DNA of 64,000 bases, taken from NCBI GenBank assembly GCA_019192455.1, contig JAHCML010000006.1, forward strand, positions 124,604 to 188,603, read 5' to 3'. The DNA comes from Alphaproteobacteria bacterium SS10. GTDB taxonomy: Bacteria > Pseudomonadota > Alphaproteobacteria > TMED2. Numbering within the stretch: position 1 is the first letter of the stretch; the number at the start of each line of letters is the position of its first letter. Position numbers and translations under genes: made by a program. Positions 1 through 64,000 of this stretch are shown here, one piece after another. Below the pieces are notes generated by a model. The model was given only the letters and a program-made list of their open reading frames with translations, was not told the DNA's origin and searched no databases.

Positions 1-605
1 ACGGCCTCAAAGTCTCGCTCATCCCGCATGGCCTCTGGGAAGATCATATCGGCGCCCGCATCGACATAGGCTTTAATTCGGTCGATGGTCTTATCCATCC
101 CCTCCACCGCGCGGGCATCAGTCCGGGCGATCAGCACAAAGTTCGGATCAGGCTTCGCATCCACACCGGCCTTGATCTTGCGGACCATATCGGCGGTCGG
201 GACGACTTCCTTATTATCCAGGTGCCCGCAGCGCTTGGGCATGATCTGGTCTTCCATATGACAGCCAGCGAGGCCCAGCTGCGTCAGCTCGACTACTGTG
301 CGCGCGACCGACATCGGCTCACCAAAGCCAGTATCGATATCGATGATCGTGGGCAGGTTGGTTGACCGCGCGATGCCGTAACCCTTCTGGGTTACTTCTG
401 TCATTGTGGTGATGCCGAGATCAGGGAAGCCAAGTTCATTGGCCATAACCCCACCGGATATATAGACGCCGTCGAAACCGATCTGTTCGATCTGCATCGC
501 GACCACAGGCATGATCGCACCCGGGAAGCGCAACAGCTTGCCGCTGTTCAGACCATCCCGGAATGCCTTGCGCCGCTGTTCTGGCGTTGTTTTGATGTGC
601 AGCAT
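1..605 (-). CDS. prpB: Methylisocitrate lyase PrpB (partial, C-terminus outside window)
   Basis: It cleaves 2-methylisocitrate to pyruvate and succinate, the last step of the methylcitrate cycle, in the cytoplasm. The visible N-terminal 201 codons belong to the isocitrate lyase/PEP mutase superfamily. They include GVYISGG near residue 46, the metal-binding DIDTGFG near residue 90, and the signature KRCGH near residue 124, which carries the catalytic cysteine. The motif KRCGH fits methylisocitrate lyase rather than PEP mutase. The start is ATG at 605 with a strong ribosome-binding site (GAGGGAGG) upstream. It lies 31 bp downstream of prpD and is probably co-transcribed with it. The gene is cut by the left edge of the window, so the C-terminus cannot be assessed. 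Confidence 0.9.
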   Translation of the reverse strand, partial: MLHIKTTPEQRRKAFRDGLNSGKLLRFPGAIMPVVAMQIEQIGFDGVYISGGVMANELGFPDLGITTMTEVTQKGYGIARSTNLPTIIDIDTGFGEPMSVARTVVELTQLGLAGCHMEDQIMPKRCGHLDNKEVVPTADMVRKIKAGVDAKPDPNFVLIARTDARAVEGMDKTIDRIKAYVDAGADMIFPEAMRDERDFEA

Positions 606-636
606 TTCTAGCCTCCCTCGTTTCTTATTATTGGGC

Positions 637-2160
637 TTAGAAGATGCCCTTTTCATTCTCGGCTGGGTCTTGAACCGTGCCGGTTGGCATAACCGGGTTC
701 AATTCCATCACCTCTTCAGGTGACAGGTTGGGTAGGCGCTGGACCAGATCAAGGAAACGTTCACTTTCCTCAGCCGTGATCAACCCATCGGTTAGGGTCT
801 TAAACTTGCCGATATATTCAGGCCGGGTGAAGGGCCGGGCACCCAGAGGGTGAGCGTTCGCCACACCAAGCTCGTCAATGATCTTTGAGCCGTCTTCCAT
901 GGTGATCTCAACCCGGGCACCGAAGGCTTTCTCATTCGGGTCATGGCTGTGATATCGACGGGTCCACTCAGGATCTTCCGTGGTCCGGATCTTGTGCCAC
1001 AGCTCAACCGTGTCGGGGCGTTGCGCCCGCTCTGGCGCATAGCTGTCGACATGGTGCCATTTGCCATCCTGCAGGGCGACGGCGAAGATATACATGATCG
1101 AGTGATCGAGGGTCTCCCGGCTGGCCTGCGGGTCCATCTTCTGCGGATCATTGGCGCCGGTGCCAATCACATAGTGAGTATGGTGCGAGGTGTGCAGCAA
1201 CACATCTTTGACTTTAGAGAAGTCATCAATCTTCTCACCCATGCGGAAGGCGAGGTCGATCAGCGCCTGGCTCTGATACTCGGCTGAGTGTTCCTTGGTA
1301 TAGGTGTCGAGGATCTGACGCTTGGCCTGGCCCTTACCAGGCAGCGGGATTTGGTAATGTGCATCTGGGCCATCAAGCACCCAGGCGATAACGCTGTCCT
1401 CACCCTCATAGATTGGCGATGGCGCCCCCTCACCCCGCATCACCCGATCGACAGCCTCAACGGCCAGCTTGGTGGCATGGGCCGGTGCGAAGGCCTTCCA
1501 GGTCGAAATCTCGCCCTTGCGTGACTGGCGGGTGGTGACCGTCACATGCAGCCCCTGCTGGATCGCCTGGTAGATCGTCTCGGTCGGTAGATCGAGCAGC
1601 GTGCCGATACCACCAGCACAGGCCGGACCGATATGGGCGATGTGATCGATCTTATGCTTGTGCAGGCAAATGCCCTTCACCAGCGCCACATGCAGCTCAT
1701 AAGCCGTTGCGATACCACGGCACAGGGCCTCACCATCCTTGCCAACCTGCTGCGCCACCGCGAGTACACCCGGGATGTTATCGCCGGGGTGGGAGTAGTC
1801 GGCCGCCAAGAAGGTATCGTGGAAGTCCAGCTCACGGACCGCCGTACCATTGGCCCATGACGCCCATTCAGCATGAACCTTCACATCCGATGGCAGACCA
1901 AACAGGGTGGCACCACGGCCATTTCGGCTATGGGCAATCGCCTGGGCGCGGGCGGAGATGATTGGGTGGCGGTTCACTGACGCGATACCAACCGAGGCGT
2001 TATCGATGATCCTGTTGATGATCATGTCGAGCACATCATCATCCAGCGCCACTGGATCGGCAGAGACCTCAGCCATCTTCCAAGCCAGTTGATCCTCACG
2101 CGCCAGCTTCGCCTTCGACGGGAAAACGCGGACGTCATGCATGGTCAGATTGGTGCTCAT
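637..2160 (-). CDS. prpD: 2-methylcitrate dehydratase PrpD
   Basis: A 507-residue member of the MmgE/PrpD family, close to the usual length of about 480-500. It dehydrates 2-methylcitrate in the methylcitrate cycle that removes propionyl-CoA. Recognisable family segments include [19 protein letters not shown] (about residues 110-128) and the [17 protein letters not shown] region in the middle of the protein. It is the first gene of a prpD-prpB unit on the minus strand. prpC (methylcitrate synthase) is not in the window and could lie beyond the left edge. The mmsA gene at 17 kb produces propionyl-CoA, so the two loci may act in one catabolic route (inference). The start is ATG at 2160. Confidence 0.93.
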
Positions 2161-2488
2161 TTGGTGTCTCCTAAGCCGCCCGAATGGGCTTTATCGCGGC
2201 GCCCATTTCCCAGGCGCTCATGGTGTTTGTTTCGCGTCGGGCAGGTGCGTGCCAATCGCCCTACCAACGCGACGTCAGCAATCTAAGCCAGCGCCTGCTT
2301 TTCCACAACGCACGCATCCGATCGCTTAAAGCGCCAGCATTTCTCGGCTTTTTCTTCAGCCCGGCTGGGGACAACTACCCCGGATGCGACAGGACGCCTC
2401 AGGATAATTCGGCCAGCGTGCCCTTTGGCAAAAATGCAACATAGCGTAAAATCGTAAGCAGGTTTCGTTGTCTGGGGGGGGCATAGCG
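2161..2488. other. Intergenic region between prpD and the toxin-antitoxin pair
   Basis: About 330 bp between divergent genes that should hold both promoters. I see no gene with convincing codon use. The AT-rich stretch 2430-2462 is a plausible promoter area. A run of eight G (2474-2481) precedes the antitoxin start. A TTTGGCAAAAATGCAA-like segment at about 2424-2439 only loosely recalls the TTTGCAAA boxes bound by short-chain acyl-CoA regulators, and I do not claim an operator. Confidence 0.4.
2474..2481 (+). promoter_or_regulatory. G8 tract acting as ribosome-binding site
   Basis: Eight consecutive G residues end seven nucleotides before the antitoxin ATG and are the only Shine-Dalgarno-like sequence there. 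Homopolymeric G tracts of this length are prone to replication slippage, which would change spacing and translation of the antitoxin. Whether it actually varies cannot be told from one sequence. Confidence 0.4.
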
Positions 2489-2689
2489 ATGACCGATGAC
2501 ATGCTGAGGCGGCTGCGCGAACAGCGGCAGCGCCTGGAGCGCGAGCGCGAAGAAATCCGCCACCGGCTCCACAACTCACTTGATGAAATTGATGCTGGCA
2601 GACTTGCCACCGGAACCGGTGTGCAGGCCATCAGGCGTGCGTTTGAACGTGGTATCAAGCAAAGCGATGGTGGACAGCCGCTTCAATGA
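2489..2689 (+). CDS. Putative antitoxin of a ParDE-like module
   Basis: A 66-residue, highly charged, mostly helical protein (LREQRQRLEREREEIRHR at residues about 8-25), typical in size and composition of small antitoxins but without a motif that names the family. The call rests mainly on the next gene, a ParE/RelE-type toxin whose ATG overlaps this stop codon by four bases (ATGA at 2686-2689), the usual antitoxin-first arrangement. I place the start at ATG 2489 because the in-frame extension upstream (codons for SGGGIA) runs through the G8 tract, which serves better as a ribosome-binding site 7 nt before the ATG. The antitoxin would bind and neutralise the toxin and probably repress the operon (inference). 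Confidence 0.6.
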   Translation: MTDDMLRRLREQRQRLEREREEIRHRLHNSLDEIDAGRLATGTGVQAIRRAFERGIKQSDGGQPLQ

Positions 2690-3081
2690 AGCCGTTCAGC
2701 CTGTCGCGCAGCGCTGAACAGCGGTTGGGTCAGATTGCCGGCTGGACCGCTTCTAACTACGGTTACGACAAAGCGCTCGAATACCAAGATCAATTGATCG
2801 ATACGTTAACCGCCCTGGATGGCGGTGAGCTTCCGGATGGGAAATCCTGCGCGCCCCTACTCGGCGCAAAGCATGCCAACCGGGATGTTCGATATCTGAT
2901 GTCAGGCCAACATCACATCGTCTATGAGCGGCAACCGGATCAGATTGTGGTGCTTGACTTCATTCACCGCGCGATGGATCTAAACCGCCATCTGAGCCTG
3001 GTAGGCGAGGAACTGTCCAAGGTCGATGCCGCGCAAGAACGTGGCTCAAACCCTGACAGACGGCGCTCAAACGGATTGTAA
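2686..3081 (+). CDS. ParE/RelE-family toxin
   Basis: A 131-residue protein with the ParE/RelE toxin fold pattern. An N-terminal helix pair (SAEQRLGQIAGWTASNYG, residues 8-25) is followed by a Y..QLIDTL helix. The C-terminal strand block includes RDVRYLMSGQHHIVYERQP and the signature-like FIHRAMDLNRHL (about residues 91-102). This matches the H..MD..RHL end of ParE toxins, which poison DNA gyrase; RelE members instead cut mRNA, and the sequence alone does not settle which. It carries about 28 extra residues after the signature (LVGEELSKVDAAQERG onwards), longer than the usual ~100-residue toxin. It overlaps the antitoxin gene by 4 bp, suggesting translational coupling. Confidence 0.8.
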   Translation: MKPFSLSRSAEQRLGQIAGWTASNYGYDKALEYQDQLIDTLTALDGGELPDGKSCAPLLGAKHANRDVRYLMSGQHHIVYERQPDQIVVLDFIHRAMDLNRHLSLVGEELSKVDAAQERGSNPDRRRSNGL

Positions 3082-3165
3082 GCAGGCGAACATTTATTTC
3101 GTCTGCGCTTTCCAGCACTGCCGGTAGTTTCTCGCGTATCGTATTCTTGATAGGGAGAGCCCGCC

Positions 3166-3618
3166 ATGTGGGGCCAGTTTATTGGGCAGCGCCTAAGCCG
3201 GCAGCAAAAAGCCGACAACGCCGCCATCGAAGTTCTCGGTTTTATCTCAGCGCCGCAAACCAGCAGCGACGGCATCACGTCGATCGTGCATGACGACCAG
3301 CAAAAGGGTCTGGCTCGCAAATATGCTGGCCTGGCGGCCCAAGGTCTGCGATCAACGGCAATCCAGAACGATAAATCCGCGACCCGGCTACTCGGTGACC
3401 TCCGTGAGAGCCTGGACTATGTCGCAAAGGCTCGGCCACAGTTGGCCGATGAGGTGATGACCGCCACGCGCCGTCGCTTTGAAGAAGAGGCGGCAGAGGT
3501 TGTTCAACGTGTCTTCGGCGGCGACCACGCGGAGAAGATGACCCCCGATGCGGTTGCCCGTGTTACCGAAATCCACGAACGCCGGTTCGACCCATCACCG
3601 CTAGCTGCCCACGCATAA
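3166..3618 (+). CDS. Hypothetical protein, helical, 150 residues
   Basis: I do not recognise this family. The protein is soluble and predicted mainly helical, with a charged segment RRRFEEEAAEVVQRVFGGDHAEKM near residues 105-127 and no signal peptide or membrane segment. The start ATG (3166) is preceded by AGGGAGAG at 3151-3158, a good ribosome-binding site. Codon use (C/G-ending codons) matches neighbouring genes, which supports real coding. It lies 84 bp downstream of the toxin gene in the same direction, so it could be read from the same promoter, but nothing links it functionally to the toxin. Confidence 0.6.
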   Translation: MWGQFIGQRLSRQQKADNAAIEVLGFISAPQTSSDGITSIVHDDQQKGLARKYAGLAAQGLRSTAIQNDKSATRLLGDLRESLDYVAKARPQLADEVMTATRRRFEEEAAEVVQRVFGGDHAEKMTPDAVARVTEIHERRFDPSPLAAHA

Positions 3619-3668
3619 CAGATTTGCCGGCAGAGTGTGATCTGGCTATCCACCTGATTTAAAAAGAC

Positions 3669-3706
3669 TTCGCAGCGCGCTGAGAAAAAACTTTGGGCGC
3701 TGCGAA
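3669..3706. repeat. Perfect 10-bp inverted repeat (hairpin)
   Basis: TTCGCAGCGC (3669-3678) and GCGCTGCGAA (3697-3706) are perfect complements around an 18-nt loop. A T-run follows only when read on the minus strand (GTCTTTTT), so it could terminate minus-strand transcription. On the plus strand it may instead end the transcript from the upstream genes or serve as an operator just before the TTGAC box at 3716. Confidence 0.5.
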
Positions 3707-3715
3707 AAAATACTG

Positions 3716-3749
3716 TTGACGGGATGATGCGTTTTGCGTCACCGTTTCT
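3716..3749 (+). promoter_or_regulatory. Candidate promoter for the riboswitch transcript
   Basis: TTGACG at 3716-3721 is a good -35 box. The -10 box at the proper spacing (about 3739-3744) is poor. A start near 3748 would place the SAM-II aptamer at the very 5' end of the RNA, where it normally sits. Supported mainly by position. Confidence 0.4.
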
Positions 3750-3805
3750 TCAGCGCCGATTTGAGCTACAGCTTGCTGGGCGCTTAACAAATGCAGCTAA
3801 AGCGT
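3750..3805 (+). ncRNA. SAM-II riboswitch (metA motif)
   Basis: The sequence matches the SAM-II consensus in order. A P1 stem AGCGCC (3752-3757) pairs with GGCGCT (3779-3784). The conserved loop entry GATTTGA (3758-3764) and TTGC (3773-3776) follow, and the hallmark tail AAATGCAGCTAAA (3789-3801) forms the pseudoknot in this class. SAM-II binds S-adenosylmethionine and switches off sulfur/methionine genes in Alphaproteobacteria. Here the next gene is a sulfonate-type ABC substrate-binding protein 170 bp downstream. An intrinsic terminator starts about 15 nt after the aptamer, so control is probably by premature transcription termination rather than by hiding a ribosome-binding site (inference). 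Confidence 0.85.
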
Positions 3806-3817
3806 GGGTGTGGATGT

Positions 3818-3853
3818 CCCGCCCCCAGGTTTTAAGCTGTGGCGGGTTTTTTT
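3818..3853 (+). terminator. Intrinsic terminator of the SAM-II riboswitch
   Basis: CCCGCC (3818-3823) pairs with GGCGGG (3841-3846), followed directly by seven T (3847-3853). Bases 3834-3843 in the loop and right arm are also complementary to aptamer bases 3765-3774, ten contiguous pairs including one U-G. This would give an alternative antiterminator that breaks both the aptamer and this stem. Confidence 0.8.
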
Positions 3854-3976
3854 ATGCCCCCACAGCTGCCCAGATAGACAACGGCAGAGATGAAGCCGAG
3901 GTGTAGATGGACAGCTAGAAGAGCGTGATTAGGCCCGCCGTCTCATGATGAAACGGATAGAGACGGAGCCACATCC

Positions 3977-4993
3977 ATGTCCATTATTGCGAAGGCAACC
4001 AACCTTACCCGCCGTACAGCCCTAGGCCTACTCGGCGCCGCCACCCTGATCCCGGCAATCGCTGGCACCCCAGCCGCCGCATCAGACCTCAAACAAATCA
4101 CCATCGACTGGGCCTACTACAATCCAGTCAGCTTGATCCTCAAAGATCAGAAGCTGTTGGAAGATGAGTTCAAGGCTGACGGTATCCGCATCCGCTGGGT
4201 ACAGAGCCATGGCTCAAACAAGGCGATTGAGTTCCTGAACTCACGCAGTGCTGATTTCGCCTCAACCGCTGGGGCCGCTGCCCTGCTCGCCAAGATCAAT
4301 GGCAGCCCGATCAACGCCATCTATGTCTACTCAAAGCCTGAGTGGACCGCGCTGGTCACCAATCAGGACAGCGACATTCAAACCGTTGAAGACCTGCGCG
4401 GTAAGCGCGTTGCAGTGACCCGCGGTACTGATCCCTACATCTTCCTGCTGCGCGCACTCGCCGATCATGGCCTGACTGAAGACGACATCAAGCCGGTCCT
4501 GCTGCAGCATGCCGATGGTGGTAATGCACTGAAGCGTGGCCAGGTTGATGCCTGGGCTGGGCTGGACCCAATGATGGCTGGCCAAGAGCTGAAGGACGGC
4601 GCCCGCCTGTTCTTCCGCGATCCTGACCTCAACACCTATGGCTTCCTGAACACCCGGACGGCGTTTGCGGAAGAGCACCCGGAGATCGTGAACCGCGTCT
4701 TGAGCGTCTATGAGAAGGCCCGCGCCTACGCCATCGACAACCCGGATGTGCTGCGTGACACCCTCGCCAAGGCTGCCCGCCTTGAGCCAGCGGTCGCTGA
4801 AAAGCAGCTGGAGCGGACCGATCTTAGCAACCCGTTCATTGGTGCCGTTCACGCTGAACATATCACCGCCGCCGGCATCGCCCTGCAATCCAGCGGCATC
4901 ATCGCCGATGATGTGGATGTGGCCGGTAACACCAACGCGCTGATCGATACCCAATTCGTTCAGCCATTCGTTGAGAAACAAGCGTCGAACTAA
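3977..4993 (+). CDS. Sulfonate-type ABC transporter substrate-binding protein
   Basis: A 338-residue periplasmic binding protein of the SsuA/TauA/NrtT family (NMT1-like fold). It captures a small organosulfur compound, most likely an alkanesulfonate, for the permease and ATPase encoded next. The N-terminus has a twin-arginine-like export signal (LTRRTALGLLGAA at about residues 10-22, cleavage after AAA-S near 36). Typical family segments are ITIDWAYYNPVSLILKDQ, HGSNKAIEFLNSRSADFA and VEDLRGKRVAVTRGTDPY. A SAM-II riboswitch and terminator precede it, implying repression when SAM is plentiful and agreeing with a sulfur-scavenging role. The exact ligand cannot be read from the sequence; methionine derivatives are an alternative given the SAM control. 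Confidence 0.85.
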   Translation: MSIIAKATNLTRRTALGLLGAATLIPAIAGTPAAASDLKQITIDWAYYNPVSLILKDQKLLEDEFKADGIRIRWVQSHGSNKAIEFLNSRSADFASTAGAAALLAKINGSPINAIYVYSKPEWTALVTNQDSDIQTVEDLRGKRVAVTRGTDPYIFLLRALADHGLTEDDIKPVLLQHADGGNALKRGQVDAWAGLDPMMAGQELKDGARLFFRDPDLNTYGFLNTRTAFAEEHPEIVNRVLSVYEKARAYAIDNPDVLRDTLAKAARLEPAVAEKQLERTDLSNPFIGAVHAEHITAAGIALQSSGIIADDVDVAGNTNALIDTQFVQPFVEKQASN

Positions 4994-5017
4994 GCACCCT
5001 TAGTTCAAGACGTACTA

Positions 5018-5058
5018 CCCGGCCGCAGCGTCCTCCCTTCCCCTGCGGCCGGGTCTTT
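5018..5058 (+). terminator. Intercistronic GC hairpin with short T-run
   Basis: CCCGGCCGCA (5018-5027) pairs with TGCGGCCGGG (5044-5053) and is followed by TCTTT. It lies between the binding-protein gene and the permease gene. Such hairpins commonly let the abundant binding protein be made in excess over the membrane parts, through partial termination or 3'-end protection. A stem with nearly the same arms lies between dctP and dctQ at 15295-15319. Confidence 0.7.
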
Positions 5059-5097
5059 AACCCCGACACGAGAGCAAATGCTTTGAGGAACCGTGAG

Positions 5098-5946
5098 ATG
5101 AGCTCGATCACAGCAGATACAGCGCTAAACAGCGCCAAGCCGAGTGCACGCCGGTTCCGCCCATTTCAGTTTCTGAAAGGCCGCCTGACCTGGATTGAGC
5201 CGCTGATCCTTCCACTGTTGATCGCGGGTATCTGGGAGGGGGCCGCAAAGTGGGGTTGGATTGACGCCCTACTGCTGCCGCCACCAAGCGCCGTCGCCGA
5301 AGAGATTGCCTATCTCTGGCATAACCAAGACCTCGATTTACACATTCAAGCGACCGTTTGGCGGGTCGCTGTTGGCTTTGCCGCTGGTGCCATTGTCGCG
5401 ACCATTCTGGGCGCCATCACTGGCTATGCTGAGCGCGCGTTCCGGGCCATCGACCCGACCATTCAAGCGCTGCGCTCCATCCCATCCATTGCGTGGGTGC
5501 CACTGTTCATCCTGTGGTTTGGCATCTTTGAAGCACCAAAGGTTCTGTTGATCGCCGTCGGCGCCTTCTTCCCGATCTATCTCGGCCTCTCCACCGCTAT
5601 TCATGGCGCTGATCGTAAGCTGGTTGAAGTTGGCCGTGTCTACCGCCTGTCAGCCGCGGCGATGATCACCCGCATCCTGCTGCCAAGCTCACTGCCCGCC
5701 TACCTAACCGGCCTTCGTAATGGCCTGGCCCTAGGCTGGATGTTTGTCGTTGCCGCCGAATTTATGGGCGCCAGCGAGGGGCTCGGGTTTCTGCTAATCG
5801 ACGGTCAGATGACCGGCCGGGCCCAAACAATCATCGCCTCAATCTTCCTTTTCGCCTGCCTTGGAAAAGCCTCAGATTGGCTACTTGCCGGCCTCTCAAA
5901 GCCCCTTTTGAGCTGGCAGGATGACTTCCAATCAACGCGCGCATAA
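5098..5946 (+). CDS. ssuC: SsuC-type ABC transporter permease
   Basis: A 282-residue inner-membrane permease with about six membrane helices and the binding-protein-dependent transport domain. The cytoplasmic EAA-type loop is visible as VYRLSAAAMITRILLPSSLP near residue 180, which docks on the ATPase. The start is set at ATG 5098 because GAGGAA (5085-5090) gives a ribosome-binding site with 7-nt spacing; a TTG at 5083 would place that site inside the gene. It follows the binding protein after the GC hairpin and precedes the ATPase by 22 bp, forming a standard sulfonate-type importer. Confidence 0.87.
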   Translation: MSSITADTALNSAKPSARRFRPFQFLKGRLTWIEPLILPLLIAGIWEGAAKWGWIDALLLPPPSAVAEEIAYLWHNQDLDLHIQATVWRVAVGFAAGAIVATILGAITGYAERAFRAIDPTIQALRSIPSIAWVPLFILWFGIFEAPKVLLIAVGAFFPIYLGLSTAIHGADRKLVEVGRVYRLSAAAMITRILLPSSLPAYLTGLRNGLALGWMFVVAAEFMGASEGLGFLLIDGQMTGRAQTIIASIFLFACLGKASDWLLAGLSKPLLSWQDDFQSTRA

Positions 5947-5968
5947 CCGCTCATAAGGAACAAGAACC

Positions 5969-6775
5969 ATGAGCCTCGTTATCTCCTCTGTGAACCGACA
6001 TTTCGATCTGGATAAGGGCCGCCAGGTCCAGGCCCTCAAAGGCATCGACCTTGCTGTTGGCCAGGGTGACTTCGTTTGCCTGCTCGGCGGTAGTGGCTGC
6101 GGTAAGAGTACACTGCTGCGCCTCATCGCCGGGTTGGACCAGCCGAACAGTGGCAGCCTTACCCTGAATGGCACCCCCATCGACCAACCACGTGACGAGG
6201 TTGGCATCGTCTTCCAAGAGCCACGCCTGCTACCATGGCAACGGGTCTCCGCCAATGTGGGCTTTGGCCTTAAGGGTGTTGAGAAGGGGGCCAAGAAGGA
6301 ACGCATTCAAGGGATCCTGGATGAAGTTGGCCTTGGCGATAAGGGTAAGTCGTGGCCACGCCAACTCTCCGGCGGTCAGGCACAGCGTGCCGCCATCGCG
6401 CGCGCGTTGGTTCAGGCCCCAGAACTTCTATTGCTGGATGAGCCGTTCTCCGCGGTTGATGCCCTCACCCGCGCCGATCTGCACGAGCTACTGCTCGGCC
6501 TATGGCGGGAGCATGGCTTCACCACCATCATGGTGACCCACGACATTGATGAAGCCTTGGCCCTTGCCGACCGTATCGTTGTGATGGGTGCCAATCCTGG
6601 CCGCCTGGTCGGTGAAGTGCTGGTAAGTCAGCGCCGCCCACGCAATCCAAGTGCCCCGGGGCAGCAGCAGCTGCGCCGAACCATTCTAGACATGCTGGCC
6701 CAAGGCAAAGCCCGCCAGCCCGACCCCTCAACGAGAGAGAACCAAGATGACGAACAAATCCGACGCGTTGCGTGA
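5969..6775 (+). CDS. ssuB: SsuB-type ABC transporter ATPase
   Basis: A 268-residue ATP-binding subunit that powers uptake through the preceding permease at the cytoplasmic face. It shows Walker A GGSGCGKST (about residues 39-47), Q-loop FQEPRLLPW, ABC signature LSGGQ (about residue 133), Walker B LLLLDEPFSAVD and the H-loop TMVTHDIDEA-like segment. The FQEPRLLPW form of the Q-loop is typical of the nitrate/sulfonate/taurine branch. Its last 29 bp overlap the start of the OsmC gene in another frame, so the two are translationally linked. Confidence 0.9.
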   Translation: MSLVISSVNRHFDLDKGRQVQALKGIDLAVGQGDFVCLLGGSGCGKSTLLRLIAGLDQPNSGSLTLNGTPIDQPRDEVGIVFQEPRLLPWQRVSANVGFGLKGVEKGAKKERIQGILDEVGLGDKGKSWPRQLSGGQAQRAAIARALVQAPELLLLDEPFSAVDALTRADLHELLLGLWREHGFTTIMVTHDIDEALALADRIVVMGANPGRLVGEVLVSQRRPRNPSAPGQQQLRRTILDMLAQGKARQPDPSTRENQDDEQIRRVA

Positions 6776-7265
6776 GCTTCAGGCACCCTTAAAAGCGCAA
6801 TACCGTGAAGATCCGGATAGCGCGGTTATCACCCTGAAAGCTGATGGAGAGCTAGAGAGTGACAAGATCGTCTGTAAGGTCGATACGGGTAAAGCGCTGG
6901 TCGAAGCTGGCCTCCACCCCGCAACCGGTGGTGACGGGCTCTCCGCTTGCTCCGGTGACATGCTGTTGGAAGCCCTCGTCGCCTGCGCCGGCGTTACCCT
7001 TAAAGCGGTTGCCACGGCACTCGATATCCAGGTCCGTTCCGGCCAGGTGAAGGCCGAGGGCGACCTCGATTTCCGTGGCACCCTCGGTGTCGATCGGGAA
7101 GCTGCAGTCGGCTTCCGCGATATTCGCCTAACCTTTGAGTTGGACACAGACGCCGATGATGAGCAGGTGGCAACCCTGCTCAAACTCACCGAGCGCTATT
7201 GCGTGGTGCTTCAGACCCTGCAAGCGGGCCTGACCATCGACAGCAAGATCAAGGTCGCTGCTTAA
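6747..7265 (+). CDS. OsmC-family protein
   Basis: A 172-residue OsmC/Ohr-superfamily protein, the last gene of the riboswitch-controlled operon. OsmC proteins use paired cysteines to reduce organic hydroperoxides or handle reactive sulfur compounds. The family core is visible as LSACSGDMLLEALVACAGVT (about residues 70-89), supplying the two cysteines, and the C-terminal RYCVVLQTL segment with a third. It overlaps ssuB by 29 bp and shares 4 bp convergently with ilvE. Its place in a sulfonate importer operon suggests a role in processing or detoxifying the imported sulfur compound (inference). It could equally be a general peroxidase. Confidence 0.8.
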   Translation: MTNKSDALRELQAPLKAQYREDPDSAVITLKADGELESDKIVCKVDTGKALVEAGLHPATGGDGLSACSGDMLLEALVACAGVTLKAVATALDIQVRSGQVKAEGDLDFRGTLGVDREAAVGFRDIRLTFELDTDADDEQVATLLKLTERYCVVLQTLQAGLTIDSKIKVAA

Positions 7266-8206
7266 GCGAGCTCGGCCTGCTTTGCCTGCTCGGATGATGT
7301 GTTGGCCAACACCGACACATCACCGGTCGGCGACTTGTTCACCAGTGCGGTGTAGTCGTCGATCAACAGCTGACAAACCGATCCTGGCGTGAAGGTCATC
7401 TCATCGATCTGACCAACCGGCGTGACTTCAGCGGCGGTGCCACAGATGAACACCTCTTTCGCCTGGCTAATCTCGTTCGGCATGATCGCCCGCTCAACGA
7501 TGTCGATCCCACGATGCTTCGCAATATCGATCACGGTTTGGCGGGTGATGCCATCGAGGAAGCAGTCGGGCGTCGGCGTGTGCAGCTTTCCATCAGGCAT
7601 CAGGAAAAAGATGTTAGCGCCGGTCGCCTCAGCCACCTGCCCACGATAGTCGAGCATTAGGGCGTCGTGAAAACCTTCACTCTCAGCGGCGTGCTTGGAG
7701 AGGGTACAAATCATATAGAGGCCCGCAGCCTTCGCATGGACTGGCGCACATTCCGGGGCCGGACGACGCCAATCGGCGGTCTTCAGCTTAATGCCTTTCA
7801 TGCGGGCGGCTGGATCAAAATAGCTGGGCCATTCCCAGGCCGCGATGGCGAGGTTGATTTTGGTCTGCTGGGCCGAGATGGCCATCATCTCCGTGCCGCG
7901 CCAAGCGACAGGACGGACATAACCATCAACAATGCCGGCCTCTTCAATCACGGCCTTACAAGCGGCATCGATTTCATCGGCCGTATAAGGGATCTTCATG
8001 TCCAAGGTGGAGGCGGAATAGATCAGGCGCTCGGTATGCTCACGCAGTTTAAAGATCTCACCGCCGTAAACCCGTTCGCCTTCGAAGACGGAACTGCCAT
8101 AATGGAGGGCGTGTGAGAGCACATGCAGCTTGGTATCACGCCAAGGCACCACGGTGCCGTTGATCCAGATATGACCATCACGGTCATCGAACGGAATTAT
8201 TGACAT
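7262..8206 (-). CDS. ilvE: Branched-chain amino acid aminotransferase IlvE
   Basis: A 314-residue class IV PLP-dependent aminotransferase that makes or degrades leucine, isoleucine and valine by transamination with glutamate. The N-terminus has IWINGTVVPWRDTKLHVLSHALHYG-type family features. The PLP lysine is in VHAKAAGLYM (about residue 160), and the C-terminal FICGTAAEVTPVGQID block is characteristic. Length is usual. It is divergent from the marR-type gene (76 bp apart) and convergent with the osmC gene. It supplies no direct link to the adjacent sulfur operon. Confidence 0.92.
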   Translation of the reverse strand: MSIIPFDDRDGHIWINGTVVPWRDTKLHVLSHALHYGSSVFEGERVYGGEIFKLREHTERLIYSASTLDMKIPYTADEIDAACKAVIEEAGIVDGYVRPVAWRGTEMMAISAQQTKINLAIAAWEWPSYFDPAARMKGIKLKTADWRRPAPECAPVHAKAAGLYMICTLSKHAAESEGFHDALMLDYRGQVAEATGANIFFLMPDGKLHTPTPDCFLDGITRQTVIDIAKHRGIDIVERAIMPNEISQAKEVFICGTAAEVTPVGQIDEMTFTPGSVCQLLIDDYTALVNKSPTGDVSVLANTSSEQAKQAELA

Positions 8207-8242
8207 GGTTTGGTGTCCATTTTGTTATTTTGTGACTCTCTA

Positions 8243-8273
8243 TTGATTGTTTCGCGTAACATTCGCCTATAGA
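8243..8273 (+). promoter_or_regulatory. Candidate promoter of the MarR/two-component operon
   Basis: TTGATT (8243-8248) and TATAGA (8268-8273) are separated by 19 bp in the 76-bp gap between divergent ilvE and the MarR gene. A start 6-8 nt further would leave almost no leader before ATG 8283, which has no clear ribosome-binding site. A leaderless or near-leaderless mRNA is possible. Confidence 0.3.
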
Positions 8274-8282
8274 AATGTCAAC

Positions 8283-8828
8283 ATGACTGACATATCTCCA
8301 TCTGCTGATCCGCTGTTCCTACGGGAGGAAAACCTCCGTCGTGGGATCGAAATGATGTTCTTCGCTTATCGGGACTTCACCGGCAAACCCGATGAAATCC
8401 TTAGCGAAATTGGGCTGGGCCGGGCGCATCACCGCGCGCTGTACTTCATTGGCCGCCATCCGGGCATCAATGTGTCAGAGCTGCTATCGATTCTGCGCAT
8501 AACGAAACAATCCCTGTCCCGGGTGCTTAGCCAGCTGATTGACCAAGAGTTCGTTGAGCAACAGACCGGGGTGCAAGACCGCCGCCTGCGCCTGCTGCAC
8601 CTGACCGATAAAGGTAAGGATTTGGAGCAGCGCCTGACCGATGTGCAAAAGCAGCGTTTCGCCGCCGCCTTCAGCGATGCCGGGGCGGAAGCGGTTGAAG
8701 GTTTCCGCAATGTCCTGCTTGGCATGATTGCCGATGAGGATCGCGCCCGTTTCGATGAGGATGATCCAGGTACACCTGAAGACCCAGCAACACCGCTGGG
8801 TTGGAACCCAAGAAGTGCCAATGGCTGA
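8283..8828 (+). CDS. MarR-family transcriptional regulator
   Basis: A 181-residue winged-helix repressor or activator. The DNA-binding core is NVSELLSILRITKQSLSRVL (about residues 63-82) followed by the wing GVQDRRLRLLHLTDKG. The C-terminus (DEDDPGTPEDPATPLGWN) is acidic and unstructured. I start at ATG 8283 (MTDISPS), since the longer frame from 8247 runs into the promoter area. It overlaps the next gene by 8 bp and so forms an operon with the response regulator and kinase. It may also control the divergent ilvE (inference). The ligand is unknown. Confidence 0.85.
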   Translation: MTDISPSADPLFLREENLRRGIEMMFFAYRDFTGKPDEILSEIGLGRAHHRALYFIGRHPGINVSELLSILRITKQSLSRVLSQLIDQEFVEQQTGVQDRRLRLLHLTDKGKDLEQRLTDVQKQRFAAAFSDAGAEAVEGFRNVLLGMIADEDRARFDEDDPGTPEDPATPLGWNPRSANG

Positions 8829-9585
8829 CACCGCCACACCACCGCCAGTAGAACCGGATGAGGCAACCGCAGAGGCGCCGCACATCCTTGTGGTGGATGA
8901 CGATAAACGCCTGCGCCGGTTGTTAAGCCGGTATCTCGGAGAGAATGGGTTCCGGGTGACCGTGGCAGAGAATGCCGAGCAAGCCCGTCGTCAGTTCGGC
9001 GGCCTACAATTCGACCTAGCCGTACTAGATGTGATGATGCCGGGCGAAGATGGCACGGACCTGACGGCCGCCATCCGGCGCGGCGACGGTATGTCTGCCG
9101 ACCACCAGCACTTGCCCATTCTATTGCTCACCGCCCGGGCGGAAGCAGAGGATCGGATTAAAGGGCTAGAGGCGGGTGCCGATGATTACCTGCCCAAGCC
9201 ATTTGAGCCGAAGGAACTTCTGCTTCGCATCAACTCGATCCTACGTCGTTCAGCGCCACCACCGGCGCCAGCTGAAACGGTAAGCGAGGGTCCAGTCCGG
9301 CTTGGTCGCTGGGTCTTCAACCCGGATCGTGAAGAACTGATCGGTGAGGATGAAACCGTCCGCCTAACCCAGACCGAGACCAAGCTGTTGCGCGCGTTGG
9401 CCAAGCGACCAGGCGAAATTGTCTCGCGGGAAGAACTTGGCGATGGGGCTGATATGGGCAGTAATACCCGCACTATCGATGTCCAGATCACCCGCCTACG
9501 CCGGAAGGTTGAGGTTGATCCCAAAAACCCGCGCTTCCTGATGACCGTTCGAGGGGAAGGCTATGTCCTCCGCCCTGGCGAATAG
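8821..9585 (+). CDS. OmpR-family response regulator
   Basis: A 254-residue two-component response regulator. The receiver domain (residues about 20-135) has the acidic pocket VVDDDKR, phosphoacceptor Asp70 in LAVLDVMMPG and the switch lysine in DDYLPKPF. The C-terminal winged-helix DNA-binding domain (about 155-250) includes LTQTETKLLRALAKRPG and TIDVQITRLRRKVE. The start ATG at 8821 lies inside the end of the MarR gene. The kinase gene begins 23 bp before this gene ends, so the three are transcribed together and the partner kinase is clear. Targets cannot be inferred. Confidence 0.92.
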   Translation: MADTATPPPVEPDEATAEAPHILVVDDDKRLRRLLSRYLGENGFRVTVAENAEQARRQFGGLQFDLAVLDVMMPGEDGTDLTAAIRRGDGMSADHQHLPILLLTARAEAEDRIKGLEAGADDYLPKPFEPKELLLRINSILRRSAPPPAPAETVSEGPVRLGRWVFNPDREELIGEDETVRLTQTETKLLRALAKRPGEIVSREELGDGADMGSNTRTIDVQITRLRRKVEVDPKNPRFLMTVRGEGYVLRPGE

Positions 9586-10996
9586 CGATAAGCCCAATAA
9601 CCCTACAAAGCCTGGCGACCCAACGCCTGGGGAGTTTGGCTATTACGAGCATGCGCTAACGGTTCGGCGGCGCCCCCGATCCTGGCTGAAGAAGATCCTG
9701 CCGCGCACGCTGTTTGGGCGTGCCCTAATGATCATCGTGACACCGGTCGTCCTGGTGCAGATGATCGCAACTATCGTCTTCTATGACCGGCACTGGGACA
9801 CCATCTCTGAGCGTCTCTCAAAAGCCGTTGCGGGTGAGATCGCCCTGGTCGTTGGCGAGCTTGAGCGTGATCCCTCACCGGCAAACCAACAGCGCCTGTT
9901 TGACCTGGCGGCTGATAGCACGGCCCTGCTCTTCTCCTACACCCCCAATGCCACCATTGACCCAACATCACCGCGCGAATGGTGGGACCCCTATCTCCGC
10001 CGATGGCTGAACCAATCAATTGCCGAGAAGATCCCATACAGCTTCCGGGTCGATCCTTGGTTTGCCCAGGACTGGGTTGAGATCAGCATCCAGCTTGATG
10101 ATGGCGTCTTGCGGGTCATCGCACCGCTGCGCCGGTTCTTCAGTTCCACCATCTATGTCTTCATCCTTTGGATGGTTGGATCATCGGTGCTGCTGTTCTC
10201 AATCGCCATCATCTTCATGCGCAACCAGATCAGACCGATTAGGCGGCTTGCCCATGCGGCAGAGGCCTTCGGTAAAGGCCGCGAACTGCCGGAGACGTTT
10301 AAGCCTGAGGGGGCGGATGAAGTTCGCCAGGCTGGTATCGCCTTTATGGTCATGCGCGACCGGCTGATCCGCCAGATCGAACAGCGCACAACGATGCTCG
10401 CCGGTGTCTCCCATGACCTTAGGACCCCGCTAACCCGGATGAAGTTGCAGCTTGAGATGATGGGTGATGAGGAAGAGGTCGATGATCTGCGCAGTGACCT
10501 CACAGAGATGGCCACAATGCTTGAGGGGTACCTCGCCTTTGCCCGTGGTGAGGGTGGTGAGGACACCAGCAACACCGATCTCTCAACCATGGTTCAAGAG
10601 ATCGCCAATGATGCCAGGCGCCAGGGCGTGGAGATGCATGAACGCGTTGACCCGGGCATCCGGCTTCCCGTCCGGCCAATGGCATTGAAGCGCGCATTAA
10701 CCAATCTGGTAACCAATGCGGGCCGCTATGGCACCGCGTGCTGGCTGTCCCTGACCAGAGAACCAAAGCGGGTCATCATTGCGATTGATGACAATGGCCC
10801 CGGCATCCCCGCCGATCAGCGTGAGGATGTCTTCAAGCCGTTTATGCGCCTCGACCCATCGCGCAATGTGGAAACCGGCGGCATTGGCCTCGGGCTCACC
10901 ATCGCTAGGGACATCATCCGCCGCCATGGTGGTGATATCTTGCTGGATGAGAGCGCGCGCGGCGGCCTGTCCATTACCGTGATCTTGCCCGTCTAA
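9563..10996 (+). CDS. EnvZ-like sensor histidine kinase
   Basis: A 477-residue inner-membrane histidine kinase. A first membrane helix (about residues 51-74), a ~120-residue periplasmic sensor region, a second helix (about 196-218) and a HAMP linker precede the catalytic part. The H-box is GVSHDLRTPLTRMK with His284; the N-box LTNLVTNAGRYG, G1 DDNGPGIP and G2 GIGLGLTIARD follow. The start ATG 9563 has an excellent ribosome-binding site (GAGGGGAAGG, 9551-9560) lying within the response regulator gene. It phosphorylates the regulator encoded just upstream. Confidence 0.92.
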   Translation: MSSALANSDKPNNPTKPGDPTPGEFGYYEHALTVRRRPRSWLKKILPRTLFGRALMIIVTPVVLVQMIATIVFYDRHWDTISERLSKAVAGEIALVVGELERDPSPANQQRLFDLAADSTALLFSYTPNATIDPTSPREWWDPYLRRWLNQSIAEKIPYSFRVDPWFAQDWVEISIQLDDGVLRVIAPLRRFFSSTIYVFILWMVGSSVLLFSIAIIFMRNQIRPIRRLAHAAEAFGKGRELPETFKPEGADEVRQAGIAFMVMRDRLIRQIEQRTTMLAGVSHDLRTPLTRMKLQLEMMGDEEEVDDLRSDLTEMATMLEGYLAFARGEGGEDTSNTDLSTMVQEIANDARRQGVEMHERVDPGIRLPVRPMALKRALTNLVTNAGRYGTACWLSLTREPKRVIIAIDDNGPGIPADQREDVFKPFMRLDPSRNVETGGIGLGLTIARDIIRRHGGDILLDESARGGLSITVILPV

Positions 10997-11211
10997 ACGA
11001 AGCATTACCGCGGCGTTAGCCTGACAGCCTCTGCCGCTATTCACGGAACCTTCATCACCAGGTGAGCAAGCTTGGTCAGATGGAGCTTTCCGATTCCCCA
11101 TATGCACGCCATACTCATGTCGCGGTGCACCAAAAGGGTGCCCAAGGCACCCGCACCCATACCGGTCATGATTGGCTGGCGGTTCTGCTGGATCGGGGGA
11201 ATGCCGAGAAT

Positions 11212-12369
11212 ATGCTGGGCTATCGGATAACGATTTTCCGCCTCTACGGCTTCGACGTTCATGTCGATATTAGCTGGTTTATTCTCTCTGCCCTAATCAT
11301 GTGGACCCTGGCGGTGAATTACTTCCCGTCCGCCTATGCTGGCCTGCCGCCAGAAACCTATTGGCATATGGGTATCGCCGGGCTGATCGGCCTCTGCTTC
11401 TCCATCGTCATGCATGAAATTGGGCACGCCCTCGTTGCCCATTACTTCAAAATGCGGATCGGCGATATCACGCTTTGGATCTTTGGCGGCGTCGCCGATA
11501 TGGATGAAGAGCGCCAGGTTCCGAAGCATGAGTTGCTCATGGCCTTAGCTGGTCCCGCCATGTCGGTCGCCTTGGCCGGCGTCTTCTATTTCGGGTTCCA
11601 TGTTGCTGGTGGATATCGTGAGCAGACGGTGATCAGTACCCTCGCCGCCTATCTCATCGTGGTTAATCTGGCCCTAGCGATCTTCAATATGATCCCGGCC
11701 TTTCCGCTCGATGGCGGTCGGGTGTTACGGGCCGCCCTTTGGCATTGGCGTAAGGACCGCTTATGGGCGACCCGAATGGCTGGCCATGCCGGGTCAGCGC
11801 TGGCATTCCTGCTGGCCGTCTGGGGGACCGCACAGGTGATGGATGGCAATCTGTTGGGCGGCCTTTGGGGCTTCCTGCTCGCCATCTTCATCACCAACGC
11901 CGCTGAGAATAGCATACGCGACGCAACGGCCCATTCGGTCTTTACCGGGCATCCGGTTAGCCGGTTTATGCGCGCCGATGTGGTGACGGTCACCCGCGAC
12001 CTGTCGATTGAAGACTTCATCAACGACTACGTTTACCAGCACTATATGAAGGTGTTTCCGGTGGTTGAGAATGGGCGCCTAATCGGTCAGGTATCGGTGG
12101 ACGCCATTCGCGGGACGGATAAGGGCCAATGGCCCTGGCGAACGGTGGGCGACTATATAACCGCCGTTACCCATAATACGATCATCGATCCGCAAGCCGA
12201 CGCAGCGGACGCCATCGACCGCATGCGCCAGTCCGGCGCGGCAAGCCTAATGGTGATGCATGATGGCGAGTTCTTAGGCCTCGTATCCCTACGTGACCTA
12301 CTGCACCTACTATCGATGAAACTGCGCCTGGAGCCTGAGTTATCGGCCCGCAGTACCGGTGGTAGCTAA
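11212..12369 (+). CDS. Site-2 protease family metalloprotease with CBS domains
   Basis: A 385-residue M50 intramembrane zinc protease. Zinc ligands are in MHEIGHAL (HExxH, about residue 69) and the third ligand in FPLDGGRVLRAALW (about residue 167), within roughly six membrane helices. Two CBS modules follow (about 250-375: SRFMRADVVTVTRDLSIEDF and VTHNTIIDPQADAADAIDRM), which usually sense adenine nucleotides. Members cut membrane-bound regulators such as anti-sigma factors, or mature small proteins. I start at ATG 11212 (MLGYRITIFRLYGF), matching the family N-terminus; in-frame starts further upstream (11062, 11080) add a non-family 50 residues. Confidence 0.87.
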   Translation: MLGYRITIFRLYGFDVHVDISWFILSALIMWTLAVNYFPSAYAGLPPETYWHMGIAGLIGLCFSIVMHEIGHALVAHYFKMRIGDITLWIFGGVADMDEERQVPKHELLMALAGPAMSVALAGVFYFGFHVAGGYREQTVISTLAAYLIVVNLALAIFNMIPAFPLDGGRVLRAALWHWRKDRLWATRMAGHAGSALAFLLAVWGTAQVMDGNLLGGLWGFLLAIFITNAAENSIRDATAHSVFTGHPVSRFMRADVVTVTRDLSIEDFINDYVYQHYMKVFPVVENGRLIGQVSVDAIRGTDKGQWPWRTVGDYITAVTHNTIIDPQADAADAIDRMRQSGAASLMVMHDGEFLGLVSLRDLLHLLSMKLRLEPELSARSTGGS

Positions 12370-12380
12370 CGCGACGTTAG
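12366..12380. terminator. Small hairpin at a convergent gene end
   Basis: CTAACG (12366-12371) pairs with CGTTAG (12375-12380) around a 3-nt loop, spanning both stop codons of the convergent protease gene and pyrE. On the plus strand TCGGTTTT follows. A weak shared terminator is possible. Confidence 0.3.
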
Positions 12381-13066
12381 TCGGTTTTGCCGCCATGCTC
12401 AGCTGACCAGGTCACAGGCTTTTTCAAGAAGGCCTCAACGGTCTTAACCGTATTGCTGTCGAGATACTTCTCTTCCTTCGCAACCTTCAGCACATCCCAC
12501 CAGGTGGTAAGTGAGTGGAGCTTAATCTCAAGCTCAGCCATGGTGTTCAGGCTGGCGTCAAAGATGCCGTAATGGAAGATAACGAAGGTGTCGTTAACCT
12601 CAGCGCCCGCTTGGCGCAGCGCATCGACGAACCGAACCTTAGAACCACCATCGGTGGTGAGGTCTTCCACAAGTAGAGTGCGAGCCCCCTCTGGCAGATC
12701 ACCCTCAATCTGCGCCATCCGGCCAAAGCCCTTTGGTTCTTTGCGCACATAGCACATCGGCAGATTGAACCGCTCAGCCAGCCAAGCGGCGAACGGGATA
12801 CCGGCGGTCTCACCACCAGCAATGCAATCAAAGCTCTCAACGCCCACATCGCGGATAAGCGTGGTGACGGCAAAGTCCATCAGCAGCTGACGAGCGCGCG
12901 GGAATGCGATGATCTTCCGGCAGTCGATGTAGACCGGGCTCTTCTTACCTGAGGTGAAGGTGAAGGGCTCTTCAGCGTTGAAGTGCACCGCTTCAATCTC
13001 AAGCAGCGTACGGGCGGCAACCTCGGCAATCTGCGAGCGGTCGGGCAATCCAGCGATAAGGGTCAT
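12377..13066 (-). CDS. pyrE: Orotate phosphoribosyltransferase PyrE
   Basis: A 229-residue type I phosphoribosyltransferase that converts orotate and PRPP to orotidine monophosphate in pyrimidine synthesis. The PRPP-binding loop is clear as [16 protein letters not shown] (about residues 129-144), and [13 protein letters not shown] (about 82-94) is also typical. [12 protein letters not shown] near residue 45 is another family segment. It begins at ATG 13066. It stands alone on the minus strand, 137 bp downstream of the TRAP permease stop codon. Confidence 0.93.
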
Positions 13067-13203
13067 GGTTCGAACCTTGGATCCCGTTAGGGATCAGTGT
13101 GGGGGGAGATGGCTTATCGGCGATCCAGCCGACAATGCGCGTTTTGTAGGCCCCCACACCTACAAGCGCAACTGCAATCCCCAAGCGTGAGATCAGTTCT
13201 TCA

Positions 13204-14592
13204 CTAGCCATAAGCGACTTCAGGTAACCACAGCACCAAGTCGGGGAAGAAGAAGACCAAAGCAATCGCTGTCAGCTGCAACAGGACGAAGGGGATAATG
13301 CCCTTATAGATGTCCATGGTCGTCACTCCAGGGGGCACCACCCCCTTGAGATAGAACAGCGAGAAGCCCACCGGCGGTGTTAGGAACGATGTCTGCAAAC
13401 TGACCGCAAACAAAACCACGAACCAGTACAGCTGATCCTCGCCACCAAGGCCGAGCACATCGAGGTCCAGGCCAGCCACAACCGGCGCCATGAGCGGCAG
13501 GAAGATCAAGGTGATCTCAAGCCAATCAAGGAAGAAACCGGCCAGGAATGCCAGGAACAGGATGAACACGACGATGCCGACATCTGGCAGCGGCAGGCTG
13601 GTCAGCACGTGCTCAATGAACGCATCACCGCCGAGCCAACGCATGGCCAACGCAAAGGCGCTAGCGCCGAGGAAAATGCCGAAGATGAAGGCCGTGGTCA
13701 GCATGGTCTGCCGCCCAACCTCATCAATCACCTTCCAATTTAGTTTCTTATTGGCGAAGGCGAGCACGGTCGCGCCAAAGGCACCAATACCCGACGCCTC
13801 GGTCGGTGTTGCGATACCGAAGAAGATCGAGCCAAGAACCGCCAAAATCAGAACAATCGGCGGCACAACGGCCAGCAGGGTCTCAAAGATCAGCTTGCCA
13901 GTAATCGGTGGCAGGCCGGTCGGGGCCGGCGCCAGGTTCGGCTTAATGTTCGCGGCCACCAGGATATAGGTGATGTAGAGCAGGCCCAGCATAACGCCTG
14001 GAACCAGCGCCCCCATGAAGAGGTTACCAACCGACAGTGACAGCTGGTCGGCCATGATCACCAGCATAATCGATGGCGGGATCAGAATGCCCAGCGTACC
14101 AGCCGAGGCACAGACGCCAGATGAGAACGCCTTGGAATAGTTCTGCTGCAGCATGATCGGCATGGACAGCACGGCCAGCAGAACCACCGAGGCGCCAACG
14201 ATGCCGGTAGAGGCGGCAAGCAGGATACCGATGATCACCACGGCAAGTGCCAGGCCACCGCGGAACCGGCCAAAAACCTGAATGAACTTTTGCATCAGGT
14301 TCTCGGCGATGCCCGATCGCTCAAGCATCAAGCCCATGAAGATGAACATGGGCAAGGCGACGAGAACCCAGTTCTCCATCAACGACCAAACCCTGTCGAC
14401 GATCGAGCCAAAGCGCGACCAATCATTCATGAAATAGGTGTCGAGGTCGTAGAACTCAGCGCCATAAACACCGATACCGGCGAAGATGAACGACAAACCA
14501 CCCAGCAGCCAAGCAACTGGAAAACCGGTGAAGAGCGTCAGGATGAACGCGCTCAACATCACGATCACAATGATTTCGTACTGCTCTAGCAT
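13204..14592 (-). CDS. dctM: TRAP transporter large permease DctM
   Basis: A 462-residue integral membrane protein with about 12 helices, the ion-coupled core of a TRAP importer. Family marks include TGFPVAWLLGGLSF near the N-terminus, CASAGTLGILIPPSIMLVI in the middle and TATPTEASGIGAFGATVLA-type sequence later. ATG 14592 (MLEQYEIIV) is preferred over the ORF extension to 14631, which adds a hydrophilic non-family leader. It is the last gene of the dctP-dctQ-dctM unit, 96 bp after dctQ. The subfamily resembles carriers for keto-acids, aromatic acids and similar carboxylates. Confidence 0.88.
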   Translation of the reverse strand: MLEQYEIIVIVMLSAFILTLFTGFPVAWLLGGLSFIFAGIGVYGAEFYDLDTYFMNDWSRFGSIVDRVWSLMENWVLVALPMFIFMGLMLERSGIAENLMQKFIQVFGRFRGGLALAVVIIGILLAASTGIVGASVVLLAVLSMPIMLQQNYSKAFSSGVCASAGTLGILIPPSIMLVIMADQLSLSVGNLFMGALVPGVMLGLLYITYILVAANIKPNLAPAPTGLPPITGKLIFETLLAVVPPIVLILAVLGSIFFGIATPTEASGIGAFGATVLAFANKKLNWKVIDEVGRQTMLTTAFIFGIFLGASAFALAMRWLGGDAFIEHVLTSLPLPDVGIVVFILFLAFLAGFFLDWLEITLIFLPLMAPVVAGLDLDVLGLGGEDQLYWFVVLFAVSLQTSFLTPPVGFSLFYLKGVVPPGVTTMDIYKGIIPFVLLQLTAIALVFFFPDLVLWLPEVAYG

Positions 14593-14688
14593 CCTGGGTG
14601 TTCCGGTTTGGTTGGGCTGACCTGCAGCCACGGGCGTTGTTGCGACGGCCGGGTTTGATTTAGGCCGGTGAATTTGGGTCGGTCGTGA

Positions 14689-15381
14689 TTAACCGAACTC
14701 CCCATCATGTTCGTGGGGAATGGGGTCTTTAGGATTGGCGGGCGGGTCATTGGCATGGGGCGTTGCCGGGGTACCCGGTGTCGCGCGCCAACCAATGATA
14801 TAGGCCGCAGCACGGGTCCAACGGGACAGCGCGGCCAAGATCATCAGGCCAAAGCCAATGATGATGAAACTCTTAATCGCCCAACGGTAAGGCAAGCCGT
14901 CAGGGGCAATCGAGACCTCGTTGGATTCGTAGGATGACTCAACGAAAGCAAAAGCATTCCAGAACACAAAGATCAGGAATGGTAGCAGCAGCACAAGAAT
15001 ACCGATCGCATCGACCCATGCTTTGGCCAGCGGCGGAAACTTCTCATAAACGATATCAATCCGGACATGCCGGTCATGAACGATGGCGTAGGAAAGCCCG
15101 ATCATGAAACCAACGGCATACATGTGCCATTGGATCTCCTCCAGCATGATTGAGCCCTGGTTAAAAACGTAACGCAGGATCACCTGGAAGATGATCACAC
15201 CGACGAGGATGATCCAAATCCACGAGGCGAGATGACCGATCCGGTCAATCAACCCATCGAGAAAACGCGAAACCATGGTCGTCGGCAGAACAAACCCGGC
15301 CGCGTCTGGCGCGGCCGGGCTGTTCGGTTGCGATTGACCAGTGGATTGTTCTGGCGAGACGTCAGAGGCCACTGATTTCAA
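14689..15381 (-). CDS. dctQ: TRAP transporter small permease DctQ
   Basis: A small TRAP membrane subunit with four helices and the family segment LRYVFNQGSIMLEEIQWH (about residues 67-84) plus YAIVHDRHVRIDI. Two starts are possible. TTG 15381 has an AAGGGA ribosome-binding site and gives 230 residues with a low-complexity Ser/Pro/Ala leader. ATG 15276 gives 195 residues and begins at the family-like MVSRFLDGLIDRIGHL. The leader overlaps a strong GC hairpin (15295-15319) that looks like a terminator, which favours the later start. Both versions contain the whole functional domain. Confidence 0.83.
   Translation of the reverse strand: MKSVASDVSPEQSTGQSQPNSPAAPDAAGFVLPTTMVSRFLDGLIDRIGHLASWIWIILVGVIIFQVILRYVFNQGSIMLEEIQWHMYAVGFMIGLSYAIVHDRHVRIDIVYEKFPPLAKAWVDAIGILVLLLPFLIFVFWNAFAFVESSYESNEVSIAPDGLPYRWAIKSFIIIGFGLMILAALSRWTRAAAYIIGWRATPGTPATPHANDPPANPKDPIPHEHDGEFG
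15295..15319 (-). terminator. Strong GC hairpin at the dctP-dctQ boundary
   Basis: A perfect 10-bp stem CCCGGCCGCG / CGCGGCCGGG with a 5-nt loop; read on the minus strand it is followed by TTTGTTCT. It sits 110 bp after dctP and either ends most transcripts after the binding-protein gene or lies within the dctQ leader. Its arms nearly match the hairpin at 5018-5053 after the other binding-protein gene. Confidence 0.6.
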
Positions 15382-15428
15382 TCCCTTACTAGTGTTGTTG
15401 GAAGGCCAGTTATTAGGCCCCGGCGTTA

Positions 15429-16514
15429 TTAGTTAGCGCCGAAGTCGCGAGGCAGATAGCCAAGACGCTTCCATGGGGCATGCTCAGCCTGGAAGGCACG
15501 CATGCTCTCAAGGATACGCTTGAACTGTGGGTCTTTCTCAGCTTCGCGATCCAACACAACGTCAGCGGTCTCACGCAGGGCGGCCAGAACGTCGTTTGGC
15601 AGCTGAACGGCGGTAACGCCATCGGCTTCAAACTCGGTCAGGACAGCACCTTGGAGTGCTTCAGCGCGGGACGCAGCATAGATCACGCCAGCCATGCAGG
15701 TGGTCTCGATCTGGGCTTGTTGCGTAGCCGACAGTTCTTTCCAGCTATCCATGTTCACATAAAGGAACTGGCTGGTGGATGGCTGGTGCCAACCTGGCAG
15801 GTGGTAGAACTTCGCGACCTGGCTGAAGCCAAGCTGCTTATCAACCGTTGGCAGGGAGAATTCGGTAGCGTCCAGAACGCCTTTCTCCAGGGCTTGGTAC
15901 AGCTCGCCACCTGGCAGAACGGTCACGGAAGCGCCCATTTCCTGCATGATCTTACCGCCGAGGCCGGCAGCACGGAACTTCAGGCCTTTGAACTGCTCAA
16001 CGCTCTCAATCGGGAAGGTGAACCAACCAGCCGCTTCTGGGCTGATGGTGCCGCAATAGATTGGGTAGACGTTGAAGGGCTCATAGAGCTCTTTCACGAG
16101 GTCGTTGCCGCCATGGAAGTACATCCAGGAAGCGTACTCAATTGGCTCAAGACCGAATGGGGTCGCACCGAACAGAGCGGAAGCGGGGATTTTGCCCTGC
16201 TCATAGCCCATCCAGGAGTAACCAGCGTCGATCTTACCTTCAGACACAGCGTCGAAGATGCCGAGTGCAGGGACCAGCTTGTTTGGCTCAAACACCTCAA
16301 AGGTGATGTCGCCGCCGGACACTTCGTTGATCCGCTCAGCAACCCAAGGAAGGGTGTCGCCAAGGGCGGTCAGGGTCGAAGCAAAAGAAATTGGAACAGC
16401 CCAGCGAACTTTCTTCGCCAGAGCTTCGGATGGTGCGACCGTAGCGGCCAGTGCACCAACCATGGCGATAGCAGCAACGCCACCGACCAGTTTACGGAGA
16501 TTTTTGTGAACCAT
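15429..16514 (-). CDS. dctP: TRAP transporter substrate-binding protein DctP
   Basis: A 361-residue periplasmic receptor with a Sec signal peptide (hydrophobic core VGGVAAIAMVGALAATVA, cleavage after EALA near residue 33). Family features include GLKFRAAGLGGKIMQEMGA with the ligand-binding arginine and VLPGGELYQALEKGVLDATE (about residues 198-217). This TakP/FcbT1-like version is associated with keto- and hydroxy-acids or aromatic acids. The ligand is not certain. It is the first gene of the TRAP unit and divergent from mmsA across 473 bp, which hints that the substrate may feed the mmsA pathway (inference). Confidence 0.87.
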   Translation of the reverse strand: MVHKNLRKLVGGVAAIAMVGALAATVAPSEALAKKVRWAVPISFASTLTALGDTLPWVAERINEVSGGDITFEVFEPNKLVPALGIFDAVSEGKIDAGYSWMGYEQGKIPASALFGATPFGLEPIEYASWMYFHGGNDLVKELYEPFNVYPIYCGTISPEAAGWFTFPIESVEQFKGLKFRAAGLGGKIMQEMGASVTVLPGGELYQALEKGVLDATEFSLPTVDKQLGFSQVAKFYHLPGWHQPSTSQFLYVNMDSWKELSATQQAQIETTCMAGVIYAASRAEALQGAVLTEFEADGVTAVQLPNDVLAALRETADVVLDREAEKDPQFKRILESMRAFQAEHAPWKRLGYLPRDFGAN

Positions 16515-16987
16515 GAGCTTTCAGACCTCCCTGCTCTTTGGTCAAACAACCGGGCAACGGATGTGCCACCGGCTGACAGAACTGACCTTGATCGACATCA
16601 AATTTACGCCGATTTCAAAGTCCAGCCGCTGTTCGAATTATTGGGCTGCTGCCGTCTAAAATGCCCAGAAAGTGCTGATTCATCCGACGGCGCTAGCCAT
16701 GAGAAAACAAAAACTTAAGGCAGGGTGACTATCGCAAAATTCGTTTGCATTCAAGCATTCGCCATGTTGCAGCGCAGCGTAGATTTGGGAACGTTAAAGT
16801 ATCTGGTAAGCGGCGCTGAAAAACCTTATCTCAGTGGGCGCGTTTGTTTTTGAACAGCCAAGTTCTGGGCTGAGCAATATACGACAATAACTAATGACAA
16901 CCCGACAGCACCTTGGGGCCGCTGCAATCTATTGCTGCCCTTGTTAATCGGGGACAAACCATAGTCTTCAAGGGAGGTTTTCATACC
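16515..16987. other. Divergent promoter region between dctP and mmsA
   Basis: About 470 bp without a gene that I can support. It is noticeably more AT-rich (16720-16900) than the flanks and should contain promoters for the TRAP unit and mmsA. I found no riboswitch, tRNA or strong hairpin. The ribosome-binding site for mmsA is GGGAGG at 16973-16978. Confidence 0.5.
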
Positions 16988-18484
16988 ATGAGCCGCACTG
17001 TCAGCCATTGGATCAATGGTCAGGTCGCCGCTGGCGCCTCCGGTCGCCAAGCCGATATCTTCAACCCCGCAATTGGTGAACCAGTCGCCAAGGTGGACCT
17101 CGCCTCAACCGCCGAGGTTGATAAGGCCGTCGCCAATGCCGCCGAGGCATATAAAGAGTGGCGTGAGGTAACGCCGCTACGCCGCGCCCGGGTGATGTTC
17201 AAGTTCAAGGAACTGATCGAGGCCAACCATCGCGAACTGGCCGAGATGATCACCACTGAGCATGGCAAAACCGTTTCAGATGCCATGGGTGAAGTGGTGC
17301 GTGGCCTTGAGGTTGTTGAGTATGCTTGCGGTATTCCGCAGCTTCTCAAAGGTGAGTACACCGAGCAGGTGGGTAGTGGCGTTGATGCCTGGACCACCCG
17401 CGAGCCTCTGGGCGTCGTTGCGGGGATCACCCCGTTCAACTTCCCCGCAATGGTCCCGATGTGGATGTTCCCGATGGCAATCGCCTGCGGCAACACCTTC
17501 ATCCTTAAGCCATCTGAGCGCGACCCAACTATCAGCATCCGCCTTGGCGAGTTGCTGAAGGAAGCAGGCCTGCCAGATGGTGTGTTCAACGTGGTCCAGG
17601 GCGATAAAGAAGCCGTGGATGCCCTACTCCATCATCCCGATGTTGAGGCGATCAGCTTTGTCGGCTCCACGCCAATTGCTGAGTACATCTACACAACCGG
17701 CACCTCGACCGGGAAACGGGTTCAGGCGCTTGGCGGCGCTAAGAACCACATGGTGGTGATGCCAGATGCGGATATTGAGCAAGCCACCGACGCCCTAATC
17801 GGCGCTGGTTATGGCTCGGCTGGTGAACGCTGCATGGCGATTTCAGTGGCTGTGGCCGTTGGTGAGGCTGGCGATAAGCTGGTTGAGCAACTCACCCCAC
17901 GGGTTCGTGGCCTTAAAATCGGCCCCGGCATGGATGAAGAAGTTGAGATGGGCCCGCTGGTCACGCGCCAGCACCGCGATAAGGTCATGGGCTACGTCAA
18001 TAAGGGTGTCGAGGAAGGCGCCGACCTGGTCGTCGATGGCCGCGACTTCTCAATGCAGGGTTACGAGAATGGCCACTTCATCGGTGGCTGCCTGTTCGAC
18101 AATGTCACCCCGGACATGACGATCTATAAGGAAGAAATCTTCGGCCCCGTCCTGTCGGTCGTCCGCGCCAATGACTTCGAAGAAGCGTTGAAGCTGGTTA
18201 ATGAACACGAATACGGCAATGGCACGGCCATCTTCACCCGGGACGGTGATGCCGCCCGCGAATACAGCCGTCGCTGTAATATCGGGATGGTCGGTGTGAA
18301 TGTGCCGATCCCGGTGCCAATGGCGTTCCACAGCTTTGGTGGTTGGAAGAAATCCCTGTTCGGTGATCATCACATGCATGGGCCTGAGGGCGTGCGCTTC
18401 TACACCCGTCAGAAGGCCATCACCTCACGTTGGCCAACCGGCATCCGCTCAGGTGCTGAGTTCGTTATCCCAACGATGAAATAA
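16988..18484 (+). CDS. mmsA: CoA-acylating methylmalonate-semialdehyde dehydrogenase
   Basis: A 498-residue aldehyde dehydrogenase that converts methylmalonate semialdehyde (from valine, thymine or inositol breakdown) or malonate semialdehyde to propionyl-CoA or acetyl-CoA. The NAD-binding part includes [17 protein letters not shown], typical of MmsA. The catalytic cysteine lies in [14 protein letters not shown], also diagnostic, and the C-terminal [15 protein letters not shown] fits. I start at ATG 16988 ([11 protein letters not shown]) rather than 16913, based on the family N-terminus. Propionyl-CoA made here would be handled by the methylcitrate enzymes at the left edge. Confidence 0.93.
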
Positions 18485-18508
18485 TTGGGCAGTAAGTAAC
18501 TTTAAGAC

Positions 18509-19177
18509 CTAGCGGCCCGCATCGGTCAGACCCGGTGAGGGCCGCCAAGGCATTGGCCGTGGCTTGGCCCGATACTCGGTCAGAATTTCCGTTAGGGTCG
18601 CGACGGGCCGCTCATCCAGATCGACCCGAAAATCGATTGGGCACTCATCAATATCCGGATAGTCAGGCGACCAAACCTGCAAGCAGGCGGACATGCGCCC
18701 CCGCTTATCCCCACCCATGGCATCACCGGCCATCAACGCACTCAGTAGCCGATCAGCCAAGGGCCCAGTGGTGGTATTAAACCGCTCCACCATGGCAGGC
18801 AGCACCTGGTCATTAGCCAACATATTGCCGATCGCCAGGCAATCGCCATCAGCCAAGTGATCCGCCAGCGGCGTACAGTGATCACCGGTCCATCCAAACA
18901 GCTGCCCCTTAAAGGTGGCATAGGCATATTGCCGGTTGGCCGGGGCAAAATTCTCAATGCTATTGGCAAGGTGCCCTGGATGGTCTGGGCCTTTTGAACC
19001 GGCAAGCTCGTCCAACATTGTCTCCGCCATCAGCAGATGGGCGAAATGCTGGGTGGCCACCACCCCAACGCCGGGGCGGAACCTTGGCACAATGCCGCCA
19101 ATCGCGGGCCAGCAGCTCGCACTGCTGAGGCCGACGGCGCCGGTTTGGTTGTCATACGCCAGAAGCGAAAACGTCAT
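18509..19177 (-). CDS. DUF1028 family protein
   Basis: A 222-residue protein with the conserved DUF1028 N-terminus: MTFSLLAYDNQTGAVGLSSA, then PRFRPGVGVVATQ. This family has an N-terminal-nucleophile-hydrolase-like layout, and members are often found near peptide or amino acid metabolism, but no reaction is established. The region LFGWTGDHCTPLADHLADGDCLAIGNML (about residues 90-117) is also family-like. It is convergent with mmsA and divergent from the iron alcohol dehydrogenase gene. Confidence 0.8.
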   Translation of the reverse strand: MTFSLLAYDNQTGAVGLSSASCWPAIGGIVPRFRPGVGVVATQHFAHLLMAETMLDELAGSKGPDHPGHLANSIENFAPANRQYAYATFKGQLFGWTGDHCTPLADHLADGDCLAIGNMLANDQVLPAMVERFNTTTGPLADRLLSALMAGDAMGGDKRGRMSACLQVWSPDYPDIDECPIDFRVDLDERPVATLTEILTEYRAKPRPMPWRPSPGLTDAGR

Positions 19178-19349
19178 AACGGCCTAATCCTACCATGCCT
19201 CAGGCATTTCAGCACAAAGAGGACAGATGTTCGACGTGATGGACTATGCAAGCAACGCGCCAGCGCTTACCTTGCCCCGGTTGAAGAATAGCGGCGCCAT
19301 GACCGAACCAGACCGCTAGTCACCATCACAAATTGGGGGAAACCAGCCC

Positions 19350-20525
19350 ATGTCCGTCACAATCCTGGGCCCACAGCAGCTGCTGATCGGCGCTGATGCA
19401 CTGACTGAGATCACCGATGTGATGCGCCGCCTTGGCGTGTCCAAACCGCTGATCGTCACCGACCCCTTCTTGGCGGATAACTTATTGATGCGGCGCCTAA
19501 CGACCCCGCTCCAGAAGGCGAGTATTGAGTTCGCCATCTTCCATGAAACCGTGCCTGACCCAACCACTGATGTGGTTTATGCCGGTGTTGATCTAATGCT
19601 GGCAGGCGAGTTTGACTGCCTGATCGGTTTTGGTGGCGGCAGCCCAATGGACACCGCGAAGGCCATGACCATCATCCATGCCGCCCGCGAAGCCGGTGAG
19701 AGCGGTATTATGCGCGATTGGAAGGTCCCAAACAGCGCCGATATGGAGGCACTGCCGGTCATCTGCATTCCAACCACCGCCGGTACTGGGTCGGAGGCGA
19801 CGAAGTTCACGGTCATTACCGATACGGCGACCGATGAGAAGATGCTGATCATGGGAATGGCCGCCCTGCCCACCGCCGCCATCGTCGACTACACCCTCAC
19901 CTTCGATAAGCCGATGCGCCTGACGGCCGACACCGGCGTCGACACCCTAACCCACGCAATTGAGGCCTATGTCAGCAAGAAGGCCAGCGCCTATACCGAC
20001 ATGCTGGCGTTACGCGCCATGCGCCTGGTTGCCGATCACCTGCGCGATGCCTGCTTTAAGCCGAAGGATAAAGAGGGGCGTGAAGGCATGATGCTGGCCG
20101 CCAACTTGGCTGGCATGGCGTTCTCCAACTCCTCAGTGGCATTGGTCCATGGGATGAGCCGCCCAATCGGCGCCCATTTCCATGTGCCGCATGGCCTATC
20201 AAACGCCATGCTATTGCCTGCGGTGACAGAGTATTCGTTGAATGCGGCCCTGCCCCGTTATGCCGATTGTGCACGGGTCATGGGTTGGGCAAATGAGGAT
20301 GATGCCGACCAGCTGGCGGGATCCAAACTCCTCGACGGCTTGCGCCAGCTTAATGCTGATCTCGAGGTACCAACGCCCGAAGCCTACGGCATTGATGATG
20401 AGCGCTGGAACAGCCTGCTAGACACCATGGCGGAACAAGCCCTGGCCAGCGGCAGCCCGAACAATAACCCACGCGTACCCGCCGCTTGGGAGATCGTGGA
20501 CCTTTACAAGCAAGTCTACGCTTGA
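19350..20525 (+). CDS. Iron-containing alcohol dehydrogenase
   Basis: A 391-residue group III alcohol dehydrogenase. The NAD(P)-binding region has FGGGSPMDTAKAM (about residues 92-104) and IPTTAGTGSEATKFTVI. The metal ligands are expected in TADTGVDTLTHAIEAYV and HGMSRPIGAHFHVPHG, which show the conserved Asp/His pattern. Substrate is not predictable; relatives act on simple alcohols, lactaldehyde or 4-hydroxybutyrate. ATG 19350 has a GGGGGA ribosome-binding site. The last bases overlap the TTG start of the membrane protein that follows, so the two are probably co-expressed. Confidence 0.9.
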   Translation: MSVTILGPQQLLIGADALTEITDVMRRLGVSKPLIVTDPFLADNLLMRRLTTPLQKASIEFAIFHETVPDPTTDVVYAGVDLMLAGEFDCLIGFGGGSPMDTAKAMTIIHAAREAGESGIMRDWKVPNSADMEALPVICIPTTAGTGSEATKFTVITDTATDEKMLIMGMAALPTAAIVDYTLTFDKPMRLTADTGVDTLTHAIEAYVSKKASAYTDMLALRAMRLVADHLRDACFKPKDKEGREGMMLAANLAGMAFSNSSVALVHGMSRPIGAHFHVPHGLSNAMLLPAVTEYSLNAALPRYADCARVMGWANEDDADQLAGSKLLDGLRQLNADLEVPTPEAYGIDDERWNSLLDTMAEQALASGSPNNNPRVPAAWEIVDLYKQVYA

Positions 20526-21910
20526 GCGCGACCAGCGATACCGAGACCGGCATAACCAACGAGCAATTGGCGCAACGCCTGTTTCTGGCGTTATGCCTGC
20601 TTGAGGTATTGATCATCCTACTACGGCTGAGCCCTAGTACAGGTGAGTTCGCCTCAGCGGCGCTACGCCCGATTGGTGGCGCAGGGCTGCTAATCCTAAC
20701 CGCTTTAGCGATGCCGATGGCCGGGCGTTCTGCCCTGCTTGTCGGTACGCTGGCCGCTGGGTTCTGTCTCGCGATTTTGCTTACCGGCGGGGCCGGCGTT
20801 GAGAGCCTGATCGACGGGTTAGCAAGGGCCTTACTGTTCGCTGGTTTTCTACCCGCGCTCTATCTCTTGCGGGCAACCGCTGATCGGCAATCGCGGGTTC
20901 GCCTAAGCCGCCGACGATTGGCGGCCCTCCCCGCGGGTAGGCGCGCCGATGGCATCACACTCGGCAGTCATGGATTTGGGGCGGTGCTAAACACCGGCAG
21001 CTTTCCCATTATGTCGGCCGTTGTGCCCGCCGATGCTGATCTTCAAGAACGGCGGCGGTTTGGCCTTGCCGCCCTGCGCGGGATGAACCTGGCGCCACTA
21101 TGGTCACCCTTCTTTGTCGCCATGGCGCTCGCCAGCAGTTATCTGCCCGATACCGCGCTGATACAGATTGCGCCGGTGGGTCTGGTGATCGCCGCCCTTT
21201 CACTAACCGTTAGCATCACCCTGTTTGGGCGGGTGAAAGGGTTTCATTGGGGATGGCTGGATGGCCTTAAGGCCCTGGTACCGGTTGCCGGATTGCTCGC
21301 CAGCCTCGGCGCTGCCGTTGTGGCGACATCCACCTTAACCCCACTCTCCACCTTAGAGGTCATTGTCTTGGCCGTGCCGCCCCTTTGCATGGCCCTGATG
21401 ATGGGCCGTACTGGTGGGGCAAGGCTTGTACTGACCCAAACCTATAAACGGATGGGGTCTGGTTTCGATGATCTGATTATTGTCGTTGCCGCCATGACCT
21501 TGGCTGCGATGGCGGCCGAGCTGACCTTCGCTGGCGACATCATTCGGGACCATATCGGAAGCCAGCCAGTACCATTGGCCATACTGGGCCTGATCCTGCT
21601 TTGCGCGCTACCGTCATTACTGGGGCTACACCCAATGATCCCAACGGCGGTGATGCTTGCGGCTATGACGGCGGAGGGACCGTCCATCGGCCTAGCGCCG
21701 TTGAACGATCTGGTGCTGATGGGTGCTGCCCTCACTGCATGGTCGGCTGGCACCATGTGCTCCGTCTCATCATTGAGTGTGGCGGTCTGCGCAGGCCTGT
21801 TCCGGGTGCCCGCATGGCGCTTAATGGCCAGCCCCAACCTTGCTTTCGCCGGACTTGTCATCCTGATTGCGACTGCGGTCCTATCTGCCGTGCAATTTCT
21901 GCTTAGCTAG
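20522..21910 (+). CDS. Polytopic membrane protein, putative ion-transporter-like carrier
   Basis: A 462-residue very hydrophobic protein with about 11-12 membrane helices. Two inverted-repeat-like halves each contain a broken hydrophobic hairpin (GSFPIMSAVVPADADL in the first half, GLHPMIPTAVMLAAMTA in the second), the layout of the ion-transporter superfamily of dicarboxylate and Na+/H+ carriers. I do not recognise a specific family. TTG 20522 overlaps the dehydrogenase stop codon (TTGA), a coupling typical of operons, so it may import or export the dehydrogenase's substrate or product (inference). Confidence 0.7.
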   Translation: MSATSDTETGITNEQLAQRLFLALCLLEVLIILLRLSPSTGEFASAALRPIGGAGLLILTALAMPMAGRSALLVGTLAAGFCLAILLTGGAGVESLIDGLARALLFAGFLPALYLLRATADRQSRVRLSRRRLAALPAGRRADGITLGSHGFGAVLNTGSFPIMSAVVPADADLQERRRFGLAALRGMNLAPLWSPFFVAMALASSYLPDTALIQIAPVGLVIAALSLTVSITLFGRVKGFHWGWLDGLKALVPVAGLLASLGAAVVATSTLTPLSTLEVIVLAVPPLCMALMMGRTGGARLVLTQTYKRMGSGFDDLIIVVAAMTLAAMAAELTFAGDIIRDHIGSQPVPLAILGLILLCALPSLLGLHPMIPTAVMLAAMTAEGPSIGLAPLNDLVLMGAALTAWSAGTMCSVSSLSVAVCAGLFRVPAWRLMASPNLAFAGLVILIATAVLSAVQFLLS

Positions 21911-22231
21911 TTTCCTTGCGGCCTACGAATCAGCCCACTATTTTCGCGACTTAGCAAAATGTTGAGGCCACCGATGATGGAACCCGACTCGCTGAGATGC
22001 GTGGCGGGCATGTCGCGACCTAAGCGCTAAGCATTTGATTGGCAATGGATACTCAAAACACCATTTACCCACAAAAAGAAATCTTAACCGCCGATCTTGC
22101 TTGTATGAAACCGGCTTGATTGGTGAAGTTCCAGTTCACGTAAAGTGCGGCGCGTTAACCGGCCCGTCACTTGCAAGAGTACAGAATATCGGCAGGACAT
22201 CACCCGCCGCTTGATGAGAGAGACGATCAAC
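21911..22231. other. Intergenic region upstream of the uraD-like gene
   Basis: About 320 bp, AT-richer than its flanks around 22040-22090. It holds no gene, hairpin or riboswitch I can support. The promoter of the uraD-like gene is expected here, and GAGAGA at 22215-22220 serves as its ribosome-binding site. Confidence 0.45.
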
Positions 22232-22783
22232 ATGCCCCATCCCATGGTGGCCAAAATCTCAATCGCCGCGCTGAACGCGATGCCCAAGGACGACTTTGTG
22301 GCCGCGCTTCGCCCGATTTTTGATGAGATCGACGATCCGTGGATCGCTGAGCGGGCATGGACCGCCGCGCCTTTCCGTGATGTGGCATCACTTCACCAGG
22401 CTATGGTGGATGCCGTCGACCGTGCGTGTACGCAAGATCAGATGGAACTGCTGGCCCGCCAAGATGATCTGGAGAACCGTAAGAACGGCCTCTATTTCCG
22501 GCGCTTCTCACCAGAGCAACAGGCTGATGTGCGTGACGCCAGCCAGGTTTATGAAGAGACCTTTGGCTATCCATTCCTTTGCGCGTGTCACAATGTCTGC
22601 GCCAATGAGATTCACGGCAAACTCACCAATCGCCTAAAGAACCCGCCGAAGCTTGAGCGGATCACAGCGTTGAGTGAGCTGGCCAAGATCGCCAAGGACC
22701 GCCTTCAGGCCATGGTGGTGGACACACCGCCACTGGCAGCAAATGCCCCAGCCGCCGGTGCTGCGGCAGTAGCGGGCGCCTAG
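22232..22783 (+). CDS. OHCU decarboxylase-fold protein, probably catalytically altered
   Basis: A 183-residue protein whose C-terminal half matches the OHCU decarboxylase (UraD) family of uric-acid breakdown: ETFGYPFLCACHNVCANEIH (109-128), NRLKNPP and LSELAKIAKDRL (148-158). The family's catalytic His sits in an HPDL motif; here the aligned stretch is RQDDL (76-80), so the His is missing. The segment that normally holds the S-x-x-EQ motif with the catalytic Glu is shortened by over ten residues. Codon use is normal and the frame is intact, so it is not an obvious pseudogene. The start is ATG 22232. It is convergent with an M20 gene that is also altered. Confidence 0.7.
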   Translation: MPHPMVAKISIAALNAMPKDDFVAALRPIFDEIDDPWIAERAWTAAPFRDVASLHQAMVDAVDRACTQDQMELLARQDDLENRKNGLYFRRFSPEQQADVRDASQVYEETFGYPFLCACHNVCANEIHGKLTNRLKNPPKLERITALSELAKIAKDRLQAMVVDTPPLAANAPAAGAAAVAGA

Positions 22784-22794
22784 CCAACACAGTT

Positions 22795-24144
22795 CTAACC
22801 ATCACCTTGATTTGCCAGATCGAACGCAACAGCGCCGATCAACCTCGCTGCATGCCCTAGATCTGGCTTAGCCAAAGATCGATTTCGATCAATGCCAAGA
22901 TAGCTTCGGTTGGGCAGCATGATCGCGGCCGCTGGTATCTCCGCTGCCGCCAACACCCCTACAGTGGAAGAACGGCCGCAGGTCACATCGGTCCATCGAA
23001 GGCTAGCGTGCTTCGCCTCACGCCGAAGCTGATCTGAGAGTTTCTCATCAAGCGGTTGGTACCCGCGAAGTTGCTTGATGTCACAACCAACAGTAACGCG
23101 CCAATCGCCCTCAACAGAGAGGTTCATGACCAATTCCTGCGCGGCCTCAAGCAACGCCTTCAACCGATCCTCATTCCCCATATAGACAGACCAATCGATG
23201 GCGATCCGTGCCGGCACCGAGCCCGGTAAGAACGGGTCGATATTCAGCTTGGCAACCGCTGAGCGGATCTGTGGCTGATCATCGGTCGACCATTCATTAA
23301 CCAACCCCTCAAGTGCCGCGACGAGCTGCATGCCGCCGATTAGGGGATCGCGCCGATGCTCCCGATCCGTTGCCCCAACCGGGCTGGACCGGCCAGCAAG
23401 CCGCAGCTTCAACACCCCATGGGCATCGACACCGTCAACAATGCCCAAGGTCATATCGCTATCGGCAAGGCTGGGCCCGGCATCGAACATCGGCTCAAGA
23501 TACTGGGCAATCGGGTTTAGCCGGGATCGCGGTAGGGCGGATGAGAAAGTCTCAAACATCCGCTCCAACGTGTCATCAAGCCGGATGCCACGCTCATCGA
23601 CCAAGGCCCTGCAGGCCTCAAGTGACAGCATGCCCACCTTCACCTGTGCCCCCATGAGGGCCGGTGGGAAACGGTCGCCCTGGACATTGCTCCAAGCGAT
23701 AGTCTCGATTGAGCGCTGAAGCTCCAGGCCACTATCTTGAATGGCCTCAAGTACCTCTAGGCCGATTAGCACGCCGGTTAGACCGTCAAAGGGATGCCCC
23801 TCGGTAACCGTGTCGATATGGCCGCCGATAACCACCGGTGGCGCTTCCCGGTCCTGGCCAGGTAACCGGATTGAGAGATTGGCAATCTCATCAAGGTAGA
23901 CCTCGAAGTCCCTATCCTCTGCCCAGTTCACCAGCAAGGACCGGCTGGCCAGATCCTCAACAGAGAAGGCGGCACGGTCTACCGTATCATTCGCCAGGGC
24001 ACCGATCTGGGCCATGCGCTGATGCCGGGCGTAAAGGCGCCCCTCATCAATCGCCCGTCTGAGCTTTTGTTGTTGATCAAGCTCGACCATCGCCCCGATT
24101 GACCCCTCAAAACATCCCGCAAGCGCTTGCGGTGAAACAAGCAT
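22795..24144 (-). CDS. M20 amidohydrolase-like protein (allantoate/carbamoylase type), active site degenerate
   Basis: A 449-residue protein of the M20 hydantoinase/carbamoylase branch (allantoate amidohydrolase, N-carbamoyl amino acid hydrolase). The first metal motif is recognisable (GGHIDTVTEGHPFDG, residues 107-121; His109 and Asp120 kept). The paired glutamates of EEGxRF are replaced (NVQGDRF, 153-159), HIEQGP is replaced by MFDAGP (219-224), the HAG substrate motif by SPVGATD, and the final His region by CGRSST (389-394). It should therefore not hydrolyse like its relatives. The open frame is intact and well conserved in fold. GTG 24150 or ATG 24090 are other possible starts. Convergent with the uraD-like gene. 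Confidence 0.75.
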   Translation of the reverse strand: MLVSPQALAGCFEGSIGAMVELDQQQKLRRAIDEGRLYARHQRMAQIGALANDTVDRAAFSVEDLASRSLLVNWAEDRDFEVYLDEIANLSIRLPGQDREAPPVVIGGHIDTVTEGHPFDGLTGVLIGLEVLEAIQDSGLELQRSIETIAWSNVQGDRFPPALMGAQVKVGMLSLEACRALVDERGIRLDDTLERMFETFSSALPRSRLNPIAQYLEPMFDAGPSLADSDMTLGIVDGVDAHGVLKLRLAGRSSPVGATDREHRRDPLIGGMQLVAALEGLVNEWSTDDQPQIRSAVAKLNIDPFLPGSVPARIAIDWSVYMGNEDRLKALLEAAQELVMNLSVEGDWRVTVGCDIKQLRGYQPLDEKLSDQLRREAKHASLRWTDVTCGRSSTVGVLAAAEIPAAAIMLPNRSYLGIDRNRSLAKPDLGHAARLIGAVAFDLANQGDG

Positions 24145-24175
24145 GGTCACTTTCTAATACGGGCCGTAGCGTATC

Positions 24176-25879
24176 ATGGCTGCCATGCGAACAGCGAATA
24201 TCAAAAACACCAACAACGCTCCCGGCATTATGTCCTCACCCAATCTGGCCCCCCTCCCCGATTTTGATCCCTTAACCAGCAGTGGCTTTGACCTTCGAAC
24301 CGCGTATCAAGGCAGCAGCCTGGCCGGTTTTAGCAATGCGCTGGATGAGTTGCGGGAGGCTGCGGACCGCCTACGACAGGACGACGATAAATCGCGCCTA
24401 GGTCAGGATTTGGAGATGTCGGTGGTTGAGGCCGCCCGGACAGTTCAGCAGCATATGCTGGGCCAGCTTCGCCACCCTGAGCCAACAAACCAATTTAAAG
24501 CCATCCGCGCAGATGGCGCCGAGGCTGATAAAGCGCTGCAGAATTTAATGGCTGAAGCGGCGAAATACGCCAAGCGCAGCCAGCAGATACTGGTGCTGCC
24601 CTCCAATGGTCCACTGGCAGATACGGCCCATCTGGATGACCTCATTAACGCCGTCGATAAGCTGCGTGAAGTATCACCCAGCCTAGCCAAGGCAGGCCTT
24701 AAAGAAGACCAGGACCCGGTGACTGGCTTGTTGGCTGATCCGGACCCGGCGGCGATGCAGCGCTTTGCCCAAGATACCGCGGTCACACTTAGCCTGATCG
24801 ATGATCAGATTGTGGGACCAAAGGCAGTCAGTGATGACTTCCAGAAGCATCTGACCATTGATCGTCAAATCCGTCCGCGGCTTCAACAGACAATGACCGC
24901 CTTAAGCGAAACCGCCCCACTCGCGGAAATAGGTCAGCAGGCCAAGCTCATCAGCAGCCCAACCGAGCGCCTTACCTATGTTCAGGACGCGCTGCGCCTG
25001 ATGCAGAGCTCAGATACTGAGCCGACCATTGAGGGCGCCGTACCGGCGGAAGGTGGCGCATTAATCCTGCCCGGCACCGCAAATGGCGATGCAGCAAGCG
25101 CGGCGGGCCTGATCATCAGCGATGACATCATGGCTGAACTGGACGCGGTTACGACATTTGAGAACCGTCGTCAGGATCCCCAGATTGGCAAGGCGGTCAT
25201 CGCCTTCGGTGAGGCCCATGCCGGGCTCAAGCAACAGTTTGAGGCCCTATTCACCGATGGTGAAACAGCCGATGGCCAGCTAGCACTAGAGACCACGGCC
25301 GATGGCGACACCAAACTCGACCTGACCGACCGTGCGAAACTCGGCCGGGCCATCGCGGTGCGGGAGCGGATTGATGCCCTCTATGCCAAGCAACCAGTCC
25401 AGGCACCTGAAACCACCGCCGTCATCCTGGCCACTACCCCACAAGCCGAATTGGACCTTATCCAAAACAGTCTTAGCGATACGCTCGGCGATGGCTATCG
25501 CGGATCGCGAGACTGGCAGGACCCAACGGCCCGGCTAGCGCTGGATATCGAGATCGCTGCCGCCAGCCTGGCCGATCAGGAAGCGGAGATTGAGAAGCTG
25601 GTCGGTCGACCCGACCTGGCCGACAGCCTGGACGGCCTGCAGCATGCCGGGCTAGATGAAGACAGCCTGAGCCGACTGCACCAGAAAAATGCCGTGGAGG
25701 CCCTGATCGATCGCTTCCCTAATACTGCGGCCAGGATTGAGGCCGCCCTTGGGATGAGCCTTCAGCGGCCAGACTTCGCCGCCATGGGCGTTGAGCTGCC
25801 AACCGCATCCAGCGATGCAGAGCTAGAGGGCCCAGATCAAGGCCAAGGACTGATCCTACCGCCGGGTTACAAGCGTTGA
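24176..25879 (+). CDS. Large orphan protein, mostly helical
   Basis: A 567-residue protein I do not recognise. No signal peptide, membrane helix or known catalytic motif is visible. It is Ala/Leu/Asp-rich with many amphipathic helices and paired stretches such as LVLPSNGPLADTAHLDDLIN (about residues 139-158) and ALILPGTANGDAASAAGLII (about 294-313). The C-terminus ends in GLILPPGYKR. A recurring hydrophobic element LILP appears twice and LVLP once, often next to Gly/Asn, which may mark repeated structural units. Codon use matches the rest of the window. It is divergent from the M20 gene across 31 bp. Confidence 0.7.
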   Translation: MAAMRTANIKNTNNAPGIMSSPNLAPLPDFDPLTSSGFDLRTAYQGSSLAGFSNALDELREAADRLRQDDDKSRLGQDLEMSVVEAARTVQQHMLGQLRHPEPTNQFKAIRADGAEADKALQNLMAEAAKYAKRSQQILVLPSNGPLADTAHLDDLINAVDKLREVSPSLAKAGLKEDQDPVTGLLADPDPAAMQRFAQDTAVTLSLIDDQIVGPKAVSDDFQKHLTIDRQIRPRLQQTMTALSETAPLAEIGQQAKLISSPTERLTYVQDALRLMQSSDTEPTIEGAVPAEGGALILPGTANGDAASAAGLIISDDIMAELDAVTTFENRRQDPQIGKAVIAFGEAHAGLKQQFEALFTDGETADGQLALETTADGDTKLDLTDRAKLGRAIAVRERIDALYAKQPVQAPETTAVILATTPQAELDLIQNSLSDTLGDGYRGSRDWQDPTARLALDIEIAAASLADQEAEIEKLVGRPDLADSLDGLQHAGLDEDSLSRLHQKNAVEALIDRFPNTAARIEAALGMSLQRPDFAAMGVELPTASSDAELEGPDQGQGLILPPGYKR

Positions 25880-25919
25880 TTGCAACAGAGCTTTAACACT
25901 GGCTTTCAACGCGTTCGGC

Positions 25920-25950
25920 GATAATCAGGGCATCCAAAAATCTGATTATC
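25920..25950. repeat. Perfect 9-bp inverted repeat before the sulfotransferase gene
   Basis: GATAATCAG (25920-25928) and CTGATTATC (25942-25950) are perfect complements around 13 nt, ending 10 bp before ATG 25961. There is no T-run, so an operator or translation-controlling stem is more likely than a terminator. Confidence 0.5.
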
Positions 25951-25960
25951 CACGACTGAG

Positions 25961-26992
25961 ATGGATTTGAGAGAGCCAACAGTTGCTGGGACGGCCAATG
26001 CCGCTAACCAGCCCGATCTACGGATGGTAGTTGCCCTGCCGCGTAGTGGCTCGACCATGACCATGTGCCTGCTGGCTGAGCATCAGATGATTGGCGTCAC
26101 CAGCCGTCTGACCCTGATGGGCAATATGCAGCCCCGAACTGGCGCGCGCGGCGACTACCGCCCCTTCGAACCCGATTACAGCATCTATGACGGCCCGCTG
26201 GCTGATCCGGCCCACCCGATCTATGCGAAGGCGCAAGAGAAGGGGTACCGGGTCATCGTCTCCAAAGAGGAGACGGGCAACGATCTGGCAACCGGGACAC
26301 CTGATCTAAACGAGGTTAACTACCCCGTTCTACCAAATGATGACGCCATCAGAACGGCCCGCCCGGTGTTCCTGGTTCGCGAGCCAAAGGCAGCGTTTGA
26401 CAGCTGGCTTGCTAAGGGCTGGGACGACATCGACGCATTCATCACCGCTTACAAAAACATCGCCGATAGCTATGATCGCGCGAAGTCAGTTGTGCCTGGC
26501 ACCCGGATCATCAGCTATGACGCCATGGTGGAGAATGAGCGCAACCAGGAGATGATCCTGCGCGGCGTCACGAGCCATTGGGGCCTGCCCTTCGACCCGG
26601 CGATGATGAGCTACGACAATAAGGAGTTTGGCCAAAACTTCCTTTACCGCAGCACACGAGAGCAGGACATCTACACTAAAGAGAACCCGAAGGGTCTGTT
26701 CTCCTCCGTCATGGCGCATTCAGGTGTTCAGCACACCGATGGGGTTGCAACCACACGGGTGAAGCATGGCCTAATAACGACAGACCAGGTGGAGCGGCTA
26801 GACCGTGAATTGGGCGATATCTTTGCCCGACTAGATACCGAATGCCGCCTCCAGGCCTTCAGAACGCAGATGATCCTGAAGGGACGACCTGTCCGGTTTG
26901 ATCATGAGCTTGATAACGCGGCCAATGACGACAACTACGGCAAGAAGGCACCGGAGCAGAGATTTACTGCACCGGTTGCCGCGCTAGGCTAG
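25961..26992 (+). CDS. Sulfotransferase-family P-loop protein
   Basis: A 343-residue protein with the sulfotransferase 5'-phosphosulfate-binding loop LPRSGSTM (about residues 27-34) near the N-terminus and the companion PVFLVREPKAAFDSWL segment (about 134-149), which matches the 3'-phosphate-binding R..DP..  S region of these enzymes. The family transfers sulfate from PAPS to alcohols, amines or sugars. The substrate is unknown; the absence of a signal peptide indicates a cytoplasmic enzyme. It is followed 41 bp later by a HAD phosphatase gene in the same direction, so the pair may form an operon. An inverted repeat lies just before its start. Confidence 0.72.
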   Translation: MDLREPTVAGTANAANQPDLRMVVALPRSGSTMTMCLLAEHQMIGVTSRLTLMGNMQPRTGARGDYRPFEPDYSIYDGPLADPAHPIYAKAQEKGYRVIVSKEETGNDLATGTPDLNEVNYPVLPNDDAIRTARPVFLVREPKAAFDSWLAKGWDDIDAFITAYKNIADSYDRAKSVVPGTRIISYDAMVENERNQEMILRGVTSHWGLPFDPAMMSYDNKEFGQNFLYRSTREQDIYTKENPKGLFSSVMAHSGVQHTDGVATTRVKHGLITTDQVERLDRELGDIFARLDTECRLQAFRTQMILKGRPVRFDHELDNAANDDNYGKKAPEQRFTAPVAALG

Positions 26993-27033
26993 GTTCACTG
27001 CGCCGCGACTGCCTCGCTAACATAAGCATCACC

Positions 27034-27765
27034 ATGCCAACCACAATTCCGCTGCCAACCCCGCTCAATGACCTGACGCCGGGCGATCTTAGCGCGATCA
27101 GTTTCGATCTGGACGACACGCTGCACGACTTCCGTGGTGCCTCAAAGGCGGGCATGGATGCGGTCTATGACTACATCAGTGAGATTTATGGGGTCCCCCA
27201 GCCAAGGCTTGAGAAGGCCTATGGAGAAATCCTGGCCGAGGCGCAGTCCCATCATTTTGTCACCGACAAGCCTGCAAAGAAGTACCGGGAAGCCAGGTTT
27301 GAGAAGCTGCTGGATGCCTTCTCAATCATTGGCGTTCGAGACCTCGATCATTGCCTGACGCTATATCAATTCAGCTTGGATCAAGCGACGCGACCGCTTG
27401 ACGGTGCCGGTGAGGCCCTTAAAGCAGCAAAGGACCAAGATCTGATGGTTCTGGTCATCAGTGAGGGGCCGCATGATGCCCAAACCCACGCATTAGAGCA
27501 GCTTGGTTTCTCAGGCTTGGTCGATCACCTGATCACCAGCAGTAAGACCGGGAAGAGCAAAAGCGACGGCCTGTACCAAGCAACAGCAAAGCGCCTGCGG
27601 TTAGAGCCAGCAAACATTCTGCATGTTGGTGACAATCCGGATCGGGATACAAAAGCCGCTGAACAAGCGGGCTGGAAAGCCCTTACGGTTCACGCTGCGG
27701 AAGAGAAGGCAGGCCCCCGAATTAACAGCCTGACTGAGTTAGCAGCTTGGTTGAGCCAAGCCTGA
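27034..27765 (+). CDS. HAD-superfamily hydrolase
   Basis: A 243-residue haloacid-dehalogenase-fold protein, probably a phosphatase. Motif I is ISFDLDDTLHDF (about residues 22-33) with the nucleophile Asp. Motif II is around LVISEGPHD, motif III Lys in SSKTGKSKSDGL, and motif IV HVGDNPDRDTKAAEQAG (about 200-216). A helical cap domain lies between motifs I and II. The substrate cannot be told. Position after the sulfotransferase gene allows a role in recycling a phosphorylated by-product (speculative). Confidence 0.85.
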   Translation: MPTTIPLPTPLNDLTPGDLSAISFDLDDTLHDFRGASKAGMDAVYDYISEIYGVPQPRLEKAYGEILAEAQSHHFVTDKPAKKYREARFEKLLDAFSIIGVRDLDHCLTLYQFSLDQATRPLDGAGEALKAAKDQDLMVLVISEGPHDAQTHALEQLGFSGLVDHLITSSKTGKSKSDGLYQATAKRLRLEPANILHVGDNPDRDTKAAEQAGWKALTVHAAEEKAGPRINSLTELAAWLSQA

Positions 27766-27769
27766 GCCG

Positions 27770-29047
27770 TTAGCGGTTTGGACGACGTCGGTGCGGGGCC
27801 GATGGCTGATCGCCGCCATGCACAACCTCAAGCGCAGCTTTCTCAACGCCGGCTGATACATCACCAATCCGGGCCATGCTGTTGTCGAAGGGTTGGAACA
27901 CCCGCCCCACCAGATCATTGAAGCAGCCATCGATATTCGGGGTGTGATCACCAGTTAGGCCGGGAGAGCCCAACAGGCTCGACCCCAGGGCCGTGGTGTC
28001 GCGCACCGCTTTGGCGTCCAATGTTTGACCCTCAATGGTGATCGAGGCCCAGGTGATATTGCCGAGGGCTGCATCAGTGGCGACGACAAAGCTATGCCGC
28101 TGCCCCTTCTGGCGGCTGATCTTGTATTTCACCATCTCCTCGTCTGGCCGGAAGCCAGCAATAGCGCGATGCTCTTGAAGGTCGATTAGCCGCTTCAACT
28201 CACGGATCTCATTGCGGCGCCTAGTTCGGTCCGCCTGACGGGATTGGCTGGCTACCTCTTCTTGATAGGCCTCCAACTGGCCCTCAGCGCTCAAACGCTC
28301 CCGAAGTGGCCGACCGCGCAGTTTATCGATTTGATCTTCAACCGCATGCCAAGCCTTGCGTAACCAGCGATGGGCTGCATTACGGGGTTCGCCCCCTTTA
28401 ATCTCCGCTCGCTTCTCTTTGAACTCACGGTTCTTGCGCTTTGAGTCTGTCTTGGCCTCTTCCGTGCGGCGCTGGCGCTGGCACTCCACCAGATCCAAAA
28501 CCTCCTGCAGCTCAAACTCTTTCAGCCAACGTCGATCCGGCGTGATGCCGACCCGGACACCGCCATAGGGCACCTGAAAGAACCCACCAGACTTATTGTA
28601 GTGGTAGCGCTTGTTCCGCCGGTTGGCGGTGCGGGGGTCCGTGATGACGTTGCCGTCATAATCCTTATTGGTGAGCGCCTTGCCCGGGGCAGGTTTATGC
28701 CACCAGGTGCCATCAGCCATCTGGCGATACCAATGATAATCATTGCCCGGTGACACAGCGAGAAACACCAGATAGTGGCCCGCCTTCTGCTTTGGGTCAT
28801 TGCCGATTGGTGTGAAGTTATCGGTAGCCGCCTTCTTGGTGATTTCCTTAACCGATATCTCACGCAGATAGTTGAATTGGCGGTCGCCGGGCTGCGGGCC
28901 ATAGGTATCGACATGACCCTCAGGATCGTCGGCGGCGAACGCAAAGCAATTCGTCGTCTTATCGACGTCCGGCCGCGCCCAAATCGTTGGGTCGAACGGC
29001 GGCATCTCCTCAGAGAGAGGCTGCGGAATTACGTTGCGGTTGGCCAT
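27770..29047 (-). CDS. Protein with an N-terminal Cys/His domain and central coiled coil
   Basis: A 425-residue protein of unknown function. The N-terminal ~180 residues carry NCFAFAADDPEG (about 33-44), YHWYRQMADGTWWHKPAPGK (about 104-123) and ITDPRTANRRNKRYHYNKSGG, a pattern seen in a group of uncharacterised bacterial proteins with papain/NlpC-like Cys-His spacing. The Cys and His could form a peptidase or amidase site (inference). A Lys/Glu/Arg-rich coiled coil spans about 200-315. The C-terminus contains EGQTLDAKAVRDTTALGSSL and a Ser/Arg-rich end. No signal peptide is visible. It stands alone between the convergent HAD gene and lepB. Confidence 0.65.
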   Translation of the reverse strand: MANRNVIPQPLSEEMPPFDPTIWARPDVDKTTNCFAFAADDPEGHVDTYGPQPGDRQFNYLREISVKEITKKAATDNFTPIGNDPKQKAGHYLVFLAVSPGNDYHWYRQMADGTWWHKPAPGKALTNKDYDGNVITDPRTANRRNKRYHYNKSGGFFQVPYGGVRVGITPDRRWLKEFELQEVLDLVECQRQRRTEEAKTDSKRKNREFKEKRAEIKGGEPRNAAHRWLRKAWHAVEDQIDKLRGRPLRERLSAEGQLEAYQEEVASQSRQADRTRRRNEIRELKRLIDLQEHRAIAGFRPDEEMVKYKISRQKGQRHSFVVATDAALGNITWASITIEGQTLDAKAVRDTTALGSSLLGSPGLTGDHTPNIDGCFNDLVGRVFQPFDNSMARIGDVSAGVEKAALEVVHGGDQPSAPHRRRPNR

Positions 29048-29131
29048 GGTGCCAGAGATAGCACAACTGAATGAAACTAGGGTTGTCGTGTTTCAATAGC
29101 TGCAGACACAACCACGCATCAAGAGCGGGCT

Positions 29132-30160
29132 CTATTCTGCGGTTTCTGCGTCCGGAATGGTCACCGTCTGGCTGTAGACCGGAACCATGGTCAGCTCCCG
29201 ACGCGGGGAGTACAGAATGCCGACCACGCGATGGGTGATGTTCTTAATTGGTAGCAACCCGTGAAACTGGGCCCGGCTATCAAGCGAGTTATCCCGGTAA
29301 TCGCCCATCACATAGACATTGTCACCGACGATGCGGAGGTTGTCTTCGTTATGGTAATTGCCGGTTAGCGAACCGGTATGCACCGTTTCAACGGTCCGTT
29401 CCTCCGGATCGAGGCCGGTCGGCCAGGTCTCCACCGCACGCTTAAAGGTTAGGCGCAAGCCGGGCCGCGGCTCCCAAATATACGGGTCGGTATCAACCCG
29501 CTCCACCGGTTCACCATTCACGATCAGCTGGCCATCATCGATGGTTAGGTAATCACCGGAGACTGCCACGATCCGTTTGATCCAACGCTCACCCGGCTGT
29601 TGCGGATGCCAATAGACCACGATGTCCCCACGCCGTGGCTCATAGTTATTGAGCTCACCACCCGTCGCCAAGACGAGGTCGGAACTCCAAAGTGTTGGGA
29701 ACATGGAACTTGATTCCACACCGACCACGGCGGGACCATCAACAGACGCCGCAACGCGTTGACCAGCACCAATCGCGATAATGACAGCCAGATAAATCCA
29801 ATATCGCTGATAGCGGGCAAGATGGATTGGTCGTGGCTGCCGGGCGGCGACAAAACCGGCCACGGCCATCCCGATAAGCCCCTGGCCAATAAAGATGGCG
29901 AAGTAAGCAAAGAACCCGGCAAAGCTGGCCGTCCATCCGGCAACAAGCCAGATAGCCAACAGTACTTGGATCGCAATGAATGGCAGGGTCAGCCTTGGGG
30001 TGCCGGTGTATAGGAAGGCAGATATCGGGGATAGCAGCGCCAAAAAGACAGCGATCCAGGCCCGGCGAGGTGGTGGAAGGCTTGGGTCTTCGACGGCAAC
30101 CTCATCCTCATCGATGGCGGTTGCCCCCATATCATCAACACGAATTGCGCTATCCCCCAT
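29132..30160 (-). CDS. lepB: Signal peptidase I
   Basis: A 342-residue inner-membrane S26 peptidase that removes Sec and Tat signal peptides. The N-terminal half has an acidic leader and about four hydrophobic segments, more than the usual one or two. The catalytic domain has the nucleophile serine in ESSSMFPTL (about residues 150-158), the general-base lysine in RWIKRIVAVSGD, and the last box MGDYRDNSLDSR. The usual last box reads GDNRDNSxDSR, so Tyr replaces Asn at one position. It is a monocistronic gene on the minus strand. Confidence 0.88.
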   Translation of the reverse strand: MGDSAIRVDDMGATAIDEDEVAVEDPSLPPPRRAWIAVFLALLSPISAFLYTGTPRLTLPFIAIQVLLAIWLVAGWTASFAGFFAYFAIFIGQGLIGMAVAGFVAARQPRPIHLARYQRYWIYLAVIIAIGAGQRVAASVDGPAVVGVESSSMFPTLWSSDLVLATGGELNNYEPRRGDIVVYWHPQQPGERWIKRIVAVSGDYLTIDDGQLIVNGEPVERVDTDPYIWEPRPGLRLTFKRAVETWPTGLDPEERTVETVHTGSLTGNYHNEDNLRIVGDNVYVMGDYRDNSLDSRAQFHGLLPIKNITHRVVGILYSPRRELTMVPVYSQTVTIPDAETAE

Positions 30161-30212
30161 AGCCGACCTGTACCTTCAACACTCTAAAGCCCAGCGAGAG
30201 ATATGACGTGAT

Positions 30213-31946
30213 TCAACCGGCCTGCAAGCGCAGGCGATCAATCACCTCATCAAGATCACCAGGCATGGGCGATGAGCCCAAGCTATGCCCGCGATCAGCA
30301 TCGAGGCGGGTTTGATTGAAAAGACTACCGATCGATGGCGGCACAGCAGGCAGAACAACAGCAGCCTGAAGCGCCAGGGCGATCAGCTCTAGCGCCCGTC
30401 GTCCATAACGCTGATCCATATCGGATACGGAATCCAAAACAGGCGCCAGGCGCTCCAAATGGAGGCCAAGAACCGGATGGGCGTCGGCGATACCCTTCAG
30501 GTAACTCATTAAGGCGCTACCAAGGCTGCGGTCCTGGCGCAGCAAGGCCAACGCATCATCGCAGAGTTGGCCGCTAACACTGTCATTCACACCCTCTAGC
30601 CCCAGCCCACCATCGACCAAAGCAACAAAGGCGGCGGCACCATCAAAATCCAGGGCACGATCATGGTCTGAGCGGGCGTGGAAGCCAACCACATCCATTG
30701 CTTCGGTTACGGCCATTGGAACCCGGCGCATCAACCAATACTTCGCAGCAAGGGCGCCTAGATACTGCAGCTGCGGATGCGCTGGTGGTGTGTCCAACCA
30801 ACCCGCCAATTGCATTGCCATGCGCATCGCCGCCTCTACCTCAAGGCAGAGATCAGCGATCGTTTGCTTAACCGATAGGTCTGACAGCTGGCTTTTACCG
30901 CCCTTAGTCCGATGGGCCGAAACGTGGAGCAATTGGGTCAGAAGCTGCCGCTGAATGGCCGCCAGCACCACCACCTGGTCCGTCATCAACCGCTGATGCA
31001 TTGGGTGAATGACAGCGAAGCCCTGGCCCTCTTCCCCGATTAGGGTCGCGAAGGCGCCATGAAACTCTAACGAGGCAACCGCTTCCGGTGCGTCCGTGAA
31101 GGCGGGCGTCAGACTTTGGATCTGAATGCGATTACGACTGCCATCTGGCCGTTGTTTTGGCACCAAGAAACAGCTGGGGCCTAGCGGGCTTTTCGCGAGC
31201 ACGATCAGGGCATCAGCCTGGGGTACTACCGCCCACCATTTGTGTCCGGTCAATTCAAACGCCGCACCACCGCCCGCACCACGACCCGATATTGGCTGGG
31301 CAATGGTCGCAAAACCGAGCTCACCGCCAGCAGTGGCGCTAACGGCATGTTTCTCGGCAATTGCCAGGCCTAGTGATGCGCCATGGTCACCTGACCCTTG
31401 CGCCGATTTACCCAGCTCACCAACAGCAGCCAGTGATGGAAAACATGCCTTCTGAACGGCCTGGCCAGCTTGCTCCAGAACACTAAAGCCAGCATGGGTA
31501 ACTGAGATTGGCGCAATAACCGACGGCGCCACTTGGCCCAGGGTGTAGAGCATAGCCGCACGGGCGGCGTGCACCCCATCGCGGTTATCAACTGCGGTTA
31601 GGCTGTGAAGTCCGTATTGGCGCGCCGTGGCTGTTAGCTGGCGCCAAGCATCAGATTGGTGGATGCCATCAATCCGGTACCCGGATCGGTCAAACTTCTG
31701 AAGCCTTGGGGATTCTCGGCGCTCTGCCCAGTCAACACCCTCAGCAGCCATGATCGCGCCTACGGCCTTGGCCCTAGGTTCAATCCAGCGCCCGCCCGCC
31801 TGTCGCAATACGTCCACCAGCAACCGGTCGGCCGTGAACAGATTGCCCACGTCCATGACAGGCACAGGGTTGCGCACGTCGTCTTGCGGCAAGGCAAGAA
31901 GGCCATCAATCGGCGAAACAGCCTTAGCTTGATCAGAAGACGACAT
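30213..31946 (-). CDS. Acyl-CoA dehydrogenase family protein (AidB-like)
   Basis: A 577-residue flavoprotein of the acyl-CoA dehydrogenase superfamily, in the longer AidB-type branch. FAD/substrate-binding elements include the ELTGHKWWAVVPQADALIVLA region (about residues 225-245). The C-terminal domain has RRVPMAVTEAMDVVGFHARSD, similar to the helical bundle of AidB. AidB relatives bind DNA and are linked to alkylation damage, while others degrade acyl-CoA; the present protein lacks context to decide. It sits next to the serine protease gene on the same strand, 18 bp downstream of it. Confidence 0.8.
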   Translation of the reverse strand: MSSSDQAKAVSPIDGLLALPQDDVRNPVPVMDVGNLFTADRLLVDVLRQAGGRWIEPRAKAVGAIMAAEGVDWAERRESPRLQKFDRSGYRIDGIHQSDAWRQLTATARQYGLHSLTAVDNRDGVHAARAAMLYTLGQVAPSVIAPISVTHAGFSVLEQAGQAVQKACFPSLAAVGELGKSAQGSGDHGASLGLAIAEKHAVSATAGGELGFATIAQPISGRGAGGGAAFELTGHKWWAVVPQADALIVLAKSPLGPSCFLVPKQRPDGSRNRIQIQSLTPAFTDAPEAVASLEFHGAFATLIGEEGQGFAVIHPMHQRLMTDQVVVLAAIQRQLLTQLLHVSAHRTKGGKSQLSDLSVKQTIADLCLEVEAAMRMAMQLAGWLDTPPAHPQLQYLGALAAKYWLMRRVPMAVTEAMDVVGFHARSDHDRALDFDGAAAFVALVDGGLGLEGVNDSVSGQLCDDALALLRQDRSLGSALMSYLKGIADAHPVLGLHLERLAPVLDSVSDMDQRYGRRALELIALALQAAVVLPAVPPSIGSLFNQTRLDADRGHSLGSSPMPGDLDEVIDRLRLQAG

Positions 31947-31964
31947 AACGGATGCTAATAGGCC

Positions 31965-33518
31965 TCAAAGAGACTCTGAGAACCAGGCGACACCGATCAG
32001 CTGATAGTCGGGAATATTGGCCTCAACAAACTCACGCTCAGACTCTGAGCTGGTGAAGAAATGGACACCGGTCTTCGGCTCGTAAAAGCGGTAAACCGGA
32101 TCCATTCCCGGGCCTTGGAAGTTGCTGACCCGGAACTGTGGTCCCTCACTAATCAGGGTCGGCACATTCTCAGAGATAAAGGCGCGCTCTTCGTCGGTCG
32201 TCGTGTACAGGTAAGAGCCGTTGAACGGGTTGTAGTATCGGAACACCTCAACTGAAGCTGGGAAGAACGGATCGCTCGTCTCAAACACCGGCGCCAGATA
32301 GATGATGTTCGGATCACTGGCGACGAAGTTGTCTCGCTCCGCCTCGCTTGAGGTGTAGATGTGAACGCCTGTCTGCTGGTTGTACAGGCGGTAAACAAAC
32401 TCATCATCCGGCAGATCTGACGGCGGGTTCTCAGTCGGCCCAGAGAGCGGCGGCTCAATCGGCACGCCTGGCAATGGCAGCGGGAACAAATTCACCGGCG
32501 GTGTCGGCGTCGGGTCTGGCGTTGGATCCGGATCCGGTGTTGGGTCCGGGGTTGGATCTGGATCTGGGTCTGGGGTTGGGTCTGGGGTTGGGTCTGGGGT
32601 TGGATCTGGGGTTGGATCTGGATCCGGGTCGGGCCCAAAGATATTCCCGACGATCCCATCAATCCAATCTTGGAAGAATGAAACCCGCGTATCGAAAGAG
32701 AACTCACCAAATGAAGAGTTCAGCTGACCATCAACATCAGGTGAATTCGGACCAGTAAAGGTCGAACCACCGGAAACAATACCGGCCACCTGTCCGTTGA
32801 TGAATGTCGGTCCGCCACTATCACCCTGGGTTGAATTAACCTCTTGTTCGCCCAGGCCCAGATTAGCCAAACCAAGAGAGCCAAAGGCATCGTTCTCTGC
32901 GTTACCGTTATCGAAATCATAGAACAGCAGAGAACCGTCGGGCGTCGGATCGCCAAAGATATCGTTGAAAGCGTTACCATTCGGTAAGGTCGCGCCATCA
33001 ATCAGCTCATAGGTGTTGAAACCCGTCCGCTTTGTAAGGCCGCTACCAGGATCTTGAGTGACAGAAACCTGGCCACCATTACCGGTGCCAGCAACGCCAT
33101 AGCCGACAAGCTGGAAGGTTGAATTGACCTCGCTTGTGCCGCGGTAGAGCTCAACCCCAGCATTTGGCGCAGTCTCTGCCAGGCGTAGCAATGCGATATC
33201 ATTGGCAGAGCTGTAACCAGTTAGCGGGTCAGGATTGTAGTCTGGGTGAATAATTACCTCAGTAACACCGATCCCAATGCGTCCTTCGGGGAGATCGATC
33301 GCGACCGACATCTGAACCGGGTCTTCACCAAAAATCACGTGAGCGGCGGTCAGAACCCAGTTGCCATCGCCCAGGATCACGCCTGAACCACGCGAGAACT
33401 GGTTGAAGACGCCAACCACAGAGTCAAAGCCCGTTCCAGGCTGGACCACATAGGTTGGATCAAACGGATCGTTAGATGGAACCGAGACGCGCGCCTGCGC
33501 ATCATTCAAACTGGACAT
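31965..33518 (-). CDS. Trypsin-like serine protease with PDPT linker and DUF5648 repeats
   Basis: A 517-residue protein. The N-terminal protease domain has the full triad: His60 in NWVLTAAH, Asp107 in NDIALLRL, Ser234 in TQGDSGGPTF. A Pro-Asp-Pro-Thr linker (about residues 297-342) follows. Three repeats of about 50 residues then end the protein, each with an aromatic YR-Y..  G.H.YT pattern (YNQQTGVHIYTSSEAERD, YNPFNGSYLYTTTDEER, YEPKTGVHFFTSSESERE), matching the DUF5648 repeat. There is no N-terminal signal peptide although the domain type is extracellular, so export by a type I system or a missed start is possible. Confidence 0.85.
   Translation of the reverse strand: MSSLNDAQARVSVPSNDPFDPTYVVQPGTGFDSVVGVFNQFSRGSGVILGDGNWVLTAAHVIFGEDPVQMSVAIDLPEGRIGIGVTEVIIHPDYNPDPLTGYSSANDIALLRLAETAPNAGVELYRGTSEVNSTFQLVGYGVAGTGNGGQVSVTQDPGSGLTKRTGFNTYELIDGATLPNGNAFNDIFGDPTPDGSLLFYDFDNGNAENDAFGSLGLANLGLGEQEVNSTQGDSGGPTFINGQVAGIVSGGSTFTGPNSPDVDGQLNSSFGEFSFDTRVSFFQDWIDGIVGNIFGPDPDPDPTPDPTPDPTPDPTPDPDPDPTPDPTPDPDPTPDPTPTPPVNLFPLPLPGVPIEPPLSGPTENPPSDLPDDEFVYRLYNQQTGVHIYTSSEAERDNFVASDPNIIYLAPVFETSDPFFPASVEVFRYYNPFNGSYLYTTTDEERAFISENVPTLISEGPQFRVSNFQGPGMDPVYRFYEPKTGVHFFTSSESEREFVEANIPDYQLIGVAWFSESL
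32508..32632. repeat. 12-bp tandem repeat coding for the PDPT linker
   Basis: Repeated units close to GGGTCTGGGGTT and GGATCTGGGGTT (minus-strand codons for Pro-Asp-Pro-Thr) run through this stretch with few changes. The near-identical copies can expand or contract by slippage in multiples of four residues, changing the distance between the protease and the DUF5648 part without a frameshift. Confidence 0.8.
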
Positions 33519-33545
33519 GGCCTTCCCCTAGACCTGGATTACCCG

Positions 33546-33590
33546 CACCGGCTAGCCATGCCGGTGATGATTGAGCTCTGCTCAGCTCAA
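33546..33590. repeat. Two adjacent 7-bp hairpins upstream of the protease gene
   Basis: CACCGGC (33546-33552) pairs with GCCGGTG (33560-33566), and TTGAGCT (33571-33577) pairs with AGCTCAA (33584-33590). They lie within 30-75 bp upstream of the protease start codon on the minus strand and could be 5'-leader structures or operators. Confidence 0.5.
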
Positions 33591-33600
33591 TAACCTAACG

Positions 33601-33651
33601 CACAGTAGCATAAGTGCGGGTTTGAGCGGAGCCATCACGCACTTAACTGTG
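33601..33651. terminator. Long inverted repeat after the acyl-CoA synthetase gene
   Basis: CACAGT (33601-33606) plus TAAGTGCG (33611-33618) pair with CGCACTTA (33638-33645) plus ACTGTG (33646-33651), 14 pairs with a 4-nt bulge. It lies 36 bp past the stop codon of the synthetase on the minus strand. There is no T-run, so it may be a processed 3' end or a factor-dependent terminator. Confidence 0.5.
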
Positions 33652-33686
33652 AACAGGTGCGGCGTTCCGGCCATACCTGAAATGGC

Positions 33687-35327
33687 TCAATTCAGCTCTT
33701 TAGCGCGTTCGCGCAGCACATATTTCTGCACTTTACCGGTCGATGTCTTGGGCAACTCGCCGAAAACCACCTTCTTAGGCGCCTTGAAATGGGCCATGTT
33801 CTCACGGCAATGGGCGATTAGGCTGGCCTCATCCAGAGAGCTATCGGGCTTAAGCGTGACAAAGGCACAGGGCGTCTCGCCCCATTTATCATCTGGTCGT
33901 GCCACCACGGCGGCCTCCATCACCGATGGATGATCATAAAGCACCCCCTCAACCTCGATAGTTGAGATGTTTTCACCGCCGGAAATGATGATGTCCTTTG
34001 ACCGATCCTTAATCTCGACATAGCCATCGGGGTGGCAAACGGCCAGGTCGCCAGTATGGAACCAGCCACCCTCAAAGGATTTTTGGGTCGTCTCCGGATT
34101 TTTCAGGTAGCCCTTCATCACGATGTTCCCGCGCATCATGATCTCGCCCATTGTCTGGCCATCGGCGGGAACCGGCTCCATCGTCTCAGGGTCCAGCACG
34201 GCTAGGCCCTCAAGGACGGGGTACGCCACACCCTGCCGGGATTTGATCGTGGCCTGGGTCTCGATACTCTCCCCATCCCATTCAGGCTTCCAAGCACAGA
34301 CGGTCGCTGGTCCATAAACCTCGGTCAGGCCATAGACATGGGTGACCTCAATCCCAAGCTCGGCCATCTCTCGTAAAGTGGCGGCTGGTGGGGCAGAAGC
34401 CGCGGTCATCATCTTCACGGATTGTGAAAACTCACGGCGTTGATCCGCCGTTGCATTAACGATCATCGACATAATGATCGGCGCGCCGCAGAGATGGGTC
34501 ACACCATGATCAGCAATGGCATCATAAATGGCCCCAGCCTCGATCCGGCGCAGACACACATGGGTCCCCGCCATCATGGTAATGCCCCATGGGAAGCACC
34601 AGCCATTGCAGTGAAACATTGGCAGGGTCCAGAGATAGACGGGAAAATGCGGCATCGGCCAGGTCAGTGAGTTGCCAATCGCATTCAGATAGGCCCCGCG
34701 ATGATGATAAACGACGCCTTTCGGATCGCCGGTCGTGCCAGAGGTGTAGTTGAGCGCAATTGCCTGCCACTCATCATCTGGCATCGACCATTCGGCGTTC
34801 GGATCACCGGTTTCGAGGAAAGCCTCATAGGTCGTCGAGCCAACTCGCTTGGCGTTTGGCAGGGACGGATCATCGATATCAATGACCAGAATTGGCCGCC
34901 CGATTAAGTCCAGAACTTCTTCTGCTAGTTCGGCAAACTCTGGGTCGACAATCAGTGCCTTAGCCTCACCGTGGTTCAAGATAAAGGCAATCGCATTGGC
35001 ATCTAACCGGACATTGAGGGCATTGATTACAGCACCCGCCATGGGGACACCGTGGGTCGCTTCAAACGCGGCCAGGATGTTTGGGGCCAATACGGACACC
35101 GTATCCCCAGCACCAATGCCAGCAAGGTTTAGGGCGGAAGCAAGCTGACGACACCGGGAATAGGTCTCAGCCCAGGTGAAACGGCGATCACCATCAATCA
35201 CTGATATCCGGTCCGGATGGATGGCAGCCGTCCTTGGCAAGAAGGACAAGGGCGATAACGGCTGATAGTTCGCTGCGTTGGCTGACAGATGGGCGGCGCT
35301 GTAGTGGCTGTCGGTTGGGTGGTGCAT
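33687..35327 (-). CDS. Acyl-CoA synthetase (AMP-forming)
   Basis: A 546-residue adenylate-forming ligase that activates a carboxylic acid to its CoA thioester. Core motifs are present: the ATP-binding NYTSGTTGDPKGV (about residues 170-182), THVYGLTEVYGP, GWFHTGDLAV and the catalytic lysine motif PKTSTGKVQK near the C-terminus. The subfamily resembles medium/long-chain and methylmercaptopropionate-type ligases; the substrate is not determined. I prefer ATG 35327 (MHHPTDSHYS) to an upstream in-frame start at 35384, because relatives begin near there. No operon partner is visible. Confidence 0.88.
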   Translation of the reverse strand: MHHPTDSHYSAAHLSANAANYQPLSPLSFLPRTAAIHPDRISVIDGDRRFTWAETYSRCRQLASALNLAGIGAGDTVSVLAPNILAAFEATHGVPMAGAVINALNVRLDANAIAFILNHGEAKALIVDPEFAELAEEVLDLIGRPILVIDIDDPSLPNAKRVGSTTYEAFLETGDPNAEWSMPDDEWQAIALNYTSGTTGDPKGVVYHHRGAYLNAIGNSLTWPMPHFPVYLWTLPMFHCNGWCFPWGITMMAGTHVCLRRIEAGAIYDAIADHGVTHLCGAPIIMSMIVNATADQRREFSQSVKMMTAASAPPAATLREMAELGIEVTHVYGLTEVYGPATVCAWKPEWDGESIETQATIKSRQGVAYPVLEGLAVLDPETMEPVPADGQTMGEIMMRGNIVMKGYLKNPETTQKSFEGGWFHTGDLAVCHPDGYVEIKDRSKDIIISGGENISTIEVEGVLYDHPSVMEAAVVARPDDKWGETPCAFVTLKPDSSLDEASLIAHCRENMAHFKAPKKVVFGELPKTSTGKVQKYVLRERAKELN

Positions 35328-35448
35328 TGATGAATCGCCGATCAGTTTTTTTGTGATTGGCGGCAGCTTAGTGGTCAACGGCACCGGCGGTCAAAGCTAT
35401 CAAGCTAACGTTTAGAAGCCCTTACCCCTTGTATTCCAAGGCATGCAG

Positions 35449-35468
35449 AAATCTCTAAGCTGAGATTT
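35449..35468. repeat. 7-bp hairpin in a divergent promoter region
   Basis: AAATCTC (35449-35455) pairs with GAGATTT (35462-35468) around TAAGCT, within the AT-rich gap between the acyl-CoA synthetase and the ankyrin/SH3 gene. A regulator-binding site is possible; no T-run follows. Confidence 0.4.
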
Positions 35469-35603
35469 GTTACGATAGGGTTTCATATCCTTGATACGTG
35501 TTATATGTATTAACCGTGATTTTGGCACTTGTGGGGTAGTGCTTAATCGCAAAGACATTGCAGATTGGCAGTGAAGCAAGCTGGCTATGGGGGCCAGAGC
35601 GTT

Positions 35604-36272
35604 ATGTCAAACAAGGCCGCTAGATATGTCGCGCGAGACGATGTCGTCTCTGAACGCGACCATATTGCGTATGGCAGCATGATCCGTGCGATCCTGCTGG
35701 ACGACGCCACGGCTGTTGCGCAGCTTGCTTATGAAGTTGGCGACGTAAACCAACTCGATGATACCGGACGCTCCGTCCTCCATATCGCGGTTATGCACCG
35801 ACGCGACCGTGTGCTCGCCCCACTGCTGTCGGCTGGTGCAGATGCCAGTATCGTCAATGAATACGGCCTAACCCCACTTGGCCTGGCCCTACAGGATGGT
35901 GCTGAGACCATTACCCGGATCCTTAGCCAGGCAGAAACCGAGGCCGAGGCGAAACCCAAAACCGTCTCTGATCCCGCTGGCGATCTGGTGCCCATTGCCG
36001 TCAGTAATGACAAATCACAAGAGCCGGTCGGCAAGCTGCTATCAATGAGCATCCGCATTAGACCAGAGAAGCGTTACGCCAACCTGCGGTCTAGACCGGA
36101 CGAGACCGCACGGATCGTAGCAACGGCAGTGCCGGCCACCCAGATGACCGTCATCGGCGTTTCCACCACCTGGGTTGAGGTCGAACTTGAGGCGGGCGCA
36201 CGAGGCTGGGCCCACCGCACCTGGCTGGACCTACCGATCCCCGAGGATGAGCCGCTCACCGCCGATGTGTGA
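35604..36272 (+). CDS. Ankyrin-repeat and SH3-like domain protein
   Basis: A 222-residue protein with two ankyrin repeats (DDTGRSVLHIAVMHRRD and NEYGLTPLGLALQDGAE, about residues 50-105), a charged linker of about 50 residues, and a C-terminal bacterial SH3-like domain (YANLRSRPDETARIVATAV to RGWAHRTWLDL, about 155-210). Ankyrin repeats bind proteins; bacterial SH3 domains usually bind peptidoglycan or proteins. No signal peptide is seen, so the protein seems cytoplasmic and the SH3 part probably binds a protein partner. ATG 35604 is chosen over 35565 because codons before it are not family-like. Convergent with the RND pump gene. Confidence 0.75.
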   Translation: MSNKAARYVARDDVVSERDHIAYGSMIRAILLDDATAVAQLAYEVGDVNQLDDTGRSVLHIAVMHRRDRVLAPLLSAGADASIVNEYGLTPLGLALQDGAETITRILSQAETEAEAKPKTVSDPAGDLVPIAVSNDKSQEPVGKLLSMSIRIRPEKRYANLRSRPDETARIVATAVPATQMTVIGVSTTWVEVELEAGARGWAHRTWLDLPIPEDEPLTADV

Positions 36273-36288
36273 TCAGCATAAAGCTTCC

Positions 36289-39200
36289 CTACTCCGCCGC
36301 TGGAACCTCAGCGCGTCCGTCATCCTGACCATCTGATCCAGCCACCTTGGGCCCTGGCTTATCGAAACCCAGTGACGTCAGGGTCTTGCGGATCAAGACA
36401 TAGAAGACCGGCGTGAAGACGAGACCAAACACGGTGACGCCAATCATGCCGAAGAAGACGGCCGTGCCCAGCGCCTGACGCATCTCAGCCCCAGCCCCTG
36501 AGGCAATCAGTAGAGGCACCACGCCAAGGATAAAGGCGAAGGACGTCATCATGATCGGGCGTAGCCGGGTTCGGCAGCTCTCAATCGCGGCCTCAACGAT
36601 CCCCTTCCCGTTTGCCTCTTCCTGCTTGGCGAATTCCACGATCAGGATGGCATTCTTACAGGCCAGGGCTATCAAGACTATAAAGCCAATCTGGGTAAGG
36701 ATGTTGTTGTCCAAGCCAAGCAACTGCACACCCGCCAGGGCGGAGAGCAGGCACATCGGCACGATCAAGACAATCGCCAGCGGCAGTGACCAACTCTCAT
36801 ACTGCGCAGCCAACACCAGGAAGGCGAAGAGCACACTAAGCGCGAAGATGATCAGCGGGTTGGTATCGATATTCACCTCTTGATAGGCGAGATCGGTCCA
36901 GGCGTAGCTGATGCCTGGCGGCAGGATCTGATCAGCCAGTTCGCCCATCCGTTTAATCGCATCACCAGAGCTGACGCCCGGTGCAGCATTACCCTGCAAC
37001 TCCGCTGCCTGATAGATGTTGTAGCGTGGCACCCGCTCTGGTCCCGCCTCATACCGGAACTCAATCAACGAGCCGAGGGGCACCATGGCGCCGGTAGTCG
37101 AACGCGTCTCAAGGCGGCGGATATCTTCCTCAACCAAACGGAATGGCGCATCGCCCTGGGCGCGAACCTGGAAGGTACGGCCAAACAGGTTGAAGTCATT
37201 CACAAAGACGGAGCCGATATAAACCTCCAGCGCGTTGAACACGTTGGAGACCGGCACGTTCAGTTTCTCCGCTCGCACGCGATCCACATCGATGAATATC
37301 TGCGGTGCGTTCGCCTGGAATGGTGAGAAGACAGCAACAGAAGAGCTGTCCTGCCAGGCGGCAACCATCAGGTCCTGGGTTGCCTGGTTCAGGACATCAA
37401 GCCCACGTCCCCGACGATCCTGGATCATCATCTTCCAGCCACCGGCATTACCAATGCCCCGCACCGGCGGTGGCGGCACAACAAAAACATTGGCATCCAG
37501 CACCGACTGAACCTTCTGATTGGTTTCAGCCAAGATGCGATTGGCCGTTAACCCCTTTGGCATCCGCTCAGAAAAAGGCGCGAAGGCAGAGAAGACGGCA
37601 GCGGCATTTGAGGCATTGGTGAAGGTGGCGCCGTTAAAACCAGCGAAGGTAGCGGTGTGAACAATCCCATCGGTCTCGAGCATCAGCTGCTCAACCCGCC
37701 TCGTCACCTCATCCGTTCTGGCTAGGGAAGCACCAGCGGGCAGTTGAACCACCGTGATGATGTAGCCCTGATCCTGTTGCGGGATGAAGCCGGTCGGCAC
37801 GCGCTGGAAGTTCCAGGCCGTCAGCGCGATCAAAACGGTGTAGAGGACCAGCATGACGGCCCGCCCCTCAATCACCTTCGCGACCAGCCACGCATAGCCG
37901 TTGCTGAGCTTATCAAAGCCCTTATCAAAGGCCCTCGCCGCTTTTTGCAGCAGGCTTAACTTCTTCGCCTCCTCATCACTGCAATGATGCTCCTTCTTCC
38001 GCAGCAGGATCGCGCAGAGGGCCGGGCTAAGGGTCAGTGAATTGATCGAGGAGATAACCGTTGCCGTCGCAATGGTCAGGCCGAATTGCTTAAAGAACTG
38101 GCCGGTAATGCCCGATAGGAAGGTGGAAGGGACAAAGACGGCAACCAGCACCAGCGTGGTTGCAATTAGCGCGGTTGCCACCTCGGTCATGGTCACATGG
38201 GTTGCGGTTCGTGGATCCTTACCCTCGGCGATATTCCGTTCCACATTCTCAACCACCACAATGGCATCATCGACCACGATCCCAACCGCCAGCACCAGAC
38301 CAAACAGGGTTAAGTTGTTGATCGAGTAGCCAAAGGCCTGCATGACCGCCAGCGTGCCGATCAGGGACACCGGAATGGCGGCAATCGGCACAATCGCCGC
38401 GCGCCAAGAATGCAGGAAGATGAGCATCACAATGGTGACCAGGGCCACCGCCTCGGCAATGGTGCGGAGAAGTTCGGCGATCGACTCTTCAATGAACTGG
38501 GTCGGGTTATAGATCACGTCATAGCCGACACCTTGCGGGAACCCTTCAGAGAGTTCCTCCATTGTTGTCAGCACCTGATCGGCGGTATCCAAGGCGTTCG
38601 ATCCTGGGCGTTGAAAGATCGCCAGGGCAACGGCTGGTGAGCCAGATTTGTAGGAGTTGTTGACGTAGGATTCCGCCCCCAACTCAACCCGGGCCACATC
38701 TTTGACCCGCACCAGCTGACCATCATCGCCGGTCTTCACAACAATCTCTTCGAACGCCTTAACGCTATCGAGGCGACCGCGCAGCTGTAGCTGTGTTTGG
38801 AAGGCTGGTGGGTTGGCAACCGGCGGCTGTCCAAGGGCACCGCCCGCCACCTGTACGTTCTGCTCACGCAAGGCGGCGACCACATCACCCGTGGTCAGCG
38901 ACAGCTCCCCCATGCGCTGCGGGTCCAGCCAGACGCGCATTGAGTAGTCGCGAGCACCAAACATGCGCACCTCGCCGACCCCATCAATCCGGGACAGGAC
39001 ATCGCGCACCTGAAGCAGGGCGTAGTTGGAGATATAGAGCTGATCCCGGCTGTTATCCGGGCTCTCCATATGCACCACCATCATCAGATCGGGGGAGCTC
39101 TTACGGGTCGTCACACCCAGCGCGCGCACCTCTTCAGGCAGGCGCGGCTCAGCCGTCGCGACGCGGTTCTGAACCAGAACCTGCGCATCCTCCAGATTGG

Positions 39201-39498
39201 TGCCGAGGGCAAAGGTGACTGTGATGCTCAACTCACCAGAGCTGGTGGATTGGCTGAGCATATAGATCATGTCCTCAACGCCATTAATCTCCTGCTCAAG
39301 CGGAGCGGCCACCGTATCGGCGATGGTCTGGGCATTCGCCCCCGGATAGGAGGCGGAGACCACAATCGTCGGTGGGGCAATCTCTGGATACTGGGTCATC
39401 GGCAGCGCGTTGAACGCGATCATCCCCACCACAATGGTGATGATGGAGAGGACCGCAGCAAAGACGGGCCGATCAACGAAGAAATGGGAGAAGTTCAC
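36289..39498 (-). CDS. RND efflux pump inner-membrane transporter (HAE1/AcrB type)
   Basis: A 1069-residue proton-driven multidrug exporter, normal length for the AcrB/MexB family. The N-terminal helix reads FFVDRPVFAAVLSIITIVVG. The proton-relay aspartates are in AVGIVVDDAIVVVENVERN (helix 4), and the relay lysine in ALACKNAILIVEFAKQ (helix 10). Porter and docking domains lie in the two large periplasmic loops, with VPPPPVRGIGNAGG as a typical segment. Its ATG overlaps the last four bases of the adaptor gene, so both are one operon. No outer-membrane channel or regulator gene is adjacent. Confidence 0.95.
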   Translation of the reverse strand: MNFSHFFVDRPVFAAVLSIITIVVGMIAFNALPMTQYPEIAPPTIVVSASYPGANAQTIADTVAAPLEQEINGVEDMIYMLSQSTSSGELSITVTFALGTNLEDAQVLVQNRVATAEPRLPEEVRALGVTTRKSSPDLMMVVHMESPDNSRDQLYISNYALLQVRDVLSRIDGVGEVRMFGARDYSMRVWLDPQRMGELSLTTGDVVAALREQNVQVAGGALGQPPVANPPAFQTQLQLRGRLDSVKAFEEIVVKTGDDGQLVRVKDVARVELGAESYVNNSYKSGSPAVALAIFQRPGSNALDTADQVLTTMEELSEGFPQGVGYDVIYNPTQFIEESIAELLRTIAEAVALVTIVMLIFLHSWRAAIVPIAAIPVSLIGTLAVMQAFGYSINNLTLFGLVLAVGIVVDDAIVVVENVERNIAEGKDPRTATHVTMTEVATALIATTLVLVAVFVPSTFLSGITGQFFKQFGLTIATATVISSINSLTLSPALCAILLRKKEHHCSDEEAKKLSLLQKAARAFDKGFDKLSNGYAWLVAKVIEGRAVMLVLYTVLIALTAWNFQRVPTGFIPQQDQGYIITVVQLPAGASLARTDEVTRRVEQLMLETDGIVHTATFAGFNGATFTNASNAAAVFSAFAPFSERMPKGLTANRILAETNQKVQSVLDANVFVVPPPPVRGIGNAGGWKMMIQDRRGRGLDVLNQATQDLMVAAWQDSSSVAVFSPFQANAPQIFIDVDRVRAEKLNVPVSNVFNALEVYIGSVFVNDFNLFGRTFQVRAQGDAPFRLVEEDIRRLETRSTTGAMVPLGSLIEFRYEAGPERVPRYNIYQAAELQGNAAPGVSSGDAIKRMGELADQILPPGISYAWTDLAYQEVNIDTNPLIIFALSVLFAFLVLAAQYESWSLPLAIVLIVPMCLLSALAGVQLLGLDNNILTQIGFIVLIALACKNAILIVEFAKQEEANGKGIVEAAIESCRTRLRPIMMTSFAFILGVVPLLIASGAGAEMRQALGTAVFFGMIGVTVFGLVFTPVFYVLIRKTLTSLGFDKPGPKVAGSDGQDDGRAEVPAAE

Positions 39499-40664
39499 GG
39501 CCGGCTCTCCGCAAAGACGTCGCGGATTTCACCGGGCTCCGGCGTGACTGGAGCGCCAGGGCGGACACGCTGCAGGCCGTTGATCACAATCCGCTCACCC
39601 GGCCTCAACCCTTCTTCGATAACCCGGAACCCCTCAATCAGCGGGCCAGTTATCACCGGCCGGGCTTCAGCCACATCACCCTCACCGATTACATAGACAA
39701 ATCGGGTTGTCTGGTCGGTGCCAACGACGTCATCGGGGACCAGGATCGCCTCAAACTCATCGGTGGCCGGCACCCGAACCTTGGCGAACAGGCCCGGGAT
39801 GAAGGTACCGTTGGGGTTATCCAAAACAGCGCGGAGGGTGACCGTGCTGGTCTCAAAATCAAAGCGTGGCTCAACGAAATCGACTTCACCCTGATTGATA
39901 AACTCAGTCTCATCAGCCAGCGCTAAGGTTACGCGGGTCCGTTCGGCATCGCCCTGATTGGCGGCCACCCGGGCAAAACGAAGGTAATCCGCCTCGTTCA
40001 CATCAAAGAAGAAATAAATCGGATCTACCGAGGAAATGGTGGTCAGGAGGGTGGCATTGGCCGTCCCACCGCTGATCAGGTTCCCGACAGTGACCTGTTC
40101 CCGGCTAATTCGCCCAGACACTGGCGCGCGGATCTCGGTGAACTCAAGGTTCAGCTGCGCCTGGCGCAGCGCTGCTTGTGAGGCCTGAATACGAGCACGG
40201 GAAGCCTGTTCAGTCTGCACTCGCTCATCAAACACACTCTCAGAGATGTTACGGTTGGCAACCAGCTGCTCAGCCCGCTCACGTTCACGGATGGCTAGGC
40301 GTAGGGCCGTTCGCTCCTGGCTCAAATCCGCCTCAGCGCGATCAACGTCGAGCTGGAATGGCCGTTGATCAATAACGAAAAGCAGGTCGCCCGCCTGAAC
40401 CACATCGCCAGGCTGGAAATTGATGCTGTCGAGATAGCCGCTAACCCGGGCGCGTAACTCAACAAACTCCACCGCTTCAAACCGACCCGTGTATTCCGCT
40501 TCCTCAATCACATCGCGGACGAGAGGCTCGGCAACCGTGACGGTAGGCGGTGGTGGTGCCCCACCGGCTTGCTGTTGGGCCTGATCCTCACACGCCGTCA
40601 GGGCGACAAGGGGCAGTGCCAAAAACAACGCGGCACGGATGGGTGACGGCCAGATCGAAAACAT
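39495..40664 (-). CDS. RND efflux periplasmic adaptor lipoprotein (AcrA type)
   Basis: A 389-residue membrane-fusion protein that links the RND pump to an outer-membrane channel. A lipoprotein signal ends in LVALTAC with Cys25 as the lipidated residue. The lipoyl/hairpin part includes VSGYLDSINFQPGDVVQAGDLL, and a long alpha-hairpin covers about residues 100-170. Beta-barrel and membrane-proximal domains follow, ending near GLQRVRPGAPVTPEPGE. It is first in the adaptor-pump pair and overlaps the pump gene by 4 bp. Most such systems have a TetR regulator nearby; none is seen here. Confidence 0.92.
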   Translation of the reverse strand: MFSIWPSPIRAALFLALPLVALTACEDQAQQQAGGAPPPPTVTVAEPLVRDVIEEAEYTGRFEAVEFVELRARVSGYLDSINFQPGDVVQAGDLLFVIDQRPFQLDVDRAEADLSQERTALRLAIRERERAEQLVANRNISESVFDERVQTEQASRARIQASQAALRQAQLNLEFTEIRAPVSGRISREQVTVGNLISGGTANATLLTTISSVDPIYFFFDVNEADYLRFARVAANQGDAERTRVTLALADETEFINQGEVDFVEPRFDFETSTVTLRAVLDNPNGTFIPGLFAKVRVPATDEFEAILVPDDVVGTDQTTRFVYVIGEGDVAEARPVITGPLIEGFRVIEEGLRPGERIVINGLQRVRPGAPVTPEPGEIRDVFAESRP

Positions 40665-40902
40665 AGCGTGGGATCTCTTTCAGCGATGTGGGTTGCCAGC
40701 AGAGATACCCCGATACGCAGTAGCGAGAACCGGTTATCAGCAAAAACTTATGCTTGGCCGCAAAATATGAAAACTTCGATGGTGTTTTCAGCCACTTAGC
40801 AGCCGAGACCGGGACCACCCGAAGAGGTGTCCGACAGGCGGGGAAGCTGCAAGCACTCCAGATTTAAGCGGGAATTGGGCTGATCGGGCGCGAATAAGGG
40901 AA
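40665..40902. other. Promoter region of the efflux operon and tRNA downstream flank
   Basis: About 240 bp between the adaptor start and the tRNA. The AT-rich part 40735-40790 is the likely promoter of the pump operon. No gene or strong hairpin is visible. Confidence 0.4.
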
Positions 40903-40987
40903 TGGTGCCCCTGGCCTGACTCGAACAGGCACGTCCGAAGACAATAGATTTTGAATCTACCGCGTCTACCAATTCCGCCACAGGGGC
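40903..40987 (-). tRNA. tRNA-Leu(CAA)
   Basis: An 85-nt cloverleaf on the minus strand. The acceptor strand GCCCCTG (5' end at 40987) pairs with CAGGGGC, followed by discriminator A and an encoded CCA (40903-40905). The D-arm reads GGCGGAATTGGTAGACGC, the anticodon loop TTCAAAA gives anticodon CAA, a long variable arm typical of leucine tRNA follows, and the T-arm is GTTCGAGTC. No integrase or attachment repeats were seen beside it. Confidence 0.95.
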
Positions 40988-41156
40988 GCACCAAGCCGCG
41001 ATCAGCAGCGGCATCTTAGGCATTGGCAACACTGGGTCAATCAGAACCTTAAGACAAAGCTGTTGGCAGTTCTGGTTGGCTGTGGCGATTGCTTTGGCTA
41101 CAAGGGTAATCGTGATCGCCACGGCCTAATCTCACACACAGACAAGATTCATCGCC

Positions 41157-41978
41157 ATGAACCGCCAGGAACGCCGGCGCCAGGAAAAGCTGCGCCAAAA
41201 GACCCTGTCTGACCAGGACCTCAAGAACCCGCAAATCATGCTTGAGAAGGGCTTCGCCCACCAGCAAGCGGAAGAGTATGAGGTTGCGACTGAGCTCTAC
41301 ACCCAGGTGCTGGCCATTGATGCTGAGAATGCCGATGCCCATCACATGCTGGGCGCCATTGCCTATGCCCAGGGCCAGCATGAGGTTGCGTTTGAGCGGA
41401 TCTCTGAGGCACTCAAGATCGATGAGCAGAATGCCGGTTACTGGACCAATCTTGGCAACGCGTTGAAAGAGCTAGACCGGATCGAAGATGCGGTGAAGGC
41501 CTATGAGAATGCGCTGGCGGTGAACCCTGAATTCACCGTGGCGGCGTTCAACCTCGGCAACCTCTACCGTGAGACTGACGAGCTGGATAAGGCGATCTTC
41601 GCCTACCAGCGCGCGCTAGAAGTTGACGGCGATTACGCTGAGGCATGGCTCAACATCGGTACGGCCTATCAGGCTAAGGGCGATAATGAAGGGGCAGAAA
41701 CCGCCTATTCCCGCACCGTTGCCCTCGACCCCGAATATCCAGATGCCCACAACAATCTGGGCAATCTGCTGATCGACCTGGGGCGCCATGATGAGGCGGA
41801 AGCGGCCATTGATAAGGCCCTGGCCTTGGCACCAGAGTTCCCCGATGCCTTCTTCAACAAGGGCAAGCTAGCCGAAGCTAAAGGCGACAGCGAAGCCGCG
41901 AAGATTTCCTATACCAAGGCGGTTGAGCTAGATGCCGATTTCGATGACGCCAAAGAGGCGTTAGCGAAGCTAGGCTAG
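41157..41978 (+). CDS. Tetratricopeptide-repeat protein
   Basis: A 273-residue soluble protein with about six or seven TPR units of 34 residues. Examples are the recurring G.AY.  ..A...Y..AL..DP pattern: YWTNLGNALKELDRIEDAVK, AFNLGNLYRETDELDKAIF and AWLNIGTAYQAKGDNEGAET. TPR arrays bind other proteins. There is no signal peptide, and the N-terminus (MNRQERRRQEKLRQKT) is very basic. It is convergent with the FkbM methyltransferase gene and followed by an O-GlcNAc-transferase-like gene, so a role in the same modification locus is possible but unproved. Confidence 0.88.
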   Translation: MNRQERRRQEKLRQKTLSDQDLKNPQIMLEKGFAHQQAEEYEVATELYTQVLAIDAENADAHHMLGAIAYAQGQHEVAFERISEALKIDEQNAGYWTNLGNALKELDRIEDAVKAYENALAVNPEFTVAAFNLGNLYRETDELDKAIFAYQRALEVDGDYAEAWLNIGTAYQAKGDNEGAETAYSRTVALDPEYPDAHNNLGNLLIDLGRHDEAEAAIDKALALAPEFPDAFFNKGKLAEAKGDSEAAKISYTKAVELDADFDDAKEALAKLG

Positions 41979-41979
41979 G

Positions 41980-42834
41980 CTACTCGGTGGAGCGCTTAAG
42001 CGCTGCCTGACGCCAATCATCCAGACCAATCACCCGCTCCATATTGGGGAAGGTGGCCTTAGCTGCTTTTGGCAAGGCGAGGATGTTTGTGTCCGGCATC
42101 TGGCCCGGGAAGTGGTTTGTATCGGCCTGGGCAAAGTTCGATGCCTGGAACATATCGGCGAAATGCCACCAGGCCTCATAATCCTCGGCTTCCAAAAACT
42201 CGAGCAATTCTCGAATGGGCTCGTAATTGCCGGGGTAAGAGATAAACAGCACCGGCCCCAGCGTGCGGATCAGGTTCACGGCACCTTGCAGCACCGCGAG
42301 CTCACCACCGCTGACATCAACTTTGATTAGGCGGCAGCGCTGCAACCCCAGCTGATCGAGCGTGATCACCTGAACTGGCTCACCCTGGTCCGCATCTTCA
42401 GGCAGCGTGCCGAAATCCTGCTTCTTCAGGGGGTTCATTAACGGCACGTTTTTGACCCCGGCTTCCGCCCCAACTGCCAACCGGTGATCAAAGACGTTCA
42501 CCAGGCGGTTTAGGCCGACATTCATCACCAGGGTTTGGTGGTTAAGGCGGGCAGGCTCAAACGCTTGAACGATGCCGCCGCCACGGATCAGTTTACGCGC
42601 TAGGGGAATGGTGTAGGCGCCGAGCCCGGCACCAACATCGATGACCAAATCATCCGGCTCCACCAACTCGAGCAACAGTGAAACCTGCGGATCGAACAAC
42701 TCCCCATATCGGCCGAGGGATACTGCCTGCCGCATATCGGTCAGATAGTAGCCAAAGACGCCTCGACGGCACTGCCTAACCTCAAGGAAGTCCGCCTGGA
42801 AGATTGGTTTTTGATCTGTGGCTTTGAAAGACAT
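41980..42834 (-). CDS. FkbM-family methyltransferase
   Basis: A 284-residue SAM-dependent methyltransferase. The SAM-binding motif I is DDLVIDVGAGLGAYTIPLA (about residues 57-75), followed by the FEPARLNHQTLVMNVGLN motif and an LIKVDVSGGELAVLQGA segment typical of FkbM proteins. Such enzymes O-methylate sugars of glycans or antibiotics. It lies 47 bp downstream of the SPINDLY-like glycosyltransferase gene on the same strand, so methylation of a sugar added by that protein is a reasonable idea (inference). Confidence 0.82.
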   Translation of the reverse strand: MSFKATDQKPIFQADFLEVRQCRRGVFGYYLTDMRQAVSLGRYGELFDPQVSLLLELVEPDDLVIDVGAGLGAYTIPLARKLIRGGGIVQAFEPARLNHQTLVMNVGLNRLVNVFDHRLAVGAEAGVKNVPLMNPLKKQDFGTLPEDADQGEPVQVITLDQLGLQRCRLIKVDVSGGELAVLQGAVNLIRTLGPVLFISYPGNYEPIRELLEFLEAEDYEAWWHFADMFQASNFAQADTNHFPGQMPDTNILALPKAAKATFPNMERVIGLDDWRQAALKRSTE

Positions 42835-42881
42835 TCAGCGATCGATGGCTTCTAGCTAGTGGTTTCTAGAATGAAGTGCGG

Positions 42882-44687
42882 CTACTCAACCCGGATATCG
42901 GCGGGGGTCGCACCATTGCAGTAATTCCGCCAGGCGGCAATGTAGGCATCTTCAAGCTGGTGCGTGCGGGCATGCGTATCGAACAATGCCATCGAATGGC
43001 GCCGCGCGATTAGGTCATCACGTAGCGCCTGTCTCGCGGCCCCATCATCAATTAGGCCTGTCGCCATATTCAGGAACTCATCTGCATCCTGTGCCACCAA
43101 TTGGCCAAGCCCTGCGGCGCTAAGCAAGCTTTGTGAGACGCGAGACGCAAAGTGGTTCCCCTGCATGGCTAGAACCGGCAGGCCAGCCCATAGGCAATCA
43201 CCAGTGGTCGTGTGACCACCATAGGGACGGGTGTCGAGCGCCAGGTCTGCTGCCTGCAGCCGGGTCAAATGCCCATCCCGATCCATGCTGGGCGAGAAGA
43301 TTAACCGTCCCTCATCGATGCCTGCCTGCACCGCCGCCGCGATCATATTGTCTTTGGCAGCCTGGCTAGCACCAAACATCCAGAGCACCGTCTTCTCACG
43401 GGCAGCCAGAATGCGAAGCCACACTTCAAAGACCGGCTGTGTGACCTTGTAGATTGTGTTCGCAACCGCCAATACCAGGCCGTCTTCCGGCAGCCCAAAT
43501 GCCTTCCGTTCCGGCGTTTCACCAGGCAGTGGCTGGGCGCCGTCATTCATCTGGTACGTATCGGGTAGATAGATCAGGTTCAGGGGGTACTGGCCGCGCG
43601 CAGCCTCTGGAACCAGGATCGGATCAACCACCTGATAGTTAATCCATGGGGCCACCATGGGCGCCGCATATCCCAGATAATGGATCTGAACCGGTGCCGG
43701 GCGGAGGGCCATGATGTCCTGCCGGTTGAACTCGGTCCAACCCTTCATATCAATCAGCACCTGAATGCCGTCATCACGGATCTGCGCGGCAGCCTCAGCG
43801 GAAGAGGCCTGGCTTAAATCGAAAAACCTATCAGCATCCCGCTCTGGGTCTTGCCGATACCGGCTGTCATCCATTGGCGGTAAGGCGTAGGCGGTTACAT
43901 GCACACGGTCCCGATCATGGGCACCGAACATACCGCGAGCCAATTGCCCGCCAGCCTGCTTACGGAAGTTTGCGGACAGATAGCCGATCCGAAGCGGCCC
44001 CTCACCCGCCGCTTTGGCCTTAGGCCAGTCGGTAAATGGTGGCGAGGTCAGTCCCCGTGCAAGCTGCTCGGCGCGCGCCTGCGATAGGGTCGCCAAGAGA
44101 GCGTCATCCTCAGTATCCGCCGGGTTGGCTAACCCTTCCAGTAGGGTCAGGCTTTGGCCCTGTTGCCAGCGTTCTGCCATGGCGGTGCGAAGCTGTGCCA
44201 ACCCAGCCCAATCACAGATGCGCCGGGCCAGGTTCAGCCGGGCCAGCATGATCTCAGGGTTATCAGGCTGAAGCTCAGAAGCGGCGCGGTAGAAGCCATC
44301 TGCAGCCGCGTAGTCACCCTGCTGGGCGGCCACAAAACCCCGCCAATAGATGGCATAGGCAAAATCTGGGGCCTGACGCACCGCCTCGGCAAACGCGCTC
44401 GCTGCCAAATCTAATTGCCCGGCACCATAGGCCGCAATGCCGTGGTTCAACCGGTAAATTGGCTGCGCTTGATCCAGGGCTATTGCCTGATCAAAAGCCA
44501 TCATCGCCGCGTCAAAGTTACGAAGCCGAGTTTGCGCCCGACCAAGCTCATGTAATACCGCCGCCCGCTGATTCCCATCCAGGTTGCCACCATCGGCCAA
44601 CAGCTCAGCGGCAAGCTCGATTGCCTTAATGGCGTCACCGCCGGCAATCAGCTTCTGTAGCGTTAGGTGATGTGGATCTGCGGCCAT
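42882..44687 (-). CDS. SPINDLY/O-GlcNAc-transferase-like TPR glycosyltransferase
   Basis: A 601-residue protein with an N-terminal TPR part (about residues 5-210) and a C-terminal GT41-type domain. The latter contains LRIGYLSANFRKQAGGQLA, VLIDMKGWTEFNRQ, the PVQIHYLGYAAPM segment and the nucleotide-sugar binding LDTRPYGGHTTTGDCLWAGLPVL block, all characteristic of O-GlcNAc transferase and its bacterial relatives. These glycosylate Ser/Thr of proteins; flagellin or adhesin targets are known in bacteria. ATG 44687 is preferred because residues before it are Cys/Pro-rich and unlike the family; an extension to 44831 is possible. Confidence 0.88.
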   Translation of the reverse strand: MAADPHHLTLQKLIAGGDAIKAIELAAELLADGGNLDGNQRAAVLHELGRAQTRLRNFDAAMMAFDQAIALDQAQPIYRLNHGIAAYGAGQLDLAASAFAEAVRQAPDFAYAIYWRGFVAAQQGDYAAADGFYRAASELQPDNPEIMLARLNLARRICDWAGLAQLRTAMAERWQQGQSLTLLEGLANPADTEDDALLATLSQARAEQLARGLTSPPFTDWPKAKAAGEGPLRIGYLSANFRKQAGGQLARGMFGAHDRDRVHVTAYALPPMDDSRYRQDPERDADRFFDLSQASSAEAAAQIRDDGIQVLIDMKGWTEFNRQDIMALRPAPVQIHYLGYAAPMVAPWINYQVVDPILVPEAARGQYPLNLIYLPDTYQMNDGAQPLPGETPERKAFGLPEDGLVLAVANTIYKVTQPVFEVWLRILAAREKTVLWMFGASQAAKDNMIAAAVQAGIDEGRLIFSPSMDRDGHLTRLQAADLALDTRPYGGHTTTGDCLWAGLPVLAMQGNHFASRVSQSLLSAAGLGQLVAQDADEFLNMATGLIDDGAARQALRDDLIARRHSMALFDTHARTHQLEDAYIAAWRNYCNGATPADIRVE

Positions 44688-44883
44688 GGCTTCCGAGATG
44701 CAACGATATTGGGTGCTTTTGATCAGCACGGTGATCTGGTCACGGGGCTTGGGCGACTTCGCCCTTGCACAAACACCGCAGGCCGGGCAAGACGCGGTAA
44801 CCCGATGATGAGCAGAAGGTAGCGGCTGCAAAGCCAGGCAACCAGATCAACCCGCATACCAGTCTGAGGAAGACACTCGATAG

Positions 44884-45486
44884 GTGCTAGCAACCCTCAC
44901 CAACCCAATCCGTCGGCTCTATAATTGGAGCCTTGAGGTGGCAGCCCACCGGCATGCCCGTTGGTATCTGGCGGCCGTCTCCTTTGCCGATAGCTCGTTC
45001 TTCCCGATCCCGCCGGATGTGATGCTGATCCCGATGGCGCTGGCCGATCGTGCACGTGCCTTCGGTCATGCCGCGATCTGTACCCTCGCCTCAGTCTTAG
45101 GTGCCGTTGCGGGTTATGCCATCGGCGCCCTGCTGTTTGAACTGGTGGCCCGCCCAATCCTGGCGCTTTACGGCTATGAAGCCGTGTTTGAGAACTTTGG
45201 CGATTACTACCGCGAGTATGGTGCCTGGATTGTCATGGCGGCCGGCTTCACGCCGCTGCCGTTTAAGGTGGTGACCATTGCCTCTGGCACCGTCTACATG
45301 AACCTAGCCGTGTTTATCTTGGCAGCCGCCCTATCGCGGGGCGCTCGGTTCTTCTTGGTTGCCGGGTTGCTTTATTGGATTGGCCCACCGATCCGGAATT
45401 TCATCGACAAACACCTGCCCTGGCTGTCTCTGCTCGGCTTGGCCTTGCTGATTGGCGGGTTTATGGCGCTTGCCCTGTTGATTTGA
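44884..45486 (+). CDS. VTT-domain (DedA/YqaA-like) membrane protein
   Basis: A 200-residue inner-membrane protein of the SNARE-associated/VTT family, close to YqaA. The conserved element DSSFFPIPPDVMLIPMAL (about residues 38-55) matches the G..  P-x-P-x-x-(V/L) signature and is followed by four to five membrane helices, plus GFTPLPFKVVTIASGTV (about 119-135). Homologs maintain the membrane potential and may scramble lipids. The start is GTG at 44884, with a preceding gap of 196 bp to the divergent glycosyltransferase gene. dsbB follows 96 bp later. Confidence 0.82.
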   Translation: MLATLTNPIRRLYNWSLEVAAHRHARWYLAAVSFADSSFFPIPPDVMLIPMALADRARAFGHAAICTLASVLGAVAGYAIGALLFELVARPILALYGYEAVFENFGDYYREYGAWIVMAAGFTPLPFKVVTIASGTVYMNLAVFILAAALSRGARFFLVAGLLYWIGPPIRNFIDKHLPWLSLLGLALLIGGFMALALLI

Positions 45487-45582
45487 ATCCCACCTGGTGT
45501 CACCCTATTTTTCTAGAGACGTGGTGATGCTGATGCTGAGCCGCATCGAAGTGTTTAGCGGCTAAAGACAGCGCCTAAGACC

Positions 45583-46173
45583 ATGGTGGGAAGCCACAAT
45601 TTATCATCCGGTGCCATGGGCACCGCCGAGTTTAATGCGATTGCCGGGCCGGAAGCGTTCCGGGCAGGCCCACGCATTACCGGACGGATGGCCGGCGTTG
45701 GCGCCTTGATTATTGCCCTGTTCATGCTGGGCTTCGCCCTCATCAGCCAATACGCCTTTGGCCTTCAACCCTGTGAACTCTGCGTTGTTCAGCGCTGGCC
45801 TTGGGTTGCCGTGCTGGTGCTGGCCATTGGTGCCATCGCCACCGCCCATCATAAATTTGCCCAGGCTATGCTCTTGCTAACCATCGGCCTCGCCCTGTTC
45901 GCCAATACGGCGATTGCTGGCTTTCATGTCGGCGTGGAACAGGGCTGGTGGGCTGGCCTAGCAAGTTGTTCGCCCGCCTTACCAACCGGCGGCTCCATTG
46001 AGGAATTGCGCGCGCATTTACTGGCGGCCCCAACCGTGTCATGCGGTGACGTCACCTGGAGCCTGCTCGGCATCTCAATGGCTGGTTACAATATGCTGAT
46101 CTCTTTTGGCCTGGGTGCGCTGATGGCAATCAAGGCCTGGCAAGTTCAAGGCGAGCCTGTCGATCAGCATTAA
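45583..46173 (+). CDS. dsbB: Disulfide bond formation protein B
   Basis: A 196-residue membrane protein with four hydrophobic helices that reoxidises periplasmic DsbA by passing electrons to quinones. The first periplasmic cysteine pair is QPCELCVVQRWPW (about residues 65-77; CxxC). The second pair lies in LASCSPALPTGG and TVSCGDVTW in the second loop. The N-terminus before the first helix is 40-odd residues long, so ATG 45616 is a possible start. No DsbA gene is in the window. Confidence 0.88.
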   Translation: MVGSHNLSSGAMGTAEFNAIAGPEAFRAGPRITGRMAGVGALIIALFMLGFALISQYAFGLQPCELCVVQRWPWVAVLVLAIGAIATAHHKFAQAMLLLTIGLALFANTAIAGFHVGVEQGWWAGLASCSPALPTGGSIEELRAHLLAAPTVSCGDVTWSLLGISMAGYNMLISFGLGALMAIKAWQVQGEPVDQH

Positions 46174-46194
46174 GCGTCGATAATCACTTAAGCA

Positions 46195-47856
46195 TTACTC
46201 AACATCGGTATCGCGGACGCTTTTCTGGCGGCGGGTCGGCACGCGCCGGAACTGGTCGCGAATGCTCTTGTTGCCCGTGCCACCGGATGTACCGCCGTCA
46301 CCCACAACCCTTGCAGCACCCGCCTCCCCACCACTGTCACCGCGTGGAACCGGCACCTTGGGTTGTTCGCTAGCTTTCGCCATTCGTGCGATGGCGGCGG
46401 CCTGGCGGCGGGCCTCATCGGCATTCGGGATCGGCATACCGGTTGCCTGATCAACATCACCCGAGGGTTTTGCCGCTATGGCTGGCGTGCTGGCAGCTGC
46501 GTCTTTCTGCTGGGCCTCAGCACGAGCCGCGCGGCGTTGTGCCCGTTCAGCCCGGCGTTCGGCAAGGGCACTGCGACGATCCTCGGTGGCATCAGCTGGT
46601 GCGCCCTCATTGCTAACCGCTGCACGTACGGCAGAACCGGCAGCGCGTACGGCATTGTCCACGCTTCGCCGTGCGCGCCGCCCTGCGCGGGCCCCGCGAC
46701 GACGGCTTGAGCGCCTCGCATTCTCGTCTTCTTCGGCCGCTTGCTTAGCCGCCTCTTGTTCAGCGATCGCTGCAGCTTCAGCTGCCTTGCGGGCGGCCTC
46801 TGTACCAGCAATCGCCCGCAGCTTCGCAGCACGGGCAATCTGTTGCTTCGTTGGTTTAGGTGGAAGCCCCTGGGCCTCACGTTCGGCCGCCTCCGCCGCC
46901 TCACGCTCGGCCATCACCAATGGAATCTCACGGCGCAGCCATTCGGTCGCCCGGGGCCACAGCAAATCCTCACTCGCCGAGTTAAAGAAGCCATCATGGC
47001 CGATCTCTTCAACACCAGCGCGGAAGGGGGTTAGCGGGATATGAACAGACCGTGCATTTGGATAGCAATCCAGCAGGCCTTCCGCCGCGATTGCGCTGGT
47101 CCACTCATCATCACTGAAGCTATAGGCGGTAATCGGCGCCGTTAACGCCTCAAACCCAGGCGTTTTCTCAACGCCATAGGCGCCATCCTCATCCCGCGCC
47201 CATTTGGCGATGCGCAGGGCGGCTGCAGCTGGCAAATCCGTGCTGTTGGCCAGCGATCCGCGTGGCAGATAGCCAAAAGTTCGGATGAGCATCGGCAACT
47301 TCACACCGTAGCGCCAGTTGCGCCGCATCCGATCCGTTTTTGGCCAGAACAGGTGGTGGTCTAGCCCCGATGCGATGAACAGGTACTCATTCGCCTGATC
47401 CGGCTCTTCGGTCAGGCCGACAAGCTGACCACCAAGACCATGGGCGATGACAAAGACCGGCAGTTTGGCGATGTATTGCTGTGCCCAATCAAGGGCCCCA
47501 GCCGCATCCAGCTTACCCCATTGGGTGATACTGGCTTCAGCCTCCCTGATCTCACTGGTCAGCGAGCCGCCGATACCGCGGTAGTCATAGGTTAGAACCG
47601 CAGCCCCACGGCCAGCCAGATGCTCGGCAAACGGCTCATAAAAGCTGCGCTTAACCCCAGCCTCTGAATTGATAATCACCAGGCATAAGGGCGCGGTCAG
47701 GCCAGTTGCCGCCGTTGGCTCATAAAGCGTTGCGGCCAGCGGCAAGCCATCCTTGGCGGTAATCCGCAAGTCCTTGGACAAGAAGTAGGATATCGCGTCT
47801 TTGCTGCTCACGCCCGGGGACCAATCAAAGGTGGCAGCCCACCAGTGGGGCTGCAT
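46195..47856 (-). CDS. Alpha/beta-hydrolase-like protein with Ser-to-Gly nucleophile and Arg/Ala-rich tail
   Basis: A 553-residue protein. The first ~320 residues are an alpha/beta hydrolase of the COG4757-like group (GRGAAVLTYDYRGIGGS, about 82-98; ITAYSFSDDEW with the expected Asp; EEIGHDGFF with the expected His). The nucleophile elbow, normally GHSxGG, here reads AHGLGG, with Gly140 where Ser should be (codon GGT), so hydrolase activity is doubtful. The C-terminal ~230 residues are disordered, Ala/Glu/Arg-rich, with a basic block (RRSSRRRGARAGRRARRS) suited to binding nucleic acid or a charged partner. Ends 21 bp after the convergent dsbB. Confidence 0.75.
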   Translation of the reverse strand: MQPHWWAATFDWSPGVSSKDAISYFLSKDLRITAKDGLPLAATLYEPTAATGLTAPLCLVIINSEAGVKRSFYEPFAEHLAGRGAAVLTYDYRGIGGSLTSEIREAEASITQWGKLDAAGALDWAQQYIAKLPVFVIAHGLGGQLVGLTEEPDQANEYLFIASGLDHHLFWPKTDRMRRNWRYGVKLPMLIRTFGYLPRGSLANSTDLPAAAALRIAKWARDEDGAYGVEKTPGFEALTAPITAYSFSDDEWTSAIAAEGLLDCYPNARSVHIPLTPFRAGVEEIGHDGFFNSASEDLLWPRATEWLRREIPLVMAEREAAEAAEREAQGLPPKPTKQQIARAAKLRAIAGTEAARKAAEAAAIAEQEAAKQAAEEDENARRSSRRRGARAGRRARRSVDNAVRAAGSAVRAAVSNEGAPADATEDRRSALAERRAERAQRRAARAEAQQKDAAASTPAIAAKPSGDVDQATGMPIPNADEARRQAAAIARMAKASEQPKVPVPRGDSGGEAGAARVVGDGGTSGGTGNKSIRDQFRRVPTRRQKSVRDTDVE

Positions 47857-47963
47857 GGAAGTCGCTGAAGACTAGAAGCAAGTTCCGGTCCAACGCCGTA
47901 TAGGCGAAAGGTAACGGTGACGGTGCCGATTGCAAAGCTTAAGCAAGTTTAACGAAGGGTTCG

Positions 47964-48548
47964 TTAAATCTCGTCGAGCTCAGAATCCCAATAGAGAAAG
48001 TCGCGCCAGCTCTCATGGAGGAAGTTGGGCGGGTAGGACCGGCCATTTTCCTGAAGCTGATAACTGCTCGGCTGAACTGGCTCATTCAACGGCTCCATCC
48101 CGCAGACCTTAGGCATTTTATTGCCCTTAGCGAGGTTACAGCGGCCGCAGGAAGTCACCACGTTTTCCCAGCTAGTCTTCCCGCCCTTAGAGCGCGGAAT
48201 GACGTGGTCAAAGGTCAGCTCTTGGGTCGGAAACTTACCGCCGCAATACTGGCAGATGAACCGGTCGCGCAGGAATACGTTGAAGCGGGTAAAGGCCGGG
48301 CGGCGATCGGTTGAGACATAGTCTTTGAGCGAGATAACGCTCGGCAACTGCATCTCAAATGTTGGGGATCGAACAACCGTTTCATACCGGCTGATAATAT
48401 TAACGCGGTCCAGGAACACCGCCTTGACCGCGTCTTGCCATGACCACAATGACAGTGGGAAGTAACTTAACGGCCTGAAATCGGCGTTAAGGACCAGGGC
48501 AGGGCTACCATCAGGCGGTGATACCATCGAGTGGGCATGCACGGTCAA
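47964..48548 (-). CDS. HNH endonuclease
   Basis: A 194-residue protein with an HNH nuclease domain. CQYCGGKFPTQELTFDHVIP (about residues 83-102) holds the zinc cysteines and the first catalytic His, and SWENVVTSCGRCNLAKGNKMP (about 108-128) the Asn and second zinc pair. The N-terminal portion PALVLNADFRPLSYFPLSLWSWQDA is the hallmark of a widespread alphaproteobacterial HNH family. The start could be TTG 48548, GTG 48542 or ATG 48527 (MVSPPDG); the GTG has a GGGAG site at proper spacing. Its cellular role (restriction, repair or other) is not known. Confidence 0.87.
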   Translation of the reverse strand: MTVHAHSMVSPPDGSPALVLNADFRPLSYFPLSLWSWQDAVKAVFLDRVNIISRYETVVRSPTFEMQLPSVISLKDYVSTDRRPAFTRFNVFLRDRFICQYCGGKFPTQELTFDHVIPRSKGGKTSWENVVTSCGRCNLAKGNKMPKVCGMEPLNEPVQPSSYQLQENGRSYPPNFLHESWRDFLYWDSELDEI

Positions 48549-48802
48549 TCACTCCCAACTTCTACGCGAAAGACCGTCATACCTCTTTAATATGCCGTAA
48601 CTTACGCCTCGAAAGAGTTGATGATTAGGTAAGCGATATCGGCCTGGCTGACAACGTAAGGCGCTGCAATCAGGGCATTTTGTCATATGCCCGTCATAAG
48701 AACCGGCCAGAACGCGGATTTTCGGCACCAATTTGTGACGTTTGGCCATCCCAGCGAGGGCCAATCCAGCCGCTATTAACAAAAACAGCCCGAATCAGAC
48801 GA

Positions 48803-49372
48803 TCACCGGCAGGCACCGATAGAACCAGGTGAACAGACCCGCTGACCATCAATCCAAGTAGCGCCAGAAAGGTCAGCATCTCGGAAAATCGCGTCACCAA
48901 CCTCAGCGCCCGTTAGGTCGGCGTTGGTTAGAATCGCGTCAACAAACCTGGCACCGCGTAGGTCGGCATTGCTGAAGTCACTGCCATTCAGATTGGCCCG
49001 GGTAAAGTCAGCGGATTGAAGGCGCGCGTCGCGAAAATCTGCCTGTACAACCTCAGCGCTAATAAACTTGCCGCGATAGATATCAGCCTCGGCAAAGTTG
49101 GTTTCACTGACATTGGCACGCTGGAACGTCACATCGCGAAGCTTGGCGCCCTCAAGGTTCAAACCGCGAAGGTCTTGCCCATCAAAATAGCAACGGCGCC
49201 AGTTAACGCCGGGTGCCGCCACATCGGTGCAGGCGGCAAGGCTATGCGAGACGGGAACCAGGCTCGTGCTTAGGCCCAAACCCAGCGCGAATGCATTCAA
49301 GGCGAAACCAGCGACTAAAGCCCCAGCCTGCAATCGTTGCGTAACAGCCTTATTCAGTCCCCAAAACATCAT
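48803..49372 (-). CDS. Pentapeptide-repeat protein with signal peptide
   Basis: A 189-residue protein. A hydrophobic N-terminus (ALVAGFALNAFALGLGL, about residues 17-33) looks like a signal peptide or anchor. About 100 residues of pentapeptide repeats follow (A-D/N-L/F-x-x pattern, e.g. ADFTRANLNGSDFSNADLRG), forming a quadrilateral beta-helix. Such folds mimic DNA in some gyrase-protecting proteins, but exported ones like this are of unknown use. It has two Cys near the ends (TDV..CYFDG, CSPGSIGAC). It ends 10 bp before the thioesterase reading the same strand begins its last codon, so it lies downstream of the thioesterase in one unit. Confidence 0.8.
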   Translation of the reverse strand: MMFWGLNKAVTQRLQAGALVAGFALNAFALGLGLSTSLVPVSHSLAACTDVAAPGVNWRRCYFDGQDLRGLNLEGAKLRDVTFQRANVSETNFAEADIYRGKFISAEVVQADFRDARLQSADFTRANLNGSDFSNADLRGARFVDAILTNADLTGAEVGDAIFRDADLSGATWIDGQRVCSPGSIGACR

Positions 49373-49382
49373 CCAAACCCAT

Positions 49383-49859
49383 TCAACTCGACTTCACCAT
49401 CGCCATGGATCGGCCAACGCGCTTAGCCAACGGATCGTCGGCAGCAAGCATTGGTTCGGCGGCGAGATAGCTTAGCAGGGCCTCAGGCATGGGCGCCGAA
49501 CGCCTGGTCTGCATGTTCACATGAACGAACAGCATTTCAGCGCTGGCGGCCTGATAGCCCTCAGCGTCATTGGTCATCACCATTAAGAGATGGAGACGCT
49601 TCCCATCATAGTCCACCAATGATGTGCCGATTTTAAACGGGGCGCCGCCCCGCATCTCCCGATCATAGATAAGGTGCTGTTCAACAGCGAAAAGCGAGTG
49701 CTGGTCCTCTTTGACGTAACGCTCACCGACACCCAGGTGATCGAAAACCTGATCTGTCGCCTGATCGAACGCCATGAGGTAGTAAGCCACGTTCAAATGG
49801 CCGTTGTAGTCCAGCCACTCGTCTAGAATGAGGCCCCGATGGTCCGGCAGTGTCGACAT
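49383..49859 (-). CDS. Thioesterase family protein (4HBT, betainyl-CoA type)
   Basis: A 158-residue hot-dog-fold thioesterase. The N-terminal EWLDYNGHLNVAYYLMAFDQ (about residues 11-30) carries the Asp catalytic motif of the 4HBT group, and EQHLIYDREMRGGAPFKI lies in the middle. The N-terminal pattern is close to that of betainyl-CoA thioesterases of carnitine catabolism, but no carnitine gene is nearby. ATG 49859 (MSTLPDHRG) is chosen over 49922, as the leader is not family-like. It is upstream of the pentapeptide-repeat gene on the same strand. Confidence 0.82.
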   Translation of the reverse strand: MSTLPDHRGLILDEWLDYNGHLNVAYYLMAFDQATDQVFDHLGVGERYVKEDQHSLFAVEQHLIYDREMRGGAPFKIGTSLVDYDGKRLHLLMVMTNDAEGYQAASAEMLFVHVNMQTRRSAPMPEALLSYLAAEPMLAADDPLAKRVGRSMAMVKSS

Positions 49860-50320
49860 TGGTGCTAAACAGTCTTTTGTTTGGGTGGACAGGGTGACTA
49901 AACCACCGACCAGAACTGGCACAGCATGATCGGATAACGGACGGTTGAAAAGAGCCCCTGAACCAGGCTGCGAAACAGCAGCTTGTGACTAAAACATCAC
50001 CAAATGGTGCCAATTGGCAACACCCCTCCCGTGCTGCAAAATTCCGCCTCGAAACCGCCATAGCCGCAGCCCCGGTGAGGTGTTAACCATGGGGCTATAT
50101 GGAAGGCGTGCCCGCGATTAAATCTACCGACAGGCGGCTCTCGCGATCTCTGGCTGAGATGGCAAATAAAGCCAATCCAAATGTCGTTCGCTGACGTACA
50201 GTGATGCGAAATTAGGTTGGCGTAAATCCAAGTCGGTGTATTCAATAGCGCTGGGGCGGCAACCTAGAACAAGCATCAAACCCGATAGTGGGATTGATGG
50301 TTAAGGTAGTGAAGACCCCC
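49860..50320. other. Intergenic region between the thioesterase and mlaA
   Basis: About 460 bp without a supported gene. It contains a perfect palindrome GCCAATTGGC (50009-50018) and AT-rich stretches at 50190-50240 that could hold the mlaA promoter. I found no riboswitch or terminator of note. Confidence 0.45.
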
Positions 50321-51199
50321 ATGCGTTCTGCGTCTGACATTTCAATGTTTTCGAAACTAGGCCTCCAGCTTCGGCAATTTGCCCTGTTGGGCGTTGTTGT
50401 TGCCAGCCTTTCCGCCTGCGCCAGCACTGGCAGCGGCGTTGCAGAGGATGGGGTTTACGACCCAATTGAACCGTTCAACCGCGGTGTTTTCGAATTCAAC
50501 GATGCGGTTGATGAGGTTGCGCTAGAGCCAGCGGCACAGCTCTATCGCGATACCCTGCCACGTGAAATCCGCGTCGGTATCTCGAATGTCCTTCGCAACC
50601 TTCGCACCCCAGTGATCTTTGGTAACCAGGTCCTGCAAGGCGACCTTGAAGGCGCCGGCAACGCGCTGGTTCGTTTTGTTACCAACACCCTGGCTGGTCT
50701 TGGCGGTCTTTTGGACCCAGCTGGCGAGAATGGTTACGAGTATGAATATGAAGATTTCGGCCAAACCCTAGCAGTTTGGGGCGTTGGTGAGGGCCCGTAT
50801 CTGGTGCTACCACTGCTTGGCCCATCCAACGTTCGTGACACGGTTGGCTTCATCGTTGACAGCCTAGCCGACCCGATCAGCATCATCGCCGACAACCAGC
50901 ATGTGGGCGCCGAGTACACAATCGCGTCCAGCGGTGCCTTCGCCATCTCTGAGCGGGCGAAGGCTTTGGCCGCTATCCGCGAGATCAAGGACAGCTCGGT
51001 CGATTACTACGCCACCTTGCGGAACCTCTATCAGCAGCGCCGCGATGGCCTGATTGCCGATGGTGCACCCGATATCGACATTCCAAACTTCGATGACATC
51101 TCAGACATCGATGATGAGCCGATTGACCCTGCAGAGCAGGCTGCCGCTCTGCCGCCATCCATCATGGGCGGTGCACGGCTTGCTGAGCAGGTCGAGTAA
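50321..51199 (+). CDS. mlaA: Outer-membrane lipid asymmetry lipoprotein MlaA (VacJ)
   Basis: A 292-residue lipoprotein that removes misplaced phospholipids from the outer leaflet and passes them to MlaC. A lipobox LSAC places the lipidated Cys at about residue 33. The family region begins YDPIEPFNRGVFEFNDAVDE (about 45-64) and includes YLVLPLLGPSNVRDTVGF and DPISIIADNQ. ATG 50321 is used because the frame extended to 50288 adds residues before the signal. It precedes mlaC by 173 bp in the same direction, giving a partial Mla pathway; the MlaFEDB genes are not here. Confidence 0.92.
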   Translation: MRSASDISMFSKLGLQLRQFALLGVVVASLSACASTGSGVAEDGVYDPIEPFNRGVFEFNDAVDEVALEPAAQLYRDTLPREIRVGISNVLRNLRTPVIFGNQVLQGDLEGAGNALVRFVTNTLAGLGGLLDPAGENGYEYEYEDFGQTLAVWGVGEGPYLVLPLLGPSNVRDTVGFIVDSLADPISIIADNQHVGAEYTIASSGAFAISERAKALAAIREIKDSSVDYYATLRNLYQQRRDGLIADGAPDIDIPNFDDISDIDDEPIDPAEQAAALPPSIMGGARLAEQVE

Positions 51200-51372
51200 A
51201 GCTCAGGCTGGCGGTCGTGCATTGCTCGCTTGCCCCGGCCACACCAACTTTATAGGTATGCAGTCAAAGACGGTACTCACCTAAGCTATGGTGATCCCGA
51301 AGAGTGTTTGCCGGGCGCTCGCTGAACGGACACTGACCAGCGGTCGCACATAGATCCAGGAAGATAACTGCC

Positions 51373-51987
51373 ATGAACCGCCGCCAATTTATTGCAGCGC
51401 TTACGCTATCAACCGGATTGGTTTCCGTTCTGCCGTCACTTGCCACCGCGCAAAGCAATGAGGCTGCAGAGGCTTTTATCAAGCAGACGGGTGATGAGGT
51501 CATCGCCGCCCTAAAGGATGGCTCTGCCAAGGGCGCAAACGCCTCCGGTTGGTTCAGCGATATGCTTGGCCGTACCATGGATATCGAGACCATGGGACGC
51601 TTCACCCTGGGCCGCTTTTGGCGTTCAGCCAGCCCAGCCCAACGTAGTGAGTTCCTAGACGCCTTCCGCGACAACCTCGTGGCCGTCTATAGCCGCCGCT
51701 TGCAGGAGTATTCCGGCGAAGACTTCCAGATCATCAGCAGCCGCCCACAAAGCAAAGACACGCTGGTCACCACCCGCATCACCTCACCCACCGGTCAGGC
51801 AATCGATGCTGATTGGCGCGTGCGCGACCAAGGTGATGGCTCTTACCGCGTGATCGATTTCGTGGTTGGCAATGTCAGCCTGCTAGCCAGCCAGCGCTCT
51901 GAATACGCCTCGGTGATCCAACGCAATGGCGGGTCAATCGATGCGCTGATCCAAGCCATCCGCGCCAAAACGGCTGAGGCTGGCTAG
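51373..51987 (+). CDS. mlaC: Phospholipid-binding periplasmic protein MlaC
   Basis: A 204-residue periplasmic carrier that ferries phospholipid from MlaA to the inner-membrane Mla complex. The N-terminus MNRRQFIAALTLSTGLVSVL is a twin-arginine-like or Sec signal, cleaved near TAQSN (about residues 26-28). The MlaC domain contains FTLGRFWRSASPAQRSEFLD (about 77-96) and a DWRVRDQGDGSYRVIDFVV segment (about 139-157). Placed after mlaA, it is probably in the same operon. The following monooxygenase-like gene starts 3 bp after its stop. Confidence 0.9.
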   Translation: MNRRQFIAALTLSTGLVSVLPSLATAQSNEAAEAFIKQTGDEVIAALKDGSAKGANASGWFSDMLGRTMDIETMGRFTLGRFWRSASPAQRSEFLDAFRDNLVAVYSRRLQEYSGEDFQIISSRPQSKDTLVTTRITSPTGQAIDADWRVRDQGDGSYRVIDFVVGNVSLLASQRSEYASVIQRNGGSIDALIQAIRAKTAEAG

Positions 51988-51990
51988 GCC

Positions 51991-52338
51991 ATGACAGGCA
52001 TCACCGACCACCCCGGCGTGGTCCTGGTGAACCCTTTCACCATATTTGACGGCAAGGAAGATGCCTTCCTAGCACTCTGGGATCAGACTGAACCGCTATT
52101 CCGGGAGCATCCGGGTTATGGCCGCGCCCGCTTGTTGCGCGCAATTCCCGGTCAGGTCGCCAATCAGAAGGCGCCGTTCACCCATGTGAATATCGCTGAA
52201 TGGCGAAGTGCCGCCGATTATGAGGAAGCATTACGCCACCCCGACCTTCGCAAGATCGGGGGGCAATATCTCAAGATATCGACGTTTAATCCGGCCCTCT
52301 ATGAGGTTATCCGGGACATTGCGGCGGATCGCGACTAG
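51991..52338 (+). CDS. Antibiotic-biosynthesis-monooxygenase domain protein
   Basis: A 115-residue single-domain ferredoxin-like protein of the ABM family. Segments GVVLVNPFTIFDGKEDAFLALW and FTHVNIAEWRSAADYEEALRHPD match the family pattern, with the typical N-x-x-xW motif in NIAEWRSAADY. Relatives degrade haem or oxidise quinols, but many have no known activity. It begins 3 bp after the mlaC stop and is likely translated from the same message. Its function alongside lipid transport is not clear. Confidence 0.78.
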   Translation: MTGITDHPGVVLVNPFTIFDGKEDAFLALWDQTEPLFREHPGYGRARLLRAIPGQVANQKAPFTHVNIAEWRSAADYEEALRHPDLRKIGGQYLKISTFNPALYEVIRDIAADRD

Positions 52339-52353
52339 CGAAGCTAACTAAGC

Positions 52354-54033
52354 TTATCGCTCAAGCGGCTTATACTTAAGCCGGGTTGGCGTGTCGGCAT
52401 CATCGCCGAGGCGACGACGACGATCAGCTTCGTAATCCTCATAGTTCCCTTCAAACCAAACCACCTGGCTGTCGCCCTCATAGGCGAGGATGTGGGTGGC
52501 AATACGGTCGAGGAAGAAGCGATCGTGGCTGATGATTACCGCACAACCTGGGAAGCGGGTCAGCGCATCCTCAAGCGCGGACAGGGTCTCGGTGTCCAGA
52601 TCGTTGGTTGGCTCATCGAGCAGCAGAACATTCGCACCGCTTTTCAGCATCTTCGCCAAGTGAACGCGGTTGCGCTCACCACCGGATAGGACCTCCACCT
52701 TCTTCTGCTGGTCACCGCCCTTGAACCCGAAGGTGCCTACATAGGCACGGGACTGCATGGATTTCTTACCCAGTTGGATTTCGTCATGACCGCCTGAGAT
52801 TTCCTCCCAGACATTCTTCTTGCCATCCAGGCTGTCGCGGCTCTGATCCACATAACCGAGATGCACGGTGTCACCGACTTTGATCTCGCCGCTATCTGGC
52901 GTTTCCTGACCGGTGATCATCTTAAACAGGGTGGTTTTACCCGCACCGTTGGGCCCGATAATGCCGACGATACCACCGCGTGGCAGGTTGAAGCTCAGAT
53001 CCTCAATTAGCATGTGGTTGCCGAAGCCCTTACGGATGTTCTTCGCTTCAATCACATTATCGCCGAGGCGATCTGGCGTGGGGATCAGGATCTGGGCGGT
53101 GCCCGGCGCCTGATCATTTGAGGCGTTCATCAACTCCTCATAGGCATTGATACGGGCCTTGGATTTCGCCTGACGGGCCTTTGGCGACTTGCGGATCCAC
53201 TCAAGCTCAGTGGAGAGGGTGCGCTGACGTGCGGCCTCTTCCCGGGCCTCTTGGGCCAAACGCTTTTGCTTCTTCTCAAGATAGGCGGAGTAGTTGCCCT
53301 CATAAGGAATACCGCGACCACGATCGAGCTCAAGAATCCAGCCGGTGACATTGTCGAGGAAGTAACGATCGTGGGTGACCATCACGACGCAGCCTTCATA
53401 TTCCTGCAGGGTCCGCTCAAGCCAGGCGACGGTTTCGGCATCCAGGTGGTTGGTCGGCTCATCAAGCAGAAGCATGTCAGGCTTAGACAGCAGCAGCTTA
53501 CAAAGCGCCACGCGGCGACGCTCACCACCAGAGAGTTTGTCGATGGACCAATCGCCGGGCGGGCAGCGAAGCGCGTCCATGGCAATCTCGGCCTTGCGCT
53601 CAAGATCCCAAGCATCGGCGGCATCGATCTGCTCTTGCAGCTCGGCCTGACGCTCGATCAGGGCGTTCATCTCATCATCATCGGTGACCTCGCCGAACTT
53701 CATGGAGACGTCGTTGAACTCTTTAACCAGCTCAACCAGCTCACCCATGCCATCCAGCACGTTCTCCTGAACGGTCTTCTTCTCGTCGAGCTCAGGTTCC
53801 TGGGACAGGTAGCCGACCTTGGCGCCGTCAGCGGCCCAGGCCTCACCATTGAACTCTTTATCGATGCCAGCCATCAGGCGCATCAGGGTCGACTTACCAG
53901 CACCGTTCGGGCCCAGCACGCCGATCTTTGCATCGGGGAGGAAGTTGAGATTGATGTTCTCAAGAACCTTCTTGCCACCAGGATACGCCTTGGTGACGCC
54001 GGACATGTGATAGACGTATTGATAAGAGGCCAT
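52354..54033 (-). CDS. ettA: Energy-dependent translational throttle protein EttA
   Basis: A 559-residue ABC-F ATPase that binds the ribosomal E site and gates entry to elongation according to the ATP/ADP ratio. Two ABC modules are present: [19 protein letters not shown] and [20 protein letters not shown] in the first, [19 protein letters not shown] and [15 protein letters not shown] in the second. The linker and the [13 protein letters not shown]-type segment match EttA. The start ATG 54033 ([15 protein letters not shown]) agrees with the family N-terminus. It is monocistronic. Confidence 0.95.
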
Positions 54034-54134
54034 GATTTTCCTGCCCAAGATTACGGTGCGGAATTCGTCTTAACTGGGATAAGGCGCCAAGGAAGCGCGG
54101 CGCCGCCGATTAGCTACGCGAAAGGTCCATAGGG

Positions 54135-54590
54135 ATGCAACAACCGAAATGCCGATTTGGCCTGCATTTGGGCATTGTTTCCGCCTTATTCATGGCGATG
54201 GTGACACCCGCCCACGCAGCCCCGGCACAAGCGCATGAGGAATGCGCCGTAACCGGCGTTGTTCAAGACGTCAGCGTTAGAACCGTCGAGAGGGATAAAG
54301 AGTGGGCGAAATCCTGGGGCATCGCTGGCAGCATCGACTATGTCGATGTGACGATGGCGGTCAGCGAGAGCGTTGAGCAAGGGGCCGGGGGCATCAATAA
54401 CTGCGCTGATAAGCTGGGCGACCATACCTTCCAGCTCCGCGAAGGTTCCGCCTGGTACTTCCGCCTTAGAAACGATGGCAAATGCCTAAAGGCGATGAGC
54501 CAGGTTAGCGGTGATGAGTTCGGCATTGGCGACTACCTCTATGATATCGAGGTTCTGGAAGACGATGCCTGCGGCACCGTCGGCAACTAA
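54135..54590 (+). CDS. Hypothetical secreted protein
   Basis: A 151-residue protein with a Sec signal (hydrophobic core LGIVSALFMAMVTPAHA, cleavage near AHA-A at about residue 31). The mature part has four cysteines (in EECAVTG, NNCADK, GKCLKA and DDACGT), suited to two disulfide bonds in the periplasm. I do not recognise the family. Codon use matches the window. It is divergent from ettA and overlaps the 3' end of the convergent exonuclease gene by 4 bp. Confidence 0.65.
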   Translation: MQQPKCRFGLHLGIVSALFMAMVTPAHAAPAQAHEECAVTGVVQDVSVRTVERDKEWAKSWGIAGSIDYVDVTMAVSESVEQGAGGINNCADKLGDHTFQLREGSAWYFRLRNDGKCLKAMSQVSGDEFGIGDYLYDIEVLEDDACGTVGN

Positions 54591-55918
54591 CCCCTGAGGG
54601 AGGTTAGAAGAACTGACCAGCTTTTAACGTCCCGTGCCTTCAGATCCTCAACCAAGTGTCCGTAAAGCTTGGCCGTGACCAGGGCATCCCCCAGCGCACT
54701 GTGCCGACCAAACACATCGATCTGATAGTCCGCTGCCGCATCATCCAGGGCAGGCACACCAGCACCGCCATGAACCAGTTGGTGGAGGGCGGCCGTATCC
54801 AGCGATGGCGGCCGTGTCCAGCTAAGCCCAGCCAGGCGTAACTCCCGCTCAATGATCGCGATGTCGAAACCAATATGGTGGCCGACCAAGATCGTGTTCT
54901 CAAAACGTGGCGCCAATAGCGGCCAGATATCAGCAAAGACCGGCGCATCCACCACCAACGCATCGGTGATGCCGTGGACGCTGGCCGCCAGTGATGGGAT
55001 CGGCTGTCCCGGGTTCACCACCAGATCAATGGCTGATTGGGGATAGGGCTCAGTGCCGTGCAGGCGGATGGCGCCGACCGACACCATGCGGTCGCTAGCT
55101 GTGTTTAGTCCCGTCGTCTCACAATCGAGGACCAGGATTGGTAGCTCACCAAGCGGCGTGTCATCGGTAACCGCGACAGCAACTGGGGTTGCATCATGCA
55201 GATGCATATCGTGCTCGACGGCGCCTGCCCCCCCCTGTGGCTCCGCATCGGCAGGGCCGGGTAGCACCAGGATATAGCCCCCATCGGTCAGGGCGGTTGC
55301 CCGCATATTGGCAACGCTGCCGTCGCTGATGCCGACATCGCAGGCCACCGTACTGCCGGTATCCTTGGCCGCCTTCTCTAACAACGGCATTAGGCTCGCC
55401 TGCTGTAACAGGACGAACACCGACGCGCCAAGATGCAGACGCTCATCACCAAAACGGGCTAGGGCGGAATGATTGAACAGGCTGACCACACCGGTTGCGG
55501 TCACAACCAACAATGCATCATCCAGCGTCGCCAGGATGGCGTTCAGCCGTTCCTCAACCGCCGTGCGGGCGGCATGTCCCTTGGCACCCAAATCACCAAC
55601 GGCGTCAGCTAGGCGGATCAATTCATCGGTCTGCCCTGGTTTTGCCGACCAGCTGGGCGGCATCTTGCGCAGGCCAGAGGCCGCGACCATCACATCGCCA
55701 CGCAAACGCTCAATATCGTTGAACAGGCTGTTGGTCAGAACCAGGGCGGCCGCCAGCAACAGCAAGGCCGCCATGGTGAAGGCACCACCGGCAAGCCAGA
55801 CCCAGCCCGGCGGGTCGTAACGCATAAGAATGGTGCCGACGATCACCACGCCCAGAACGACACTAAGTCCAATTCCAGCGATCAGCCCCCGAAAGGCGCG
55901 ACGTTGATTGGCGGGCAT
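54587..55918 (-). CDS. Membrane-anchored PAS/DEDDh 3'-5' exonuclease
   Basis: A 443-residue protein in three parts. Two N-terminal hydrophobic helices (LIAGIGLSVVLGVVIVGTIL and GGAFTMAALLLLAAALVL) precede a HAMP-like/PAS-like sensor region (about residues 105-215, with ILATLDDALLVVTATGVVSLF). A C-terminal DEDDh exonuclease of the DnaQ type (about 248-435) follows, with LVLDCETTGLNTASDR, VGHHIGFDIAIIERE and a later FGRHSALGDALVTAKL; the acidic residues and His are kept. Such fusions would place a nuclease at the membrane under sensor control. A short ORF ends 3 bp before its ATG. Confidence 0.85.
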   Translation of the reverse strand: MPANQRRAFRGLIAGIGLSVVLGVVIVGTILMRYDPPGWVWLAGGAFTMAALLLLAAALVLTNSLFNDIERLRGDVMVAASGLRKMPPSWSAKPGQTDELIRLADAVGDLGAKGHAARTAVEERLNAILATLDDALLVVTATGVVSLFNHSALARFGDERLHLGASVFVLLQQASLMPLLEKAAKDTGSTVACDVGISDGSVANMRATALTDGGYILVLPGPADAEPQGGAGAVEHDMHLHDATPVAVAVTDDTPLGELPILVLDCETTGLNTASDRMVSVGAIRLHGTEPYPQSAIDLVVNPGQPIPSLAASVHGITDALVVDAPVFADIWPLLAPRFENTILVGHHIGFDIAIIERELRLAGLSWTRPPSLDTAALHQLVHGGAGVPALDDAAADYQIDVFGRHSALGDALVTAKLYGHLVEDLKARDVKSWSVLLTSLRG

Positions 55919-55921
55919 GGG

Positions 55922-56149
55922 TTAGAAACCATTGGCTATCGACAGCATTCGGCTGCCTGACACAACCCAATGAGTATGTCGCGATCTGCCCATTAGAAAA
56001 GCCGCAAATGCAGTGATGACATTGATCAGCGGGCCCCGCTTAAGAAAGGCGCCATGTGGATCGTTTTCATAAACTGCGAAATCCACGGCCAAAATCACCG
56101 CCCAAAACCGGCGAAATTGGATGAGATAGTCAATACGCGACACCATCAA
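55922..56149 (-). CDS. Possible small protein preceding the exonuclease gene
   Basis: A 75-codon frame (M(M)VSRIDYLIQFRRFW) that ends three bases before the exonuclease start, which would allow translational coupling. It has a hydrophobic stretch RRFWAVILAVDFAV and a second LINVITAFAAFLM, so a small membrane protein is conceivable. Third-position GC is lower than in the neighbours and no ribosome-binding site is clear. It may be a leader or chance frame. Confidence 0.35.
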   Translation of the reverse strand: MMVSRIDYLIQFRRFWAVILAVDFAVYENDPHGAFLKRGPLINVITAFAAFLMGRSRHTHWVVSGSRMLSIANGF

Positions 56150-56173
56150 CCAGACTGTCTACTTTTCAGAAAT

Positions 56174-56198
56174 AATTAGCAAAATCAAAGCGCTAATT
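56174..56198. repeat. 7-bp inverted repeat in a divergent promoter region
   Basis: AATTAGC (56174-56180) and GCTAATT (56192-56198) around 11 nt, in an AT-rich stretch between the exonuclease unit and the plus-strand orphan genes. An operator or promoter element is possible. Confidence 0.35.
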
Positions 56199-56271
56199 AA
56201 CCCGTGACATAAAAGTGAAACAGTTTTCTCTTCGCACTTTCTAGGCGGCCCTTATCCTAGCGTCATGGCAG

Positions 56272-56309
56272 CCCTGCGTTTTCGGTATGTGGATAACGAG
56301 GCCGCAGGG
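56272..56309 (+). repeat. 7-bp hairpin upstream of the orphan gene pair
   Basis: CCCTGCG (56272-56278) pairs with CGCAGGG (56303-56309) around 24 nt. No T-run follows. It may be a leader structure about 80 bp before the small plus-strand gene. Confidence 0.3.
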
Positions 56310-56389
56310 GAAACCGCCATCTCAACACGATGTCTGAAGACAAAACTGACTTTTAGGTTGCTATGGGATTGCCCCAGCAAAAATCGACA

Positions 56390-56674
56390 ATGGCGAACCA
56401 CTCATCCGTTCCAGTGGTCGACGCCGTGATGAATGCCGAAGATGAATTGGCACTGATCACGGCTGAGCTTGAGCTGACCCACCTGACCTCCGTCAGCTAC
56501 CGGCGCCGCGACGGCAGCCTAATCGGCCACCAGGCCGATGGCGGCACCCGCGACCTCGGTCGTCTCGCCAAGCCAATGGTTGGCCGCCTTCAGGCACAGA
56601 CCACCGTTCTGCTGGTTGTTCAGCAGGGTCAGCAGCTCAAAGAGCGCGTGCTGCCCCTGACCCGAATGCCCTGA
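56390..56674 (+). CDS. Hypothetical small protein
   Basis: A 94-residue soluble protein of unknown family. It is mainly helical with a basic middle (SYRRRDGSLIGH) and a Gln/Leu-rich end (VVQQGQQLKERVLPL). Codon choice is strongly C/G-ending like the rest of the window, which argues for real coding despite its size. ATG 56390 (MANHSSV) is chosen; ATG 56363 is also in frame. It precedes the larger orphan gene by 65 bp in the same direction, so they may be co-transcribed. Confidence 0.55.
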   Translation: MANHSSVPVVDAVMNAEDELALITAELELTHLTSVSYRRRDGSLIGHQADGGTRDLGRLAKPMVGRLQAQTTVLLVVQQGQQLKERVLPLTRMP

Positions 56675-56739
56675 CACACCCAAGACAAAGACAACAAGAA
56701 CCGCCGCCCAAGGCGCGATCAAACCGCTAGGTACTCGCT

Positions 56740-57675
56740 ATGATGAAACATTCTGACCTGCCAAAGCTTCCTGAGGCATTCGCCCGCTTCCTAGGCCGTG
56801 GCGGCCTCACTGGCGCCCCAACCGATGGCAGCAAAGAAGCGCCAAAGCGCCGCCCATTCGGCAACGCCATCCGCGCCCTTGGCTTGGTTGGTGTCGCAGC
56901 ACTCGCGCTGACCATTCCTGGCACGACCAACAACGGCGCTGCCGCAGCGCATACCGCCGGCCCGAACGCCGCCGCCGTTCAGGAAGAGAAATCACGCCTG
57001 CAGCAGCATCTCGACCGAGGTGTTGAGATGACCTGGTTCCATTCCTCCGTCCGGCCGATGTCGACGGTTATGTATTTCGACCGCAATCGCCTAACCATGT
57101 CGGTTGAGCGTCATGGCGGCATTGATACGCCACCAGAGGCGGAAGGTGTGTTGCCGTTCAGCGCATTCATGCAGATCAAGAGCATGCAAATCCGGATGGA
57201 GATCAACAACACCGTCCGGACCGCAACCGGCATGCTGGAACAACTGCCCGACTGGGACGGTCCAGATGCCAACCCGCATTACGACACGTTGCGAGAGTTG
57301 GTCGGCAAGTTCAAAGGCCAAATCCCAAGTGAGCCACGCCCCATCAAGGATGTGGTTAAGGATGCGGAGTTCCTGCTCAACCAGGCGATGATCTTGGCCG
57401 AGTTCAATGATGTTGATTTCGATGGCCCGGCGACCCAGGTCCAAATGACCAAGATCAAGGAAACCCAGATCGATGCCTTGATCATGGATATGGCGATCAA
57501 TGCCCGCGCCCGCCTTGAGCAACAAGACGCCCAAGAGAGCCTGGAGTTCCTGCGCCAGCTTCGTCCGCCAGAGCAGCCTAAAAAGGACCCGAATGAAGGG
57601 ATGCTGGTGAACAATGACGGCGAAGTCATGATGCCGAGCATGCGCTTACAGCGCGTGGATATGCGCCCAATCTAA
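56740..57675 (+). CDS. Hypothetical membrane-anchored or exported protein
   Basis: A 311-residue protein of unknown family. A basic N-terminus is followed by one hydrophobic segment (IRALGLVGVAALALTIPG, about residues 44-61), then an Ala-rich stretch and a ~230-residue soluble domain with helical repeats such as TQVQMTKIKETQIDALIMDM (about 229-248). The late start of the hydrophobic segment suggests a signal anchor rather than a cleaved peptide. No catalytic motif is visible. The gene is convergent with the membrane protein on the minus strand (6 bp gap). Confidence 0.65.
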   Translation: MMKHSDLPKLPEAFARFLGRGGLTGAPTDGSKEAPKRRPFGNAIRALGLVGVAALALTIPGTTNNGAAAAHTAGPNAAAVQEEKSRLQQHLDRGVEMTWFHSSVRPMSTVMYFDRNRLTMSVERHGGIDTPPEAEGVLPFSAFMQIKSMQIRMEINNTVRTATGMLEQLPDWDGPDANPHYDTLRELVGKFKGQIPSEPRPIKDVVKDAEFLLNQAMILAEFNDVDFDGPATQVQMTKIKETQIDALIMDMAINARARLEQQDAQESLEFLRQLRPPEQPKKDPNEGMLVNNDGEVMMPSMRLQRVDMRPI

Positions 57676-57681
57676 CCGGGC

Positions 57682-58884
57682 CTACCCACCCCCGCCGGGG
57701 ATTGGTATCCAAACCAGCTGAAGCCATGGGTGGTTCACCCAAATCATCCAGTTGTGATTACCAAACTGGGCGATATAGACCTGCGCAATCACACCAAACC
57801 AGGCGGCCAGCACACCGGCGCCCAGAATGATCCGCTGAACCCTGCCACTGAAGCGAACCAGCATGCGCCACCACCAACGGGTCGGCGCCGGTATTGGTTC
57901 TGGCTTAATACTCAGGGTATTCAGGATCCGCCGCTCCTCAGGCCGCAACTCCTCGATAGAAAAGACACCCCTTGCCAAACCATCCATCAAGCTGGCGGCA
58001 TAGAACCGGGCGGCCAACTGCTTCAGGACTATCCCGACCAACAACAGATAGATTAGGGCTGCCCAGGCAAACTGCCGGGCAAACTCGGCCAGCTGCTCGG
58101 GCGTAAACTCATCAAAGCCTGCAACGCTGTCGGGAAAGAAAAACGGCGCAAAACGTAGGGCGCTATATCCGGCGCCAGCGGCCACCGCGATCAATGCAAT
58201 CACAACGGTAAGCCAAGGGCGCTGCGTCATCAGCCGCCAGTTTAGGTGCCAGTCATAACAGCTGCGCCAGCCGGCCACCGATTGCCGCCCGATGGAAAAG
58301 CTGAAATAGGCGGCCATAGGCACAAACCAGGCAATACCGATCAGGGCAACGGTGGGCCCAACCCAGGCCTGCTCATATCCCTTATTGAATGAGTTCTCCC
58401 AACCACCCCACCAGGAGAACAGCATCAGTATCTGTCCCGGGAGTAAGAGGACCCACGCATTGAAGGTGGCGCCTAAACCAGCGGCAAGGTTCTGCCGCAG
58501 GGCGCCCGTTAGTTTCCGAAACCACTTGGCGATACCGCTGCCAAGCTCGGACCGTGGGCGCTCATCAATCAACCAGCTGGGTGGTCGCCCGGCCCGCCAG
58601 CCCGGCACCATATCCATCACCGCCTTGGCCTGATCGGCAGCAGGCAATGGCGACAAACCAGCCCAGAGCCAGATCGCACGGTGCCTCGCCCAGCGCAGTA
58701 ACCAACCGGCGATCAACAGACTGCCGAGCGGGTGCAGGCAAAGCAGCGCGCCAACAACCATGCGCACAATGAATTCGATAAGCCGCCGCATAAACCCAGG
58801 CGCACGCAACCTGGCATCTGGCTTACGCACCGTCGACCGATCGACCGGCAGATCATCGCCTGATATCACCGCATCCGTTGTCAA
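57682..58884 (-). CDS. Polytopic membrane protein of unknown function
   Basis: A 400-residue integral membrane protein with about six or seven hydrophobic segments, including VVGALLCLHPLGSLLIAGWLL, VVIALIAVAAGAGYSAL and ALIYLLLVGIVLKQLAA. It is rich in Trp and Arg near the membrane faces and resembles DUF4013-type proteins in layout; I cannot place it more closely. Its ATG overlaps the last 4 bp of the Tat-exported phosphatase-like gene (58881-58884), so the two are translationally coupled and their products may work together at the membrane. Confidence 0.72.
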   Translation of the reverse strand: MTTDAVISGDDLPVDRSTVRKPDARLRAPGFMRRLIEFIVRMVVGALLCLHPLGSLLIAGWLLRWARHRAIWLWAGLSPLPAADQAKAVMDMVPGWRAGRPPSWLIDERPRSELGSGIAKWFRKLTGALRQNLAAGLGATFNAWVLLLPGQILMLFSWWGGWENSFNKGYEQAWVGPTVALIGIAWFVPMAAYFSFSIGRQSVAGWRSCYDWHLNWRLMTQRPWLTVVIALIAVAAGAGYSALRFAPFFFPDSVAGFDEFTPEQLAEFARQFAWAALIYLLLVGIVLKQLAARFYAASLMDGLARGVFSIEELRPEERRILNTLSIKPEPIPAPTRWWWRMLVRFSGRVQRIILGAGVLAAWFGVIAQVYIAQFGNHNWMIWVNHPWLQLVWIPIPGGGG

Positions 58885-60095
58885 AACGCGGCCTCCAGCA
58901 CCCGGCCTTCAGACAAGTTGGTCTGGAAACCCATCAACTGGCCCACCGTGTTGGCGACATCAATCTGCTGAACCGGCGTATCGACAATCTGACCGGCGCG
59001 AATGCCTGGCCCCACCAACAGCCCCCAGATTTCGAACGAACTCTTGCTCTTGAAGTGGTGCTGATAGGGAACCGACATGAGGTCATTACTGTCCCGACCA
59101 CAATCCGGAACGATGACCAAGACCGTATTGGCCCGATACTCCGGATCGGCATTGATTGCGGTTACCAGTTCCTCCAGCCCCTGATCGATCACCGTAATGC
59201 CGCGGGTATAGTGGCTGGAGTTACCCCAGTGGACGTAATCGGGATCCTGATAGTTGATCATCATCAGCTTCGGTCGCAGCTGCCGCATGGCGCGGATGGC
59301 AAGCTCAGTCAAAAGCCGGTCGCCACGCGGGTTTTTGAACCCATCCTCCCCGTAATGCTTGCGCCATTCTGACCAGAATTGGTTGAGGCGCTCGGTGCCG
59401 ATCTGTTCGTTGACGCCGCGATAATCGAAGCTCTCCATCTCCTCGAGCTCTTTGGCAATCACCTCCCGCTCCTCAACCGGTAAATCACCGGCCAGCTTCT
59501 GCCGGGCGAGCCAGCGCTTATAGCGGTAGAGGCTAACCGTCTCGGCCCGATAATCGAGGCCGTACTGGAAGTGCTTACTGAAGGTGTAGAACTCTTCCTG
59601 CTTGCGGTCCTCACCGTTGATGATCAGCGCCTCATCCGGCTGGATCGCGAAAGTGCCACGCAGATACTCAAACAAGGTTGGGACCTGGGATTCATAGCGA
59701 AGACCGAATGAGCGACCCTCGATATCCTTATATTCCTCATACTTACCGGTGAGGATGTAGAGCGTACCCTCCCCATGGCTGGGGACCGCACCCTCCTCCT
59801 CCGCCATTGTCATGTTGGTGAATAGGGTACCGGCGGGTGCCAGGACATGACGCAGATAAGGGGCGTAGGTGTGATCTGGGTCGATCGTCTCTCGCCGCCT
59901 GACCCCACCACCGAAGCGAACGATGATCACATTGGGCCCGGCATAGGGTGCGAGGATTGCTGGGCTGTTCTGTGCGAAGACTTGGCCAGCGGGCGCATAA
60001 GCAGCGCCAAGAGCGGCGGCCCCCATGCCCAAAAAGCGCCTGCGATATAACTCTGAAGGGGCGTCAGGTGGTGACTCTGGCGGTGTTTTGTCCAT
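58881..60095 (-). CDS. Tat-exported alkaline phosphatase superfamily protein
   Basis: A 404-residue protein with a twin-arginine signal (YRRRFLGMGAAALGAAY, about residues 17-33) and an alkaline-phosphatase/sulfatase-like core. Candidate metal ligands are in YQDPDYVHWGNSSHY (about 278-292), VIVPDCGRDSN (about 325-335) and PYQHHF (about 339-344). The usual nucleophile segment after PNVIIVRFGGGVRRRETID lacks the common DS/T or DC pattern and instead has GTLFTNMTMAEE downstream, so the reaction (phosphatase, sulfatase or mutase) is uncertain. Upstream of and coupled to the membrane protein gene. Confidence 0.75.
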   Translation of the reverse strand: MDKTPPESPPDAPSELYRRRFLGMGAAALGAAYAPAGQVFAQNSPAILAPYAGPNVIIVRFGGGVRRRETIDPDHTYAPYLRHVLAPAGTLFTNMTMAEEEGAVPSHGEGTLYILTGKYEEYKDIEGRSFGLRYESQVPTLFEYLRGTFAIQPDEALIINGEDRKQEEFYTFSKHFQYGLDYRAETVSLYRYKRWLARQKLAGDLPVEEREVIAKELEEMESFDYRGVNEQIGTERLNQFWSEWRKHYGEDGFKNPRGDRLLTELAIRAMRQLRPKLMMINYQDPDYVHWGNSSHYTRGITVIDQGLEELVTAINADPEYRANTVLVIVPDCGRDSNDLMSVPYQHHFKSKSSFEIWGLLVGPGIRAGQIVDTPVQQIDVANTVGQLMGFQTNLSEGRVLEAAF

Positions 60096-60284
60096 GGTGC
60101 GCCCCGCTTTGTTTTATCGTTAGAACAAAAGCTTAGCGGATCAACACAACCATCGCCAACCCACCATCAGCAACACACGGTTGGATCATGCCTCTCCCTG
60201 CGCGCCCCGCGACTTCCCAAGGCGTTGCGCGAGGAGCAGGCTCTTAACCGGGGGATGGGCGTTGCAACCGATTGGTGCAGTGTG

Positions 60285-61031
60285 ATGACGTTTAAAGACC
60301 ATTTCTCAACCCAGGCCGCCACCTATGCTGCGGCCAGGCCTCGCTACCCCGACGGGCTGTTCGCCTATCTGGCTGATGCCTCGCCAGCACGGGATGCCGT
60401 GCTTGATGTCGCCACCGGCAATGGGCAGGCCGCACTCTCCCTTGCCAAGCACTTCCGACAAGTGACCGGCATCGACGGCTCCCAAAACCAGATCGACAAC
60501 GCGACACCGGCTGAGAACGTGCATTATGAATGCGCAAAGGCTGACGCCCTGCCGCTGCCGGATGAGAGTGTTGATCTAGTCACCGTCGCCCAGGCGCTGC
60601 ATTGGTTCCCACTAGAGGAGTTCTACGCCGAGGCACGACGTGTGTTGCGGCCGAAAGGGCTGATCGCGGCTATCACCTACAACACGCCGAGGTTCGACAG
60701 CCCGGATATCAATGATGCGGTCGATATCCTTTATGAGGATATTCTGGGCCCTTACTGGCCACCGGAGCGGCGACACGTTGAAGCTGGCTACACCGATCTG
60801 CCCTTCCCCTTTGACCCGATCACAGTGCCGGACTTTGAGATGACCACCCAGTGGTCCTTGGAGATGCTGACCGAGTATGTAAACAGCTGGTCAGCCACCA
60901 ACATCTATAAGCGTGAAACCGGGATCGACCCGGTTCCAGATGCCATGCCAAAGATTAAGGAAGTGTGGGGATCACCGGATCGCATCAGGCTGGTTCGGTT
61001 CCCGTTAAGCGTGATTGCTGGCCGCGCCTAA
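60285..61031 (+). CDS. Class I SAM-dependent methyltransferase
   Basis: A 248-residue methyltransferase. Motif I is AVLDVATGNGQAALSLAKHF (about residues 40-59), followed by GIDGSQNQIDNATP, VDLVTVAQALHWFPLEEF (about 100-117) and VLRPKGLIAAITYN, a pattern of small-molecule methyltransferases. The substrate is unknown. ATG 60285 (MTFKDHFSTQ) is preferred to 60225 because SVM-type leader codons precede a family-like start. It overlaps the convergent flavoprotein gene by 4 bp at its stop codon. Whether it belongs with the right-edge locus is not known. Confidence 0.82.
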   Translation: MTFKDHFSTQAATYAAARPRYPDGLFAYLADASPARDAVLDVATGNGQAALSLAKHFRQVTGIDGSQNQIDNATPAENVHYECAKADALPLPDESVDLVTVAQALHWFPLEEFYAEARRVLRPKGLIAAITYNTPRFDSPDINDAVDILYEDILGPYWPPERRHVEAGYTDLPFPFDPITVPDFEMTTQWSLEMLTEYVNSWSATNIYKRETGIDPVPDAMPKIKEVWGSPDRIRLVRFPLSVIAGRA

Positions 61032-62392
61032 TCGGCGAACTCTCGATCCTTGAGCTTCAGCAGACGGTCAACAACATCCGTCTCCTTATGCCCGGTCATA
61101 AGCATGTGAACATTCTCAAGGTTCGCGACCCAGCGGAAGCTTTGAATATCGCTGTTAATCGGGCGGTCAAAGATTTCGCGGATCTCTGTCGCCGCCTTCA
61201 TCCACTCTTTCGGGCAATGCTCGTCTTCTGGGCGATACCAGAGCGAAATCACATGCTGCAGCGCCTTCACCTCAGCGCGGTAATGCTCATGGATCTCGTT
61301 ATAAGAGCCCTGGGCATCATCACGTTCACCGGCCAGAACCTGGGCAACCGTTCGACCAGCCAAGCCACCGAACGAGACACACAGCGTGACACCCTGTGAC
61401 AGCAGCGGGTCGAGGAAACGGGCGGCATCGCCAACCGCAATCCAATTAGCACCGGAGGTCACCGTACTCTCATAAGAGTAGTCAGGGTGCCGGTAATGGT
61501 GGTCCGGGTCCTGCGGATTGCCGAGGTAGTCGACCACATTAGCCTGATCAAATTTGAACAGCTTCGCTTCAGGCATGTCGTTCAAGCGCTTGAAGAAGCC
61601 ACCTTCCCATTCATCAGACACAATCCCGACCGAGATCAGGTCGTCCTTCAGCCTGGCAATCCAGGCCCAGCCACGGCCGAATGAGATGATGTTCGATCCT
61701 TCTTTATAGAAGCCGAGCTTCTCCGCCTCCTCGTACTCAATCTTACTGAAGTAGGTGTAGCGGGAAGACATGGCCCGAATGCTAAGCGGGACACGTTTGC
61801 CAATCTTCTTAGGAATGATCGCGGCCTGGCCACTGGCATCAACCACCTGCGCTGGGCGGATCTTTTCCTCGGTGCCATCGGGATGCTCTAGGGACGCGCC
61901 CATGACCATGGTGTGCTCACCCTGGCTAGCGATCCGCAGATCCTTAACCTTCGCTGGAATGAACTTGGCACCACGCTTGATAGCGATATCGAGAAGGGTT
62001 CGGTCAAACTCATGGCGCGGCACCATCATGGTGTACCAATCACCATCTTCGGCGACCAACTCCTCGGGATAGTCACCGCGATCCACATCGGCAACCCACG
62101 GATCTGAGTTGTGAACCCGCCAGGGGGAACGATCTTTGCCATGAACAAAGGTGAAGCCAAATTTGCGGCCCCAGCCATGACGCTCTTGGGCTGCCTTGAT
62201 CTCTGGAACCAGATCAAAGCGGTCGAGCTCCATCATGGTATTGGTCAGTAGAATTTCGCCGATACGATGTCGTTCACCCGGATCTTTATCGACAATCACA
62301 ACCCGCAGCTCCGGGTTCTCTTTAAGCGCCCCAATCGCGGCCATACAGCCGGCAGGCCCAGCACCAATCACCAGAACATCGACAGAATTCAT
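61028..62392 (-). CDS. FAD-dependent oxidoreductase, flavin-halogenase-like
   Basis: A 454-residue flavoprotein of the halogenase/geranylgeranyl-reductase group. The dinucleotide motif VLVIGAGPAGCMAA is at residues 5-18, and HRIGEILLTNTM (about 42-53) corresponds to the GESLLP motif. The lysine that is catalytic in halogenases is kept in GRKFGFTFVHG (about 74-84). The halogenase signature WxWxIP is present only partly as GWAWIARL, so Ala-Arg replaces Ile-Pro and true halogenase activity is uncertain; reduction or oxidation is an alternative. A 37-codon frame overlaps its start (TGATG), and a radical SAM gene is divergent upstream. Confidence 0.8.
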   Translation of the reverse strand: MNSVDVLVIGAGPAGCMAAIGALKENPELRVVIVDKDPGERHRIGEILLTNTMMELDRFDLVPEIKAAQERHGWGRKFGFTFVHGKDRSPWRVHNSDPWVADVDRGDYPEELVAEDGDWYTMMVPRHEFDRTLLDIAIKRGAKFIPAKVKDLRIASQGEHTMVMGASLEHPDGTEEKIRPAQVVDASGQAAIIPKKIGKRVPLSIRAMSSRYTYFSKIEYEEAEKLGFYKEGSNIISFGRGWAWIARLKDDLISVGIVSDEWEGGFFKRLNDMPEAKLFKFDQANVVDYLGNPQDPDHHYRHPDYSYESTVTSGANWIAVGDAARFLDPLLSQGVTLCVSFGGLAGRTVAQVLAGERDDAQGSYNEIHEHYRAEVKALQHVISLWYRPEDEHCPKEWMKAATEIREIFDRPINSDIQSFRWVANLENVHMLMTGHKETDVVDRLLKLKDREFAD

Positions 62393-62505
62393 CAGGTCTT
62401 GCCCCCAAAAACATCGAACCCCACGGCAATGTCTGATCGCCTAAAGCGTTCAAAATCAAAACCGTATAGGTCAGCAAAATACTGCAATTCAGTAATCTGT
62501 GCCAT
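62392..62505 (-). CDS. 37-residue peptide translationally coupled to the flavoprotein
   Basis: ATG 62505 opens a 37-codon frame whose TGA shares bases with the flavoprotein ATG (TGATG at 62394-62390), a classic coupling overlap. An in-frame stop lies five codons upstream, so the start is fixed unless a rare codon is used. The peptide begins MAQITELQYFADLYGFDF and ends GFDVFGGKT; it is rich in Phe, Tyr and Asp and has no Trp or Cys. It could be a modified-peptide precursor for the flavoprotein and the divergent radical SAM enzyme, or merely a leader ORF. Third-position GC is low and no good ribosome-binding site is seen. Confidence 0.4.
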   Translation of the reverse strand: MAQITELQYFADLYGFDFERFRRSDIAVGFDVFGGKT

Positions 62506-62684
62506 CGCGGACCAAGCTCAACCCCGCGCCAAATGTCGCTCTTGCCTGCCAACAACGCGATCCGGGCGTGACCTACGGCAAATTGACCGGCGTCTCCCGC
62601 TGCGCGCCAAAACAGTTAAATATATGGATTTATTGCGAAATTCTGACAGACTAGGTTGGACAAACACCCTTTAGGATAGCGATT

Positions 62685-62768
62685 GTGCGGATCAGTATCG
62701 GCACAGAGTTGCCCAATTGGTGGATATGCTCAAAAATACGCTATCTCGATGGGAAGCAGGGATTTTGA
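62685..62768 (+). CDS. Possible 27-residue peptide upstream of the radical SAM gene
   Basis: GTG 62685 with AGGAT (62673-62677) upstream opens a 27-codon frame that ends 9 bp before the radical SAM ATG. It encodes LPNWWICSKIRYLDG in its middle, an aromatic-rich stretch. Two ATA codons and its size make chance likely. Recorded because of its position before a radical SAM gene. Confidence 0.2.
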   Translation: MRISIGTELPNWWICSKIRYLDGKQGF

Positions 62769-62777
62769 TGGATTGGG

Positions 62778-64000
62778 ATGCTTGATCGGGCAGTAAATAC
62801 AGGGCCAACAGGCAGCAACGGACCGCCGGGGGTCAATGGTTCGTCTGAGCTGTTGGACACCCTGATCATCAATCTGGATTATGTTGGCAGCTGCGCCGGC
62901 AGCTGTCCCGTCTGCGCGTTGAGTGCCATTGAGCGCAAGCGGCAGCAGGCCTTCCTAAACCTTGATCAGATCGAACACGCGCTGGATGAGGCAGCGGCCC
63001 AAGGTGCCACCCAGGCCGAAAACCTGGTTCTCGGCATTGGCCGGGGAAATGTGCTCGACCTTGGCCCAGACACTGCTGACCGCCTGAATGAAATCGCCCA
63101 TGCAGCGAGCGATCGGTTCCAGTTCAATCATGGCCTGGCGGAGATTGCGACCTCTGTGATGGGCCGCCTCTCAGACCAGATTGAGAGCGCCACCCGTATT
63201 CATGAACAGATGACCAGCGCCAGCCACGGTATTGATCCACGCTTTGTCGTGGTTGCCAACGCGGCCAACACCTCGGCGAAGTATTGGGAACATCTCTGTT
63301 CATTTATCGACCATATGAGTGGGCTGCGCGGGCACGGTGATGGGTCAGGCAATATCTTGCTGATCAACTTATCGCTTGGCGATCTGCCGCCAGTTGAACA
63401 GTTGCTCGAGTTCGTCGGCCACTACCGCTTTCCGGTCAATGTCACCTGGGCCCCACCAATTGATCCCGTGGGCAATGAGCCCGCACGCTATGAGGCGTTA
63501 GAGGAATGGTTGTTGAAATGGTACGCCGCCTCAGTCAGCAACGGGATGGATAGCAGCCTGGTTCAGCGAACTAAGGAGGCCATGTTTAGCAACAGCCTCG
63601 ATATGGGTGACCTAAGGGCGCAAATTGATGGCCATGGCAATATGCTGCTGGTCGTCGATAACACCGGTGACCTGCATTACGGCTTCTCCTCCGTCAGTGC
63701 CGATATGGACCCCGTGCGATTTGCCAGCGGCGCCAGCCAAGGTGTTCAGCAACCGGCAAATGGCGAGAACCAGCGCATGGTGAAAACCCCAGCGCATGAG
63801 CTGGCAAAGCTGGTGCGCTGGCGGACCTGCCGGGCCTGCCCATATCTTGCCGCCTGTGTTGTGTCCGGTGGCTATAAGTCTGGCCTTCTGACAATTGACC
63901 GGTTGCTAGAGAATGAGGCACCGGTGACAGCGGATGTTTGCCCATCCGGCCTGCGCAGTGTTTTCCGGCATCATGATGAGCATGTGCTTGGCGATCATGA
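62778..64000 (+). CDS. Radical SAM protein with a SPASM/twitch-like C-terminal cysteine cluster (partial)
   Basis: At least 407 residues, open to the window end. The radical SAM 4Fe-4S motif CX3CX2C is at Cys39, Cys43 and Cys46 (GSCAGSCPVCALS), and a glycine-rich segment GIGRGN follows at the expected distance. The C-terminal part has CX2CX5C (Cys351, Cys354, Cys360) and a further Cys388, matching part of a SPASM or twitch domain that binds an auxiliary iron-sulfur cluster; the first SPASM cysteines are not seen. Such enzymes modify peptides or other substrates by radical chemistry. The start is ATG 62778. It is divergent from the halogenase-like gene across about 270 bp. Confidence 0.78.
   Translation, partial: MLDRAVNTGPTGSNGPPGVNGSSELLDTLIINLDYVGSCAGSCPVCALSAIERKRQQAFLNLDQIEHALDEAAAQGATQAENLVLGIGRGNVLDLGPDTADRLNEIAHAASDRFQFNHGLAEIATSVMGRLSDQIESATRIHEQMTSASHGIDPRFVVVANAANTSAKYWEHLCSFIDHMSGLRGHGDGSGNILLINLSLGDLPPVEQLLEFVGHYRFPVNVTWAPPIDPVGNEPARYEALEEWLLKWYAASVSNGMDSSLVQRTKEAMFSNSLDMGDLRAQIDGHGNMLLVVDNTGDLHYGFSSVSADMDPVRFASGASQGVQQPANGENQRMVKTPAHELAKLVRWRTCRACPYLAACVVSGGYKSGLLTIDRLLENEAPVTADVCPSGLRSVFRHHDEHVLGDH

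Follow-up and report, generated by a model that had tools for sequence, protein, structure and literature searches.

The leader RNA at positions 3751–3853 of the 64,000-nucleotide stretch of DNA that we analysed (the window; Alphaproteobacteria bacterium SS10) appears to be a SAM-II riboswitch that works through transcription termination, and we are highly confident in the explanation as a whole, i.e., such a riboswitch followed by the operon of an organosulfur importer with an OsmC protein. A preliminary description of the sequence had observed a SAM-II aptamer here, and positions 3751–3808 are indeed a genuine one, which would be expected to bind SAM. In the open-access literature that we searched, the reported SAM-II targets are methionine genes (PMC4239095, PMC1273637); Leyn et al. 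(2014) found the class, as SAM_alpha, only in Rhizobiales and Rhodobacterales, with metY, metA, metX, metC, hom and metW as targets (PMC4239095). A SAM-II in front of an Ssu-type operon is not described in the same literature. This is a known riboswitch class with a new target, and with a regulon wider than in that literature. The aptamer is made up as follows:

3751–3808, + strand: SAM-II aptamer (27.7 bits with RF00521; 78.2 bits with R2, a model built from orthologs)
3752–3757 paired with 3779–3784 (span 3752–3784), + strand: P1, with 98% of cells paired across 17 sites
3771–3776 (GCUUGC) with 3796–3803 (GC-U-AA-A-GC), + strand: pseudoknot P2b
3766–3769 (CUAC) with 3804–3807 (GUGG), + strand: pseudoknot P2a, with pair changes across 17 sites

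The search with the RF00521 covariance model, proposed earlier as a check, matched the leader over 3743–3820 with an E value of 3.2e-4 (601 nt against 4227 Rfam families), the score of 27.7 bits falling under the curated gathering score of 36 bits. For this reason the SAM-II site was absent from a default Rfam scan of the whole window, in which a tRNA was the sole entry. A whole-genome search of the host with RF00521 did not recover the site because its first look passed over it. The Rfam cut-off conceals many real SAM-II sites, since only 5 of the 14 orthologous loci tested passed it. The R2 covariance model, with 16 orthologous sites as input and the window sequence left out, gave the window site an E value of 1.9e-16, the runner-up position in the window scoring 10.2 bits. 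No other SAM-II site was detected in the host genome.

The core bases GAUUUG, CUUGC and GCUAAA were exact in the window, where GATTTGAG, CTTGC and GCTAAA were all found, and they were near-invariant across 17 sites, so that the claimed consensus match and the conservation of the core in orthologous loci were both borne out. The full spaced SAM-II pattern, which was written after the site had been seen, was matched at a single place in the window, with 0 mismatches, the expected number being 0.01 even at 3 mismatches. P1 lay exactly where it had first been placed, with AGCGCC pairing with GGCGCT. Across the 17 sites (window included), the outer P1 pair was A-U in nine and C-G in six, while one P2a pair was U-A, A-U or G-C in 13 and unpaired in four. 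Overall, 94.5% of cells in P1 and the P2 pseudoknot were paired, with double-sided changes at four pairs. Covariation was higher than in 500 of 500 shuffles and than in every slid version of the structure; these counts are not probabilities, since shuffles ignore the kinship of the sequences, and the slid control leans in favour of the structure because the latter was read off the same sequences. All three helices, P1, P2 and P2a, are formed, with covariation in P1 and in P2a among the orthologs.

Around the aptamer lie the elements of a promoter and an expression platform:

3716–3721, + strand: TTGACG, a likely −35 box that would place the start site roughly on the first base of P1
3793–3813 paired with 3819–3840 (span 3793–3840), + strand: antiterminator, −27.3 kcal/mol, which takes the 3′ strand of aptamer P2
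3818–3853, + strand: intrinsic terminator, with CCCGCC 3818–3823/GGCGGG 3841–3846, CAG 3826–3828/CUG 3837–3839 and seven U's at 3847–3853

TTGAC was present 34–37 nt 5′ of P1 (model position 1) in 16 of 18 SAM-II sites, i.e., the window and 17 orthologous loci, the spacing at one of them (L042) being taken by eye from the sequence; the exceptions were L026, which has TTTAC, and L064, which lacks the box. No consensus −10 was found in the window promoter. A promoter directly upstream of P1 has been described for SAM-II (PMC1273637).

The terminator (−14.4 kcal/mol) is the MFE fold of 3808–3853, and it uses bases in common with the antiterminator, so that the two are mutually exclusive. The antiterminator duplex of the window was beaten by only 3 of 1000 dinucleotide shuffles, and was also significant in several orthologs, though not in L011, L013, L025, L026, L064 or L023. 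Hairpins resembling CCGCC...GGCGG, mostly with a U tract, followed the aptamer in the majority of the orthologs and of the genomes sampled. The expression platform is not uniform, since five ortholog leaders (L012, L024, L035, L043 and L062) had no clear U tract. In several leaders of this kind the hairpin is followed by CCUCC, complementary (by eye) to the ribosome-binding sequence GGAGG, and in these a translational version of the switch, via CCUCC/GGAGG pairing, is possible. The layout of aptamer, antiterminator and terminator in the window is that of a transcriptional OFF switch, and the predicted folds thus match the earlier proposal that expression is shut off when SAM is abundant. Of the span first assigned to the riboswitch (3750–3853), 3751–3808 stood as aptamer, whereas its end, 3853, corresponds to the final U of the terminator's U tract.

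The leader is followed by four genes:

3977–4993, + strand: SsuA-family substrate-binding protein (TIGR01728, 220.7 bits against a cut-off of 163.5; PF09084; ATG at 3977)
5101–5946, + strand: ABC permease (BPD_transp_1, SsuC/SaoP/TauC-like; PF00528; best NCBIfam match SsuC, 160 bits against a cut-off of 347)
5969–6775, + strand: ABC ATPase, SsuB-like (PF00005; best NCBIfam match SsuB, 233.5 bits against a cut-off of 395)
6747–7265, + strand: OsmC-like protein (PF02566, 66.5 bits; conserved ACAG and RYCVV cysteine sites)

The domain and NCBIfam matches, and the gene order, agree with the Ssu/Tau-type binding protein, permease, ATPase and OsmC named in the preliminary description. The osmC gene can be assigned to the operon because its first 29 nt lie within the ATPase gene. 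Between the binding-protein and permease genes, at 5018–5053, a G+C-rich hairpin of 11 perfect base pairs (CCCGGCCGCAG/CTGCGGCCGGG) precedes TCTTTA and may lower the expression of the genes for the membrane and ATPase components. On the other side of the leader lie a gene resembling 2-methylcitrate dehydratase PrpD (637–2160, − strand), divergent from the operon; a gene for a ParE-type toxin-like protein (2686–3081; PF05016, 29.8 bits); and, next after the latter, an open reading frame (3166–3618) with no Pfam or NCBIfam match.

We infer the direction of control, the cargo and the role of OsmC as follows. At low SAM, 3793–3813 would pair with 3819–3840, blocking the terminator and allowing the binding protein-permease-ATPase-OsmC operon to be transcribed. 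At high SAM, the pseudoknot would keep 3796–3807, 3818–3828 would pair with 3837–3846 before the seven U's, and RNA polymerase would stop. The operon would bring in a sulfur-containing organic compound as a sulfur source, with OsmC perhaps helping to handle that compound or thiols derived from it. Uptake of an organic sulfur compound is probably shut down by SAM, because a genuine SAM-II fronts the importer operon and the same pairing recurs in many relatives.

This recurrence was seen in two surveys. Of 80 loci encoding related binding proteins, 17 besides the window had a clear SAM-II upstream (from records named Alphaproteobacteria or proteobacterial MAGs), and one further locus (L070) had a weak one. 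In a sample of 385 genomes of the same class, 25 carried the binding protein (defined at E <= 1e-85), and in 15 of these, window genome included, SAM-II lay directly before its gene, an arrangement for which a check of related genomes had been proposed earlier; the other 10 had no SAM-II upstream of the binding protein, even with filters off. In three of the 15 genomes, all of one family (G135, G235 and G317), a separate osmC had its own SAM-II, the two aptamers being about 700 nt apart. On a tree of binding proteins SAM-II was scattered, with at least seven changes forced by well-supported branches, so that it is not a marker of one clade. We saw no alternative RNA control, since Rfam found no other riboswitch in 27 loci that have this transporter and lack SAM-II. 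Recurrence in related genomes confirms the importer as a SAM-II target. Like aptamer identity, covariation, the exclusive folds and operon layout, it is a computational result.

Two other readings of the leader RNA were considered. It is very improbable that the aptamer is a degraded, non-functional SAM-II relic from a duplicated met leader: although the Rfam score is under the gathering score, and the window has one extra U 3′ of the P2 5′ strand relative to most orthologs, the conserved core bases are all intact and score 78 bits with the independent ortholog model, terminator and antiterminator are also intact, and the aptamer has been retained before orthologous genes with only 54–68% protein identity. 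That the leader is instead SAM-V, or another pseudoknotted SAM aptamer acting by translational control, is scarcely credible. The ligand core is common to SAM-V and SAM-II (PMC6061858), but RF00521 was alone among SAM families in matching the leader at an E-value limit of 10, at which the SAM-V model RF01826 gave no match, and a 4-bp P2a followed by a terminator is typical of SAM-II.

The preliminary description took the cargo of the importer to be an alkanesulfonate (Ssu/Tau type), with SAM repressing sulfonate uptake. The importer was supported and the sulfonate was not, and we regard that cargo as unlikely, i.e., possible in the host but not favoured. The binding protein is above the SsuA-subfamily cut-off, E. 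coli SsuA (2x26) is among its nearest solved relatives by sequence, and in one genome (G354) a true ssuA-ssuD (SsuD, 622 bits) is under SAM-II as a different operon. However, the SsuA subfamily model does not discriminate between substrates, and the top match among solved structures, 3e4r, was deposited as a nitrate transport protein; moreover, the permease and ATPase are far under the SsuC and SsuB cut-offs. Neither the host genome nor G131 had a match to SsuD or TauD in searches that were positive in E. coli; the host genome (G000) is rated 100% complete, and such absences rest on search sensitivity. The sulfonate label is thus unproven, because neither of these two tested sulfonate-cleaving enzymes was detected to use the cargo. 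The importer could instead carry methionine, methionine sulfoxide, a different organosulfur compound, or a sulfonate cleaved by another desulfonation route. MetQ/NlpA also had no match in the host genome by a search that was positive in E. coli. The host has a CysH-type reductase and four strong Cys/Met PLP enzymes, none of them near a SAM-II. Naming the cargo from neighbour genes was abandoned because the clues were too mixed across loci; they include genes for acetyl-CoA synthetase and cystathionine synthase next to that for OsmC in Phaeospirillum (L034), and zinc alcohol dehydrogenases at two loci (L012 and L020).

The same aptamer was also found in front of other genes. We tallied the targets of the 84 strongest sites plus three tandem second copies (tandem sites being counted twice), assigning downstream genes by best BLAST match to representatives and leaving nine sites without assignment. 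MetY-like genes were the targets at 29 sites, the window-type binding protein at 14, MetN at seven and MetQ at three, a count biased toward the importer because the sampling model, which favours aptamers resembling its own input sites, was built from sites before that gene family. OsmC came first at eight sites, followed at five of these by a MetY-like gene (L140, L141, L142, L122 and L167), which constitutes a second osmC context; in two compared, this OsmC was 25–27% identical to that of the window. There were also siroheme synthase (cysG; five), CysH (four) and sulfite/nitrite reductase (two), with one each of MetH, MetF, a sulfate-binding protein and canonical SsuA-SsuD. A RimK-type ATP-grasp gene (a weak match) followed SAM-II at two sites (L193:633-1613 and L184:623-1585), and a PF03601 (YeiH-type) membrane protein was downstream of another (L164:4352-6007). 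The tandem aptamers were 134–233 nt apart, before metY-like genes in G105 (L162) and G378 (L151) and before cysH in G163 (L134).

Because SAM-II precedes metY, metN, metQ, cysH, cysG and other sulfur genes, control of the importer belongs to a broader sulfur regulon. The contrast drawn earlier, of an importer rather than a methionine gene, holds at the window locus but is weakened by the occurrence of the same aptamer before metY, metN and metQ elsewhere. With these targets, SAM-II reaches beyond methionine synthesis into sulfur acquisition (ABC importer, osmC, cysH, cysG, sulfite reductase, sulfate-binding protein and metNQ). We suggest, tentatively, that the Ssu-like ABC transporter and OsmC form an unrecognised module for organosulfur compounds other than sulfonates, and that SAM-II is a broad controller of sulfur supply in several alphaproteobacterial lineages; if so, its control would span sulfate reduction, siroheme, methionine uptake and the Ssu-like/OsmC module.

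Compared with the known SAM-II (SAM_alpha, RF00521) of metA, metX and metY, the window switch has the same P1, P2/P2a pseudoknot, core, promoter position and terminator platform (PMC1273637), but it fronts an ABC importer and osmC, and not met genes. The operon resembles SsuABC in its SsuA-subfamily binding protein, SsuC-like permease and SsuB-like ATPase, and differs in that SsuD and TauD were not found in the host genome and that an OsmC gene lies within it. S-box riboswitches before ssuABC in Bacillota likewise place a SAM riboswitch before COG0715/COG0600/COG1116 transporters; those, however, are of another aptamer family, in another phylum, with riboswitches in tandem and no mention of osmC where they are described, and there the authors read the transporter as a hydroxymethylpyrimidine importer (PMC12452182). 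In Candidatus Pelagibacter ubique, osmC is under SAM-II, as in the window operon, in a bhmT-osmC operon, and responds to sulfur limitation with the strongest induction of any gene (PMC5069961); unlike that of the window, this operon has no transporter, and its SAM-II is in tandem with SAM-V. The link between SAM-II and osmC thus recurs in three contexts, i.e., the importer operon, osmC-metY and Pelagibacter bhmT-osmC, so that the role of OsmC in sulfur metabolism can be tested directly.

Follow-up and report, generated by a model that had tools for sequence, protein, structure and literature searches.

We describe here a legitimate, unproven candidate small gene of 37 codons (positions 62392 to 62505, minus strand), which overlaps by one base the start of a gene for a halogenase-like flavoprotein and lies between it and the divergent gene for a SPASM-like radical SAM protein, in a window that comprises the whole stretch of 64,000 nucleotides analysed. 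Translation of this frame, in coupling with the flavoprotein gene, seems about as likely as not, and the likeliest role for its product would be as a substrate for the flavoprotein and the radical SAM enzyme. Nearly as likely, the frame is open by chance, in the AT-richer 5' part of the flavoprotein gene, and gives no product. The interest of the locus lies mainly in its rare pair of enzymes.

The frame reads MAQITELQYFADLYGFDFERFRRSDIAVGFDVFGGKT, followed by TGA, and is bounded upstream by an in-frame stop, with 41 codons from stop to stop. Its stop codon (62394-62392) and the start codon of the flavoprotein (62392-62390) have base 62392 in common within a TGATG junction (62390-62394, minus strand). 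Both the overlap and the upstream boundary had been pointed out in a preliminary description of this DNA, and both were borne out. The codon after the TGA is also a TGA (TGATGA). The peptide contains 6 Phe, 2 Tyr and 4 Asp among its 37 residues, neither Cys nor Trp, and the motif GFD twice (residues 15-17 and 29-31). Inspection of 40 bases revealed no Shine-Dalgarno-like purine run close to its ATG.

By itself the overlap is weak evidence for coding. When 5000 dinucleotide shuffles were made of the 385 bases that separate the two divergent starts (flavoprotein and radical SAM), 9.7% of them contained a frame that opened with ATG, was 37 or more codons long and terminated on the start codon; moreover, 20 other overlapping upstream frames occur near 198 long ORFs. 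With the TGATG ending required, the proportion was 2.5% of 5000 shuffles. The survey of ORFs covered 264 kb and admitted any candidate start in the first 30 codons, so that one gene may count twice (60281, 60284); of the 32 upstream frames of 25 codons or more that it listed as overlapping, 11 are long genes and 21 are non-gene frames, among which is the 37-codon frame. As the flavoprotein gene opens with ATGA, the peptide frame, at -1, had to end there anyway. The shuffle rate, this forced stop and the 21 non-gene frames all speak for a chance frame, as do the other frames of similar length that fill the same intergenic region and the longer antisense frame that crosses it.

The best positive evidence for the frame is its amino-acid composition, which modestly exceeds chance. 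We compared it with 129 intergenic frames of 25 to 60 codons from 264 kb of the genome, using log-odds of long genes versus short intergenic frames, the background frequencies being drawn from these same 129 frames, peptide included. The peptide ranked second of the 129. Ranks 1 and 3 were parts of real genes truncated where the analysed stretches end (FUR and DnaB_C matches); the frame in fourth place lies over the DnaB piece, on the opposite strand. The score of the peptide (0.20) lies inside the range of gene pieces (mean 0.11, standard deviation 0.11). This placement next to real gene pieces argues against a chance frame and strengthens, as far as composition goes, the earlier suggestion that a short gene may have escaped gene callers here. 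The richness in Phe, Tyr and Asp noted previously was also confirmed, the peptide having the highest Phe+Tyr+Asp fraction of all 129 short intergenic frames. Dinucleotide shuffling gave 12 or more such residues just 56 times in 10000, which likewise tells against chance, with the reservation that the three residues were picked after seeing the peptide; when any three residues could be chosen freely, the peptide's own top-three total was reached in 3438 of 10000 shuffles, so that richness in some three residues is ordinary and fits a chance frame.

Codon usage gave a different picture. Ranked among 36-codon gene pieces, the peptide's synonymous-codon score comes at the 3rd percentile; of non-coding shadow frames, 43% score as high. 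Third-position GC was 0.46, versus 0.66 in genes, and the combined codon score was matched or beaten by 7.8% of 1121 short frames located inside genes in other frames. Composition thus argues moderately for coding, and part of this weight is taken away by a codon choice that is not gene-like and would suit a chance frame. For a translated gene we count the composition rank, the top Phe+Tyr+Asp fraction, a TGATG junction as in coupled genes and fitting neighbours; against it, the codon choice, the third-position GC, the shuffle rate and the missing Shine-Dalgarno run, together with the results of the searches given below (no relatives, 0 of 11 loci, no PqqD).

No sigma-70-like promoter, terminator or Rfam match turned up in the rest of the region that separates the two divergent genes (62506-62777). 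An ATG frame of 135 codons (62267-62674, plus strand) lies antisense to the peptide and to the start of the flavoprotein gene. A GGGGG run occurs a short way upstream of the flavoprotein ATG, and RNA folding predictions gave the region a stability only slightly above that of shuffled sequences (z -1.5, with 19 of 200 shuffles as stable). The TGATGA junction and the GGGGG run would suit a frame that serves coupling alone, as a leader peptide: ribosomes finishing it would start again on the flavoprotein ATG and open the start region, and the peptide would have no substrate role. The slight excess in RNA stability points the same way. We consider this reading improbable, since coupling needs neither a gene-like nor a Phe/Tyr/Asp-rich sequence, and the search for terminator-like or Rfam elements yielded none.

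The flavoprotein gene (61028-62392, minus strand) encodes 454 amino acids and belongs, judging by family matches, to the FAD-dependent halogenase/monooxygenase-like proteins of the CmlS/CndH/QhpG/LodB group. Its start is firm: no ATG, GTG or TTG occurs in frame between the upstream stop and its ATG, and the FAD-binding GxGxxG motif (GAGPAG) follows directly. A methyltransferase-like gene (60225-61031, plus strand) converges on it, and the two ends overlap by 4 bases. The protein matched the Trp_halogenase family PF04820 with 52.6 bits (cut-off 21). It also matched the CmlS, QhpG, LodB and GoxB models, all below their cut-offs, including QhpG with an E value of 3e-28 (98.7 bits, cut-off 240) and CmlS with 129 bits (cut-off 900). 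Its best solved relatives were 3nix, an unnamed flavoprotein, then the halogenase 3e1t, which we take to be CndH, and CmlS (3i3l), followed by PltA-type enzymes; a peptidyl tryptophan dihydroxylase was also among them. The flavoprotein groups with halogenases and hydroxylases that act on carrier-bound substrates or on peptides, QhpG included.

Lys K77 of the flavoprotein aligns with a Lys of 3e1t. WxWxIP is the halogenase motif, and both this motif and the aligned Lys have a functional role in such enzymes. In the halogenase SrpI a Lys is described as essential (PMC10858898). In our flavoprotein WxWxIP is incomplete, reading GWAWIARL, and GWFWAIHL in a relative from Rhizobium. The protein thus has the Trp_halogenase domain and the FAD motif expected of a putative FAD-dependent halogenase of the CmlS/CndH type, together with an incomplete WxWxIP, and its sequence cannot separate halogenation from hydroxylation.

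The radical SAM gene (62778-64000, plus strand) runs 18 bases past the end of the window and encodes 413 amino acids. The protein carries CAGSCPVC and a SPASM-like C-terminal Cys cluster (RTCRACPYLAAC...VCPSG), whose Cys residues are common to its Rhizobium relative. It lies far from every family model, with only 12.2 bits against Pfam Radical_SAM (cut-off 29.5), and the QhpD model (TIGR03906) was not among its listed matches. As stated earlier, the frame has a halogenase-like flavoprotein and a radical SAM protein as its neighbours. Beyond the end of the window, 3' of the radical SAM gene (positions 4627-7334 of stretch L002), lie genes for three proteins without family, of 289, 333 and 282 amino acids. 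The 289-residue protein and its Rhizobium relative have an EHKH...GE.G.HP stretch in common. Structure models were poor, with a pLDDT of 55 for the 282-residue and 43 for the 289-residue protein. From its model, which resembles SnoaL-like proteins weakly, the 282-residue protein may begin with a SnoaL-like domain.

Relatives of the peptide beyond chance were found neither in its own genome nor in 384 other genomes of the class, plasmids, PDB, Pfam, NCBIfam or PHROGs. Four weak matches in other genomes were taken as chance. Three of them lie inside open frames of more than 500 codons; the fourth, on stretch L029, is a distinct frame of 55 codons immediately preceding another gene, presumably clpS by its appearance. 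A conserved short frame before homologous flavoproteins, for which the preliminary description had proposed to look, was present at none of the 11 loci inspected, including the closest one (33% identity). Three of these 11 loci have a long overlapping frame (226-351 codons) that resembles a real gene. With identities of 24-33% in the aligned part, all 11 are distant, and the missing frame there does not settle the question. Closer relatives of the flavoprotein or the radical SAM protein were not found in genome_contigs, viral_contigs, the class (385 genomes) or the phylum (398 genomes), the source genome being counted in both. The searched set contains no other member of the family or order of the source genome, and therefore offers no fair test of conservation. 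The lack of detected conservation is nonetheless what a chance frame would give.

Among plasmids, the only match of the radical SAM protein (35% identity) was on NZ_CP140867.1 of Rhizobium leguminosarum. The same plasmid carries the best of the plasmid matches of the flavoprotein (33%; 61 records, the upstream region being inspected for this best one), about 360 kb from the radical SAM relative. A 50-residue frame before this Rhizobium flavoprotein was discarded as spurious, being the end of a 224-codon frame that crosses the intergenic region. Around the radical SAM relative, about eight radical SAM/SPASM-like genes form a cluster that carries no annotation (6546-13687 of stretch L011; 14810-16827 and 19384-21721 of L011 joined to L013). 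One of these eight or so genes is distantly similar to DarW, a peptide maturase, and the cluster also includes relatives of the 289-residue (26%) and 333-residue (24%) proteins. A search of this cluster for the peptide yielded no relative, the best matches having an E value of 0.3. The cluster further contains a 319-amino-acid protein without family, followed by pilin-like and secretion-like frames recognised by eye.

Taken together, these data leave the earlier proposal of a precursor peptide plausible. According to the translated-gene reading, the short gene would be translated and coupled to the flavoprotein gene through TGATG, and the peptide would be the ribosomally made substrate of the locus. 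The substrate role taken alone, which we infer by analogy, is possible, if on the doubtful side. The SPASM-like radical SAM enzyme might cross-link or otherwise modify the Phe/Tyr/Asp-rich part; since the peptide has no Cys, this would be C-C or C-O chemistry and not the formation of thioethers. The flavoprotein might halogenate or hydroxylate an aromatic residue, which, given the lack of Trp, would be Tyr9, Tyr14 or a Phe. It is unlikely that the peptide founds a new precursor family, in which the radical SAM enzyme would make cross-links at carbon, the coupled flavoprotein would halogenate or hydroxylate Tyr or Phe, and the three downstream proteins would help. If translated, the frame would provide the missing substrate for a rare flavoprotein and radical SAM locus, and halogenase-type and radical SAM chemistry would be joined on one small peptide free of Cys and Trp; nothing specific on such a combination was found in the literature. 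Either way, the locus represents a rare radical SAM branch, two companions of which (289 and 333 amino acids) are common to the plasmid cluster of about eight radical SAM-like genes in Rhizobium.

Among known systems, the stretch SDIAVGFDV recalls, by eye, what we take to be the core region of PqqA. Membership in that family was rejected: PF08042 did not match the peptide in hmmscan, and the only weak match of a whole-genome search lay elsewhere. The PqqD-like recognition domain PF05402 gave no match over its cut-off in the whole genome. As regards the features of RiPP precursors, the position beside the enzymes fits and the composition is gene-like, the synonymous codons are not, and a conserved leader or core was found neither in the 11 distant loci nor in 384 other genomes of the class. 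RRE-independent RiPP systems exist, according to one report, which also presents SrpI as a flavin-dependent halogenase that acts on a ribosomal precursor and has no recognition domain of its own (PMC10858898). SrpI is likened here by description; in its proteusin precursor, SrpE, the leader is unusually long and the target is a Trp at the C-terminal end, whereas our peptide has 37 residues and no Trp. Compared with the halogenases CndH, CmlS and PltA, which are solved-structure relatives, the flavoprotein keeps K77 but retains WxWxIP only in part. A tested precedent is QhpC/QhpD/QhpG, in which a single small polypeptide with its gene close by is acted on both by a radical SAM enzyme and by a flavoprotein resembling CmlS (PMC7876137). 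There QhpD forms thioethers between Cys and Asp/Glu, and QhpG dihydroxylates Trp; the peptide here has neither Cys nor Trp, which excludes the exact Qhp chemistry.
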